A DNA stretch of 50,766 bases from Secundilactobacillus hailunensis (GTDB lineage Bacteria; Bacillota; Bacilli; Lactobacillales; Lactobacillaceae). The DNA lies in the NCBI RefSeq assembly GCF_005405185.1, contig NZ_BJDO01000017.1, forward strand, positions 1-50,766, written 5' to 3'. Position 1 is the first letter of the stretch; each line of letters starts with the position of its first letter. Shown one piece after another: positions 1 to 50,766 of the stretch. A program made the position numbers and the translations under genes. The notes beneath the pieces were generated by a model that saw only the letters and a list, made by a program, of their open reading frames with translations, did not search any database and was not told the DNA's origin.

Positions 1-587
1 CGTGCCATCCGGATTAACCGTGGCCGGGACTGTTGTCTTATCTGGTGTGTACCCTTCAATTGGCGGCACATCAACATCAACATGCTCACCCGTCTTACCT
101 GTTATATCAGGGACCGTTTGGTCACCTTGATTACTTGGAATCGTCACATTTGCTTTGGCATCATTTGGTGTGTAGTTAACTTTACCGGTTGTCGTTGGAT
201 TATCAACTGTAATTGTGCCGTCAGCATTTACTGTCGCGGGTACCGTCGTCTTATCTGCCGTGTAACCTGGCTTTACTGGTACCGTCATATCAACATGCTC
301 ACCCGTCTTACCTGTTATATCAGGGACCGTTTGGTCACCTTGGTTACTTGGAATTGTGACATTTGCCTTGGCATCATTCGGTGTGTACGTTACTTTACCG
401 GTTGTTGTTGGATTATCAACCGTAATTGTGCCATCGGCATTTACTGTCGCCGGTAACGTCGTCTTATCTGGTGTATAGCCTTCAAGCGGTGGCACATCAA
501 CAGTGACTTTATTCCCACTCTTACCAGTTACGTTGGGGACCGTCTGATCACCCTGGTTGCTTGGAATCGTCACATTCGCTTTAATAT
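1..587 (-). repeat. Tandem 213-bp (71-aa) repeats inside the adhesin gene
   Basis: Equivalent positions recur every 213 bases: for example GTGCC at 2, 215 and 428, and the (G/A)TCACC motif at 121, 334 and 547. That gives about two and three-quarter visible units, continuing out of the window. Units 1 and 2 are nearly identical in DNA and the innermost copy is the most diverged. This suggests recent expansion by unequal crossing-over from the distal side. The period is a multiple of three, so copy number can change without a frameshift. Confidence 0.9.
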
Positions 588-2595
588 CTTTAATATACTT
601 AATCGTCACCGTTTGAGGGGAATCAGTAGCTACTTTATATGAAGTTTGAGCATCTGGGGCAATTTCATAACCATCCACGTTGTAATTTTTATCAGCCGTT
701 GGCAAATCCAAGGTTGTATTGAACTTGGTCTGAATTGTTGAATCAGTTCCAATCGCTGCACCATCTTGATCAACATGTTTGACGGTAACAGTTTCAGAAT
801 TGGCTTTGTAGTGCAAAGTTACAGTGTTGGCATTGGTAAGATTTTTCACAGTAAATGAACTGGCATTGTCAGTGTCAGTTTTTGTAAAACTAGTATCGTA
901 GGTATATCCAGATATTTCTGGTTGTGGAATTGTTGTTGCAGAATTAAATGAGCCATTGACTGTATCATCAGGCTGAATCGTGTTGCCTTTCTCATCAACA
1001 TACTTAACGTTCACGTGCACTTGTGCAGCATCGTAAGTGTAAGTAATTGTTGTTGTTTGAGGAATGTATGGATTGATAATAGTATACGATTTGCCATTAA
1101 ATGTTGTCGACCCCTTAACGCCCATTGCCAGTGACCCAGAACTCTTTGAGTTCGGATCCGGCTTACCAGATGGCAGTATTGATTCTGATTCCCAATCCAT
1201 AGTACCGTCTTCCAAGTTTTTAACAGTGTAAGTCATCTGCCCCGTTTTCGTTCCATTCGCGGCATGAATAATTTGAACAATTTGCTGCCCATCACTTGTA
1301 AATGGTGACATATACCCATTTGCATTATCGGTCGCTTTAGGTGTATATCCGCTGATTTCATTAGAAGCTACAGTCGTATATTTTTGACCAGAAAGTCCTT
1401 GAATTGAGGCAGATTTAGCAACTTGTTTCCCACTACCATCCACATAATTAGTGATCTGTGTTTGAATAACTGGCTTGGTGACAGCATCCCCACCCCAAGT
1501 ACCAGGTTCACCATTCAAATAATTATAGACATTGGAAAAAATGGTGTAATCAGATCCACTCGCATAGATACTAGTTGGGTCGTTATAAATTGTCATGCCT
1601 GAATGCGGATCCTTATAGCTGGAGTTATCAGCAACTGTTTTTTGATCCACAACTGTCCAAACACCATTTACTTTCTGAGTTACAGTCACAATTGTTTGCT
1701 TTGCAGTAGCACGGTCTGTTGAAACAGAAACATGGTAACCGCCATCTGAAGCTTCAAAATACACATAATCAGAAGGCTGCGTAGTTTCTTTGGAATGCTG
1801 AGCTGCATACGTATCTGGATTATATTCTGGATCAGTCACAGTAAATCCTGTTGGCAGTTCCGGACCGCTTTTCGGCGAACCCTGCTCAAGCTTTTTCACG
1901 GTTGTGACGGTATCAGCTATTTTGGATGTGCCCGTTGCCGCATTCTGAACTTTTCCGGCATTGTCTGCAGCATTAGTAGTATCGCTAACAGGCGCGTCAC
2001 CATCAGTTGATTTAGCCGGTTGGTCACTTTCGCCATTAGCGGTATTTTTATTACTGTCTTCCAAGTTTGTACCATTTACGGAACCGCTTTCAGATTTTTG
2101 TTGATCAGCAGTTGCTGCATTGGTTTTGTCACCGATGCTGGTTGGTGCAATCTGGTCTTTATTAGTAGTTGATGGCTGAGTCACACTCGCATCAGTTTTG
2201 TTAGTTGATGCTGGTTGTCCTTTATCATCTGCTGACTGAGTAACAGTCCCATCAGTTTTGTTACTTGAGACAGGTTGTTCTTGATCAGTTGCTGGCTGAT
2301 TTGCAGCCGCGTCAGTTTTCGACACACTGCTCCCATTATTACTATCAGTATTAGCTGGCAAAACAACTTTAGGCTGCTGCAAAGACTGCGTAGTTGTCAC
2401 CTGCGCTGTTTGATTCTGTTCCGCTGTTGCATCGGCCTTAGCCTCAGCAGTAAAACCAAATTGAGCTAATCCAAAACTAAGTGTTGTTAGTCCGGCAATT
2501 AACCATAGTTTTCCAGCCTTATAAAGTTTATAATGTTCCTTTTTTGTACTGCAGTCTTGTTTTAAATCATGATTATCTTTTCCGAGATTCCCCAT
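1..2595 (-). CDS. MucBP-type surface adhesin, N-terminal part (3' end outside window)
   Basis: This frame is open for 865 codons from ATG at 2593-2595 to the window edge, so the C-terminus and any LPXTG anchor are not visible. An SD (AGGGG) lies about 9 bases upstream. Residues 22-34 read KLYKAGKLWLIAG, the KxYKxGKxWxxxG export signal of large lactobacillar wall proteins, followed by a hydrophobic stretch and a probable cleavage site near AEAKADA. A low-complexity Thr/Gln/Asn/Ser linker runs to about residue 240. A non-repetitive domain comes next, then MucBP-like modules (VNVKYVDEKGN, VTVKHVDQDGA) around residues 520-660. From about residue 668 a 71-residue module beginning ANVTIPSNQGDQTVP repeats in tandem to the edge. 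The expected role is attachment to mucus or matrix after sortase anchoring; a class A sortase is encoded at 11 kb. The ligand is not deducible. Confidence 0.9.
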   Translation of the reverse strand, partial: MGNLGKDNHDLKQDCSTKKEHYKLYKAGKLWLIAGLTTLSFGLAQFGFTAEAKADATAEQNQTAQVTTTQSLQQPKVVLPANTDSNNGSSVSKTDAAANQPATDQEQPVSSNKTDGTVTQSADDKGQPASTNKTDASVTQPSTTNKDQIAPTSIGDKTNAATADQQKSESGSVNGTNLEDSNKNTANGESDQPAKSTDGDAPVSDTTNAADNAGKVQNAATGTSKIADTVTTVKKLEQGSPKSGPELPTGFTVTDPEYNPDTYAAQHSKETTQPSDYVYFEASDGGYHVSVSTDRATAKQTIVTVTQKVNGVWTVVDQKTVADNSSYKDPHSGMTIYNDPTSIYASGSDYTIFSNVYNYLNGEPGTWGGDAVTKPVIQTQITNYVDGSGKQVAKSASIQGLSGQKYTTVASNEISGYTPKATDNANGYMSPFTSDGQQIVQIIHAANGTKTGQMTYTVKNLEDGTMDWESESILPSGKPDPNSKSSGSLAMGVKGSTTFNGKSYTIINPYIPQTTTITYTYDAAQVHVNVKYVDEKGNTIQPDDTVNGSFNSATTIPQPEISGYTYDTSFTKTDTDNASSFTVKNLTNANTVTLHYKANSETVTVKHVDQDGAAIGTDSTIQTKFNTTLDLPTADKNYNVDGYEIAPDAQTSYKVATDSPQTVTIKYIKDIKANVTIPSNQGDQTVPNVTGKSGNKVTVDVPPLEGYTPDKTTLPATVNADGTITVDNPTTTGKVTYTPNDAKANVTIPSNQGDQTVPDITGKTGEHVDMTVPVKPGYTADKTTVPATVNADGTITVDNPTTTGKVNYTPNDAKANVTIPSNQGDQTVPDITGKTGEHVDVDVPPIEGYTPDKTTVPATVNPDGT

Positions 2596-2633
2596 CAATG
2601 TCACGCCCCTTTTTAAAGCCTAAAAATTAAATC

Positions 2634-2642
2634 ATCATACCA
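2634..2642 (-). promoter_or_regulatory. Extended -10 promoter for the adhesin gene
   Basis: On the minus strand the sequence TGGTATGAT (TGn plus TATGAT, -10 at 2634-2639) lies about 40 bases upstream of the adhesin ATG. The -35 region is poor. The rest of the 480-base gap 2596-3075 is AT-rich and holds only this promoter and the cbpA promoter. I see no further gene or repeat in it. Confidence 0.45.
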
Positions 2643-2999
2643 ACTTATCCCCGATTACCAAACATAAACACCATCTAGCTTCCTGCATTGCTATTAATTT
2701 ATGTCCTTAATAAGTTTTAAAGCCAAATCTTAACTGGTTTAAATGTATAGGGTAATAACTGTTGTAAGCTATTGCTAAATTTAATAGAGTTATTACGTAT
2801 GCCTACTACCAGTAAAATAACCATAATACTTAAACCAAAAATTTACAATAATTAACCTCTTTTTCCTTTAAAGATTTACATTTATCACTTTTTGTCACCT
2901 GCATAGTCGCCCAATTTAAGTTTTCAAACGCAATAGTTGCTTACCTAGAATTTTAATCTAAATTAATCCTGACTTTTTGGCTCTAAGGCGCTATTCAAG

Positions 3000-3029
3000 T
3001 TGTTTCTACGCCTAATTTTATGGTATGAT
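3000..3029 (+). promoter_or_regulatory. cbpA promoter
   Basis: TTGTTT (3000-3005) and TATGAT (3024-3029) are separated by 18 bases, with an extended TGG just before the -10. The SD AGGAGGT at 3061-3067 follows and the ATG is at 3076. Confidence 0.65.
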
Positions 3030-3075
3030 ATTTTTAGTTTATTAGAGAGTTCTAATTATTAGGAGGTTACACCCA

Positions 3076-3717
3076 ATGTTGTTGAAATCCTTGATCAAGC
3101 CTAAGGAGCGGCTGGTGACCGTTCAGGAAAACGTCACCTTAGAAGACGCTCTGAAGATACTTGAAGATTCCGGTTATCGTTGCGTACCAATTTTAGATGA
3201 AACCGGAACGATTTTCCGGGGTAACATCTATAAGATGCATATCTATCGGCACAAGTCGCGTGGTGGTGATATGCAGTTACCAGTCACGACCCTATTGAAA
3301 AATGCCACCAAATTCATCAAAATTGACGCTGCTTTCTTCAACGTCTTCTTCTCGATCAAGGACCTGCCGTATATCGCTGTTCTCGATGCCGAAAACAAAT
3401 TTTACGGGATTTTGACGCATACTCGGTTAATGGATATGCTGTCACAATCGTGGAACGTTAATATTGGTTCTTATGTCCTCACCGTTGTTTCACCAGGCAC
3501 TCGTGGCGACTTAGTTGGTATTTCGAAGATCATTACTAAATACACCAGTATCGCCAGTGTCATCAGCCTTGATGCTCGTGACGGTGAATTAGTTCATCGT
3601 ATTATGTTCACTTTACCTGCCGATGTTGATCAATCAAGGCTCGACCGCATCGTACGCGCACTGAAACGTAAAAATTTTGAAGTGCCAGAAATCGAAAATT
3701 TAAACCACGAAATATAA
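3076..3717 (+). CDS. cbpA: CBS-pair plus ACT domain protein, CbpA-type c-di-AMP-binding protein
   Basis: The 213-residue protein opens with two CBS motifs (about residues 10-70 and 80-130; VTLEDALKILEDSGYRCVPILDE and YIAVLDAENKFYGILTHTRL regions) and ends in a roughly 70-residue ACT-like domain (LTVVSPGTRGDLVGISKIITKY). This matches the architecture of Listeria CbpA, a cyclic-di-AMP-binding protein, and is longer than the CBS-only CbpB/DarB. The protein is soluble and probably senses a nucleotide. It has its own promoter, an optimal SD (AGGAGGT) and its own terminator, so it is monocistronic. It converges with the mazEF-like pair. Assignment to c-di-AMP rests on family architecture, not on visible ligand residues. 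Confidence 0.75.
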   Translation: MLLKSLIKPKERLVTVQENVTLEDALKILEDSGYRCVPILDETGTIFRGNIYKMHIYRHKSRGGDMQLPVTTLLKNATKFIKIDAAFFNVFFSIKDLPYIAVLDAENKFYGILTHTRLMDMLSQSWNVNIGSYVLTVVSPGTRGDLVGISKIITKYTSIASVISLDARDGELVHRIMFTLPADVDQSRLDRIVRALKRKNFEVPEIENLNHEI

Positions 3718-3724
3718 GTTTTAA

Positions 3725-3758
3725 CAGGCATCTCTCGTTTGAGACGCCTGTTTTTTTT
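3725..3758 (+). terminator. cbpA terminator
   Basis: A 10-bp stem with one mismatch (CAGGCATCTC / GAGACGCCTG) and a 6-nt loop is followed by eight T. Confidence 0.85.
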
Positions 3759-3759
3759 C

Positions 3760-3795
3760 AAAAAAAGACGTCATCCTGTTTTAAAGGGTGGCGTC
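3760..3795 (-). terminator. mazEF-like operon terminator
   Basis: On the minus strand the stem GACGCCACCC / GGATGACGTC (3786-3795 with 3767-3776, G-U pairs allowed) is followed by a run of seven T. It sits back to back with the cbpA terminator. Confidence 0.8.
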
Positions 3796-3818
3796 TTGCA
3801 CTATGTAATTGACCAAAA

Positions 3819-4205
3819 CTAGACTCGCTTATGCTGCTTATAATCACTTTTTTTATTTAAGCCGATACTGACTTCTAAACCGTGGTCAACTTGTTGCATC
3901 GTGACCTCATCCAGTTGGGCAACGTGGTCTTTAAGCCGCTGCTTATCAATCGTTCGAATTTGCTCCAGCAAAATGACCGAATCTTTTTCAATTCCTGTAT
4001 GATGGGCCTTGATTGCCACATGCGTGGGCATTTTCGGTTTAGAGATCCGGGCCGTGATTGCAGCTACAATCACGGTCGGACTGTAGTGATTACCAATGTT
4101 ATTCTGAACAATCAGCACCGGTCTCACGCCACCTTGTTCCGACCCGACCACGGGTGATAAATCGGCGTAATAAATATCCCCCCGCTTGATCTCATCATTT
4201 GCCAT
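3819..4205 (-). CDS. mazF: MazF/PemK-family endoribonuclease toxin
   Basis: The protein reads [18 protein letters not shown], then [15 protein letters not shown], the hallmark beta-barrel core of MazF/PemK mRNA interferases, and [26 protein letters not shown] later on. From ATG 4203-4205 it has 128 residues. I chose this ATG because GGGGA lies 7 bases upstream and family members start here. A GTG at 4233-4235 would add ten residues and overlap the upstream stop by four bases, but it has no clear SD. The product is expected to cleave mRNA when its antitoxin is degraded. It is co-transcribed with the 85-residue gene upstream. The C-terminal lysine-rich tail is longer than in B. subtilis NdoA. 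Confidence 0.88.
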
Positions 4206-4231
4206 CTCTTCATCCCCTATCTTAACATCGC

Positions 4232-4489
4232 TCACAGTTGCGGGTCTTCTAAATATAACCGGGCAACTTCATTTTCACACGACAGATATTCTTGTGCAAT
4301 TGCCGCGTTAACTTCGCTCATCTTCTGGTAACCGGCAATCAAAGATGCCGTTACGCTCACCAGATCAGCAGTCAACTGGCAATCAGGGAAGTTAGAGTTA
4401 GCTTTCAAATGTTTAAATTGTCGCAAAGATAGCCGAGAATGATAAACGCGCTGTTTGGTAATCATACCCGGTATGTTATAACTTCTCAT
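4232..4489 (-). CDS. Probable antitoxin partner of MazF
   Basis: This 85-residue protein starts at ATG 4487-4489 with AGGGG about 8 bases upstream. It lies directly before the MazF gene in one transcription unit. I see no clear ribbon-helix-helix motif like that of NdoAI, but position and size fit an antitoxin that binds and inhibits MazF. The N-terminal part is basic ([21 protein letters not shown]), consistent with DNA binding, and the C-terminal part is acidic ([18 protein letters not shown]), consistent with toxin capture. The function is inferred from context. Confidence 0.65.
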
Positions 4490-4544
4490 GATCGACCCCT
4501 ATTTCCCCGTTACTTATTCATATAATTCTACCATTGACGTCAAC

Positions 4545-4587
4545 AAAAAAGAACCCCTTACCTAGTTTTGACTGGATTAGGGGGTTC
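4545..4587 (-). terminator. alr-acpS terminator
   Basis: GAACCCC (4551-4557) pairs with GGGGTTC (4581-4587), extended by three more pairs. Six T follow on the minus strand (A-run 4545-4550). The perfect palindrome TTGACGTCAA (4534-4543) lies just beyond, in the mazEF-like promoter region. Confidence 0.8.
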
Positions 4588-4595
4588 ATTTAACT

Positions 4596-5708
4596 TTAAT
4601 TAATATAAGTTCGCTTTAATCGCTGGGTAAATCCGCAAGCAATTTCGTAATGGATGGTGCCGCAATAGTCAGCTACATCCTGCAGACTGATCTGCTGGCC
4701 ATGATCTTCACCAACGAGGGTTACTGGCGTCCCAACCGGATACTGCCGTGGTAAGCGAATCATTAGCTGATCCATGCAGACCCGACCAATAATTTCACAA
4801 AAATCACCGTTGACTAACACATGAAAGCCTTGAAGCCGTCGCTCATAGCCGTCAGCATACCCAATTGGCAGGGTCGCTACCCATTCATCCTGCTGGGCAG
4901 TATAAGTCGCACCATAACTTACGGAGTAGCCCTTCGGCAGCTGTTTAACGTACACCATTTTAGTGGTCAGACTCATCGCTGGCTTTAACGTAAAGGGCGC
5001 AGTTAATTCCGTACCGGAAGGGTTCAGTCCATACGCTGCCACACCGTAGCGAATCATGTTGCCATTGCAAGCAGCGTGCCATAGACTGGTTGCTGAATTC
5101 GACACGTGCACGTATTTAGGACGCTTAGGTAAAACTTCCATAAAGGCTTTCCACCGGTCAATCTGCTGTTCAAAGTAGGCCGTGTCGGCTGCATCCGCCT
5201 TCGCAAAATGGGTAAAAATCCCTTCAAAATTAAATTGCGCTTGTTCATCAAGGTACTGAACCGTGGCACGTAACTCTGCGGGATGTTGAAAGCCAATGCG
5301 TCCCATCCCAGTATCCAGTGCTAAATGAACTGCTAATTGGTGATCCGCTGACAGAATATTAGCTGCTGTCTTTAGCCAGTCGATCGAACCCACCGTTGCT
5401 GAAATATGGTGGGCCGCCATTATGTCAGCATACTGCGGTTCAGTAATCCCCAACACGAGGATTGGCTGCATGAAGCCTGCCTCTCGTAGCGTTAACGCTT
5501 CATCTAAAATCGCCACACAAAACCCGGTGGCGCCTGCTTTTTCAGCTATTCTTGCTACTTGAATGATTCCGTGACCATACCCATTAGCTTTAACCACTTG
5601 AAACAGCTCAACTCCGGGCTTTAACCGGGCCTTCTCCGCTGCAATATTATGATAAATAGCCGCCTGATCGATCACGAGCTGAGTCGGTCGATGAATCCCA
5701 ATTGTCAT
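4596..5708 (-). CDS. alr: Alanine racemase
   Basis: The enzyme interconverts L- and D-alanine using PLP and supplies D-Ala for peptidoglycan and teichoic acid D-alanylation. The 370-residue length is normal. The PLP lysine is K40 in [12 protein letters not shown], and the opposite catalytic tyrosine lies in the [10 protein letters not shown] segment near residue 267. [12 protein letters not shown] carries the conserved substrate-binding Met-Asp region. The start ATG overlaps the acpS stop by four bases (ATGA), indicating translational coupling. A strong terminator follows. The same acpS-alr pairing with cshA and murF upstream occurs in other lactobacilli. Confidence 0.97.
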
Positions 5709-6067
5709 TTTGTGAACTCTCCTTCTAGCAAGACTTGCGTCATCACTAATTGACGTGTGTGCGAGATCGAAACAAACCCCTTACCTTTAAACGGCTGTTT
5801 CACCAGTTCGGGTTTGCCGAACTCATTATCCAGTATTTCCACATCTTGAAACGATACCGCTTTACCAATACCGGTTCCAAACGCCTTGCTATAGGCTTCT
5901 TTAGCAGACCAGCGACCGGCCAAAAACTCCGCACCGCGTTTATCATTCAACGTTTGATAAACTGCAACTTCATTTGGTGTCAGCACTTTTTTAACGAACC
6001 GTTCCTGATCAGCAACATCGACGATACGGCCGATTTCTTCAATATCTACACCAATTCCGTATATCAA
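5705..6067 (-). CDS. acpS: Holo-[acyl-carrier-protein] synthase
   Basis: The protein transfers 4'-phosphopantetheine from CoA to apo-ACP, activating fatty acid synthesis. It has 120 residues, typical for AcpS. The motifs [12 protein letters not shown] (Mg-binding Asp8) and [17 protein letters not shown] (Glu and Lys of the active site) are intact. It starts with TTG (6065-6067) preceded by GAGG at 8-base spacing, and it overlaps alr by four bases. A TGGTAAAAT extended -10 at 6105-6110 lies upstream, so acpS-alr probably forms a two-gene operon. Confidence 0.95.
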
Positions 6068-6104
6068 GCCGAAACCTCACTTTCGCACTGTTTTCGTAGC
6101 TTTA

Positions 6105-6113
6105 ATTTTACCA
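6105..6113 (-). promoter_or_regulatory. acpS-alr promoter (extended -10)
   Basis: TGGTAAAAT is read on the minus strand with its -10 at 6105-6110, about 38 bases before the TTG start. The -35 is weak. Confidence 0.4.
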
Positions 6114-6191
6114 CACTCACACATGGGGTAACATGACACCTACTCACGCTTGGTTGATGCTTTTTCACTCGCGGATTTTTAACGGCTAAAC

Positions 6192-6226
6192 AAAAAATCC
6201 CTCAGGCAAATTGCCTAAGAGATTTC
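6192..6226 (-). terminator. cshA terminator
   Basis: The stem AGGCAA/TTGCCT is extended outward through mismatches to AAATC/GATTT and is followed on the minus strand by six T. Confidence 0.75.
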
Positions 6227-6238
6227 CTTTGTTATAGA

Positions 6239-7804
6239 TTAGTCTTTTTTACGGATCGTAAACCCGTGCTTGTTGCCACCGCTGCTTCTATGGTCGCGGT
6301 GATCACGATGATCACGGTTACCGCCACGATCACGACGGTCCTTGCTAGAAGAACCATAGCGATGATGGGAATCGTTATTGCGACCACCATAATGACGGCT
6401 GTTACCGCCACGTCCATGGCCACCGCCATGACCGCCTCGGCCGCCACGATAGTTCCGGCTACCACCACCGCCACCTTTGTGACGAGGTAATGGACGTTCT
6501 GGAGTGATCTTAACGGGTACTTGGTTAGAGTTGTCTTTAGTTAAGTCGTTCAAAAGAGCAGCAACTAAGTCAACTGCTTCATACTGGTCAAGCAATTTAG
6601 AAGCCATATCAGCGTATTTATCAGTATCGGTCTTTTCAACCAGATCCTTAACCGTTTCTTCGGCATTGCTTAATTGTCCGGTGAAGGCATCTTCTTCCGA
6701 AGGTGGCTTCATTGGCAGCATCCGCACCTTAGTTAACTTTTCAATTTCACGCAGGTAATCCATTTCGTTTGGTGTGACGAAAGTCAATGACACACCATGG
6801 TGCCCGGCACGGCCAGTACGACCAACACGGTGCACATAACTGTCAGGATCTTGAGGAATATCGTAGTTAAAGACATGGGTAACATCTTCAACATCGATCC
6901 CACGAGCAGCAACATCGGTTGCCACTAAGATATCCAGTTTACCATGTTTAAATCGATTCAGAATTTGTGAACGGCTCTTTTGAGTCAGGTCACCGTGAAT
7001 CCCGGCAGCGTTATAGCCACGGGCTTCAAGGCCACGAGAAATTTCATCCACCCGACGCTTAGTCCGAGTGAAGACGATACTCAAATCAGGTGCTTGCACA
7101 TCAAAGATCCGAGTCATCACGTCAAACTTTTCGTAGTCTTTAGCACGAACATAGTACTGGTCGATCAGATCAGTGGTTAATTCTTTAGCTTTGATCTTTA
7201 CGTGGTGTGGTTCGTGCATGAACTGCACACCAACCCGCTTGATTTCTGCTGGCATCGTAGCTGAGAACAGCATTGTTTGTCGTTCGTCTGGTGTTTCCTT
7301 GATAATCGATTCAATGTCATCTAAGAATCCCATGTTTAACATCTCATCGGCTTCATCCAAGACCAGCATCTTAACGTGGTCTAGTTTAACTGTCCGCCGG
7401 TTCATGTGATCCAGCAGACGGCCAGGGGTTCCGACTAAGACTTGGGGTTGGTTCTTCAAGCTGTTGATTTGGCGACGAATATCGGCACCACCGTAGACAA
7501 CCTGAACCTTAGCATGTTCTTCTTTACCCAATTGGAAAATTTGTTCCTGGGTTTGAATGGCCAATTCACGCGTTGGTGAAATGACTAATGCTTGAATGTG
7601 GGGATCATCCCGGTCGATGTTTTGCAAAATAGGTAATGCGAAGGCCGCAGTCTTCCCAGTTCCTGTTTGTGCCTGACCAATAACGTCTTTACCTTCCAAT
7701 ACCATTGGAATGGTTTCTGCTTGAATGGGGGTTGCTTCCTCATAACCGTTACGTTCAACGGCTTTGAGTAAAGGCTTTGTTAACCCGAGTTCTGAAAACT
7801 TCAA
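6239..7804 (-). CDS. cshA: DEAD-box RNA helicase CshA
   Basis: This ATP-dependent RNA helicase acts in ribosome assembly, cold adaptation and the RNA degradosome. The 521-residue protein shows the Q motif region (YEEATPIQAETIP), Walker A AQTGTGKT (45-52), PTRELA, TPGRL, DEAD (150-153), SAT (181-183), ARGIDV and HRVGRTGRAG. A C-terminal tail from about residue 435 is rich in Gly, Arg, His and Asp (RGG-like repeats plus DHRDHRDHR). It starts at TTG (7802-7804) with AGGAGG 8 bases upstream. A promoter and a leader of about 110 nt with a hairpin precede it. It is flanked by terminators and so monocistronic. Confidence 0.97.
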   Translation of the reverse strand: MKFSELGLTKPLLKAVERNGYEEATPIQAETIPMVLEGKDVIGQAQTGTGKTAAFALPILQNIDRDDPHIQALVISPTRELAIQTQEQIFQLGKEEHAKVQVVYGGADIRRQINSLKNQPQVLVGTPGRLLDHMNRRTVKLDHVKMLVLDEADEMLNMGFLDDIESIIKETPDERQTMLFSATMPAEIKRVGVQFMHEPHHVKIKAKELTTDLIDQYYVRAKDYEKFDVMTRIFDVQAPDLSIVFTRTKRRVDEISRGLEARGYNAAGIHGDLTQKSRSQILNRFKHGKLDILVATDVAARGIDVEDVTHVFNYDIPQDPDSYVHRVGRTGRAGHHGVSLTFVTPNEMDYLREIEKLTKVRMLPMKPPSEEDAFTGQLSNAEETVKDLVEKTDTDKYADMASKLLDQYEAVDLVAALLNDLTKDNSNQVPVKITPERPLPRHKGGGGGSRNYRGGRGGHGGGHGRGGNSRHYGGRNNDSHHRYGSSSKDRRDRGGNRDHRDHRDHRSSGGNKHGFTIRKKD

Positions 7805-7834
7805 ATAAGTATCCTCCTAATAGGCTTTTGCAAA

Positions 7835-7880
7835 GGGAATAAGACTGTGAGAAATCCGTCTCGTGTTGCGTCATATTCCC
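7835..7880 (-). promoter_or_regulatory. Hairpin in the cshA 5' leader
   Basis: GGGAATA (minus strand, from 7880) pairs with TATTCCC (ending at 7835) around an inner GAGA/TCTC helix. The structure sits between the promoter and the SD in a leader of about 110 nt. Cold-shock helicase genes often carry long structured leaders, but no function is shown here. Confidence 0.5.
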
Positions 7881-7920
7881 CGTTAGAAATGTTTTAGTTC
7901 GAAAAAATTACAACTAGAGT

Positions 7921-7949
7921 ATCATACATCACGCTACTGATAAAAGCAA
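7921..7949 (-). promoter_or_regulatory. cshA promoter
   Basis: On the minus strand TTGCTT (7944-7949) and TATGAT (7921-7926) are separated by exactly 17 bases. Confidence 0.7.
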
Positions 7950-7971
7950 CAACTAATATTCATAACAATTG

Positions 7972-8008
7972 AAAACAACCGCTCCCAATTATTTTGGGGG
8001 ACGGCTGT
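7972..8008 (-). terminator. murF terminator (weak U-tract)
   Basis: AACAGCCG(T) pairs with CGGTTGTT, with TCCC/GGGG inside. Only TTTTC follows, so efficiency is uncertain. Confidence 0.5.
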
Positions 8009-8012
8009 TAAC

Positions 8013-9383
8013 TTATTTTAAGGCGGCCAACACGTTTTCAAGGTGGATGCCATGGCTGCCCTTGATCAACACAATATCGGTTGGTTTGATATCATCATTC
8101 AGCTGGGCAATTAACTTCGCCTGTTCATCGGTGCCATACAAATGAAGGTGAGCCGCGTCGAATTCATCCTGTAAGGCCGTGTACAAAGCTTTCATATGAG
8201 GACCAACTAAGTAAACATCCTGAATCAACTGTGGATCAAAAGCAGTTTGAAGTCCGGCGTGTAAGGCATCCGCCTGATCGCCTAATTCCAGCATATCGCC
8301 TAACACAACGCGGCGTTGACCCTGAGTTGCGACCTTAGAAAAAGCGGCCATGACTTCTTTAACGGCTGTCGGATTAGAATTATAAACGTCACTAAGAATC
8401 CGCTCACCAGCACTGCCGTCGATCCATTCAGCTCGGTTCTCCGTCAGATTAAGGTTCGTAAACGCCTTAGCAGCAGCTTGCGGTGAAATACGGTACAGTT
8501 TGGCAACACTTAAAGCTGCCAGCGCGTTATTCACGTTATAGTCCCCGATCATGGGAACGGTCATTTCCTGATCTGGCCACTCATTAGCGGTAAACGTTGT
8601 CTGGGTATCCGTGTCCTTAACAGTTATCGCATACATATCGTCATCTTTGGAACGCCCAAATGTCCGTTGCCGCTGAGCGACTTTTTTAGCCCGTTCAACT
8701 AGTAGTGGTTCGTCACCGTCATAAATAAACGTGCCGTCCTCTTTTAGACCGTGAGTGATCTCCATTTTAGCGTCAGCAATTTTATCCCGCGTACCAAAGA
8801 ATTCAATGTGGGCTTCACCGATCATCGTAATAATCGCAACGTCGGGTTCCACTAAGCGACTCAAAAAGTCAAGCTGCCCGGGTCGATCCATCCCCATTTC
8901 AATCACCAGTACCTCGGTATTAGGTTCCATTGACAGAATCGTTACCGGAACCCCAATTTCGTTATTGAAATTATCCATGGTTTTTGTGACGTTAAACTGG
9001 GCAGAAAGAATCGCCGCCACCATATCTTTGGTCGTTGTTTTACCATTAGAACCAGTAATCGCCACTACCTTAGGATTGATTTTTAATAAATAATGTTGAC
9101 TAAGCGCCTGTAACGCCTTTAAAGGATCGTCAACGACCAAAACCGGTAAATTCGTCGGTGCTTCACCGTGATCAGTCTTCCAAAGTGTCGCTACGGCACC
9201 ATTTTTCAGTGCGCTTTGAACGTATTCATGACCATCACGTTCACCTTCCAAAGGCACAAACAATGCCCCGGAATTGAGATGACGACTGTCAAATGCGACA
9301 CTGGAAATCTCAATTTCATTCCAAGCGCTCGTATCATTTTGAGCCGAAACTGCTTTTGCAATTTCACCAAGTTGCATCTTCAT
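8013..9383 (-). CDS. murF: UDP-MurNAc-tripeptide--D-Ala-D-Ala ligase
   Basis: MurF adds D-Ala-D-Ala to the UDP-MurNAc-tripeptide in the last cytoplasmic step of peptidoglycan precursor synthesis. The protein shows the ATP loop AITGSNGKTTTKD (near residue 111), NNEIGVP, EMGMDRPGQLDFL, GEAHIEFFGT and the C-terminal glycine-rich fold. The frame is open to 9425, but GGAG lies 10 bases before ATG 9381-9383, giving 456 residues, the usual length; the longer reading has an atypical basic extension. An extended -10 (TGGTATAAT) lies about 50 bases upstream. It has its own transcription unit ahead of cshA. Confidence 0.96.
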   Translation of the reverse strand: MKMQLGEIAKAVSAQNDTSAWNEIEISSVAFDSRHLNSGALFVPLEGERDGHEYVQSALKNGAVATLWKTDHGEAPTNLPVLVVDDPLKALQALSQHYLLKINPKVVAITGSNGKTTTKDMVAAILSAQFNVTKTMDNFNNEIGVPVTILSMEPNTEVLVIEMGMDRPGQLDFLSRLVEPDVAIITMIGEAHIEFFGTRDKIADAKMEITHGLKEDGTFIYDGDEPLLVERAKKVAQRQRTFGRSKDDDMYAITVKDTDTQTTFTANEWPDQEMTVPMIGDYNVNNALAALSVAKLYRISPQAAAKAFTNLNLTENRAEWIDGSAGERILSDVYNSNPTAVKEVMAAFSKVATQGQRRVVLGDMLELGDQADALHAGLQTAFDPQLIQDVYLVGPHMKALYTALQDEFDAAHLHLYGTDEQAKLIAQLNDDIKPTDIVLIKGSHGIHLENVLAALK

Positions 9384-9433
9384 TGAAAACAATCTCCTAT
9401 TTTTGTCTCGTTTTATATTGCACATCGCTTATC

Positions 9434-9442
9434 ATTATACCA
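9434..9442 (-). promoter_or_regulatory. murF promoter (extended -10)
   Basis: TGGTATAAT is read on the minus strand, with its -10 at 9434-9439. No good -35 is visible. Confidence 0.5.
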
Positions 9443-9497
9443 CGACCAAGTCACCAAAAAACGGCGTATATCAAGCTGTAACCTTGACCAACTCCGC

Positions 9498-10283
9498 TTA
9501 TAGATCCATTTCGTTTTCGGTAAAGGGCGTTTCATCAGTAATGGTAATTCCCCACTGTTTCTGTTCAACATCGTAACTCAGTGTACCGATCTGCCGGGTA
9601 GTCTCATACACGTCCATGCGATCATGCCACCAGTTTTGCCGTTCCGGATGCTCCTGCAGCCGCAGTGGGATCAAGTAACGCCGGTGTCGTTCAACCGCCT
9701 GATCAAACGCAAATATTAGGCCTTCCGAAAAAACCGTTTTTAGTTTCCGAATGATTTCATCGGGCACGTCGCTGACTGAGAACGGCCGGTTAAACATCAT
9801 CCAGCGATTACTGTGCAGTAATCTGAGATGCCGCTTTAGTGACACATCTAAAACGTGCTCGAAAGTCTCCATTTTCCGGTAATAGACTTTTATGAACCCG
9901 CTATTGGTCGCCAAATAAGCATATTGATTTTGCAACTTCGAATAAAGCGGCAGATGATAATGCGTGCCCATATGCGCCATATATAATAGTTCCGCGATTT
10001 CACTGGGCATCATTAAATCAAGATCATCACTTTCATGATAATCTAACCACATCTTTGGCGAATCGGTTCTGGACAGTAAAAATTCACGCACCGAATTTTG
10101 ACCGGTCACCGTTTGAAAGCGGGTATGGCCGTTAACTTGATTGCCCTCAAGCCGACCATCGATCAGTACGATTCGCTGCGGAACATCGGGCATGCCATTC
10201 ACAAAGTCAGCCGATGTAATGCCATACGAAATAACGAGATTATTCACCTGTTCCCAGTTGATATAGATAAAATTACCTTGCAT
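9498..10283 (-). CDS. Conserved hypothetical protein
   Basis: I do not recognise a family. The 261-residue protein is soluble with no signal peptide, membrane segment or Cys-rich motif. It is rich in aromatic residues and charged surface segments (LDYHESDDLDLMMPSEIAELLYM; WWHDRMDVYETTRQIGTLSYD). It contains many Tyr, Arg and His but no obvious catalytic triad or nucleotide loop. ATG 10281-10283 is preceded by GGGAAAAG; a GTG twelve bases upstream (10293-10295) is an alternative. The gene is divergent from the phosphatase gene. A TATAAT (10306-10311, minus strand) can serve as its -10. Confidence 0.75.
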   Translation of the reverse strand: MQGNFIYINWEQVNNLVISYGITSADFVNGMPDVPQRIVLIDGRLEGNQVNGHTRFQTVTGQNSVREFLLSRTDSPKMWLDYHESDDLDLMMPSEIAELLYMAHMGTHYHLPLYSKLQNQYAYLATNSGFIKVYYRKMETFEHVLDVSLKRHLRLLHSNRWMMFNRPFSVSDVPDEIIRKLKTVFSEGLIFAFDQAVERHRRYLIPLRLQEHPERQNWWHDRMDVYETTRQIGTLSYDVEQKQWGITITDETPFTENEMDL

Positions 10284-10394
10284 CACTTTTCCCACATTCT
10301 CTCACATTATAGACACTTTTATTGTACTACGAAACAGTGTTGAAATGGACGCTAAACAATTAATCCGCTTAAATTTGTCCCCTTACACAAGCGC

Positions 10395-10423
10395 TTGACG
10401 TTCCGGTCATTATCCAATAACAT
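10395..10423 (+). promoter_or_regulatory. Phosphatase gene promoter
   Basis: TTGACG (10395-10400), 17 bases, then TAACAT (10418-10423). The SD AGGAG is at 10441. Confidence 0.5.
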
Positions 10424-10453
10424 GGGGGAAATTACTCTAAAGGAGCCATCATC

Positions 10454-10918
10454 ATGACCAACGTACTTTTTGTCTGTTTAGGGAATATCTGCCGCTCACC
10501 AATGGCTGAAGCTATCTTTAAAGACCTCGTTTTAAAAGCGGGACTGCAAGACCAAATTCAGGTGGATTCTTGTGCCACCAGTAGTGAAGAGGAAGGCCAC
10601 AAGCCCCATCCCGGTGCCTGCAAAGTAATGGCCGCCCACGGACTGGACTACAGTAATATGCATTCCCGGCCGATTACCCGGCAAGACTTCGACTGGGCCG
10701 ATTACATTATTACCATGGACAGTCAAAACCTCTTTAACCTCAACCAAATGGCACCCGCTGAAGATCGTAGTAAGATTCAGCTTTGTTTAGATATTCTGCC
10801 AGGAAAGCAGGGACAAGAGATTCCCGATCCCTGGTATACTCACCGCTTTGAATATACTTACCAAGTTCTATGTTCTGCGCTACCAGCTTGGCTGGATAAA
10901 ATTAAGTCCGCTCGTTAA
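10454..10918 (+). CDS. Low-molecular-weight protein-tyrosine phosphatase
   Basis: The 154-residue enzyme has the signature loop C8-LGNIC-R14-S at its N-terminus (VCLGNICRSPMAEAIF), where C8 is the nucleophile and R14 binds phosphate. The general acid Asp is in IPDPWYT near residue 125. It hydrolyses phosphotyrosine on proteins. The SD AGGAG lies 8-9 bases before ATG. The gene is monocistronic with a strong bidirectional terminator. The substrate is unknown; no tyrosine kinase or capsule cluster is adjacent. Confidence 0.93.
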   Translation: MTNVLFVCLGNICRSPMAEAIFKDLVLKAGLQDQIQVDSCATSSEEEGHKPHPGACKVMAAHGLDYSNMHSRPITRQDFDWADYIITMDSQNLFNLNQMAPAEDRSKIQLCLDILPGKQGQEIPDPWYTHRFEYTYQVLCSALPAWLDKIKSAR

Positions 10919-10921
10919 TCT

Positions 10922-10966
10922 AAAAAGCCACCTAGTCAGTCAATTTTGACTGATCAGGTGGCTTTT
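10922..10966 (+). terminator. Bidirectional terminator after the phosphatase gene
   Basis: AAAGCCACCT and AGGTGGCTTT arms continue into an inner GTCAGTCAA/TTGACTGA(T) helix. T-runs lie on both strands, so it can serve both convergent genes. Confidence 0.85.
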
Positions 10967-11013
10967 GACTTGAAATAATGTTTACTCTTTGAACTGTTGG
11001 CTTTAAAACAGCA

Positions 11014-11715
11014 TTACTTATTATTAAATTTAGAAGCAAATTCTTTTTGAACCTTGACCGGTGTGTCTGATAACTTAGCCGTATGTGTCAAGCGCCCACG
11101 AATCAGTAATCGCCGCGCTCCAGTAGCGTCACAGGTGACCAACGTAATGATGTTTGACTTCGTTTGGTCCACCACGTCAACCCGCGTTGCAGCAATGAAT
11201 TCCCGCCGATAGACTTTAAACGTGTAGACCTTTTTCATATCCGTCGTATAGATCGTATCGCCCACCCGGGTCTTAAAATACAGCGGTGAAAACAGAATGT
11301 CTTTACGAACCATATGGTGCCCAGCTAGCGGGTAGTTGCCGTGACCCATCTTTTGATCAGCCCGCATGGTTCCAGCCGAAAGGGCTAACGTTGTGTTTGC
11401 TACCCCCTTGGCAATTGGCAGGTGAATTTGAGACTTAGGCACGACGATCTGACCCACTGGCAGGATCTTTTGCGAATTCAGCCGGGCGTTTGCTACAGTT
11501 GAAAAGTTCAGCGATTTCGCGTTTTTAAAGTTAAAATTGGCCTTTTTGCGGTCATTATTAGCGGCCGTTTTTGCCGTAATTTTCGGCTGATAGGAACTAA
11601 CCATGTAGTTTTTGATCTGCTGGTTAAAGATCAGTCCCAAAGAAATCAGTACCAGTATTGTAAGACCAATTCGATACAGCCACTTTGTAAATTGGTTTCG
11701 CCCTTTATTTTTCAT
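11014..11715 (-). CDS. srtA: Class A sortase
   Basis: This membrane transpeptidase anchors LPXTG proteins to peptidoglycan. From ATG 11713-11715 (GGGGA 6 bases upstream) it has 233 residues: a basic N-terminus, a single TM segment (WLYRIGLTILVLISLGLIF), and a sortase barrel with catalytic His in LAGHHM (about 133), Cys in LVTCDATGARR (about 195) and Arg soon after. The frame is open to 11766 but the extra residues lack an SD. It is probably the housekeeping sortase that would anchor the adhesin at the left edge. It converges with the phosphatase gene and is divergent from the MFS gene. Confidence 0.94.
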   Translation of the reverse strand: MKNKGRNQFTKWLYRIGLTILVLISLGLIFNQQIKNYMVSSYQPKITAKTAANNDRKKANFNFKNAKSLNFSTVANARLNSQKILPVGQIVVPKSQIHLPIAKGVANTTLALSAGTMRADQKMGHGNYPLAGHHMVRKDILFSPLYFKTRVGDTIYTTDMKKVYTFKVYRREFIAATRVDVVDQTKSNIITLVTCDATGARRLLIRGRLTHTAKLSDTPVKVQKEFASKFNNK

Positions 11716-11879
11716 TAATATCCCCACTATCCCTATTGAACCGTTCATGTAAGCGATCCACATCATTTAGCACTTAATTGGTATACCTTGGTTATCAACA
11801 AGAAAAGTGCTACTCTTTATCTTACTGCTATATTTTACTCGATTGAAGAATTTTTTGAAAGAAAGAAGATTGATATTCA

Positions 11880-13118
11880 TTGACTGAACCAGAACCTGCT
11901 GCCGTCAAACCGAAACGTCCTGTCTGGCGTCGCAACTTATTCGTCCTGTGGTTTGGTACCTTTATGGCTGGCCTTGCATTTAGCGAAATCATGCCGTTCT
12001 TATCCCTTTATGTGGATACGTTAGGTCACTTCACCAAAGATCAACTTAATTTATATTCTGGAATTATCTTTTCGGCAACCTATTTAGTTACTGCCATTGC
12101 TAGTCCAATCTGGGGCCGGCTGGCTGATCGTAAAGGCCGCAAGTTAATGTTATTGCGCGCCTCGCTTGGAATGGCTCTTGTCCTAGGACTCATGGGCGCC
12201 GTGACCAACGTGTGGGAATTAATGGCCCTGCGCTTTATTCAGGGAATTTTTTCCGGCTACATCAGTAACGCCAATGCGTTGATGGCCACTCAAGCTCCCA
12301 AGAGCAAAAGCGGTCAGGCACTGGGGACCCTATCCACCGGTTACGTTGCCGGCTCACTATTCGGCCCATTAGTTGGTGGTGCCTTAGCTGAAGTCTTCTC
12401 CTACCGGGTCACCTTCTTTATTACCGGTATCCTGTTATTATCCGTCTTTTTTGTCAGTTACTTTTTCGTTACGGAATCGTTTACCCCGGTTAAAAAGGAA
12501 AATATGCTGTCAAGCAAGGCTGTTCTGGGAGTGATCAACCATCCTAAATTGATCTTAGGGATGTTCATTACGACCTTGATTATTCAGGCCTCCAACATGT
12601 CGATTTCCCCAATCCTGTCACTGTATGTCAGAGAAATTATGCCGAAGGGGTCGGCAATTACGCTGTTTAGCGGAATCGTTGCTGCTATTCCAGGGGTCGC
12701 GACCCTCTTTGCGGCACCGCAGCTGGGCCGGTTAGGTGATAAGATCGGGACTGAATTGATTTTATCGATCGGGTTTATTTTTGCCATTCTGGTCTATCTG
12801 CCGATGGCCTTCGTGACTAACGTCTGGCAGTTGATGTTCCTGCGGTTTCTCATCGGTATTTCTAACGCAACGATGCTGCCAGCGGTTCAAACTATCCTGT
12901 CGAAAAATACGCCGCCGCAAGTCACTGGCCGAATCTTTAGCTGGAACCAATCCTTTCAAGCGGTGGGCAGCGTGCTGGGGCCCATGATCGGTTCAACGGT
13001 ATCAACGGTCTTTGATTACTCGGGCGTCTTCATTTCAACTTCGATCCTGGTCCTGCTCAACTTCTTGTTAGTTTGGCATAATACGGCAAGTTTGAGGAGA
13101 GGGCATTTGAAACATTAG
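11880..13118 (+). CDS. MFS multidrug efflux transporter
   Basis: The 412-residue protein has about 12 membrane segments. The MFS loop 2-3 signature GRLADRKGRKLMLL and the motif-C-like GPLVGGALAE at the end of TM5 mark a drug:H+ antiporter (12-TM DHA1 type). It starts at TTG (11880-11882); no ATG fits the conserved N-terminal cytoplasmic segment, and the SD is weak (AAAGAAG). Substrates cannot be predicted. Its stop lies two bases before an unusual long hairpin element (13120-13230). Confidence 0.88.
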   Translation: MTEPEPAAVKPKRPVWRRNLFVLWFGTFMAGLAFSEIMPFLSLYVDTLGHFTKDQLNLYSGIIFSATYLVTAIASPIWGRLADRKGRKLMLLRASLGMALVLGLMGAVTNVWELMALRFIQGIFSGYISNANALMATQAPKSKSGQALGTLSTGYVAGSLFGPLVGGALAEVFSYRVTFFITGILLLSVFFVSYFFVTESFTPVKKENMLSSKAVLGVINHPKLILGMFITTLIIQASNMSISPILSLYVREIMPKGSAITLFSGIVAAIPGVATLFAAPQLGRLGDKIGTELILSIGFIFAILVYLPMAFVTNVWQLMFLRFLIGISNATMLPAVQTILSKNTPPQVTGRIFSWNQSFQAVGSVLGPMIGSTVSTVFDYSGVFISTSILVLLNFLLVWHNTASLRRGHLKH

Positions 13119-13119
13119 A

Positions 13120-13230
13120 GTGTGGAAGCAAGCGATTAGAGAGTGGAGTGCAAGCTGGCTTAGTCAAAAATCCCGAACTTGGATTTATGGCTAAGTCAGC
13201 TTGCATGCAACTCTCTGCTTGCTGGAGCAC
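13120..13230 (+). repeat. Long hairpin element, copy A
   Basis: This is a nearly fully self-complementary 111-nt segment. Outer helix AGCAAGC (13127-13133) pairs with 13217-13223. A 4-nt bulge GATT follows, then AGAGAG/CTCTCT (13138-13143 with 13211-13216). A 5x5 internal loop TGGAG/TGCAA (13144-13148, 13206-13210) comes next, then a 25-nt arm (13149-13173) pairing with 13181-13205 across one mismatch, closed by a 7-nt loop ending CTT. It shares its architecture and constant motifs with copy B at 32583-32697. It lies in the 3' region between convergent MFS and rpmE2 genes. Confidence 0.85.
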
Positions 13231-13248
13231 GTTTAGTCCATATAAAAT

Positions 13249-13296
13249 AGAAGAGCCACATCTAACAAGTAACAGTGTGTTAGATGTGGCTCTTCT
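13249..13296. terminator. Perfect 19-bp inverted repeat, probable bidirectional terminator
   Basis: Arms 13249-13267 and 13278-13296 are perfectly complementary (AGAAGAGCCACATCTAACA) with a 10-nt loop. Flanking T-runs are interrupted (ATTCTC; ATTTTATAT), so termination is likely but less certain than for other stems here. Confidence 0.6.
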
Positions 13297-13311
13297 ATTC
13301 TCTAAAAAGTC

Positions 13312-13344
13312 AAAAAAAGCCACCCACACCAAGTGTGAGCGGCT
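13312..13344 (-). terminator. rpmE2 terminator
   Basis: On the minus strand AGCCGCTCACAC pairs with GTGTGGGTGGCT around a TTG loop, followed by seven T. Confidence 0.85.
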
Positions 13345-13355
13345 GATGATTAAGA

Positions 13356-13607
13356 TTAGTCGTTTTTGAGACCGTACTTCTTGTTGAAACGATCCACAGC
13401 ACCATCTGCTTGGGCAAACTTTTGCTTACCAGTGTAGAAAGGATGTGAGTCAGAAGAAATTTCAACACGAATCAATGGATAAGTGTTGCCATCTTCCCAT
13501 TCGATAGTTTCGTCAGAAGTTGCGGTTGAACCTGACATAAATTTGTAACCGGTACTTGAGTCTTGGAATACCACTTGGTGGTAATCTGGATGAATTCCTT
13601 TTTTCAT
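13356..13607 (-). CDS. rpmE2: 50S ribosomal protein L31 type B
   Basis: The 83-residue protein begins [16 protein letters not shown] and contains [26 protein letters not shown], the L31 signature. It lacks the CxxC zinc motif, so it is the zinc-independent (C-) form. It has an AGGAG SD before ATG 13605-13607. It lies beside murA, as rpmE does in Bacillus. A strong terminator follows. Confidence 0.96.
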
Positions 13608-13710
13608 AATTACATTCTCCTTTGCCCTGAATCATGTACTGAAACAGAGATTGATTATTATCGTCAACCTAAATAGAATATCATAAGAATTAACCTAATT
13701 CAAGTCAGTC

Positions 13711-14991
13711 TTATAATTCTTCCACGCGATCAGTGTCTTCAATTTTCACGTCAGCATTCAGTGCCGTCAGCTTTTCAACGATACTGCCATAGCCACGTAA
13801 AATATTTTCGGCACTGGTGATCGTCGTTGTCCCATCTGCCATCAAAGCCGCAATCATTAACGCAGCACCGGCGCGAATCTCGCCGGCATCCACGGTAGCG
13901 CCGGTTAAATGGTCAGTATGATCAACAATGATCATATCTTTTTCAGGACGGATCTTAGCCCCCATTTTTTTCAATTCAGGGACGTGTTTTAACCGCTGCG
14001 GATAAATCGTATCAACGATGACACTGCTTCCCTTGGCCATCAGCAGCAACGGTGTAATCGGCTGCTGCAGGTCAGTGGCAAAACCGGGAAAAGGCAAGGT
14101 CTTGACCTGAATGGCTTTCAAATTTTTCGAAGGCCCCACGTAGGCAGAATCCTCACCGATCTGCAGATCAACACCCATTTCGATCAGTTTAGCCGTAAAT
14201 GATTCCAAATGTTCCGGGATAATGTTATGAATCTCGACACCATCACCCATAGCGGCGGCCATGGCTAAATAAGTCCCGGCTTCAATCCGATCCGGAATAA
14301 TGGTGTGTACGTTAGTAGCCCGTAAAACAGGGACACCTTCGATACGAATCACGTCAGTTCCCGCGCCGCGAACATGGGCACCCATATTATTCAAAAAAGT
14401 GGCGATATCAATAATTTCAGGCTCTTTAGCTGCATTTTCAATTGTTGTAAGGCCATTGGCTTTAACGGCTGCCAAAATGGTGTTGATCGTCGCCCCAACG
14501 GAAACCACGTCCAAAAAGATCCGTGCCCCGTGCAGCCCAGCTTCACCCGTCGTGATTCGAACAGTCCCGTGACTGTCCTCTACTTCAGCACCTAGGGCTT
14601 TAAAGGCCTTGATGTGCTGATCGATTGGCCGAGGACCGATGTTATCGCCACCGGGAAAGGTCAGGGTTGCCCGACCAAACCGCCCCAGCAGTGCGCCCAT
14701 AAAGTAATAAGAAGCGCGTAAGCTCTTAATGGCTCGGCTAGGCATTGGTGCTTCCACGATTTCAGTGGGATCGATCGTCAAAACGCCGTCAACAAACCTA
14801 GAGTGCACGTTCATGGACTCTAGAATCAGCATCAGGTTGTGAACGTCTAAAATATCTGGTACCATATCAAATTTAACTGGTGTATCTGCCAGGATTGCCG
14901 CTGGTATTAGTGCGACCGTACTGTTTTTAGCACCACCGATGTTGACGCTGCCTGACAGGCGCTGTCCACCGTGGATTATCATTTTTTTCAT
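13711..14991 (-). CDS. murA: UDP-N-acetylglucosamine 1-carboxyvinyltransferase (MurZ-position paralogue)
   Basis: The enzyme transfers enolpyruvate from PEP to UDP-GlcNAc, the first committed peptidoglycan step. The 426-residue length is normal. K22 in GGAKNS and the RPIDQH segment are conserved. The catalytic-loop residue that is normally Cys (PGGCxIGxRP) is Asp116 here ([10 protein letters not shown]), a substitution that keeps activity in other bacteria and prevents fosfomycin alkylation. The first ATG (14989-14991) has GAGGG about 11 bases upstream. Position near pyrG, rpoE and rpmE corresponds to B. subtilis murZ (murAB). It has its own probable promoter at 15042-15070. Confidence 0.96.
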
Positions 14992-15041
14992 GACATAATT
15001 TCCCTCTACTATAAAATCGTGCTTCGCTGCAGTCTTAACTA

Positions 15042-15070
15042 ATGATAAATAATGAACAGTTAAAATACAA
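15042..15070 (-). promoter_or_regulatory. murA promoter
   Basis: TTGTAT (15065-15070), 17 bases, TATCAT (15042-15047), read on the minus strand. Confidence 0.5.
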
Positions 15071-15163
15071 TAGTTTACTGCTGATTCCCTTAAATTGTAA
15101 TATTTGAAGCACGAATGTCATTGAAAATTATCCCAAATAACAAGCAAACGTCTTATTAACGGC

Positions 15164-15198
15164 AAAAAGCCACGCAATCATGTCGACCGCGTGGCTTA
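15164..15198 (-). terminator. pyrG terminator
   Basis: AAGCCACGC / GCGTGGCTT stem of nine pairs, followed by TTTTT on the minus strand. Confidence 0.85.
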
Positions 15199-15204
15199 AA
15201 TACG

Positions 15205-16833
<1,629 letters not shown>

Positions 16834-16863
16834 TTAGTTTAGGGAAAACAATCGTAAACCAAT

Positions 16864-16973
16864 AAAAAGCTCCCTATTCTATTGAATAGGGAGCGGTTGT
16901 TCCGAACGTTGACCTTGCGATTGCTCGTAAGGTGCCCAAAAAACATAATACCTTGTTGTTAGTTTTGCGTCAA
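16864..16973 (-). promoter_or_regulatory. pyrG promoter and CTP-responsive attenuator (reiterative transcription type)
   Basis: Read on the minus strand: -35 TTGACG (16968-16973), 17 bases, -10 TATTAT (16945-16950), then seven bases to a predicted transcript start GGGCACC (16937). This matches the B. subtilis pyrG start GGGC, where low CTP causes repeated G addition. Downstream, GCTCCCTATTC pairs with GAATAGGGAGC (16894-16869, 4-nt loop), followed by five T: an intrinsic terminator before the gene. Its pyrimidine-rich 5' strand (CUCCC) could pair with a poly-G transcript head and form the antiterminator. Confidence 0.85.
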
Positions 16974-17016
16974 GTCAAAAGTCATTAAGAATTTAAAACC
17001 GTGTAAATTAAGGCAC

Positions 17017-17042
17017 AAAAAAACTCAGCTAATAGGCTGAGT
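17017..17042 (-). terminator. rpoE terminator
   Basis: ACTCAGC / GCTGAGT with a 6-nt loop and seven T on the minus strand. Confidence 0.85.
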
Positions 17043-17050
17043 CCATCAAA

Positions 17051-17692
17051 CTATTTACCTGACTTGTCGTCGTCATCCGAGTCGTCGAAGTCATCATCAT
17101 CTTCATTAAATTCTGACAATTGACCTTCAATACCATCTGGCATGGAGTCGTCATCGTCATCATCGTCGCCGTCATCGATATCTGCTAAATCATTCTTGTA
17201 CTTACCAAGTTCTTTAGAGTTATCGTCGGTGTCATCATCGTCATCATCATTGTAGTCAGCGTCAAGATCGTCATCATCGACATCAACGTCGTCTTGATCT
17301 TCAGGATCGTCGTCATCGTAATCGATAACGTCATCATCATCGGCCGAATCAGCTAAGAAAGCATTAACCTTCTTGTGTTTCTTCGTCTTGGGATGATCTT
17401 CGTCTTCTTCTGCACCAACCGTTGCTTCATCGATTGATTCGAAGGGATACCAGGTCCGTAAACCCCAGACGTTATCACCTAACGAAATGAAACTGCCATC
17501 AATGTTCAAATCAGTATAGAATTGAGAAAGCCGCTCACGAATCTCTTTATCTGAGTCACCCAGGTATGCCTGAACCTCATTGGCTAAGTCAACAAACGAC
17601 ATGGCATCCCCACGTTCTGATAAAATGGCGTGAGCTACTTCAATCATCGATAATTCGTTTTTATTTTGGCCTTCTAAGACTTTTAATTCCAA
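17051..17692 (-). CDS. rpoE: DNA-directed RNA polymerase subunit delta
   Basis: RpoE binds core RNA polymerase in Firmicutes and promotes recycling and promoter selectivity. The 213-residue protein has the globular N-terminal domain ([54 protein letters not shown]) and a C-terminal tail from about residue 115 made mainly of Asp and Glu. The tail is longer than that of B. subtilis RpoE (173 residues in total). TTG 17690-17692 is the only sensible start; the SD AAGGG is rather far (about 12 bases). A good promoter lies at 17727-17755, overlapping the end of the upstream gene. Confidence 0.96.
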
Positions 17693-17726
17693 ACTGGTGC
17701 ACGTCCCTTCTCACAGTCTACGAAAT

Positions 17727-17755
17727 ACTATACTCGATTAAACCGTAAATTGCAA
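17727..17755 (-). promoter_or_regulatory. rpoE promoter
   Basis: TTGCAA (17750-17755), 17 bases, TATAGT (17727-17732), minus strand. The -35 lies inside the last codons of the DUF1934 gene. Confidence 0.65.
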
Positions 17756-18187
17756 TCGAATCTTGTAATTTCCTAATAATTGTTCACCCGCATAAAGGAG
17801 GTAGTCAATTGCTGCTGAACCGCCAAATGGACGTTCATGAAACCCTACTCGCAACTGCGGTGTTACCGTTTCAACTGGCACCAATCCATACGGTGTCCGG
17901 TACGTTGCCCGAATCCGTTTGCCCGCACTAAAGTGCATCCGTAACCGGTTAGTGCCGTTACGGGTCAACGTGACGTCACCGTTAGGCAAAAATTTAATGG
18001 TCACCGGTACGTTACTATCTTCGTCTTCGTTATCAGACTCTGGCTCCTGATACCGTAAATAAATTGTCTCGCCGATTTGAACGATCTGGCCTTCGACATC
18101 AATTGCATAATCAGAGGCTTGGCCATCCTGCACGGTATGAGTCGTTAAGTGAATGCCAACTGGAATGCTGGTTGACAAGTCATCCAT
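17738..18187 (-). CDS. DUF1934 (YwiB-like) beta-barrel protein
   Basis: The 149-residue protein shows the DUF1934 layout: alternating beta strands (IPVGIHLTTHT, GQIVQIGETIYLRYQEPE, VTIKFLPNGDVTLTRNG, RLRMHFSAGKRIRATYRTPYG) and a C-terminal LRVGFHERPFGGSAAIDYLLYAGEQLLGNYKIRLQF. The fold is calycin-like. The role is unknown. The ATG at 18185-18187 has AAGG upstream; TATAAT at 18225-18230 (minus) is a likely -10. It precedes rpoE with a 45-base gap, and B. subtilis ywiB lies in the same general region. Confidence 0.85.
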   Translation of the reverse strand: MDDLSTSIPVGIHLTTHTVQDGQASDYAIDVEGQIVQIGETIYLRYQEPESDNEDEDSNVPVTIKFLPNGDVTLTRNGTNRLRMHFSAGKRIRATYRTPYGLVPVETVTPQLRVGFHERPFGGSAAIDYLLYAGEQLLGNYKIRLQFTV

Positions 18188-18360
18188 TGCAACCCTTCCT
18201 TTCCATTTTTAATACGCTGTGTTCATTATAACGCTTTTAACCAAGAATTTGCACGCTTAAGCTCTGCTGGTATTGAGCTGATAACTAGTCCGATAAACGC
18301 CAGTATCATCCCCTTTGTCACGAGTCAGACCAGCTAGATTAATGGGCTAGTCCAAAATTA

Positions 18361-18389
18361 GTGACGTATGCTTTGATTTCCGTTATAAT
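18361..18389 (+). promoter_or_regulatory. lipL-like gene promoter
   Basis: GTGACG (18361-18366), 17 bases, TATAAT (18384-18389). Confidence 0.6.
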
Positions 18390-18426
18390 GAATAAAGAAC
18401 TGTTCTTATAATCAATGAGGAAAATT

Positions 18427-19251
18427 ATGAAAAAACAAACGTTATTTTCATCTCTACAAGTAATTGATACACCTTTAACCAGTGAAAATAAACTGGCCGC
18501 TTTTGGTATGACTAATGCCTTATTGGATCTTTGCGGTGACACTAACCAAGCCTTACTGCATTTTTGGACGTTGCCGCCAACTTTGATTCTCGGTCTAAAG
18601 GACCGTCACCTGCCAGAGCTTTCGGCTGCTTTAAAAACCGTTGCCAGTAACGGCTACGACCATTTCATCCGTAACTCGGGTGGTTTAGCAGTGGTCAGTG
18701 ACGGCGGTATCTTAAACGTCTCGCTGTTTATTCCGCAAACCGCTAGCCAACATTTGTCGGTGGATGACGGCTACGAACTCATGGAACAACTACTGCAACA
18801 GACTTTTCCCAGCCTTTCAATTGAGAATCATGAGGTTGCCCATTCCTATTGTCCTGGTGATTACGATCTCAGCGTCAATGGCAAAAAGATTGCTGGTATC
18901 TCCCAGCGGCGCAGTACTAAAGCACTGGTGGTGATGGCTTACATCAGCATCTTAGGTGATCAAATCTTTCGCGGGTCATTAGTGCGTGAATTTTACGATG
19001 CCGGCTTAGCTGGTCATACCAATGAACTGGGCTTCCCAGAAGTCTGGCCAGATACCATGATCAACGTGGCCGACGCCCTGCACCAGCCGCTCACCCTCGA
19101 TGCAGTCAAAGGGGCGATGTTAGCTGCGTATCAGGCTCAGGGTATCCAACTGGATAGCGACACCCTGATGACCAGCACCCAGTCACCGGCATTTCGAAAA
19201 ACTTATAACAAAGAACTCGCTAAGATGCAAAAACGACAGCTTAGTATTTAA
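18427..19251 (+). CDS. Lipoate/octanoate transferase of the BPL_LplA_LipB family (LipL-like)
   Basis: The 274-residue protein has the biotin/lipoate transferase fold: RNSGGLAVVSDGGILNVSLF, then SYCPGDYDLSVNGKKIAGISQRR with a Cys near residue 142 and a Lys pair after it. The Cys in YCPGxYDLS matches B. subtilis LipL (YwfL), which moves octanoyl groups from GcvH to E2 subunits through a Cys thioester, rather than ATP-using LplA. I chose ATG 18427 because GAGG lies 7 bases upstream; the ATG at 18415 overlaps that SD. It is followed by the HD-domain gene after 23 bases, in one operon with the HAD gene. Confidence 0.82.
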   Translation: MKKQTLFSSLQVIDTPLTSENKLAAFGMTNALLDLCGDTNQALLHFWTLPPTLILGLKDRHLPELSAALKTVASNGYDHFIRNSGGLAVVSDGGILNVSLFIPQTASQHLSVDDGYELMEQLLQQTFPSLSIENHEVAHSYCPGDYDLSVNGKKIAGISQRRSTKALVVMAYISILGDQIFRGSLVREFYDAGLAGHTNELGFPEVWPDTMINVADALHQPLTLDAVKGAMLAAYQAQGIQLDSDTLMTSTQSPAFRKTYNKELAKMQKRQLSI

Positions 19252-19274
19252 ACCTTAAGGAGGGAGCGTCGACA

Positions 19275-20612
19275 TTGCCATATCGAGCAGAACGGTTGCC
19301 CCGCGAAAAAGTTTTCCGCGACCCCGTTCATAACTATATCTATATTCAGCACCGAATCATTTTAGATCTGATCAACACCAAGGAATTTCAGCGACTGCGC
19401 CGGATTAAACAGTTAGGCACCGCATCGTTAGTCTTTCATGGTGCTGAGCATACTAGGTTTACTCACTCACTGGGGGTTTACGAAATTACCCGGCGCATCT
19501 GCGATAACTTTCAACGCAATTACCCGACAAAAACACCGGGCGATGGCCTCTGGGACGATAATGAGCGCTTAGTTGCCCTGTGCGCTGCCCTGTTACATGA
19601 TATTGGACACGGACCGTACAGTCATACCTTTGAGCACATTTTTAAAACCGACCATGAAGCAATCACGGCTGAGATCATCACGTCGCCTACGACTGAGGTT
19701 AACCAAGTGCTTCGCCGTGTCAGCCCAGAGTTTCCCGCCCAAGTGGCATCTGTGATTCAAAAGACCTACCCGAACCCGCAAGTCGTGCAAATGATCTCCA
19801 GTCAAATTGACGCTGACCGGATGGATTACCTGCTGCGGGATGCTTATCATACGGGGACTAAGTACGGTACCTTTGATCTGACCCGGATTTTGCGAGTCAT
19901 GCGGCCCTACAAGGATGGTATCTGCTTTGAAATCAGCGGGATGCACGCGGTCGAAGACTACATCGTCAGTCGCTTTCAAATGTATCAGCAAATTTACTTT
20001 CACCCGGTTTCTCGCTCAATGGAAGTTATCTTAAATCATCTGCTGAAACGGGCAAAAGAGGATTACGAATCAGCTAGCAACCGAAACGAACCAGCTGCGC
20101 CTTACCTGCTATTTCCATTTTTTAACCACGAATTTAACTTAGAGGATTACCTCTTGTTAGATGATGGCACACTGACCACTTACTTTGCGCACTGGCGCCA
20201 ATCTAGTGATCCCATTTTAGCCGATCTAGCGCACCGCTTTTTGGATCGTAAACCACTAAAATCCGTCAAATTCGATGAAAAGACCAAATCAATCATTCCT
20301 GAACTACGCCAATTGATTGAAAAAGCCGGTTTCAATTCCACTTACTATACGGCAATCAACGACAGCTATGACCTGCCTTACGACGCGTACGAAAAGCCTA
20401 CAGCACAGATTGAACTGATGCAAGCCGATGGTCAGCTCATCGAACTATCCACTGTTAGCGCGCTGGTCAATGCCATTAGTGGCAAATTTTCAGGTGATCA
20501 ACGGTTCTTCTTCCCCAAAGAAATGTTGTCTTCTAAGCAAGACAACGTCGAACTTTTCGACCCTATTTACAAAGCCTTTCAGACCCATCTGCACAATGAC
20601 TATATCATTTAA
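19275..20612 (+). CDS. HD-domain phosphohydrolase (YwfO/EF1143-like dNTPase)
   Basis: The 445-residue protein has the start motif FRDPVHNYIYI, then HTRFTHSLGVYEITRR, ALLHDIGHGPYSHTFEH (the HD pair) and DADRMDYLLRDAYHTG (distal Asp), i.e. the full metal site of dNTP triphosphohydrolase-type HD enzymes. Size and motifs fit YwfO of B. subtilis and EF1143 of Enterococcus, which hydrolyse dNTPs. Start is TTG 19275-19277 with AGGAGG 11 bases upstream. Middle gene of a three-gene unit. Confidence 0.88.
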   Translation: MPYRAERLPREKVFRDPVHNYIYIQHRIILDLINTKEFQRLRRIKQLGTASLVFHGAEHTRFTHSLGVYEITRRICDNFQRNYPTKTPGDGLWDDNERLVALCAALLHDIGHGPYSHTFEHIFKTDHEAITAEIITSPTTEVNQVLRRVSPEFPAQVASVIQKTYPNPQVVQMISSQIDADRMDYLLRDAYHTGTKYGTFDLTRILRVMRPYKDGICFEISGMHAVEDYIVSRFQMYQQIYFHPVSRSMEVILNHLLKRAKEDYESASNRNEPAAPYLLFPFFNHEFNLEDYLLLDDGTLTTYFAHWRQSSDPILADLAHRFLDRKPLKSVKFDEKTKSIIPELRQLIEKAGFNSTYYTAINDSYDLPYDAYEKPTAQIELMQADGQLIELSTVSALVNAISGKFSGDQRFFFPKEMLSSKQDNVELFDPIYKAFQTHLHNDYII

Positions 20613-20631
20613 TTAATTAAGGAGCATACTC

Positions 20632-21438
20632 ATGGCAATCAAACTTATCGCAATCGACATCGATGGTACTTTAGTCAACGACCAAAAACAGTTGACCCAA
20701 CACACGATTGACACAATCGCCAAGGCCAGACAAAAGGGCATCAAGGTCGTCTTATGTACTGGTCGGCCCATCACTGGTGTTCAGCAATACCTTGAACCAC
20801 TGAATCTTAGCGGCGACAACGAATACGTGGTAACGTTCAACGGTAGTTTGGCACAAACGATTTCGGGTACCCCAATTGTCAGCCACAATATCACTTTAGA
20901 AGACTACATCGACCTCGAAACATGGGCCCGTAAATCTAATATTCATTTCCATATGGAAACTTTGAACTACATTTACACGGCTAACCGCGACATCAGCCCC
21001 TACACGATTGCAGAATCGTTCATCGTTAAGATGCCGATTCGCTACCGGACGCCTGAAGAAATCACGAATAAACTCACCATTTCAAAGGGGATGTTTATTG
21101 ATGATCCTAAATTATTGTCCGAATTCATTAAGAATTTCCCCCAAGAACTAAAAGACCGTTTTTACGTGGTCCAAAGTGAACCCTACTTCTTTGAAGCCAT
21201 GAATAAAAACGCCAGCAAGGGAAATGCCATTGCTGAACTCGCCACTAAGTTAGGCATTACCTCAGACGAAGTGATGGCCCTTGGTGATCAAGGCAATGAT
21301 CTGACCATGGTCAAATACGCTGGTACTGGTGTTGCCATGGGTAACGGGATTGATGAATTGAAGGCAAACGCCCAGTTCATTACCAAAACTAACGAAGAAG
21401 ATGGCGTCGCTTATGCCATCGAAAAGTTTGCGCTTTAA
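20632..21438 (+). CDS. Cof-type HAD-IIB sugar phosphatase (YidA-like)
   Basis: The 268-residue protein carries HAD motif [12 protein letters not shown] (nucleophile Asp), motif II CTGRP, motif III K in [10 protein letters not shown] and motif [18 protein letters not shown]2-type cap lies between. This is the Cof/YidA family that dephosphorylates sugar phosphates or similar cytoplasmic metabolites. The SD AAGGAG precedes ATG 20632. It ends the operon at a strong terminator. Confidence 0.93.
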
Positions 21439-21463
21439 TAATTAAAAAACGCACTTACAAATA

Positions 21464-21510
21464 AAGAAGACTCATCATCACAATAACCGCGGATGATGAG
21501 CCTTCTTTTT
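21464..21510 (+). terminator. Terminator of the lipL-like/HD/HAD operon (bidirectional)
   Basis: CTCATCATC/GATGATGAG (21471-21479, 21492-21500) is extended by AAGAAG/CTTCTT and followed by a T-run. It also serves the convergent DUF3899 gene. Confidence 0.85.
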
Positions 21511-21515
21511 CGTCT

Positions 21516-21866
21516 TCACATTGTAAAAACAATTCCCAATACGATGAGTCCAATGGCGTTGATCAAACAAAACCAAGCATACTTATTCACCACGATTGGC
21601 CCATTTTTAAGCCGGCCAACTTCTCGTACGGGCACCTTTTCTTCTGGTAATGGGTCTTCTCCCTTGTGTCGACGTCTCCGCCACCCGGCAAATAAATGAC
21701 CTTTCTCTAACACAAAAAACGCAGCCCCCATCAAAAAAACGAGGCCCAGCATAAACCAGGCATTAGCGACCACCAATAGCGACTGCCATGGTGCCACTAA
21801 TAGTCCCACCACAACAATGACTGCTAGGGTCAGTATTGCCCACCGATATCGTTTTACACTTTTCAC
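21516..21866 (-). CDS. DUF3899 small membrane protein
   Basis: The 116-residue protein has three membrane segments (residues 9-27, 34-53 and 97-115) and a central basic then acidic cytoplasmic loop (WRRRRHKGEDPLPEEK). This matches DUF3899, a family without known function. Start is GTG 21864-21866 with AGGTGAG 5 bases upstream. Its stop lies six bases from the shared terminator. Confidence 0.8.
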   Translation of the reverse strand: MKSVKRYRWAILTLAVIVVVGLLVAPWQSLLVVANAWFMLGLVFLMGAAFFVLEKGHLFAGWRRRRHKGEDPLPEEKVPVREVGRLKNGPIVVNKYAWFCLINAIGLIVLGIVFTM

Positions 21867-21953
21867 TTCAACTCACCTATTCAACAGTTATTGTGCTCTA
21901 GCATAGTTGAGATTCAGTAACTGTGCAAGAGCTTTTAAAATTCGGCTGAATTC

Positions 21954-22003
21954 AAAAAGACTGACCAGTACATAGAAATAAACCAAGTACTGGTCAGTCT
22001 TTT
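21954..22003 (-). terminator. ABC transporter terminator
   Basis: A perfect 17-bp stem (21955-21971 with 21987-22003), with a T-run on the minus strand. Confidence 0.85.
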
Positions 22004-22019
22004 ATATCAGATAACTACT

Positions 22020-24350
22020 TTATTCACTACGTAATGCCGTTGCAGCATCCTTCTTAGAAGCCATTCGGGCTGGAATATGACCGCCTAAAATCGTCAGAAC
22101 CGTACTAATAATAATTAAGATCAGCCCTGCCCACGGACTAAGCTGGGCAACGTTACTAAGATTAGTTAAGCTCTTGATTACCGAATTGATTGGGAAAGTA
22201 GCTGCCCAAGCAACCACGATACCGATCACCCCAGAGGCCACCCCTAAAATCGCAGTTTCAGCATCAAAGACCCGGGTAATATCCTTCTTACGCGCACCTA
22301 AGGCTTTCAAAACCCCAATTTCTTTGGTTCGTTCAAGTACTGAAGTGTAGGTAATGATACTGATCATGATCATACTGGTAACCAGCGAGATTGCAGCAAA
22401 CGCAATCAGCACGTAGGTAATGGCATTCATCAAGCCACCGGTCAGTTTGGAAACTGAACCCGCCATATCCGTATAAATGATTTTATTGGACTTTGATTTA
22501 CCTTGATTGTAACCATCCAAGTATTTAAGCACTTGATCTTTATTCTGGAAGGTATTTGGGTAAATCATGATACTTGATGGCATTTTAGAGCCACCCAATG
22601 CATTTACCACTTGATCTTTATCCGTACTGCCGTTCAAGGTCTGGCCAGTCATGACATTTCGTGAACTTGCCCTTTGTGCCTTCACAATTTGTGAATTCGT
22701 ATTTTGAGCAACAATCGATTTGGTCAACCGATCACTGTAGACGAATCCGGGGGCTAAAATGTTCTCTTCATTCGCGGACTTGACCCGCAATACGCCCACT
22801 ACTTTCAGTGTTTTATTGCTGGTATTGTTATACATCGACCGGTAGTTAGTGTTGGGCAAATACATGCCCATTCTCTGCGTATAATAGGCATTGTTATTCA
22901 CGGTCTTGAAAGTAGTACCAACAATTTTATTGAAGTTGACTTTCTGACCATCTTTAACATTAAAGCCTAAATTCTTTAACGCGTTAACGTTTGTTGAATT
23001 ATCCTTATTGACAACCAGCACGACATCCGTTGCTTTGCTTGGAAAGTGACCAGCCAAAGCCCTAAAGTGGGTGTGCAAAAAACTGACATTACCTTTATTA
23101 TCAGTTGGGTAAGAAGAAACGCCAATCCCCGCGGAGCTAGCCATCATACTGGAAACGTTAGGTGCGCCGGCTTTTTTCTGATCTTGATTAGACAATTGAA
23201 CCGGCTTGATTTTACCGTTCACGTTGCGTAATAAATTCATCCCAGTGGTGTAGGTGTAACCAATATTTCGGCCATACTTTGGATTTAAGTTCTTAACGTA
23301 ATCAATATATTTCTGCGAGATTTTATTGGTATGCTGCGATTTATCAGCTTCGCTCATCTCAGCAATCACCGCTTTATCCTTGGAGAAATGCTCGGTTTTA
23401 TCACCGTTATTTCCCGTACTCTGCGATGCCATCTGTGAAATCGTCACGGGATACTGGGCTAACGTATTAGACTGAGTTTTATCGATCTGTTTTTGAAACC
23501 CGTTGGAAAGTGATAACACAATAGCAATCCCAATAATGCCAATACTGGATGCGAAGGCCGTTAAGAATGTTCGCCCCTTCTTAGTTCGAATGTTGGTATA
23601 CGACAGCTTAAGGGCCGTCCAATAAGTCATTTTAGTTTTTTTAAGCGAGAACTTCTGCTTTTCTTCCTGCTCGTCATACGGTCGACTGTCGGCCTTAATT
23701 TTACCGTCAGCGAACCGAATAATGCGATCAGCATATTGATCAGCCAGATCAGGATTATGAGTGACCATAATAACTAATCGTTCTTTAGAAAGGTCCTTAA
23801 TGATCTGCATGATCTCTTGGCTGGTTTCCGTATCCAAAGCACCAGTTGGTTCATCACACAGCAAGATTTCCGGATCGTTGGCAATGGCTCGGGCAATGGC
23901 CACCCGTTGCATCTGGCCACCAGAAAGCTGATTAGTCTTCTTATACATATGTTCTTCTAGGCCAACACGCTTCAAGGCCGTTATCGCGCGCTGCTTTTTC
24001 TCCGCACTGGAAACACCACTCAACGTCATCCCTAATTCGACATTGTCAATAATTCCCAGGTGACCAATTAGGTTGTAGCTTTGAAAAATAAACCCAACGG
24101 AATTATTCCGATAAGCATCCCAATCTGAAGCTTTAAATTGCTTGGTTGATTTTCCTTTAATAATTAAGTCGCCGGAATCGTATACATCCAGGCCACCAAT
24201 GTTATTCAGCAAAGTCGTTTTCCCAGAACCGCTGGGGCCCAAGATAGCGACAAACTCCTGTTTCCGAAACGCAACTGAAACGTCATCTAGCGCTTTGGTA
24301 ACAGTATCGCCAACATGGTAATATTTTTTTAAATGTTTAAGTTCTAGCAT
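22020..24350 (-). CDS. ABC transporter ATPase-permease fusion (MacB/FtsX type)
   Basis: The 776-residue protein joins an N-terminal ATPase (Walker A GPSGSGKT at 38-45, [15 protein letters not shown], Walker [14 protein letters not shown]-loop VMVTHNPD) to an FtsX-type permease. A TM segment lies near residues 255-280, then an extracellular Asn/Ser/Lys-rich domain of about 350 residues, and three C-terminal TMs (about 650-770). Such proteins export or sense antimicrobial peptides or lipids rather than import nutrients. A consensus promoter (TTGACA-16-TATAAT) precedes it and a strong terminator follows. There is no adjacent two-component system or partner subunit. Confidence 0.92.
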
Positions 24351-24376
24351 ATTAGTACCTCCATATCGTAAAGGTG

Positions 24377-24404
24377 ATTATAAACTATAATTGATAAATG
24401 TCAA
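24377..24404 (-). promoter_or_regulatory. Consensus promoter of the ABC transporter
   Basis: TTGACA (24399-24404), 16 bases, TATAAT (24377-24382), minus strand, 27 bases before the ATG with GGAGG as SD. Both hexamers are perfect. Confidence 0.85.
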
Positions 24405-24486
24405 CTATTGATTTGTATTTAATAATACCGTGCGTCATTTCAATAATCTTACCTGCCATACTTTCAAGGTTATTATGCACTTTTTT

Positions 24487-24521
24487 AGTGTTAATTGCGC
24501 TATTTAACGCTAATTAACACT
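24487..24521. repeat. Inverted repeat AGTGTTAATTGCG / CGCTAATTAACACT
   Basis: 13-base arms with one bulged base surround an 8-base AT-rich centre. It lies in the 302-base gap 24351-24652, between the SDR terminator and the ABC promoter, about 85 bases upstream of the -35. It has no T-run, so an operator or cruciform is as likely as a terminator. Nothing else except the two flanking regulatory sites is seen in this gap. Confidence 0.5.
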
Positions 24522-24562
24522 AGTCAAGATACGTTAACGCTGCTAAATTCGACACTAACATC

Positions 24563-24614
24563 AAAAAACAACACCATTTTTCAGCCAAAATGATCGCTGA
24601 AAAATGGTGTTGTT
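24563..24614 (-). terminator. SDR gene terminator
   Basis: A perfect stem of about 19 bp (AACAACACCATTTTTCAGC and its complement), 11-nt loop, six T on the minus strand. Confidence 0.85.
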
Positions 24615-24652
24615 TATTCTGATACTTTTTACACTGTCCGTTAATTCAATTT

Positions 24653-25402
24653 TTAAGCTCTCACACCACCGTCAACGGTAAATTCACCGCCGATAGCGTA
24701 CTTGGATTCATCACTGCCAAGGTAAACACAAATTTCACCGATATCTTTGGGTTCACCCAAATGACCAGCGGGAATGGTCTGCAAGATCTGGGCTTTAGCA
24801 TCATCTGGCACAATATTCGTATCGATCCAGCCGGGATGCACTGAATTGACCCGGATTTTGATGCCGCGCCGTGCTAATGATGAGGCAACTGCCCGGGTCA
24901 ACAGCCGGGTACCACCCTTGCTAGCGGAATAATCGGGCGCCATTGGCAAGCCAACTAGGCCGGCAACCGAGGACACATTAATAATGGAACCAGTCGCATT
25001 GTTAGTCTGCTTCATGGCGTTAATGCCGGCTTTTATACCCAGAAAGTTACCGGTTAAATTGATATCGATCACCTGCTGCCAGTCAGCCAACGGTTTATCT
25101 TCGATCGGTTTACCATCGCCACCAACCCCAGCGTTATTGACCAAAATATCCAGTTTACCGAACTTGGAGACAGTCGCATCGATTACCTTCTGCCAATCAG
25201 CTTCTTTGGAGACGTCTTGTTGCACGAATAAAGCCCGGTCATCACCAAATTTTGCCACGGCCTTTTTCCCACCGTCAACGTTATGGTTAGCAGTTAGCAC
25301 CACGTTGGCACCTTCCCTGATATAACATTCAGCAATTCCTAAGCCGATACCAGCAACGCCACCGGTAATGATAGCAACTTTATTCTTTAAACGATCTGTC
25401 AA
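24653..25402 (-). CDS. Short-chain dehydrogenase/reductase
   Basis: The 249-residue protein has the Rossmann motif [13 protein letters not shown] (GxxxGxG), NNAG, the catalytic Ser in [15 protein letters not shown] (Tyr-x-x-x-Lys) and [13 protein letters not shown]. It resembles the R-specific alcohol dehydrogenase/3-ketoacyl reductase group of lactobacilli. The cofactor is probably NAD(P)H. The frame opens at GTG 25409-25411, but that codon overlaps the SD AAGGAG; TTG 25400-25402 has 8-base spacing and is the better start. Monocistronic. Substrate unknown. Confidence 0.88.
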
Positions 25403-25528
25403 ATTGATCACTCCTTAAAATGAATTCGGTTTCATTAGCATCTTATATTGTACAGACTTACAGTCGCTGCCACAAACTTTATGACTTTATTTTTTTGCTA
25501 CACCCGTTACCAAGCTCTAAAATCGGTC

Positions 25529-25562
25529 AAAAAACCGCAACCATCAAAAGACGGCTGCGGCT
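25529..25562 (-). terminator. prs terminator
   Basis: AGCCGCAGCC / GG(T)TGCGGTT stem followed by six T on the minus strand. Confidence 0.75.
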
Positions 25563-25573
25563 TAATGGTTCAT

Positions 25574-26551
25574 TTAGTTATCAACGTGAAAACGGTTGTT
25601 AAATAGCGGACTAACTGGCCGGTTTTCGTGAATTCGGATAATGGCATCACCAATCAGCGGACCAACGGAAATCTGGGTAATTTTATCAATTTGCTTTTCT
25701 TTTGGTAATTGAATCGAATCAGTAACGATCAGCTGCTTGATCGCTGAATTTTTAATCCGTTCAATTGCAGGACCCGAAAGTACGGGGTGAGTTGCACTGG
25801 CGTACACGTCAGTCGCACCCGCATCCTTCAAAGCCTGTGCACCTAAGGTAATGGTACCAGCCGTATCGATCATGTCATCGATCATGATGCAGTGTTTGCC
25901 CTTCACATCACCAATAATGTTCATGATTTCAGCAACGTTGGCTCTTGGCCGGCGCTTATCAATAATGGCAATTGGCGCCTTCAAGAATTCGGCCAGTGCC
26001 CGGGCACGACTAACACCACCATGATCAGGGGAAACAACAACTGCATTCTTATCAATGCCGTGGTTAATAAAGTAATCTGCCAATAATGGCGCACCCATCA
26101 AATGATCAACTGGGACATCAAAGAATCCTTGAATTTGCGCAGCGTGTAAGTCCAGTGCGACTACTCGGCTGATACCAGCCTTTTCCAACATGTTAGCAAC
26201 TAACTTAGCTGTAATTGGTTCGCGAGACCGTGCTTTACGGTCTTGACGGGCGTAACCGTAGTATGGAATAACGACATTAATCGTTGCAGCACTGGCACGA
26301 CGAAGCGCGTCCACCATAATCAATAATTCCATTAAATTATCATTGACAGGAGCGGAAGTCGATTGAATCACAAAAACGTGGCAGCCACGAATGCTTTCTT
26401 CAATGTTGATCCGGATCTCACCGTCACTAAAACGGTCAACTGATGTTTTTCCAAGTTCGACACCGACTTCATCAGCAATACGCTGAGCAAGGGGTTTGTT
26501 GGAATTTAACGCAAAGATCTTCAACTTTGGGTCATTATATTTCTCTGACAT
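25574..26551 (-). CDS. prs: Ribose-phosphate pyrophosphokinase
   Basis: The enzyme makes PRPP from ribose-5-phosphate and ATP for purines, pyrimidines, NAD, His and Trp. The 325-residue protein has [52 protein letters not shown] and the PRPP loop [17 protein letters not shown] 26549-26551 has GGAGG 5 bases upstream; the ATG at 26563 lies within that SD. It is last in the purR-glmU-prs unit, in the same order as B. subtilis. PRPP is the PurR effector, linking the two ends of the operon. Confidence 0.97.
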
Positions 26552-26610
26552 GGGATCCTCCAATGGCTAATTTCTAGATACAGTTTACACTAACTCACAA
26601 ATTGAGTACA

Positions 26611-27990
26611 TTACTTTTCTGGGTCGTATGGCAACTTTTTGAAATACCCTGGCTTATTAGTCTGCCGTGAACGGGCAATCGCCATATCGTACTGCTTCAC
26701 TTCATCCGTAATGGTTGAACCAGCAGCAATAAAGGCATGGTCAGCCACCGTTAATGGGGCGATCAAATTCGAATTGCTCCCGATAAAGGCGTCATCGCCA
26801 ACCGTGGTCTCATGCTTATGCGCACCGTCATAGTTGACAAAGATCACACCGCAACCAACGTTAATGCGTTTGCCTAAATGTGCGTTGCCGACATACGTTA
26901 AATGACCGACCTTAGTGCCTTCATCAATCGTTGCCTTTTTAACTTCCACGAAATTACCTAAATGCACGTTTTTGCCAATGTGTGATTCTGGGCGTAGATG
27001 GCTCATTGGTCCAATATTACTGCCATCTTCCATCTCGGAATCTTCTAAGTAAGAAGACGTCACCGTCACATTATCATGTAACACGGTATCATGCAACTCT
27101 GAGTGAGCCCCAATGTAACAATTATCACCAATAACCGTCTTGCCCTTCAGCAAAACACCGGGTTCAATGATGGTATCAGAACCGATTTTAATATTAACAT
27201 CGATATACGTATCTTCAGGATTGATCAGGGTCACACCATTGTTCATGTGATATTCGTTGATCCGGCGTTGCATCACCTTAGTGGCTTTGGACAAGGCCAC
27301 ACGGTCATTAACCCCCATGGATTCTTCAAATGAAGGCATCCGGTAAGCCGCCACAATGTCACCTTGCGCCTTCAAGATTTCAATGACATCCGTCAGGTAA
27401 TATTCCCCCTGTGCGTTGTGGTTAGAAATCTTATGCAGCGCAGCAAAAAGGGCCTTATTGTCAAAAACGTAAACGCCGGTATTGATTTCGTCGATCTCTT
27501 GTTCCTGCTTCGTGGCATCTTTTTGTTCCACAATTTTTTCAACGATGCCAATATCGTTGCGCACGATTCGGCCGTAACCGGTTGGGTCTGGTGCCTTGGA
27601 CGTTAAAATCGTGGCAACCGCCTTTTTGGCTTCGTGATATTTGAATAATTTTTCAAAGGTCTCAGCCTTAAATAATGGCGTATCACCACTTACTACTAAG
27701 GTGGTCCCCTCTTGATCCTTCAACAGCGGTTCCGTCTGTAAAACGGCGTGACCAGTCCCTAGTTGCTGCTTTTGCAGGACATACTTGGTCCGGTCCCCCA
27801 ACGTCTCTTCTACTTGTTCGGCACCATAGCCGACAACGGTGACGATTTGATCCATGTGCGTTTTTTCAACTTGGGTCAACACGTGATCCACCATTGAACG
27901 ACCGCAAACCTTGTGTAAGACCTTGTACAATTTTGACTTCATCCGGGTGCCCTTACCAGCAGCGAGAATAATCGTATTTCTAGTACTCAT
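26611..27990 (-). CDS. glmU: Bifunctional GlcN-1-P acetyltransferase / GlcNAc-1-P uridylyltransferase
   Basis: GlmU makes UDP-GlcNAc for peptidoglycan and wall polymers. The N-terminal pyrophosphorylase domain starts with [13 protein letters not shown] (residues 8-20) and contains VVSGDTPLF and GTGHAVLQT. The C-terminal half is a left-handed beta helix of hexapeptide repeats (from about residue 250) with the acetyltransferase His/Asn region [13 protein letters not shown]. The 459-residue length is normal. It sits 45 bases after purR and 59 bases before prs, with no terminator on either side. Confidence 0.98.
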
Positions 27991-28035
27991 TTAGACGAAC
28001 TCCTTAATTTTAATAATGAAACTCATTTTTTTATT

Positions 28036-28881
28036 TTAATCGACGAATTGGGCAAGTCGCTCTGGTGTATATATTTGTTCAGCAAAATTTCCAGGGGTGA
28101 CCTCCACGTGATCGTTGGTCGCGTGAATCTTAAGCAGTGACGTATAATCCGGCACACGTCGTTCACCCGCAAAACTGCCTTCAGCAAAAACGGCCACACC
28201 AGCTACTTTGGCATCAAATTCTTTGACCAGTGACTGCATACCACCGACAGTGCCGCCGCCCTTCATGAAATCATCCACGATTAAAACTCGTGAATCAGGC
28301 GCTAGGCTGCGTTTAGACAGGGCCATTTTTTCGATTCGGCTACTGGAGCCGGAGACGTAGTTCACACTGACAGTGGACCCCTCAGTAATCTGAGAATCGT
28401 GCCTGGCAATCACAAACGGCACGTTTAAATAATCCGAAATGCTTTGCGCAATCGGAATGCCCTTAGTTGCTACCGTCAAAACGGTGTCGACTTGGTCTGC
28501 TAAATACTGGGTGGCAATCAGCCGACCGACCTGCCGTAAAACATTCGGCCGACCCAGTAGATCTGACATGTACACGTAACCGCCGGGTAAGAATCGATCT
28601 GCTTCAGACAGCGATTCAATGACGCCATCAACAAACTCAGTCGCTTCTTTTTCGGGGATATACGGAATAAACCGTGCCCCGCCAGCTGCTCCGGGTACCG
28701 TTTCTAACAGACCAGTTCCCCGAAACTTCAGCGTTCGTTTTAAGATCGTGAGGTCCTCACTGATCGAAGACTTGGCTGATCCATAACGTTCCGAAAAAAA
28801 GGTCAGCGACACTAATCGATGAGGCCGCTCTAAAAGATACCGGGTCATATCAATCAACCGGTCGCTTCTTCTTACTTTCAC
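28036..28881 (-). CDS. purR: Purine operon regulator PurR
   Basis: The protein has an N-terminal winged helix (RRSDRLIDMTRYLLERPHRLVSLTFFSERY) and a C-terminal PRT-type domain with the PRPP-binding loop VLIVDDFMKGGGT, as in Bacillus and Lactococcus PurR. The frame opens at 28911, but neither upstream ATG has an SD. GTG 28879-28881 has GGAGG at 8-base spacing and gives the conserved start MKVRRSDRL (281 residues). A PurBox (28936-28948) overlaps its promoter, suggesting autoregulation. First gene of purR-glmU-prs. Confidence 0.96.
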   Translation of the reverse strand: MKVRRSDRLIDMTRYLLERPHRLVSLTFFSERYGSAKSSISEDLTILKRTLKFRGTGLLETVPGAAGGARFIPYIPEKEATEFVDGVIESLSEADRFLPGGYVYMSDLLGRPNVLRQVGRLIATQYLADQVDTVLTVATKGIPIAQSISDYLNVPFVIARHDSQITEGSTVSVNYVSGSSSRIEKMALSKRSLAPDSRVLIVDDFMKGGGTVGGMQSLVKEFDAKVAGVAVFAEGSFAGERRVPDYTSLLKIHATNDHVEVTPGNFAEQIYTPERLAQFVD

Positions 28882-28924
28882 TTTGGTTTCCTCCATGTCA
28901 TTTAACAGCATATTTAATATTATT

Positions 28925-28933
28925 ATTCTAGCA
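28925..28933 (-). promoter_or_regulatory. purR promoter (extended -10)
   Basis: TGCTAGAAT on the minus strand, with its -10 at 28925-28930. The -35 region is poor and is covered by the PurBox. Confidence 0.6.
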
Positions 28934-28935
28934 TA

Positions 28936-28948
28936 AATGTTCGGGTTT
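28936..28948 (-). promoter_or_regulatory. PurBox
   Basis: On the minus strand AAACCCGAACATT matches the AWWWCCGAACWWT PurBox at 12 of 13 positions, with the core CCGAAC intact. It lies in the spacer just upstream of the purR -10. Confidence 0.75.
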
Positions 28949-29066
28949 AAGGAACAGATTCGTTGAATCTCATGATTTTATTAACAAACCTGTGAAGTTT
29001 ATTCCTTTTACTTGTAAACGTAACCCCCAGATATACGGATACGCTTATTAAGATATCATTATAACT

Positions 29067-29109
29067 AAAAAAGCCCCAGTAACAGCTCTAACACTGTACT
29101 GAGACTTTT
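29067..29109 (-). terminator. znuCB terminator
   Basis: AGTCTCAGTA / TACTGGGGCT (with G-U pairs), an inner hairpin and six T on the minus strand. Confidence 0.75.
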
Positions 29110-29112
29110 AAT

Positions 29113-29904
29113 CTAGGCTCGAATGCGTTGATAAACCAGTGCACTGAAGTAAAAGAGCACTTCAATCACTGCGATGAAGAAACTGACGGGCCAATTAGTT
29201 ACGTAACTGAGGTAAAGGCCCAACCAAACACCAATCAGAGAGAACACCACGGCGACACTGATCATCATCCCCACCGTATGGGCAAAATACTTCGCTGCAG
29301 CAGCCGGTAGCGTTAGCAGAATAAAGATCAGTAACGACCCGACAATCTGCGCGGCAACACTTACTGAAAAGGCCAGCAGGACTAAGAAGATCACGGACAA
29401 GGTTCGGGTCCATAACCCCTTAACCTGAGCCCCGATTGGATCAAATGAATCAAATTTTAAATAACGGTAAATGACCACCACGACCACCAGCACCGAAATT
29501 GACAGGATCATCATTTGGACGACGTTGGCCCGGCTGATGCCGATCACACTCCCAAATAAAATGCCGGTCGCATAGCTGGCATTACTGTCTGCTAGTGATA
29601 AGAATAAGATTCCTAGGCCGATTGCTAAAGCCGAAATCGCCGTAATGGAGTTTTCACGGCGCGACGATTTGGCACCCAATTCACCAACGCCAATGGAACT
29701 GATGGTGGTAAACAGCAGCATCCCGTTTAACGGCTGCCAGCCCATAAAGATGCCAAAAGCGGCACCGGCAAATCCAATTTCGGATAAGGTATGAGTTAGA
29801 AAAGACATGTTACGGGCAATCACGAAAACGCCCATAATACCCGAAATAATCGCAATCAAGGTGCCAGCCATGTAGGCATTTTGCATAAACGGATAACTAA
29901 GCAT
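29113..29904 (-). CDS. znuB: Metal ABC transporter permease (ZnuB/AdcB type)
   Basis: The 263-residue membrane protein has about eight TM segments and belongs to the ABC-3 permease family: AYMAGTLIAIISGIMGVFVIARNMSFLTHTLSEIGFAGAA is the family N-terminus with its coupling region, and VGSLLIFILLTLPAAAAKYFA lies near the end. It forms the channel for Zn or Mn import with the ATPase gene it overlaps by eight bases. No substrate-binding lipoprotein (ZnuA/AdcA) gene is adjacent, so it must be encoded elsewhere. The upstream operator resembles a Zur box, favouring zinc. Confidence 0.9.
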   Translation of the reverse strand: MLSYPFMQNAYMAGTLIAIISGIMGVFVIARNMSFLTHTLSEIGFAGAAFGIFMGWQPLNGMLLFTTISSIGVGELGAKSSRRENSITAISALAIGLGILFLSLADSNASYATGILFGSVIGISRANVVQMMILSISVLVVVVVIYRYLKFDSFDPIGAQVKGLWTRTLSVIFLVLLAFSVSVAAQIVGSLLIFILLTLPAAAAKYFAHTVGMMISVAVVFSLIGVWLGLYLSYVTNWPVSFFIAVIEVLFYFSALVYQRIRA

Positions 29905-30592
29905 TATTCATCGCGCCTACTTTCTCGTTGGTTAACTCTGAAATATTGCCCGCTTCATAATGACCGGGACTCAAAAACAGGTAATGGTCACCGTAACGAC
30001 GGGCTAACGGGATGTCGTGAGTCACAAAGATCACGGTAAGCTGTTGCTGTTCATTGATCTGCTTGACCAAATCTAATAATTCCGTTTTGGCGATTGGATC
30101 CAGACTGGCAGTTGATTCATCGAGAATCAGCAGTCTTGGCCGGTCAAGCAAGGCTTGCGCTAGATAAGCCTTCTGCTTCTCACCACCAGATGCTTGTCCC
30201 AACGGCCGACGACGGATATCAAAGAGTTTGGTTTCGGTCAAGATTTCATTCACGCGGCGCCGTTCCTTAGCCGTTAACCACGGCAGCCCTATTTTGGCAA
30301 AGTTCAAGCCCACAAAGTCTTGAATACTCAGGGGATATTCTGCATCCACGTTGCGAAACTGCGGTACGTAGCCCACTGGCACGGCTTGCCGGTTCGGCAA
30401 AAATTCTAGGGTGCCACTGGTTGGCTTCAGCTCTTGTAAGACCAACCGCATCAACGTGGTCTTCCCCACACCATTTTCACCAACAATACTTAAAAAATCG
30501 CCACGTTTCAAATCGTAGCTCAAATCGTTTAAAACTTGCTTATCAGGAAAGGCGAAGGATAAATGTTTTAATTGCAATATCGATTCAGTCAT
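29897..30592 (-). CDS. znuC: Metal ABC transporter ATP-binding protein (ZnuC/AdcC type)
   Basis: The 231-residue ATPase has Walker A GENGVGKTTL, Q-loop VPQFRNVD, signature ASGGEKQKAYLAQA (variant of LSGGQ), Walker B LLILDESTASLD and H-loop FVTHDIP. Using Glu-Ser-Thr after the Walker B Asp and the ASGGE signature is common in zinc/manganese ATPases of this clade. GAGGAGC serves as SD. It is transcribed from the promoter at 30665-30692 with a Zur-like operator at the start site and an intrinsic terminator in the leader. Confidence 0.92.
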   Translation of the reverse strand: MTESILQLKHLSFAFPDKQVLNDLSYDLKRGDFLSIVGENGVGKTTLMRLVLQELKPTSGTLEFLPNRQAVPVGYVPQFRNVDAEYPLSIQDFVGLNFAKIGLPWLTAKERRRVNEILTETKLFDIRRRPLGQASGGEKQKAYLAQALLDRPRLLILDESTASLDPIAKTELLDLVKQINEQQQLTVIFVTHDIPLARRYGDHYLFLSPGHYEAGNISELTNEKVGAMNNA

Positions 30593-30606
30593 AAAAGCTC
30601 CTCAAC

Positions 30607-30632
30607 AAAAAAAGCACCTTGATGTGCTTTTT
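30607..30632 (-). terminator. Terminator in the znuCB leader
   Basis: AAAAAGCAC / GTGCTTTTT with a 6-nt loop and a run of seven T on the minus strand. It ends only a few bases before the znuC SD and downstream of the znuCB promoter. Confidence 0.75.
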
Positions 30633-30641
30633 AATTTACTG

Positions 30642-30665
30642 TAAATGGTAATGGTTACTATTTTA
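30642..30665 (-). promoter_or_regulatory. Zur-like operator at the znuCB start site
   Basis: A 24-base imperfect palindrome centred on GTAATGGTTAC, with flanking TAAAT and ATTTTA, resembles the Bacillus Zur box (core TAATnATTA). It lies immediately downstream of the -10 and covers the predicted start site. Confidence 0.6.
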
Positions 30666-30692
30666 TTGTAAAGGTTTCTGTAAAGAAGTCAA
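30665..30692 (-). promoter_or_regulatory. znuCB promoter
   Basis: TTGACT (30687-30692), 16 bases, TACAAT (30665-30670), minus strand, in the gap after the hydrolase stop. Confidence 0.7.
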
Positions 30693-30698
30693 TCTATT

Positions 30699-31622
30699 TT
30701 AAAGATACTGCTCTAAAAAGTCCGTCAGTACTTGCTGATAACGCTTTGGATCATGGGCATAGGCTTGAATATGCTGGGCGTTGGGGACAATGTAAGCTTC
30801 TTTGGGTCCGGCAATAGCATCGTACAAAGCTTTCGCATGCTTAACGGGGACCACCTGATCCGCTTCACCATGAATGATCAGTATTGGGACCATTGCGTGC
30901 TTAAGCTGGTCATCCACCCGTTCCTGACTCAACCTCGAACCGGTTCGAAAACGGGCCAGCCAATCAGCAATTGGCACGATGGGGTTCGCTGGTAGATGAT
31001 AATCACGCCGTAACGTGGTCTTGGCCATTTGATAAATGGAAGCAAACCCTGAATCAGCCACCACGGCCTTCACGTTTTGCGGTAAGTGTTCGCCAGCCGT
31101 TGCCAGAACGGTGGCTGCCCCCATGCTAAAGCCCATTAAAACAATTTTGACGTTCGGGCCTAACTCCGAAACCACCTTGTTGATCCAGCGCAAATAATCT
31201 TTGCGGTCTGGCCAGCCAAAGCCGATTCGGTGGCCATCGCTTTCACCCTGCGCCCGGGCGTCTGGCATCAGCACGTTATAGCCATGGTCATGAAATAACC
31301 GGGCCAACGGAATCATTTGTTCTCTGGCATGATTGATACCATGAGCCAAAATTACGGCGCGCTGGCTTTCCTCAGCTGCCGGAATGTAACTGGCCCGCAA
31401 CGTTAGCCCATCCGGCGTTGTCTGGCGCCATTCTTGAATGGGCTGTTTGAGGTACCAAACGTTATCGGTCGCCGTATTCTCTGACACTGCCTTATGGTGG
31501 CCCTTTTCCTTTTCAGAATCACTAATGTGCGTCAAATTATGGTAGACCGCCACACTAGCCGCCACTGCAGCCGTTACCCCAGTAGCTAACGCTGCAGCTG
31601 AAATTTTAATCCATTTAGACAA
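30699..31622 (-). CDS. Alpha/beta hydrolase with N-terminal membrane anchor
   Basis: The protein has an uncleaved-signal-like N-terminus (MSKWIKISAAALATG followed by hydrophobic residues) and an extracytoplasmic alpha/beta hydrolase domain: ILAHGINHAREQ oxyanion strand, the nucleophile elbow GFSMGA, Asp in HGEADQVVP and His in NAQHIQAY. It resembles BAAT/Peptidase S9-like hydrolases of lactobacilli. TTG 31620-31622 has AAGGAGG at 8-base spacing and gives 307 residues; the longer frame would overlap ispE by 68 bases. It sits 13 bases after ispE, so co-transcribed. Substrate unknown. Confidence 0.88.
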   Translation of the reverse strand: MSKWIKISAAALATGVTAAVAASVAVYHNLTHISDSEKEKGHHKAVSENTATDNVWYLKQPIQEWRQTTPDGLTLRASYIPAAEESQRAVILAHGINHAREQMIPLARLFHDHGYNVLMPDARAQGESDGHRIGFGWPDRKDYLRWINKVVSELGPNVKIVLMGFSMGAATVLATAGEHLPQNVKAVVADSGFASIYQMAKTTLRRDYHLPANPIVPIADWLARFRTGSRLSQERVDDQLKHAMVPILIIHGEADQVVPVKHAKALYDAIAGPKEAYIVPNAQHIQAYAHDPKRYQQVLTDFLEQYL

Positions 31623-31635
31623 ACTGGTTGCCTCC

Positions 31636-32487
31636 TTATAATGAGCGGACAAGATAAGCTTCGGGACAGAACCCACGGATACTGTTAAAGACCCGCTGAG
31701 CACGGGATTCCTTATTAAACACTGAAAATACGGTGGGCCCAGTACCGCTCATCACGGCCGTCTCGGCCCCGTAGCCCTGCATTCGTTCTTTGATTTGCTG
31801 AATTTCTGGGTACCGATGCACCGAAATGGGTTCCAATGCATTACCCATACTAGCCAGTAACTGATGGTGATCACCAGCAGCAATCGCATCCAGCACGCCG
31901 TCAATATTGGGGTGTGCTAGGCCATCATAGTTGATCTGGCGAATAATACTGGGCGTGGATACGCTGACGTTGGGTTTAGCCAAAACGATCCAAACTGGTT
32001 TTAGCGCTGGGTCCAATACATCAACTTGCTCACCTAGCCCAGTCACATGGGCAGTTCTGCTATAAACGCAGTACGGCACATCCGAATCCACTTTTAGACT
32101 TAATTTAGCCAGTTCCTCGATTGGCAGCTGAATATCCCACAGCCGGTTTAACGCCCGCAATACGGCAGCTGCATCCGAGGACCCGCCACCTAACCCGGCT
32201 GCCACCGGGATGTTTTTTTGAATCTTAATGTGTGCGCCATGGTTAACCTTAAACGTACGCTGAAGCAATGAAGCCGCTTGAAACGCGAGATTACGCTGAT
32301 CATTAGGCAAAAAGCCAGAGTTAGACGAGACCACGATCTGTCTTGATCCGGTTGAACGGACTTCAACGTAGTCTGCGAGATCAATGGAGGTCATCACCAT
32401 GTTCCACTCAGGCTGCCCATCAGCATGGCGAAACGGTGTATCGAGGCCCAGGTTCACTTTGGCCGCTGCCTTTTCCACTATTATCAA
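31636..32487 (-). CDS. ispE: 4-diphosphocytidyl-2-C-methyl-D-erythritol kinase (IspE family)
   Basis: The 283-residue GHMP kinase has KAAAKVNLGLDT at the N-terminus, the ATP loop PVAAGLGGGSSDAAAVLRAL (about residues 90-110) and MSGTGPTVFSVF near the end. In MEP-pathway bacteria IspE phosphorylates CDP-methylerythritol. Here the genome encodes mevalonate-pathway HMG-CoA reductase (42 kb), so the gene may be an orphan kept for another role, as in other Lactobacillales. The start is TTG 32485-32487 with AGGTGAT upstream. Position after veg and before purR matches Bacillus. Confidence 0.93.
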   Translation of the reverse strand: MIIVEKAAAKVNLGLDTPFRHADGQPEWNMVMTSIDLADYVEVRSTGSRQIVVSSNSGFLPNDQRNLAFQAASLLQRTFKVNHGAHIKIQKNIPVAAGLGGGSSDAAAVLRALNRLWDIQLPIEELAKLSLKVDSDVPYCVYSRTAHVTGLGEQVDVLDPALKPVWIVLAKPNVSVSTPSIIRQINYDGLAHPNIDGVLDAIAAGDHHQLLASMGNALEPISVHRYPEIQQIKERMQGYGAETAVMSGTGPTVFSVFNKESRAQRVFNSIRGFCPEAYLVRSL

Positions 32488-32582
32488 ATTTTGATCACCT
32501 ACACTTCAGTCAGAATCGTTTACTTATAAGTTACTGCTCCCTTAAGTTGTGTTATTAGGGATATTATACTCGAAATAAACAA

Positions 32583-32697
32583 GGTGTGAAAGAGGGGTGT
32601 TAAGAGACTGGAGCCTAACGAAGAACGGGTGTAAATTCTGGTCTTGGAATTTATACTCGTTTTTCGTTAGGTGCAAGTCTCTGCCCCTCTTTCACCC
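32583..32697 (+). repeat. Long hairpin element, copy B
   Basis: Architecture matches copy A. Outer helix 32587-32597 pairs with 32684-32694; a 4-nt bulge GTTA follows; AGAGAC/GTCTCT (32603-32608 with 32677-32682); internal loop TGGAG/TGCAA (32609-32613, 32672-32676); then a 25-nt arm (32614-32638) pairs continuously, with G-U pairs, with 32647-32671 and closes a 7-nt loop TGGTCTT. Shared termini are GTGTGrAAG on the left and CAC near the right. It fills most of the 306-base gap 32488-32793 with the terminator of the secreted-protein gene; a TATAAT near 32567 (minus) may be the ispE -10. Confidence 0.85.
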
Positions 32698-32731
32698 GAT
32701 TAGGCTATAAAGCAGTCAAAATGCACCAACC

Positions 32732-32768
32732 AAAAAATCCCCACTAGAAAATAGTTCCTAGTGGGGAT
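32732..32768 (-). terminator. Secreted-protein gene terminator
   Basis: ATCCCCACTAG / CTAGTGGGGAT, 10-nt loop, six T on the minus strand. Confidence 0.85.
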
Positions 32769-32793
32769 CACTTAAATTGCTAATCAATAATTT

Positions 32794-33867
32794 TTAATAA
32801 GCTGTCGTACTCCGCAGAATTTCAGGATCCCGGTTGCTCATCAGCAAGCCGTGACCGCCGTTATCAAAGTTCAATGATTCAAATTCACGGTGGGAATTAA
32901 ACTTTGTGTACTTAAAGTCGCTGGCCTTTAATGAACCATTTCCATTCAGCTTCTTAGCTGGGAAACTGGTAATAGAATCGTCGGCAACTAGGTAAAGCCG
33001 ACCGTTGTGACCGTTGTAGCCCATAGCTTGTTCATGAGTACCAGGACGATGGTCGAATAATTGCTTGGTTAGCCGGAAATGAACTGACTTAGACCCAATT
33101 GTCCCTTTGTAGACTTTTACTCTGGAACCAGAAACGGTCCAGTAAAAGGCGTTACCACTGTGATCAAAGGTTAGATCATGGCCACCGGGAACATTAGCCC
33201 CGTGGTTTGACATATGGAACGTAATGGCTTTATTGGGTGTTAATGATGAGGTGCTGATCCGTTGCAGAGTCGACTCACGGGTGGCACTCATGGTTGTATC
33301 ACGCCACATATAAAGTGATTTACTCTTCTTGTCATAGGCTAATGATTGGCCATGACCAGTAGTGAAGATACCACCGACTTTAACAGCAGAACTACCAGAC
33401 TTGCTATCTAATAAACCTTGCTGTTTCTCAAGTGACATCTTGCCCAATTTGTTCAAATCATAACGGACAACAAAGCCCTTATTTTTCATTCCTGCTGCGT
33501 AATGCGGCTGGTAAACAACGTACAGATAATGACCGCCATCATAAGCAGATGACTGCGGATTAGTCATATCGTACTTGTCACTGTTCTTTGCGGCGTCAGC
33601 ACGGGGAAAGACATACTTCGTTTTCAACGTCCATTTCTGGTTACCACTGACACTTTTAATCGTGTTACTGATACCCGAACCACCAGCATAATTGCCGGCC
33701 TTAACAAATCCCGTTGCTTTATTGTCCACAGTGCGCAGACTCCCTGAAGAATACTGCGTAATCGCGTTACTTCTTTGCGTATATGACGCCGCATTGGCAG
33801 TCATACCAGCACCGAATAAGGCAAGCGTACCAACCACGGCACTTGTAACGATCCCTAAATGTTTCAT
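32794..33867 (-). CDS. Secreted protein of unknown function, propeller-like
   Basis: The 357-residue protein has a Sec signal peptide (MKHLGIVTSAVVGTLALFGAGMTANA, cleavage near ANA-A). The mature part is basic and rich in Ser, Gly, Tyr and His. Several blocks read like propeller blades: HYLYVVYQPHY, GHGQSLAYDKKSKSLYMWRD, GHDLTFDHSGNAFYWTVSG, MGYNGHNGRLYLVADD, ESLNFDNGGHGLLMSN. The layout recalls extracellular proteins annotated as helveticin J-like in lactobacilli, but I cannot confirm this. There is no wall anchor. It is inserted between veg and ispE in an otherwise conserved gene order. SD GGGGGG precedes ATG 33865-33867. Confidence 0.78.
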   Translation of the reverse strand: MKHLGIVTSAVVGTLALFGAGMTANAASYTQRSNAITQYSSGSLRTVDNKATGFVKAGNYAGGSGISNTIKSVSGNQKWTLKTKYVFPRADAAKNSDKYDMTNPQSSAYDGGHYLYVVYQPHYAAGMKNKGFVVRYDLNKLGKMSLEKQQGLLDSKSGSSAVKVGGIFTTGHGQSLAYDKKSKSLYMWRDTTMSATRESTLQRISTSSLTPNKAITFHMSNHGANVPGGHDLTFDHSGNAFYWTVSGSRVKVYKGTIGSKSVHFRLTKQLFDHRPGTHEQAMGYNGHNGRLYLVADDSITSFPAKKLNGNGSLKASDFKYTKFNSHREFESLNFDNGGHGLLMSNRDPEILRSTTAY

Positions 33868-33945
33868 TTAAAAATTCCCCCCAGAATTAGAATTGGTTAT
33901 AGCTTACCCATCTATAATAACGCTCTTGAACTCATTTGGCGGAAC

Positions 33946-33984
33946 AAAAAAACCACTAAGGACAATTTTTCGCCTTTAGTGGTT
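33946..33984 (-). terminator. Second terminator downstream of veg
   Basis: AACCACTAA / TTAGTGGTT with a 16-nt loop and seven T on the minus strand, about 35 bases after the first veg terminator. Confidence 0.75.
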
Positions 33985-33995
33985 AATTTATGTAT

Positions 33996-34014
33996 AAAAA
34001 AAGGCCTCAAAGGC
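33996..34014 (-). terminator. First veg terminator
   Basis: Short GGCCT/AGGCC hairpin followed by seven T on the minus strand, immediately after the veg stop. Confidence 0.65.
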
Positions 34015-34020
34015 CCGTTT

Positions 34021-34278
34021 TTACTGATTGTCATCCTCACCTTCGTCACCGAAGTTAACCTGAATATTCTGAGTTAGGATATCAGTATAACTATAGGAAA
34101 CGCGTTCGAATGAATTTTCATCTTGGTCCAGATCCACAACGAAGACGGCCGGATAAGTTTCCTTTAGAATTCCGTGTCGTTCCGTTGTCTTTTTGCGCCC
34201 TGCCTGGGCGACGACCATAAGCTCTTGACCAATATGCGTTGAAAGCCGGTCCTTAATAGTTGCTAAACTTGTTGGCAT
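34021..34278 (-). CDS. veg: Veg family protein
   Basis: The 85-residue protein begins MPTSLATIKDRLSTHIGQELMVVAQAGRKK and contains RHGILKETYPAVFVVDLDQDENSFERVSYSYTDILT, the full Veg signature. In B. subtilis Veg influences biofilm matrix genes. The acidic C-terminus (GDEGEDDNQ) is lactobacillar. ATG 34276-34278 with GGGGTGAGG upstream is preferred to the ATG at 34300. Two tandem sigma-A-type promoters and an inverted repeat lie upstream. Location between rsmA and ispE is as in Bacillus. Confidence 0.93.
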   Translation of the reverse strand: MPTSLATIKDRLSTHIGQELMVVAQAGRKKTTERHGILKETYPAVFVVDLDQDENSFERVSYSYTDILTQNIQVNFGDEGEDDNQ

Positions 34279-34292
34279 GACCTCACCCCTTG

Positions 34293-34319
34293 TGTGAAAC
34301 ATTTTAACATCGTTTCACA
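34293..34319. promoter_or_regulatory. Inverted repeat over the second veg promoter
   Basis: TGTGAAAC (34293-34300) and GTTTCACA (34312-34319) are perfect 8-base arms around an 11-base centre that contains the P2 -10 hexamer (34301-34306). This is the geometry of a repressor operator. The repressor is unknown. Confidence 0.55.
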
Positions 34320-34358
34320 AAAAAGTCAAATTATACCACAACACTTTATTTACAACAA
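34301..34358 (-). promoter_or_regulatory. Tandem veg promoters P1 and P2
   Basis: Minus strand. P1: TTGTTG (34353-34358), 17 bases, TATAAT (34330-34335) with TGG extension. P2: TTGACT (34324-34329), 17 bases, TAAAAT (34301-34306). The P1 -10 directly abuts the P2 -35. Confidence 0.75.
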
Positions 34359-34448
34359 GTATTTTATTATGAAAAATGAGATTTAAATCCTTTCACGACA
34401 GGATTTTACCGGCTCAAAACACTGTTGGCCAAATTCAACCGCCTGATT

Positions 34449-35336
34449 CTAAAGCAAACCCTCTTCATGCAGAGCGTTAACCAGCACGATAAACTGCTCA
34501 ATGGTCAGTCTTTCAGCACGAATTTGTGGCGAAATCTTCACCTTGTTTAACACGTTAGTAATGCGGTCCTTAACGTCCTGATCCTTACCAAAAATAGCGC
34601 ACAGATTATTCCAAAAGCTCTTGCGCCGGTGCATGAAACTACCCTTCACAAATTTGGAAAAGGCTTTTTCATCAAACGGTGCCGGATCAAAGGGTGCCCG
34701 TTTCGTCATAGTCACAATGGCTGAATCAACGTTAGGCTGCGGGATAAAAGCTGTCCGCGGTACTGTAAAGGCCACTTGCGCGTCCGTTCGATACTGCACC
34801 GCAATGGACAGCGAGCCATACGCTTTAGTCCCAGGAACGGCAACCAGCCGGTCAGCCACTTCCTTTTGCATCATGACCGTAATTGAATCGAACTGAATAC
34901 CGCTTTGCAGCACGTTCATCAAAATCGGCGTCGTGATGTAATAAGGTAAATTAGCGACTAATTTTAACGGCCGGTCTTGGTCAAAATTCTCCTTGATGAC
35001 CTTGGGGAGGTTAGCCTTCAAGATATCCTGATTGAGAATCGTAATATTGTCGTACTGCGATAAGGTTTCACCCAAAATTGGGACTAACTGCTCATCAATT
35101 TCAAATGCTAGGACATGATGGCTGTTTTGAGCTAAGAATTCCGTCAATCCACCAATTCCTGGGCCAATTTCGATCACGTTATCTTTCTCAGATAGTTCGG
35201 CAGCCTGAACAATGTGCTCCAAAATATTAATATCGGTTAAAAAATTTTGTCCTAGGCTCTTTTTAATGTTTAACCCATAACGGTTGATAATCGCCTGCGT
35301 CCGAGCTGGACTGGCAATCAATGGTGTATTACTCAT
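34449..35336 (-). CDS. rsmA: 16S rRNA (adenine1518-N6/adenine1519-N6)-dimethyltransferase
   Basis: RsmA (KsgA) dimethylates two adjacent adenines in the 3' hairpin of 16S rRNA during 30S maturation. The 295-residue protein has KKSLGQNFLTD, the SAM loop EIGPGIGGLTEFL, acidic E in AFEIDEQL and catalytic NLPYYITTPIL. ATG 35334-35336 overlaps the rnmV stop by four bases, so translation is coupled. Loss causes kasugamycin resistance in other bacteria. Confidence 0.98.
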   Translation of the reverse strand: MSNTPLIASPARTQAIINRYGLNIKKSLGQNFLTDINILEHIVQAAELSEKDNVIEIGPGIGGLTEFLAQNSHHVLAFEIDEQLVPILGETLSQYDNITILNQDILKANLPKVIKENFDQDRPLKLVANLPYYITTPILMNVLQSGIQFDSITVMMQKEVADRLVAVPGTKAYGSLSIAVQYRTDAQVAFTVPRTAFIPQPNVDSAIVTMTKRAPFDPAPFDEKAFSKFVKGSFMHRRKSFWNNLCAIFGKDQDVKDRITNVLNKVKISPQIRAERLTIEQFIVLVNALHEEGLL

Positions 35337-35902
35337 TGGCGTTCATCCTCCTCTTGGTCAATCTGTTTGATAGCCTGCCAAAATGTCTCTGAACTGATCT
35401 GAAACATCTGCAGTCGCTTTTTCAGTTGTTTGCCGTTCACGTAACCGATTCGTAGCAACTCGCCTAAGGCTTCACGGCGGGCTTTAGCTGCCGGGCCGCC
35501 AACTAGACGGGCGTGAATCAAATCGGCTTGGCTAATGTTTTCCACGGTTGAATCGCCTTCAGTATAGACGTGGGCTAAGGCTTCGCGAATTGCTTCTGGG
35601 CTGGCATGTTCTACGCCCAGCGACCCACCAGCTTTGGTTGGAACGCCCTCCGCTTTGGGTAAGAAAGCGTGCTTGGCATTAGGCACAACTTCGGCCACAA
35701 TTTTGCGAATCTTTTCACCGGAAAAATCAGGATCGGTAAAAATGATGATGCCGCGCTTCTTAGCAACTTCGGCAATCAGATCTAAGGTTTCTTCCGGTAC
35801 TGCCGAGCCACGGGTTTCAATCGTGTCAGCGTTGACTGCTTTGGCAATTTGTTTGGTATCGTCTTTTCCCTCGACTACGATCACTTCTTTAATGGTTTTC
35901 AC
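35333..35902 (-). CDS. rnmV: Ribonuclease M5
   Basis: RNase M5 matures 5S rRNA. The 189-residue protein is a Toprim nuclease: IKEVIVVEGKDDTKQIAKAV (catalytic Glu), then IIIFTDPDFSGEKIRK (DxD). The C-terminal RNA-binding part includes RREALGELLRIGYVNGKQLKKRL. The frame opens at 35959, but GTG 35900-35902 has AAGGAG at 7-base spacing and gives the family N-terminus. It overlaps tatD by 14 bases and rsmA by 4. Its substrate gene, 5S rRNA, is at the right edge of the window. Confidence 0.96.
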   Translation of the reverse strand: MKTIKEVIVVEGKDDTKQIAKAVNADTIETRGSAVPEETLDLIAEVAKKRGIIIFTDPDFSGEKIRKIVAEVVPNAKHAFLPKAEGVPTKAGGSLGVEHASPEAIREALAHVYTEGDSTVENISQADLIHARLVGGPAAKARREALGELLRIGYVNGKQLKKRLQMFQISSETFWQAIKQIDQEEDERQ

Positions 35903-36680
35903 TCTCAGACTCCTTAATCTTAAAAAATCGGTGTGCGTTTTGCCAAGTAGCTGTGGCAATCTCTTCTGCAGTCGTTTGGCGTTCTTTGGCTATAGCTTCT
36001 ACGGTATAACGCGTAAAGCCGGGTTCGTTCTGTTCCCCACGATGGGGCTCAGGTGTCAGGTACGGCGCATCCGTCTCCACCATCATGCGATCAAGCGGTG
36101 TGGCCCGAACAGAATCATGGACTTCATGGGCGTTTTTAAAACTGGCAACCCCTGAATACGAGATCATCATCCCTAGATCCAAGAACTTCTTCAACCATTC
36201 CGGGTCCCCGTTAAAGCTGTGCATCACACCGCCCGTTTCTTGGATACCCACTGACTTGATGATGTTGTAAGTATCTTCAAACGCGTCCCGGTTATGCACC
36301 ACGATGGGCAGGCCGTGATCCTTAGCAATTTCAATTTGGCGTTTGAAGACTTTCCGTTGAACATCCTTGGGTGAACTGTCCCAATGATAGTCCAATCCAA
36401 TTTCGCCCAGTGCCACGACGCGGTCCTCTTCTAACTGCTGCTCTAAGATCTTTTCTTTGTCAGCATCGTAGAATTTTGAATCTTCTGGGTGCCAGCCAAC
36501 AGCAGCGTGCAGTTGCGGATATTCGTGAGCTAAGCGAACCGCATTTTTATTGAGCTCGGTATTGGACCCAACAATGGTCATCTTGACCACGCCGAGATCA
36601 GCTGCCCGAGCCAAATAACGCGGCACGTCGTTAATAAATTCTTCGCTGTTCAGGTGGGTATGTGAATCAAAAATTTTCAT
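35889..36680 (-). CDS. tatD: TatD-family metal-dependent hydrolase
   Basis: The 263-residue TIM-barrel protein has FDSHTHLN (first metal ligands), GEIGLDYHWD, PIVVHNRDAFEDT, GVMHSFNGD and VETDAPYLTPEPHRG. Family members are 3'-5' exonucleases or general metallo-hydrolases. ATG 36678-36680 is preceded by AGGAG at 7-base spacing; the longer frame adds a non-conserved basic stretch. It lies after metG as in Bacillus, but a strong hairpin (36702-36739) separates the two. Confidence 0.95.
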   Translation of the reverse strand: MKIFDSHTHLNSEEFINDVPRYLARAADLGVVKMTIVGSNTELNKNAVRLAHEYPQLHAAVGWHPEDSKFYDADKEKILEQQLEEDRVVALGEIGLDYHWDSSPKDVQRKVFKRQIEIAKDHGLPIVVHNRDAFEDTYNIIKSVGIQETGGVMHSFNGDPEWLKKFLDLGMMISYSGVASFKNAHEVHDSVRATPLDRMMVETDAPYLTPEPHRGEQNEPGFTRYTVEAIAKERQTTAEEIATATWQNAHRFFKIKESESENH

Positions 36681-36701
36681 TTTTTTCTCCTGCATTGAAA
36701 C

Positions 36702-36739
36702 AAAAATCCGAATATTCAATGATCTGAATATTCGGATTT
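36702..36739 (-). terminator. metG terminator upstream of tatD
   Basis: Perfect 15-bp stem (36704-36718 with 36725-36739), 6-nt loop, TTTTTG on the minus strand, 22 bases before the tatD ATG. No promoter is evident between it and tatD. Confidence 0.75.
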
Positions 36740-36769
36740 CGCCTTCCGCTAATTACGAAAGTTTAGTTA

Positions 36770-38842
<2,073 letters not shown>

Positions 38843-38893
38843 TCAGTTTTATTTTTTAAATTAATTTCTTTTTGCTTCTAGAAAGTCTCCAAT

Positions 38894-38932
38894 ATTATAG
38901 CATATCTGACAAGTCTGAGAAACGCTTCTCAG
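38894..38932 (-). promoter_or_regulatory. metG promoter with overlapping palindrome
   Basis: Extended -10 TGCTATAAT (minus strand, -10 at 38894-38899). The palindrome CTGAGAA-ACGC-TTCTCAG (38915-38932) covers the -35 position. Confidence 0.5.
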
Positions 38933-38979
38933 GTATCGACGGCCAGTTTTACGCCAAATATCAAACGACTGCTTAATAA

Positions 38980-39825
38980 TCAGAACAGACTCATTTGCTG
39001 AGGGCCTAATCCTGACCACGATAAATGCAGCAAGTCTCGCAGCGCCAGCGCGTTGGGGGCGGCGTCACCGCCAGAATTATTATTGAAAACCACGCACACT
39101 TCTTGAACCTGATCCGCTAATGCAGTAACGGTCTGCGCAAACGCTGCGAGTTCGTCGGCACTGTACTTATACAGCGTGCGAACGCCGCGCCAGTCTTTAC
39201 CCTGATGAAACCAGCCCTGTTCGTTGCGGCCGTGCAGCCGCAGCAGTGCTAACGACTCATCCGCCACCTTGGCGACAAACGGGACACCATCGTTTAAACG
39301 ATGCGGTTCATCCACGATTACGTGGGTCATGTTGAGGCTCTTTAAATAACGCATCAGATCAGCCGTCAGCGCTGGGTCGTACCAGCTAGGGTCACGAAAC
39401 TCTACCGCAATGGGAAGATCAGCCATCTGGTCACGAATTTCAAACAGCCACTGCAGATTCTCAGTCGTCCGCTGGAAAAAAGGTGGAAATTGGAACAGCA
39501 CCGTCTTTAATTGATGGGCATGGACCAGTGGCCGAACCATTCGGTGATACTCATAAAAAGCGCGTTTCCGGTCTTCATCACTGACCGCGTCTTGACCAAT
39601 ATCATGCTTGGTCATCAGTTTATTGGCTTTGAGAATAAACTGAAAGTTTTCCGGTACCTGTTTTTGCCAGTTGATCACGGTACTTTCCCTAGGAATCCCG
39701 TAAAACGGGGTGTCCAATTCCACCGTCGGCAAAACGGCGGCATACTCTGGCAGCGTCACATCTGACTTAGCGTTTTGAACTAAGGCTGGGTGCTCTTTGA
39801 ACGTTGTTAACCCAATTGTAATCAT
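38980..39825 (-). CDS. DUF72 domain protein (YecE-like)
   Basis: The 281-residue protein matches DUF72: MITIGLTTFKEHP, VELDTPFYGIPRESTVINWQKQVPENFQFILKANKLMTKH, LFQFPPFFQRTTENLQWL, PIAVEFRDPSWYD, LRLHGRNEQGW and a C-terminal VCVVFNNNSGGDAAPNAL. The family is a TIM-barrel of unknown function. ATG 39823-39825 has AAGGAGG upstream. It is the downstream partner of the TMEM175 gene (30-base gap). Confidence 0.9.
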   Translation of the reverse strand: MITIGLTTFKEHPALVQNAKSDVTLPEYAAVLPTVELDTPFYGIPRESTVINWQKQVPENFQFILKANKLMTKHDIGQDAVSDEDRKRAFYEYHRMVRPLVHAHQLKTVLFQFPPFFQRTTENLQWLFEIRDQMADLPIAVEFRDPSWYDPALTADLMRYLKSLNMTHVIVDEPHRLNDGVPFVAKVADESLALLRLHGRNEQGWFHQGKDWRGVRTLYKYSADELAAFAQTVTALADQVQEVCVVFNNNSGGDAAPNALALRDLLHLSWSGLGPQQMSLF

Positions 39826-39855
39826 CGCACACCCTCCTTTTTATTTGCGAAACGT

Positions 39856-40440
39856 TTATTGCTGCTTTTTTAAATAACGATCGACCCGGTGATCTGGCAC
39901 GATCCAAGGAACTAGGCAGCCAAAACAAAAAATGGCTGAAAATGGTGGCCAGATGAACGCTAAAATGATGCCACCGAGCGCCATCCCCATTGAAAACCAG
40001 GACTTACGGCTTCCCTGACCAAAGAACTTAGTAAATACCGAATCTGGCTTGTGCGCAGCTAGAAGGGTCTTCACCAAAATATAAAAACTAATATTGACCG
40101 CCAAAAAGACGATTCCCATCGTTGCTTCCGGAGCAGCGTATTCCGTGTGGCTCCCAGCCCAGGCCGTTGCAATCGGCATCAGACTGATCGTCAGCAAGAA
40201 GAAATTATTCGCCCACAAAACGCCGCCGCTGATGGTTTTCGTAATTTGAAATAAATGGTGATGGTTATTCCAGTAAACCGTGACGGTCAAAAAGCTCAGC
40301 AAATACAAGATCAGCTTATACCGTAACGGCCATAGAGCCCCAAAAGTCGTTCCTTTAGGCTCCGGAATTTCCAGCACTAAAATCGTGACAATGATGGCCA
40401 TCACGCCATCGGTGAACGCCTCTAACCGCGATTTACTCAT
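39856..40440 (-). CDS. TMEM175-family potassium channel subunit (DUF1211)
   Basis: The 194-residue membrane protein starts RLEAFTDGVMAIIVTILVLEI, the signature (F-S/T-DGVxAI) of TM1 in bacterial TMEM175 channels. It has about six TM segments (NNHHHLF follows TM3). Such proteins form lysine-insensitive, weakly K+-selective tetrameric channels. The family function is known; the physiological role here is not. Confidence 0.85.
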   Translation of the reverse strand: MSKSRLEAFTDGVMAIIVTILVLEIPEPKGTTFGALWPLRYKLILYLLSFLTVTVYWNNHHHLFQITKTISGGVLWANNFFLLTISLMPIATAWAGSHTEYAAPEATMGIVFLAVNISFYILVKTLLAAHKPDSVFTKFFGQGSRKSWFSMGMALGGIILAFIWPPFSAIFCFGCLVPWIVPDHRVDRYLKKQQ

Positions 40441-40493
40441 AATCGTACCCCCGTGTTTATGTATGACCGGCTAAACCGGTCAAAATACTGTTA

Positions 40494-41192
40494 TCACACC
40501 TGCAGCTGCTCGTAAAACTTCGCGGCATCTTCTTGAACCATTTTAAAACTAAAGGGAAACGACAATGCCTCATTGTTGATAACAATTACCGGTGCCTTAG
40601 GATTACGATAATCTAATAACCCAGCGAAGGGGTAGACCCGCATCGAAGTCCCGGTAATCACGATCAGATCGGCATTTTCCATGGCGTTGACCGCATTTGA
40701 AATATTAGTCTCATTCAAACCTTCTTCATAGAGCACCACGTCGGGTCTTAACTGCCCGCCGCAGTCCTCATGCACTGGCGACTTTAGATAAGTCTGCCAA
40801 TCCACCGACTTGTGACATTTTTGACAGTAGACCCGGTACAGATTGCCGTGGAATTCCACTAAATGTTTCGCGCCGGCTTCACGGTACAGGTTATCAATGT
40901 TTTGCGTCACAATAGTGGCCCGGTCCTGCTGGGTCAGCGCTGCTTGTTTTTCATGAATCACGTTGGGCTTGGCATCCGGCTTATACAAATTGGTCTTCAC
41001 GTAGTCGTAAAACACGTCTGGTTCCTGCGTTAAACAGCTATGGCTAAGATAATACTCCGCGTTTTTATGATGGGTATACAGCCCATTGTTTGACCGATAA
41101 TCCGGTATCCCAGAAGGTGTCGAGACCCCGGCACCCGTCAAAAATACGATGTGCTTTGATTGTTCAAAAGCCCGTTGAATCGTTTCATCCAT
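40494..41192 (-). CDS. cobB: SIR2-family NAD-dependent protein deacylase
   Basis: The 232-residue sirtuin has GAGVSTPSGIPDYRS, TQNIDNLYREAG, catalytic His in LVEFHGN, ITGTSMRVYPFAGL and VIINNEA. The zinc module has CQKC but then HEDCGG, so only three of the usual four cysteines are present. ATG 41190-41192 is chosen (GGGGG 8 bases upstream) over the ATG at 41198, which is too close to the SD. It reverses lysine acylation on metabolic enzymes in related bacteria. Confidence 0.92.
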   Translation of the reverse strand: MDETIQRAFEQSKHIVFLTGAGVSTPSGIPDYRSNNGLYTHHKNAEYYLSHSCLTQEPDVFYDYVKTNLYKPDAKPNVIHEKQAALTQQDRATIVTQNIDNLYREAGAKHLVEFHGNLYRVYCQKCHKSVDWQTYLKSPVHEDCGGQLRPDVVLYEEGLNETNISNAVNAMENADLIVITGTSMRVYPFAGLLDYRNPKAPVIVINNEALSFPFSFKMVQEDAAKFYEQLQV

Positions 41193-41219
41193 AAACATGA
41201 CCCCCGATCATTGTCACCT

Positions 41220-42179
41220 TTATCTTAAACTATACGGCATTTCTAGTTTCTTAAGCAGGTCCTCAACTGAGAGTGAATAAATTGCCTTGTAGTAGTCGGG
41301 ATTGTCGTTGTCCTTAGTGGGCGCTGAGATCACAAAGGAGTTCTGACCATCCGCGCGGTTAATGCCTACATAGGCGCGACGCTTGGTTTTTATATCCACC
41401 ATGTCAGAATGGTACAGTTCAAACATTTGGCGGACTTCTAAGTGTAATTGACGCTTAGAAACCACATTGGAGATCGTGGCAAATTCCGTCATGTTGATTG
41501 GCGGCAATCCCCAGTCCTTCAATTGGTCATCAAACGCCTTAAATAATTTCACAACGTTACGTCGCAGTGTAAACGGTGAGTCCACCGGTTTTTCGGTGAT
41601 GAGCGCATACAGTTTTTTAGCGGCAGCAAACGAAATCGGATAATCATTTTCTAGCTGATTATTGACCACTTTATTTTGGTCGCCATAAAAGACTAACGCA
41701 TCCAACACGACCAGCAGCCGCAACGTCATTTTATCATCTACCGGGGTAGGTTCTGGGTCGATAGTGGCCCGAACCCCCTTCATGTACATCTGTTCGATTT
41801 CGTCATTGATCAGATTGTGCTTACGCTGTTCACTCACAACCACCATATGACTGACAGTATCGTATAATTCCGTCCCCAGCATCATCAACTGCTGGTCTAA
41901 CTGCTCTTCACCAGTGGAAATGGCAAAGAAAATCTGCGGAAAACCGCGCAGCGTCATTAACAGGTGCAGGAGTTCATGAGAAGCCGTGTAGTCGGGCGCT
42001 GAAAGGTCGCTGATCTGAATCATAATGTGATCTTTGTCCTGAACCGCCTGTGCTTGATCATGGCGAACGTAGCCGCTTTGAAGTTGCCCGATAAATTGCA
42101 GTTCAACTTTACCGGGGGAAATTTCATTGACTGCGTCTAATAAGGATTGGGTTTCCGAATTAATTTCAACGTTTTGCAT
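41220..42179 (-). CDS. IpaB/EvcA-family protein with HExxH-like motif
   Basis: The 319-residue soluble protein resembles lactobacillar proteins labelled IpaB/EvcA family, a name with no proven function. ASHELLHLLMTLRGFP contains HELLH, the HExxH pattern of zinc peptidases, with a GTELYDTVSHMVV segment downstream as in IrrE/DUF955-like or WLM-like metallopeptidases; this is inference. ATG 42177-42179 with AAGGAG, partly inside the mvaA stop region, indicates tight coupling (3-base gap). Confidence 0.75.
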   Translation of the reverse strand: MQNVEINSETQSLLDAVNEISPGKVELQFIGQLQSGYVRHDQAQAVQDKDHIMIQISDLSAPDYTASHELLHLLMTLRGFPQIFFAISTGEEQLDQQLMMLGTELYDTVSHMVVVSEQRKHNLINDEIEQMYMKGVRATIDPEPTPVDDKMTLRLLVVLDALVFYGDQNKVVNNQLENDYPISFAAAKKLYALITEKPVDSPFTLRRNVVKLFKAFDDQLKDWGLPPINMTEFATISNVVSKRQLHLEVRQMFELYHSDMVDIKTKRRAYVGINRADGQNSFVISAPTKDNDNPDYYKAIYSLSVEDLLKKLEMPYSLR

Positions 42180-42182
42180 GCT

Positions 42183-43457
42183 TTATTCTCCTTGCTTTTC
42201 TCGAATTTGCTTCAATAACTGGGTTGCCTGTTCTTCATTAGGATCTGATAATTTCATTAATTGCTGCGTCAAGGCCGGTGTTTCAACGGCCGTGGCCCCA
42301 ACTGACATGGCCAGCGAGCGCATTTGCATTTTCATGTGCCCCTGCTGAATACCGCTTGTGACCAGTGCCTTTAAGGCCGCAAAATTCTGAGCTAAGCCCA
42401 CGGCAACAATCAGCTTCATCAGTTCTTCTGGCGATTTGATCTGGGCAATTTTTTGGTTAATTGCTACCAAAGGCAAGACCTTCGTGGCACCGCCAACCAC
42501 CCCGATGGGCAGCGGCAACGTCAGCGTCCCCGTCAGCTGATTATCTGCTAGGTGCCATTGACTCAGGCCACGGTACTGACCATCCGTGACGGCAAAGGCA
42601 TGGGCTGCACTCTCGATAGCACGCCAATCATTGCCCATTGCGAGCACCACGGCATCCACACCGTTCATGATCCCTTTATTGTGTGTCACTGCACGCATGG
42701 AATCAAGCTGGGCGATTCGGCTAGCTTGTTCGATCCGCTTGGCCACCCGTTTAGCATCATCAAGATCGTCGGCTAACTGGCCCACTGGAATCGACACGGT
42801 GGCCGTCGCGAGGCTTTGATCACCAGCGTTGGACAGAATACTAAACAACGTGGTGTGATGCAGCTTATTTTGAATCACATCCGCAATGGCTTCTAGCATC
42901 GTGTTCATCATGTTAGCACCCATTGCCGACTGAACGTCAACCGTCAGATCAATTGACACGAATCCTTCACCCAGATCACGGGTCCGAATCGTTTGGGGTC
43001 CGCCACCGCGTTTCACGATGGAAGGATGCGCCTGTCTGGCTACTTCCAGTAATTCATTTTGGTGCAGGGCGACCCAATCGTCGATGGAAGCGTACACCCG
43101 CACATCGCTCAGTACTACCTGTCCCGTCAACAATCGTGAGTGAACAGTGGCAGCAATCCCGCCAGCCTGGGCTAATTGCTTAGCCCCATTACTGGCGGCC
43201 GCAATCACGCTGGGCTCTTCGGTCACCATCGGAACAACGTATTCGTGCTGGTTGACCAAAAAGTTGACCGCCACACCCTCAGGTAATTGATACGTGGTTA
43301 AATAATTTTCAATCAGTAACGGCGCATCGCCTTGATCTGCACGCCGCTGCAGTTCTTGCTGCTCCGTTTCAGACAGTCCTAATGTTTTCGCTAAAATAGC
43401 TAATCGCTGTTCCGGTGTCCGCTTATAAAACTGTGAAAACGCCGCATTCATGTTCAT
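42183..43457 (-). CDS. mvaA: Hydroxymethylglutaryl-CoA reductase, class II
   Basis: The enzyme reduces HMG-CoA to mevalonate for isoprenoid synthesis. The 424-residue length and motifs fit class II bacterial reductases: EPSVIAAASNGAK, VDVQSAMGANMMNTMLEA (substrate Glu/Asn region), THNKGIMNGVDAVVLA (catalytic Lys), GVVGGATKVLP, and the C-terminal His in QQGHMKMQMR. ATG 43455-43457 has AGAGG at short spacing; a second ATG six bases later is possible. It lies within a run of minus-strand genes (ppx, mvaA, IpaB/EvcA). Confidence 0.97.
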   Translation of the reverse strand: MNMNAAFSQFYKRTPEQRLAILAKTLGLSETEQQELQRRADQGDAPLLIENYLTTYQLPEGVAVNFLVNQHEYVVPMVTEEPSVIAAASNGAKQLAQAGGIAATVHSRLLTGQVVLSDVRVYASIDDWVALHQNELLEVARQAHPSIVKRGGGPQTIRTRDLGEGFVSIDLTVDVQSAMGANMMNTMLEAIADVIQNKLHHTTLFSILSNAGDQSLATATVSIPVGQLADDLDDAKRVAKRIEQASRIAQLDSMRAVTHNKGIMNGVDAVVLAMGNDWRAIESAAHAFAVTDGQYRGLSQWHLADNQLTGTLTLPLPIGVVGGATKVLPLVAINQKIAQIKSPEELMKLIVAVGLAQNFAALKALVTSGIQQGHMKMQMRSLAMSVGATAVETPALTQQLMKLSDPNEEQATQLLKQIREKQGE

Positions 43458-43470
43458 CTATCCTCTATTA

Positions 43471-44397
43471 TTAATTATAGTCGTGATTAAGATATGCGTG
43501 AATGATTCCCTCACGCACACCGCTTTCCGAGAAGATCACTCGGTCTGAATCTAACATCTGCAGTAAGATCACCAGTGGCATGATCCCGCCGATGATAATG
43601 TCCGCCCGGTCTGGTTCGAGGCCAGAGAGCTGCTGGCGCTCAGAACAGTTTTTCTGCAGTAACGTACTAAACAGCCGAAAAACTTCCTGAGTCGTCAGCT
43701 GGTAGCCATGAATCTGGTCGACATGCAGTATCTGTTGCTGACGCCGGCTCATCCGTGCCAGCGAGCGGTGAGCACCGCCCAGCAGGATCAAGGGTTTGGC
43801 CTGTGCTTCTCGCAGCCACCAGATATCTCTCAGCCGCTGCCGTAAAAAGACCGTGGCGTCGAAAAAGTCCGCTGCGTCAACTTTGTCAGATAAATTAAAC
43901 TGTTCTGACAAATTGACCGCGCCAAACGGAATACTGATCAGATCACTTGCTTTGCCAGCACTAATGTTCACCATTTCCAGACTGGCACCGCCAACATCCA
44001 GCATTAGGGCGTCTGCTACCCGTAACCGGTTTTTCACGCCGAGGTAGTCATAGTAAGCCTCGTCATCACCAGATAAAATATCTAGTTTAAGCCCAACTGT
44101 CTGTTGAACCCGTGCCAGAAATTCCGCTTGATTTTTCGCCTGACGAACGGCTGCCGTGGCGATCGCTTTGACCGTCAAATTAGGCAACGACTCGTAGTGA
44201 GCCTTAAATTCCTGCATGGCGTCTAACGTCCGCTGAATGGCTGTCTCTTGGAGAATCTTTTCATCGCCCATCCCCTCGGATAAACGGGAATCTTCCTTAT
44301 ACCGAGCCACTTCACGAAAGGTTTTATCCGGCCGAATTTCATTAATCGCCATGCGGACTGAATTAGAGCCCAGATCAACGATCACTAAATTCTCCAT
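43471..44397 (-). CDS. ppx: Ppx/GppA phosphatase-family protein
   Basis: The 308-residue protein has the actin-like ATPase fold: VDLGSNSVRMAI, KAIATAAVRQAKN, LDILSGDDEAYYDYLG (Ppx/GppA E-G-like motif in variant form), LMLDVGGASLEMV and GGIMPLVILLQ. It is a short exopolyphosphatase or pppGpp phosphohydrolase without the C-terminal HD domain. ATG 44395-44397 is preceded directly by an in-frame GTG; the SD GGAGGGGG fits either. Gap to mvaA is 13 bases. Confidence 0.88.
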   Translation of the reverse strand: MENLVIVDLGSNSVRMAINEIRPDKTFREVARYKEDSRLSEGMGDEKILQETAIQRTLDAMQEFKAHYESLPNLTVKAIATAAVRQAKNQAEFLARVQQTVGLKLDILSGDDEAYYDYLGVKNRLRVADALMLDVGGASLEMVNISAGKASDLISIPFGAVNLSEQFNLSDKVDAADFFDATVFLRQRLRDIWWLREAQAKPLILLGGAHRSLARMSRRQQQILHVDQIHGYQLTTQEVFRLFSTLLQKNCSERQQLSGLEPDRADIIIGGIMPLVILLQMLDSDRVIFSESGVREGIIHAYLNHDYN

Positions 44398-44432
44398 CAC
44401 CCGACGCCCCCTCCTATCATCGTTAACATTTT

Positions 44433-45449
44433 CTAGCCGAAGTAGTTTAGTCCCATTTTTTCCACGACTTCTTTTAACGTCTGGTTGGCAACGACATTGG
44501 CCTTTTCGCTGCCGTCCTTCAAAATCTGGTAAACACCTGGAATATCTTGAGCATACTGTTCACGGCGGGTCCGAATTGGGTCCAATACTGCTTGCAAAAC
44601 ATCGTTTAGATACCGCTTAATTTTAACATCTCCAAGACCACCATGTTGATATTGGGCCTTCAAATCAGCAATCTTTTGGGTATCCTCACCAAAAATATCC
44701 AGGTAAGTAAACACGGTGTTGCCTTCAACGTGGCCAGGATCTTCCACGTGAATATGGGTTGGATCAGTGTACATTGACATGACCTTCTTTTGCACCGTAT
44801 CAGCATCATCTGACAGGTAGATGGCGTTGTTTAATGACTTACTCATCTTAGCGTTGCCATCCAGTCCAGGAATGCGGCCTTCCCCTTCTGGTGGGAAGTA
44901 GCCTTCAGGTTCAACCAGTACTTTACCGTAGATACTGTTAAAGCTCCGAACGATTTCGCGGGTTTGTTCCAGCATCGGTTCTTGGTCTTCACCAACGGGA
45001 ACCGTAGTAGCTTTAAAGGCCGTGATATCAGCAGCTTGGCTAACGGGATAAATGAAGAAGCCCGCTGGCACACTTTGACCAAACTTCTTTTGTTTAATTT
45101 CAGTCTTGACCGTTGGGTTACGTTCCAAACGTGATACCGTAACTAAGTTCAGATAGTGCATGGTCAGTTCACTTAAAGCTGGGATCTGTGATTGTACCAG
45201 AATGGTTGACTTCTTAGGGTCAATGCCCACCGCCAAATAGTCCAAAGCCACTTGGATCAGTGAGTTGCGGATCTTTTCTGGATCCCGGGCGTTATCGGTC
45301 AAGGCCTGTTGGTCGGCAATCATAATGAAGGATTCGTAATCACCGGAATTTTGTAACTTGACCCGGTTTTGCAACGACCCCACGTAATGGCCAATATGCA
45401 GCTTACCAGTTGGTCGGTCACCCGTTAAAATAATTTTCTTATTGCTCAT
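44433..45449 (-). CDS. trpS: Tryptophanyl-tRNA synthetase
   Basis: The 338-residue class I enzyme charges tRNA-Trp. HIGH is at residues 18-21 ([11 protein letters not shown]), with [16 protein letters not shown] and KMSKS in [14 protein letters not shown]. The open frame continues to 45518 through the T-box terminator, so ATG 45447-45449 with AAGGAGAG upstream is the start. Expression is controlled by a T-box leader of about 220 nt and a TTGACA/TAAAAT promoter. Confidence 0.98.
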
Positions 45450-45503
45450 CGTAATCTCTCCTTTGTATTTGTGCCCGTCTTTTGGCGTGGTGATTCGGCT
45501 ACT

Positions 45504-45723
45504 AAAAAGACGCCCCATTGCGTATGCAATAGGACGTCAACCGCGGTACCACCTAAATTTGTGACTAAAAGTCACCACTCTTGCCGATAAGGAGGCATCC
45601 AAAAATTCACTTGTCAGCTCCAAATTGATCATCGTGGCCATTTTCAGCAATCATGGTCTCTCTGCAGTGAAGATCTCGACGCACTGACGAATTTTTCAGC
45701 TATATAAAAGTTCCTATATAATG
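45504..45723 (-). promoter_or_regulatory. Trp T-box riboswitch
   Basis: The conserved T-box AGGTGGTACCGCGG lies at about 45540-45553 (minus strand). It is followed by a terminator (GACGTCC..GGGGCGTC then five T, 45504-45538) whose 5' strand can pair with the T-box as antiterminator. Stem I is bounded by GTCAG/CTGAC (45684-45688 with 45613-45617). Its 3' strand holds UGG at 45620-45622, the expected Trp specifier. Uncharged tRNA-Trp would stabilise the antiterminator. Confidence 0.9.
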
Positions 45724-45729
45724 ATTTCT

Positions 45730-45758
45730 ATTTTAAGCAATTTAGCGGGTGTTGTCAA
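45730..45758 (-). promoter_or_regulatory. trpS T-box promoter
   Basis: TTGACA (45753-45758), 17 bases, TAAAAT (45730-45735), minus strand. Confidence 0.8.
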
Positions 45759-45785
45759 AGTTCAATTGGTCACGAGTTTTTCCAA

Positions 45786-45814
45786 TTGACACAAGTACCT
45801 AATCACACTAAAAT
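45786..45814 (+). promoter_or_regulatory. helD promoter
   Basis: TTGACA (45786-45791), 17 bases, TAAAAT (45809-45814). It is divergent from the trpS promoter. Confidence 0.8.
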
Positions 45815-45847
45815 GGTTCAAGCACATTAAACGAAAGAGGCGGTTCT

Positions 45848-48157
45848 TTGGAATCACATGAACAAAAAATTGAACAGCAACGCGTCGATTCGGTGATTCA
45901 TCAAATTACCGCAAAAATTAAGTCAGTCTCCATGGAGTACAGTAAAGCCCATGCTGAAATGAAGCTGGTTCAGCAAAACTACAGTGCCAACACCTCCGTG
46001 AACTACGTGGAAGTTGATGACCGAATTGATACCTCGGCAGAATTGCAGCAACAACGGGCCTTAGCTTCCCGGCTGATTGAAAATGAACAGATTATTTCCA
46101 ATCAATTAAACGTTTATCAAGAGCTCGAAAAATCCCCCTACTTTGGGCGGATCGATATTCAAGACCCCGGTGAAACGGAACAGGATCGGCTGTACATTGG
46201 AACGGCCTCCTTTACCGATAAAAACGAAAACTTTCTCGTGTACGATTGGCGGGCACCGATTTCCGCCATTTACTACAACGGGACGTTAGGTGACGTCACC
46301 TACGACACGCCAGCAGGTAAGCAACTCACTAAGCTGACTAAGAAGCGCCAGTTCCTTATTCAAAACGGTCAGATTGAAAGCATGTTTGACACCAACGAAA
46401 CCGTGGGTGATGAGATGCTGCAGCACGTGTTGGGCCAGCAAAACGACGAAACCATGCAAAACATCGTGGCGACGATTCAGCACGAGCAAAACGACATCAT
46501 CAGAGATACCCGTTCTGACTTACTGGTCGTCCAAGGAGTCGCCGGTTCAGGCAAAACTTCCGCGATCTTACAGCGGATTGCGTTTCTGCTTTATCATAGC
46601 CGCCAGGAACTGCAGGCTGATCAAATTGTTTTATTTTCACCTAACAAACTGTTTAGCCATTACATCTCAGACGTGCTGCCCAGTCTCGGTGAACGCAATA
46701 TGCGCCAGGTCACCTTAGCGGACTTTCTCACCCAGCGGCTACAAGGTCTGAACGTGGAATCACTATTTGACCGTTACGAAAAAGATTTGGATTTGACCCC
46801 TGAACAGCAGGCACTGGTCGACTATAAATCTTCGTCACAGTATATGCACCAAATTGCGGACTACTGTCAGCATTTGGCACCGACCCACTTTAAATTTAAC
46901 CATATTTACTTTAACGGCCGAGTGTTCTTTGATAAGGCAGATATTGAACAGATCTATCAAGGCCTGCCACAGCTGCAGCCAGCTGAGCGCTTCTTACGCA
47001 CGAAAAACATTTTGATCAAGCGTCTGAAGCACCGAATCGGTCAAGAAGCTAAATCCGACTGGGTCGCAGAAGAAATCGACCAGCTCTCAGATGAGCAGTA
47101 TCACAATTTGTTAGGTTCCAAACGGCGCCACGATTTTCAGGAAATCGATGCTGAAACCAACTACATTGCCCGCAAAATTGTCACCCGGCGCCTGCGAAAA
47201 GTGTACGATGCCATCTATAATAATTACTTCTTGGATATTTACAGCCAGTACGCTGACTTCATGGATACAGTGACTCTTCCTGACAGCGTTTCTGCTAAGA
47301 TCATGGCAACCGATAAGCAGAACTTCTCCCACGATATCGAATTTCACCGCTGTGAATTAGTGGATGCCGCCCCGTTACTCTATATTCGCGACATTCTCAC
47401 CGGCGGCGGTCAGAATCACGCCATGCAGCACCTGTTTGTGGATGAAATGCAGGATTATTCGATTGCGCAGTTGCAGTACCTGCACCACGCGTTTCCTAAA
47501 GCCCACATGACTTTCTTGGGTGATGCTGAACAAGCCCTCTTTAAGGCGGTTCAGACGCCGGAAGAATTACTGACGAGCTTGCGGGATGCTTTTCAGGTCC
47601 GGCGGCCACGGCTATTAAAATTAAACCGCTCCTACCGGTCAACGTTACCGATTACGACCTTCGCCAAGGCACTCTTACCAGACGGTGACCAGATTGAAGC
47701 GTTCAACCGGCCAGGCCAATTACCGCGATTAGTTATCCGCTACGATGCTGAGAGCGGCTATGAAGCTTTAGCGTCTGAAGTAACCAATTTACGCGCTGAT
47801 TACGGTACAGTAGCCATTTTAACTAAGAACTTGGAACAGGCACACGAGGTCTATCAAAAGCTCCACCATCAAGCTAGCGATGTGACTTTGATGACTGATG
47901 CTGACCTCTCTCTACCAAAGGGAACTCTGATCATGCCGATTTACCTGGCTAAGGGGCTGGAGTTTGACGCTGTGATTGCCTGGGACGTTTCTGCCACTAA
48001 CTTTCCTAATGAGCGCTTCACCGGGACCTTATACACCATTGCGACCCGCGCCATGCATCAATTGGTTTTGATGAGTCTCGGCCCAGTATCACCACTGATT
48101 GCATCGGATAAAATGCCGAAATCGGTTCTGCAGATCGAACATGAATTAACGAATTAA
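45848..48157 (+). CDS. helD: HelD, RNA polymerase-recycling superfamily 1 helicase-like protein
   Basis: The 769-residue protein has an N-terminal coiled coil (residues 1-95), which in Gram-positive HelD inserts into the RNA polymerase secondary channel. Walker A GVAGSGKT lies at 230-237 and UvrD-like motifs follow: LFSPNKLF, HLFVDEMQDYS, FLGDAEQA, LNRSYRST and the C-terminal AKGLEFDAVIAWD. HelD uses ATP to remove stalled RNA polymerase. Start is TTG 45848-45850, consistent with the promoter and a weak AGAGG SD. Both hexamers of its promoter are near consensus. It lies in the same window as rpoE, another recycling factor. Confidence 0.92.
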   Translation: MESHEQKIEQQRVDSVIHQITAKIKSVSMEYSKAHAEMKLVQQNYSANTSVNYVEVDDRIDTSAELQQQRALASRLIENEQIISNQLNVYQELEKSPYFGRIDIQDPGETEQDRLYIGTASFTDKNENFLVYDWRAPISAIYYNGTLGDVTYDTPAGKQLTKLTKKRQFLIQNGQIESMFDTNETVGDEMLQHVLGQQNDETMQNIVATIQHEQNDIIRDTRSDLLVVQGVAGSGKTSAILQRIAFLLYHSRQELQADQIVLFSPNKLFSHYISDVLPSLGERNMRQVTLADFLTQRLQGLNVESLFDRYEKDLDLTPEQQALVDYKSSSQYMHQIADYCQHLAPTHFKFNHIYFNGRVFFDKADIEQIYQGLPQLQPAERFLRTKNILIKRLKHRIGQEAKSDWVAEEIDQLSDEQYHNLLGSKRRHDFQEIDAETNYIARKIVTRRLRKVYDAIYNNYFLDIYSQYADFMDTVTLPDSVSAKIMATDKQNFSHDIEFHRCELVDAAPLLYIRDILTGGGQNHAMQHLFVDEMQDYSIAQLQYLHHAFPKAHMTFLGDAEQALFKAVQTPEELLTSLRDAFQVRRPRLLKLNRSYRSTLPITTFAKALLPDGDQIEAFNRPGQLPRLVIRYDAESGYEALASEVTNLRADYGTVAILTKNLEQAHEVYQKLHHQASDVTLMTDADLSLPKGTLIMPIYLAKGLEFDAVIAWDVSATNFPNERFTGTLYTIATRAMHQLVLMSLGPVSPLIASDKMPKSVLQIEHELTN

Positions 48158-48171
48158 ATTTTAACGCTAAT

Positions 48172-48220
48172 AAAGCGTCCTGAAGATAGTCGTAACCGGC
48201 TGCTTTCAGGACGCTTTTTT
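48172..48220. terminator. Bidirectional terminator between helD and the antiporter
   Basis: AAAGCGTCCTGAA pairs with TTCAGGACGCTTT. Six T follow on the plus strand; the minus strand has TTTATT. Confidence 0.8.
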
Positions 48221-48221
48221 A

Positions 48222-49409
48222 TTAAACCTTTTCGTTGATAGGTTTAACTGACTTGTTACTGGGTTTTAACGCCTGCTTAAGCATAAATGGTGCGATCATC
48301 GTTGCTAAAATGATGACCAGTACCATTTTGGAATAGGTGGCATTGGAGAGTAACCCCGCTTGCAGGCCAATCTGCACGGTGATCATTCCCATTTCACCGC
48401 GGGAGATCATCCCAGAGCCAATCACATAACTGCTGTGCCAGCTAAACCCAGTCAGCCGAGCACCTAATCCGCAGCCCACTAATTTAGTTAAACAAGCAAG
48501 CAGCGTCATCACTGCAATCAACCCCAGCGACTGTCCCAAGTAACGAAAGGACATACTTAAGCCGATGCCCACGAAGAACAGCGGAATGAAGGCCGCGTAG
48601 CCGATGGGTTCCATATGAGCTTCAATCACTTTTCGATATGAGGTGTGAGCAACTGCGATTCCCGCAAAAAACGCCCCAACAGCACCGCTTAACCCAACTG
48701 CATCGGCTGCCCAAGCCATGCCTAGACAGATCACCATAGACATGATCGTGACACTGGAATTCATGAGTAATTTTTCACTGATGCTCATTAAATAAGGGGC
48801 GATCCAGCGCACCACCAAATAAGTTCCACCGAAAAAGGCTACCTGTTCCAGTAAAATCAGGCCAATAGCTGTATGCTGGCCACTAGTCTTCAACCCTTGA
48901 GCTCCCATGAGACTGATCATAACGGATAACAGGATTACGCCGACAATATCGTCAGCTACCGCCGCACCTAAGATGGTTGCCCCCTCTGAGGTATCTAAAG
49001 CGTGATAATCTCGTAAAACGGCCACCGATATTGAAACTGATGTGGCACTAAAAATAACACCTATGTATGCTGCTTCAAATACTGAAAAATGAAAGGCAAC
49101 TGCCGCGCCGCCCATACAAACAACTGGCATAACAACCCCACACAAGGCAACGATAATTGCTGGTTTAAAGAACCGCCGTAACAGCGCTAAATTACTTTCC
49201 AAGCCACCAATAAACATCAGCATGATAACCCCAATATCTGAAAAAGCATTCAGTAATTGGTTGGGCTGCACCCAGTTAAGCATGGCTGGTCCCACTACGA
49301 TTCCCACTAAAATTTGGCCAATGACAGACGGCATTCCCATCCGGTTTGAGAAGTGTCCGGCAAAGGTCGTTAACACCAGCAGGAGGCATAATGTTCCTAT
49401 AAAGTTCAC
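48222..49409 (-). CDS. CPA2-type cation:proton antiporter
   Basis: The 395-residue membrane protein has about 12 TM segments and the paired Asp of electrogenic Na+/H+ antiporters in GAAVADDIVGVILL (about residues 153-154), as in NapA and related CPA2 members. There is no TrkA-N or other cytoplasmic regulatory domain. GTG 49407-49409 is preferred because AGAGG has 8-base spacing; the in-frame GTG nine bases upstream lies inside the SD. It is probably involved in Na+ or K+ and pH homeostasis. Confidence 0.88.
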   Translation of the reverse strand: MNFIGTLCLLLVLTTFAGHFSNRMGMPSVIGQILVGIVVGPAMLNWVQPNQLLNAFSDIGVIMLMFIGGLESNLALLRRFFKPAIIVALCGVVMPVVCMGGAAVAFHFSVFEAAYIGVIFSATSVSISVAVLRDYHALDTSEGATILGAAVADDIVGVILLSVMISLMGAQGLKTSGQHTAIGLILLEQVAFFGGTYLVVRWIAPYLMSISEKLLMNSSVTIMSMVICLGMAWAADAVGLSGAVGAFFAGIAVAHTSYRKVIEAHMEPIGYAAFIPLFFVGIGLSMSFRYLGQSLGLIAVMTLLACLTKLVGCGLGARLTGFSWHSSYVIGSGMISRGEMGMITVQIGLQAGLLSNATYSKMVLVIILATMIAPFMLKQALKPSNKSVKPINEKV

Positions 49410-49492
49410 ACTTATCACCTCTTGTAGTAAAATAGTGCTGCATATTCGGCACTAAATAAAATATAACACTAACCAGAAGGGAAATCCTGTAC

Positions 49493-50047
49493 ATGTTTAA
49501 AAATTGGCGTCAAGCTGGACACATTAAGAAACAGACAACACAATATCAAGGGCGGGTATTCTCCGTTTCTCAGTGCCATATTGAGACACCAGATGGTCTT
49601 TCAGTTGAACGAGACCTGATTCACACGGCACCAACGGTTACGATCTTAGCCCTCACGGACGATCAGCGTATTGTGCTGACTAGTGAGTATCGGGTGGGAA
49701 TCAATGCTGATTCCGTTTCACTGCCAGCCGGCATTATTAATTCTGGTGAGTCGCCAGAAACCGCTGCCAAACGTGAATTCCAAGAAGAAACTGGCTACCT
49801 CGCACGATCCGTTCAAGAGATGACCACCGTGACTTCATCTGAAGGCTTCATGGACCAAACGGCAGCCCTCATTTTATTACGGTTTGATCCGGCCAAGCGG
49901 ACTGCCACCAACTTTGACGCAGACGAATTCGTGACAACTGAACTCGTTGATTTGAACCAAACCTTAGACTGGATCAAAGCCGGCAAGATCAATACTGCTC
50001 AGGCTTTAGCAGCAATCGGTTATTATCAGCTTTACTTAGCGAATTAA
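49493..50047 (+). CDS. Nudix hydrolase, probable ADP-ribose pyrophosphatase
   Basis: The 184-residue protein has a complete Nudix box at 80-102 (G-x5-E-x7-REFQEETG). Preceding residues SEYRVGINADSVSLPAG and the following YLARSVQEMTT fit NudF/ADP-ribose pyrophosphatases. It hydrolyses nucleoside diphosphate sugars to phosphates. AGAAGGG precedes ATG 49493. The gene is divergent from the antiporter. It ends 15 bases before tRNA-Leu on the opposite strand. Confidence 0.88.
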   Translation: MFKNWRQAGHIKKQTTQYQGRVFSVSQCHIETPDGLSVERDLIHTAPTVTILALTDDQRIVLTSEYRVGINADSVSLPAGIINSGESPETAAKREFQEETGYLARSVQEMTTVTSSEGFMDQTAALILLRFDPAKRTATNFDADEFVTTELVDLNQTLDWIKAGKINTAQALAAIGYYQLYLAN

Positions 50048-50062
50048 AAAAGCAACCTATGA

Positions 50063-50147
50063 TACCGGAGGTGGGGTTCGAACCCACACGTCCTCAACGG
50101 ACACTGGATTTTGAGTCCAGCGCGTCTGCCAGTTCCGCCACTCCGGC
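50063..50147 (-). tRNA. tRNA-Leu (CAA)
   Basis: An 85-nt cloverleaf with a long variable arm. The anticodon loop CTCAAAA gives CAA (reads UUG). Acceptor GCCGGAG pairs with CTCCGGT. CCA is not encoded. Confidence 0.95.
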
Positions 50148-50212
50148 ATATGCTCATTAGTTACGATAGCATATCGAATCTGTACCTGCGATACAAGACA
50201 TATGATTTGCTA

Positions 50213-50286
50213 TCGGGAAGACAGGATTCGAACCTGCGACCCCCTGGTCCCAAACCAGGTGCTCTACCAAGCTGAGCTACTTCCCG
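50213..50286 (-). tRNA. tRNA-Pro (UGG)
   Basis: A 74-nt cloverleaf, acceptor CGGGAAG/CTTCCCG. The anticodon loop TTTGGGA gives UGG. TTCGAAT T-loop is present; CCA is not encoded. A -10 TATACT (50316-50321) and -35 TAGTCA (50339-50344) with a 17-base spacer precede it on the minus strand. Confidence 0.95.
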
Positions 50287-50315
50287 AAGACGTTTTATAA
50301 ATTACCAACTATATT

Positions 50316-50344
50316 AGTATACTACTCTGATTTAGTTTTGACTA
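50316..50344 (-). promoter_or_regulatory. tRNA-Pro/tRNA-Leu promoter
   Basis: TAGTCA (50339-50344), 17 bases, TATACT (50316-50321), minus strand. Confidence 0.6.
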
Positions 50345-50415
50345 GCACCTTTTTAAGTCATTATGCAATCAATTTGACTTTAATCATATTTAATTGGTTT
50401 TGATCAATTGCCAGG

Positions 50416-50443
50416 TTGTGAGAATGGTGGCATGTAGTATAAT
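50416..50443 (+). promoter_or_regulatory. tRNA-Thr promoter
   Basis: TTGTGA (50416-50421), 16 bases, TATAAT (50438-50443), eight bases before the tRNA. Confidence 0.65.
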
Positions 50444-50450
50444 ATGAATT

Positions 50451-50523
50451 GCCGCTGTAGCTCAGGAGGTAGAGCACTTCCATGGTAAGGAAGAGGTCAT
50501 CGGTTCAAATCCGATAAGCGGCT
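50451..50523 (+). tRNA. tRNA-Thr (GGU)
   Basis: A 73-nt cloverleaf. The anticodon loop ATGGTAA gives GGU. D-arm AGCTCAGGAGGTAGAGCA and T-arm ATCGGTTCAAATCCGAT are intact. The seventh acceptor pair is mismatched (G with A). CCA is not encoded. Confidence 0.93.
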
Positions 50524-50536
50524 TTGGGGTATGCAC

Positions 50537-50611
50537 AACTATGATAAATAATAAACCGGCCACAGTTCAATCAGGCAATGATACCAACTGAACTGTGGCC
50601 GGTTTATTATT
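50537..50611 (+). terminator. Perfect 23-bp inverted repeat after tRNA-Thr
   Basis: Arms 50537-50559 and 50589-50611 are fully complementary (core AAACCGGCCACAGTTCA) with a 29-nt loop. It is the probable terminator of tRNA-Thr, although the U-tract is interrupted (TTTATTATT). Confidence 0.65.
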
Positions 50612-50628
50612 ATAAATTAAAAGACATC

Positions 50629-50661
50629 AAAAAAGCAGCCATCGATTACTCGATGACTGCT
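50629..50661 (-). terminator. rRNA operon terminator
   Basis: AGCAGTCATCGA / TCGATGGCTGCT stem of 12 pairs with a GTAA loop and six T on the minus strand, just after the 5S 3' end. Confidence 0.85.
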
Positions 50662-50667
50662 TCGTTT

Positions 50668-50766
50668 GCGTGGCAACGTCCTACCCTCGCAGGGGGCGAT
50701 CCCCCAACTACTCTTGGCGTGCTGAAGCTTAACTACTGTGTTCGGCATGGGAACAGGTGTATCCTT
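50668..50766 (-). rRNA. rrf: 5S rRNA, 3' part (5' end outside window)
   Basis: The minus strand reads CACCTGTTCCCATGCCGAAC, then CAGTAGTTAAGCTTC and GTAGGACGTTGCCACGC: conserved 5S loop and 3'-terminal sequences. About 99 of about 117 nt lie in the window. It implies an rRNA operon running in from the right. Confidence 0.95.

Follow-up and report, generated by a model that had tools for sequence, protein, structure and literature searches.

A hairpin repeat family of about 125 bases, frequent at stop codons, in Secundilactobacillus hailunensis and other Lactobacillaceae

Two hairpins in a 50,766-nucleotide stretch of Secundilactobacillus hailunensis DNA (the window, meaning the whole stretch analysed) were described in a first-pass annotation as sharing one architecture with differing arms, and were proposed to belong to a repeated family selected for shape. 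The locus therefore raises the questions of whether such a family exists, whether its fold is kept as RNA or as DNA, and what the hairpin might do beside the genes that it adjoins.

Two hairpins of one build

The features of the window are given below, with positions and scores from a covariance model (R1) built from an alignment (A1) of 28 S. hailunensis copies.

11880-13118, + strand: MFS-type transporter gene, upstream of copy A
13116-13118, + strand: TAG stop codon of the MFS-type gene; its AG forms the first two bases of copy A
13117-13241, + strand: hairpin repeat copy A, matching positions 1-125 of the model at 135.6 bits
13127-13133, + strand: copy A outer helix, 5' strand (partner 13217-13223)
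13134-13137, + strand: copy A 4-nt left bulge, GATT
13138-13144, + strand: copy A inner helix AGAGAGT, 5' strand (partner 13210-13216)
13148-13166, + strand: copy A long arm, 5' strand, with variable sequence (partner 13188-13206)
13174-13180, + strand: copy A terminal loop, CGAACTT
13188-13206, + strand: copy A long arm, 3' strand
13210-13216, + strand: copy A inner helix, 3' strand
13217-13223, + strand: copy A outer helix, 3' strand
13228-13252, + strand: copy A right foot CACGTTT and A-rich tail (family consensus GGCTATRTAAAA)
13246-13299, strand not given: perfect hairpin distinct from copy A, in the gap between it and the L31 gene
32582-32706, + strand: hairpin repeat copy B, matching the model at 103.2 bits

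Both hairpins lie where they had been placed and share the same build, with fold energies far beyond those of shuffled sequence: copy A folds at -66.8 kcal/mol (z -9.1) and copy B at -77.1 kcal/mol (z -13.2), and neither value was equalled in 200 dinucleotide shuffles. The left end of copy B, a C followed by the element's AAGGTG, does not lie at a stop codon. As annotated, the fold has a left bulge of 4 nt, GATT in copy A and GTTA in copy B, and the AGAGA/TCTCT helix with its long variable arm. The internal loop proved conserved as claimed, but the predicted fold gives it as 3x3 and not 5x5; likewise, the terminal loop ends in CTT in both copies, but the stated length of 7 nt holds for A and not for B, which folds with 6 nt. 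A search of the whole window with R1 returned four matches at E <= 1, namely A, B and the reverse strands of each.

The perfect hairpin at 13246-13299, which we read as the terminator of two convergent genes, is altered in sequence in relatives that retain copy A. The window also holds an L31-Firmicutes ribosomal protein leader, a known Rfam family, at 13617-13649 on the - strand. A search of the whole window against Rfam (release 15, 4227 families) yielded nothing at A or B at gathering score, and the annotation had matched them with certainty to no named family; with an E-value threshold, applied to 13050-13330 only, there were sub-threshold matches, all with miRNA-type names.

A dispersed family in the Lactobacillaceae

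The family proposed from two copies is large. A blast search of the S. hailunensis genome with copy A found 36 places and R1 gave 103 matches; after opposite-strand echoes were merged and copies hidden in arrays were added, these amounted to 65 distinct places, some of them partial. Three further copies, absent from the R1 matches and outside the 65, adjoin IS ends. The unit is a single hairpin of about 125 nt, and most copies retain the bulge, internal loop and tip. Tandem copies recur at a period near 123 (for example C8:63560 and 63683; 64870, 64993 and 65115), and most clusters run head to tail, although inverted pairs also occur (L206, L212, L023).

Under the stricter filters of the multi-genome scans, in which at most eight candidates were scored per genome, R1 matched 182 of 397 sampled Lactobacillaceae genomes and 24 of 40 genera (E <= 0.001), so that a covariance model, the check proposed in the annotation, recovered more copies both in S. 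hailunensis and in its relatives. In a class-wide sample of 398 genomes, three besides S. hailunensis matched at E <= 1e-6, all outside the order; within the order, this sample gave no R1 match other than S. hailunensis itself under the same filters. Two genomes of one genus outside the order (G791 and G693) hold matches L296, L297, L300, L301, L303, L304 and L306, partly in tandem at a period of about 123. When named genomes were scanned for the tip pattern, the matches listed came mainly from Lentilactobacillus and Secundilactobacillus, with some from Levilactobacillus and also from unrelated genomes. Weak model matches (35-38 bits) in Shouchella shacheensis (L107:2941, L156:5600, L158:4335 and L062:304) possibly represent a related repeat in another genus. 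Distant blastn searches with copy A found no match in plasmid or phage records; 30 stretches in viral contigs carry the tip pattern, one of which R1 matches weakly (26.9 bits).

The open-access PMC literature searched names no such Lactobacillaceae repeat family; among lactobacilli, PMC2267715 covers L. johnsonii. The family of ~125-base hairpin repeats is apparently undescribed so far.

Arms change while pairing is kept

In A1, both sides vary in 30 of 41 base pairs and 98.3% of cells are paired. The covariation score of 0.565 stands clear of the chance control (0.194 in shuffles, s.d. 0.011), with none of 500 shuffles reaching it, and sliding the 3' partners by 1-3 columns lowered the score to at most 0.110. 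The arms thus covary while remaining paired, and this covariation, together with the 65 places in S. hailunensis and the 182 family genomes, upholds the proposal of a repeated hairpin family selected for shape.

The same pattern is seen at sites that stayed in place. By flank, 56 of the 65 S. hailunensis copies were assigned an ortholog in S. silagei (G162), the nearest relative, and 49 were compared, a set in which some assignments within arrays are wrong. Across their 2067 base pairs, 1759 were unchanged, 127 were altered on both sides and kept, 113 were altered on one side and kept, and 68 were broken, some but not all of the last being explained by wrong array assignment; unpaired positions differed at 258 of 1808. 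The double changes fell into 66 runs, 50 of them single pairs and 16 blocks of two or three adjacent pairs, and 57 of 86 double changes were double transitions. Single-pair runs and double transitions are what would be expected from G.U intermediates. At site A, six species retain the element with altered arms and intact pairing, and in most of them the sequence to its right is strongly different; the element is absent from G185, G253, G088 and G020 and unreadable in G139. The evidence that the fold is under selection is strong.

One strand's fold is kept

A test of G.U against A.C pairs addresses which strand carries that selection. A symmetric DNA hairpin is blind to the difference between G.T and A.C, because each becomes the other on the opposite strand. 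We used 36 of the 49 ortholog pairs (at most two broken pairs, left flank identity at least 0.8), with each genome taken once as the reference. Read on the + fold, one-sided changes comprised 85 G.U, 19 A.C and 34 other mismatches; on the - fold, there were 34 G.U and 82 A.C. Standing pairs, with G.U-consensus pairs left out, leaned the same way: G.U to A.C was 55 : 3 in A1, 140 : 12 in Lentilactobacillus, 132 : 28 in other named genomes, and 111 : 21 in S. hailunensis and 119 : 18 in S. silagei, the last two counts not being independent since the sites of these species are largely orthologous. Copy orientation was set mainly by the fixed loops.

Such an excess at fixed orthologous sites indicates that the fold of one strand is kept, and it makes a symmetric DNA cruciform less likely than a single-stranded + strand, be it RNA or ssDNA of one strand. 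The main alternative to strand selection is a strand-specific mutation bias, which is not suggested by the right flank, as this is rich in A and shows no enrichment of G and T. The ratio was 41 : 9 at stop-codon copies and 36 : 7 at those whose upstream 300 nt hold no same-strand gene, so the bias is not tied to a 3'-UTR position alone.

Copies gather at stop codons

Placement was examined for the 61 of 65 S. hailunensis copies that are at least 100 nt long, with ORFs and terminators taken from simple calls of our own; a copy was assigned to a stop codon if the stop of a same-strand ORF of at least 100 codons ended -6 to +11 nt from the element's first base. Among the 54 non-tandem copies, 24 adjoined a stop codon, 8 followed a terminator-like hairpin and T-run, 1 adjoined an antisense ribosome-binding motif and 21 fell in no class. 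Stop-codon copies made up 34 of 63 in S. silagei. For the named genomes, the best 150 of 332 matches taken together were used; here they made up 15 of 55 in Lentilactobacillus and 14 of 50 in the others, which are mainly Secundilactobacillus and Levilactobacillus. In a random intergenic background (1500 of 92,835), the respective shares were 1.3% for stop codons, 4.1% for terminators and 3.4% for antisense ribosome-binding motifs. Copies are thus strongly enriched at same-strand stop codons, with a smaller excess directly after terminators.

In 14 of 36 S. hailunensis copies near a same-strand ORF, the stop codon consists of a host T and the first two bases of the element, which in these copies starts with AAGGTG or AGAGTG. 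Copies distant from genes frequently start with AAGGTG after a C. A terminator-like signal lies within 200 nt downstream of only 9 of the 24 stop-codon copies. Comparison of left-flank k-mers gave weak leads only (T-runs and TGGATT), which leave the stop-codon preference unexplained. Divergence at the left junction was 31% at -5 to -1 against 4-7% at -40 to -16 (43 pairs); because the non-coding flank on the right averages more than half as much (29 pairs, with 12-26% per bin), we attach little weight to it.

Lentilactobacillus differs in placement. Of its 55 non-tandem copies in the named-genome set, 20 adjoin an antisense ribosome-binding motif, and a second class of element (AGTGAGCGG ... 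AGCTGTCCTA) forms tandem arrays. In Lentilactobacillus rapi, a five-unit array (L066:5736-6361) is flanked by the ribosomal protein L9 and DnaB helicase genes, which run in the same direction.

Extra 3' halves, exchanged arms and a landing IS

Full copies can be followed by a further 3' half. A right-half model matched 29 of 109 windows downstream of full copies, none of 114 upstream and none of 400 random windows, one of the 29 being a full tandem copy and three the outermost part only; a left-half model matched one of the same downstream windows and no upstream or random ones. With a 3'-half HMM, the extra halves were mostly 30-55 nt downstream of full copies, with serial ones extending to about 200 nt, and there was one weak solitary match 1334 nt away (L235:13255, E 0.032). 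When pairing was compared with that of up to 25 sampled 5' halves, 30 of 41 extra 3' halves paired best, or at worst second best, with the local 5' half, a set in which two halves come from full tandem copies and three control means were spoilt by failed duplex values. Because the units can contain local host flank (site 24), we take the extra halves to have arisen by tandem duplication on the spot, with the hairpin tip as one boundary. Four diverged copies (L222:3031, L258:7420, L232:10649 and L260:4024) have in common a stretch further downstream, AGTATTGAACAAATGG...CAGTTAAGAAG..., which may be an additional module or repeat.

Arms are also exchanged between loci. The arms of S. silagei L238 are those of L252 and not those of its own ortholog, and the arms of S. 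silagei L258:14855 are those of S. hailunensis L017. At S. silagei L234:17528-17652, a 5' arm of one type faces a 3' arm of another and the fold reaches -50.9 kcal/mol against -79.3 for the assigned S. hailunensis ortholog, as if left by recombination between inverted copies. At site A of S. silagei (L174:2718-2846), an AATC gained on the right arm pairs with GATT and abolishes the bulge, a correction resembling template switching; in S. hailunensis L023:3068, the internal loop has been ironed out.

Copies also decay. Copy B is internally deleted in S. silagei and persists as remnants only in several other relatives, so not every copy is needed. With element ends judged by tandem junctions and flank alignment, no clean empty site with defined ends was found among the relatives at site A or in the comparison of S. 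hailunensis sites (37 of 53 sites paired); site 42 was considered as an empty site and is not clean. Nor was a terminal inverted repeat bounded by a defined target duplication established from these junctions and alignments. Ten proteins flanking arrays, compared with Pfam, revealed no shared helper gene: nine belong to ordinary host families and one has no match.

One IS, found by its end, occurs at eight places in the S. hailunensis genome, seven identical and one diverged, and in all eight the junction falls at one and the same base within the hairpin (CRCGTTT^).

C80:1, C69:1, C21:1, C34:1, C36:26686, C55:13517, C55:4670, C60:10671 (S. hailunensis genome): IS ends L307-L314

Contigs C41 and C55 open with a putative other IS end, followed by TTTCGGC, the remainder of the element. 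The IS, known here by its ends alone, shows no obvious inverted repeat by eye.

Discussion

With moderate confidence, we favour an old, interspersed multi-copy repeat of BOX-like kind that acts as structured RNA and guards or sets mRNA 3' ends behind genes. The element would once have spread through trans-acting machinery. A copy behind a gene would form the start of the transcribed 3' untranslated region, where the RNA would fold into a long duplex starting about 10 nt past the stop codon. There the hairpin most likely sets or protects the mRNA 3' end, perhaps as a barrier to 3'-5' exonucleases, as an RNase III substrate or both, and the bulge and loops would position an RNase III cut. A 3'-end role would account for a preserved fold in arms whose sequence changes freely. 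Several results count against this reading: exact sharing of the stop codon's last two bases in only 14 of the 36 near-ORF copies, terminator-like signals within reach of only 9 of 24 stop-codon copies, the 68 broken pairs and the decay of copies such as B. Moreover, a purely 3'-UTR role does not predict an equal G.U excess in copies without an upstream gene, and the antisense ribosome-binding placement in Lentilactobacillus stands against a simple role of this kind.

Other explanations were weighed against the same observations. Hairpins of one strand serve as transposase substrates in REP sequences and at IS200/IS605 ends, and a strand-specific ssDNA mobile element, in which the + hairpin is such a substrate and the fold is selected during movement and not on RNA, would account for a one-strand fold kept equally with and without an upstream gene, for the bulge and loops kept in most copies, and for preferred landing places and tandem copies. 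We consider it unlikely, given compensation at sites that stayed put, the lack of an empty site with defined ends beyond the unclean site 42, and the distribution of the Y1 transposase: PF01797 is found in 140 of 397 family genomes, but 8 of 15 genus genomes have no match to it and all 15 carry the repeat, which sets it aside as a required helper. It is quite unlikely that there is no shape selection at all and that ectopic gene conversion and quasipalindrome (template-switch) arm correction maintain the hairpin. Arms common to different loci, the 16 runs in which adjacent pairs changed jointly, and the filled bulge and ironed-out loop fit such DNA upkeep; it should, however, treat the strands alike, whereas G.U far exceeds A.C on the + strand, and the preponderance of single-pair runs and double transitions and the persistence of bulge and internal loop in most of the 28 aligned copies also speak against it.

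Two further readings fare worse. An RNA-copied, SINE-like element, its RNA reverse-transcribed into new places, would leave 3' halves as 5'-truncated incomplete copies, in keeping with the one-strand fold and with the presence of 3' but not 5' halves beside full copies. The halves, however, lie near a full copy in all but the one weak case, may have local host flank between units and pair preferentially with the local 5' half; this proximity and local pairing fit tandem duplication with one end at the tip, and we regard reverse transcription as very unlikely. It is highly improbable that the family consists of transcription terminators or attenuators, even though strong hairpins sit directly behind genes and pneumococcal SPRITE repeats resemble terminators (PMC3049150): the hairpin has no T-tract behind it (over 135 S. 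hailunensis and S. silagei copies, the tail consensus reads TATRTAAAA), site A has its own separate downstream hairpin, and 8 of 54 non-tandem copies stand directly after existing terminator-like signals. A more elaborate RNA reading, which we consider quite improbable, is a Lactobacillaceae-wide element in which one 5' strand and alternative 3' strands allow hairpin switching, the 3' strands being duplicated from the tip and exchanged by gene conversion; it would either spread by way of its own + RNA or serve as a 3'-end control module at stop codons.

Like REP/BIME and RAYT-associated repeats, the family comprises many-copy extragenic palindromes that are partly clustered, but REPs are reported to measure 20-40 bp (PMC2817692, PMC3733652) and the unit here is about 125 nt with bulge and loops and a tandem period of about 123. 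In view of this size and of the genus genomes that carry the repeat without a Y1 transposase, REP/RAYT fits badly. From intrinsic terminators the family is set apart by its TATRTAAAA tail in place of a T-run. Correia (CE) and ERIC elements are also hairpin repeats, but belong to other groups of bacteria. When present in transcripts, they trigger RNase III or RNase E cleavage, according to PMC3049150. That paper also describes SPRITE as hairpin repeats downstream of genes, as here, but with a long U-rich tract where the Lactobacillaceae repeat has an A-rich tail.

BOX elements are the closest known kind, a likeness drawn from descriptions (modular, RNA-folding and at stop codons) and not from BOX sequences. 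PMC3049150 reports them in Streptococcus pneumoniae, S. mitis and S. suis, with 125 in one genome and few instances outside these streptococci; they consist of boxA, boxB and boxC, of which boxB is the variable module, have a predicted RNA fold in which one module may be absent or repeated, are transcribed at the tested loci and, at the very 3' end of 36 genes, supply the stop codon itself. The family described here likewise has a repeatable module, seen in the tip and 3'-half units after 29 of 109 full copies and in full-unit arrays, and frequently overlaps stop codons (24 of 54 non-tandem copies against the 1.3% background). It differs from BOX in that a single hairpin is the unit, in that the part repeated alone, tip plus 3' half, is not boxB-like in position, and in its spread over 24 of 40 sampled genera.

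The stop-codon placement, extra 3' halves, arm exchange and IS all go beyond the first-pass annotation, and the repeat explains where one IS inserts and why several contigs of the assembly end where they do. The one-strand comparison of G.U with A.C can distinguish selection on RNA from the upkeep of a DNA palindrome. Here is a common repeat under clear structural selection that is yet without an Rfam model at gathering score. Dozens of natural experiments per genome run in parallel, from which the effect on an mRNA of a long hairpin just past its stop codon could be read.
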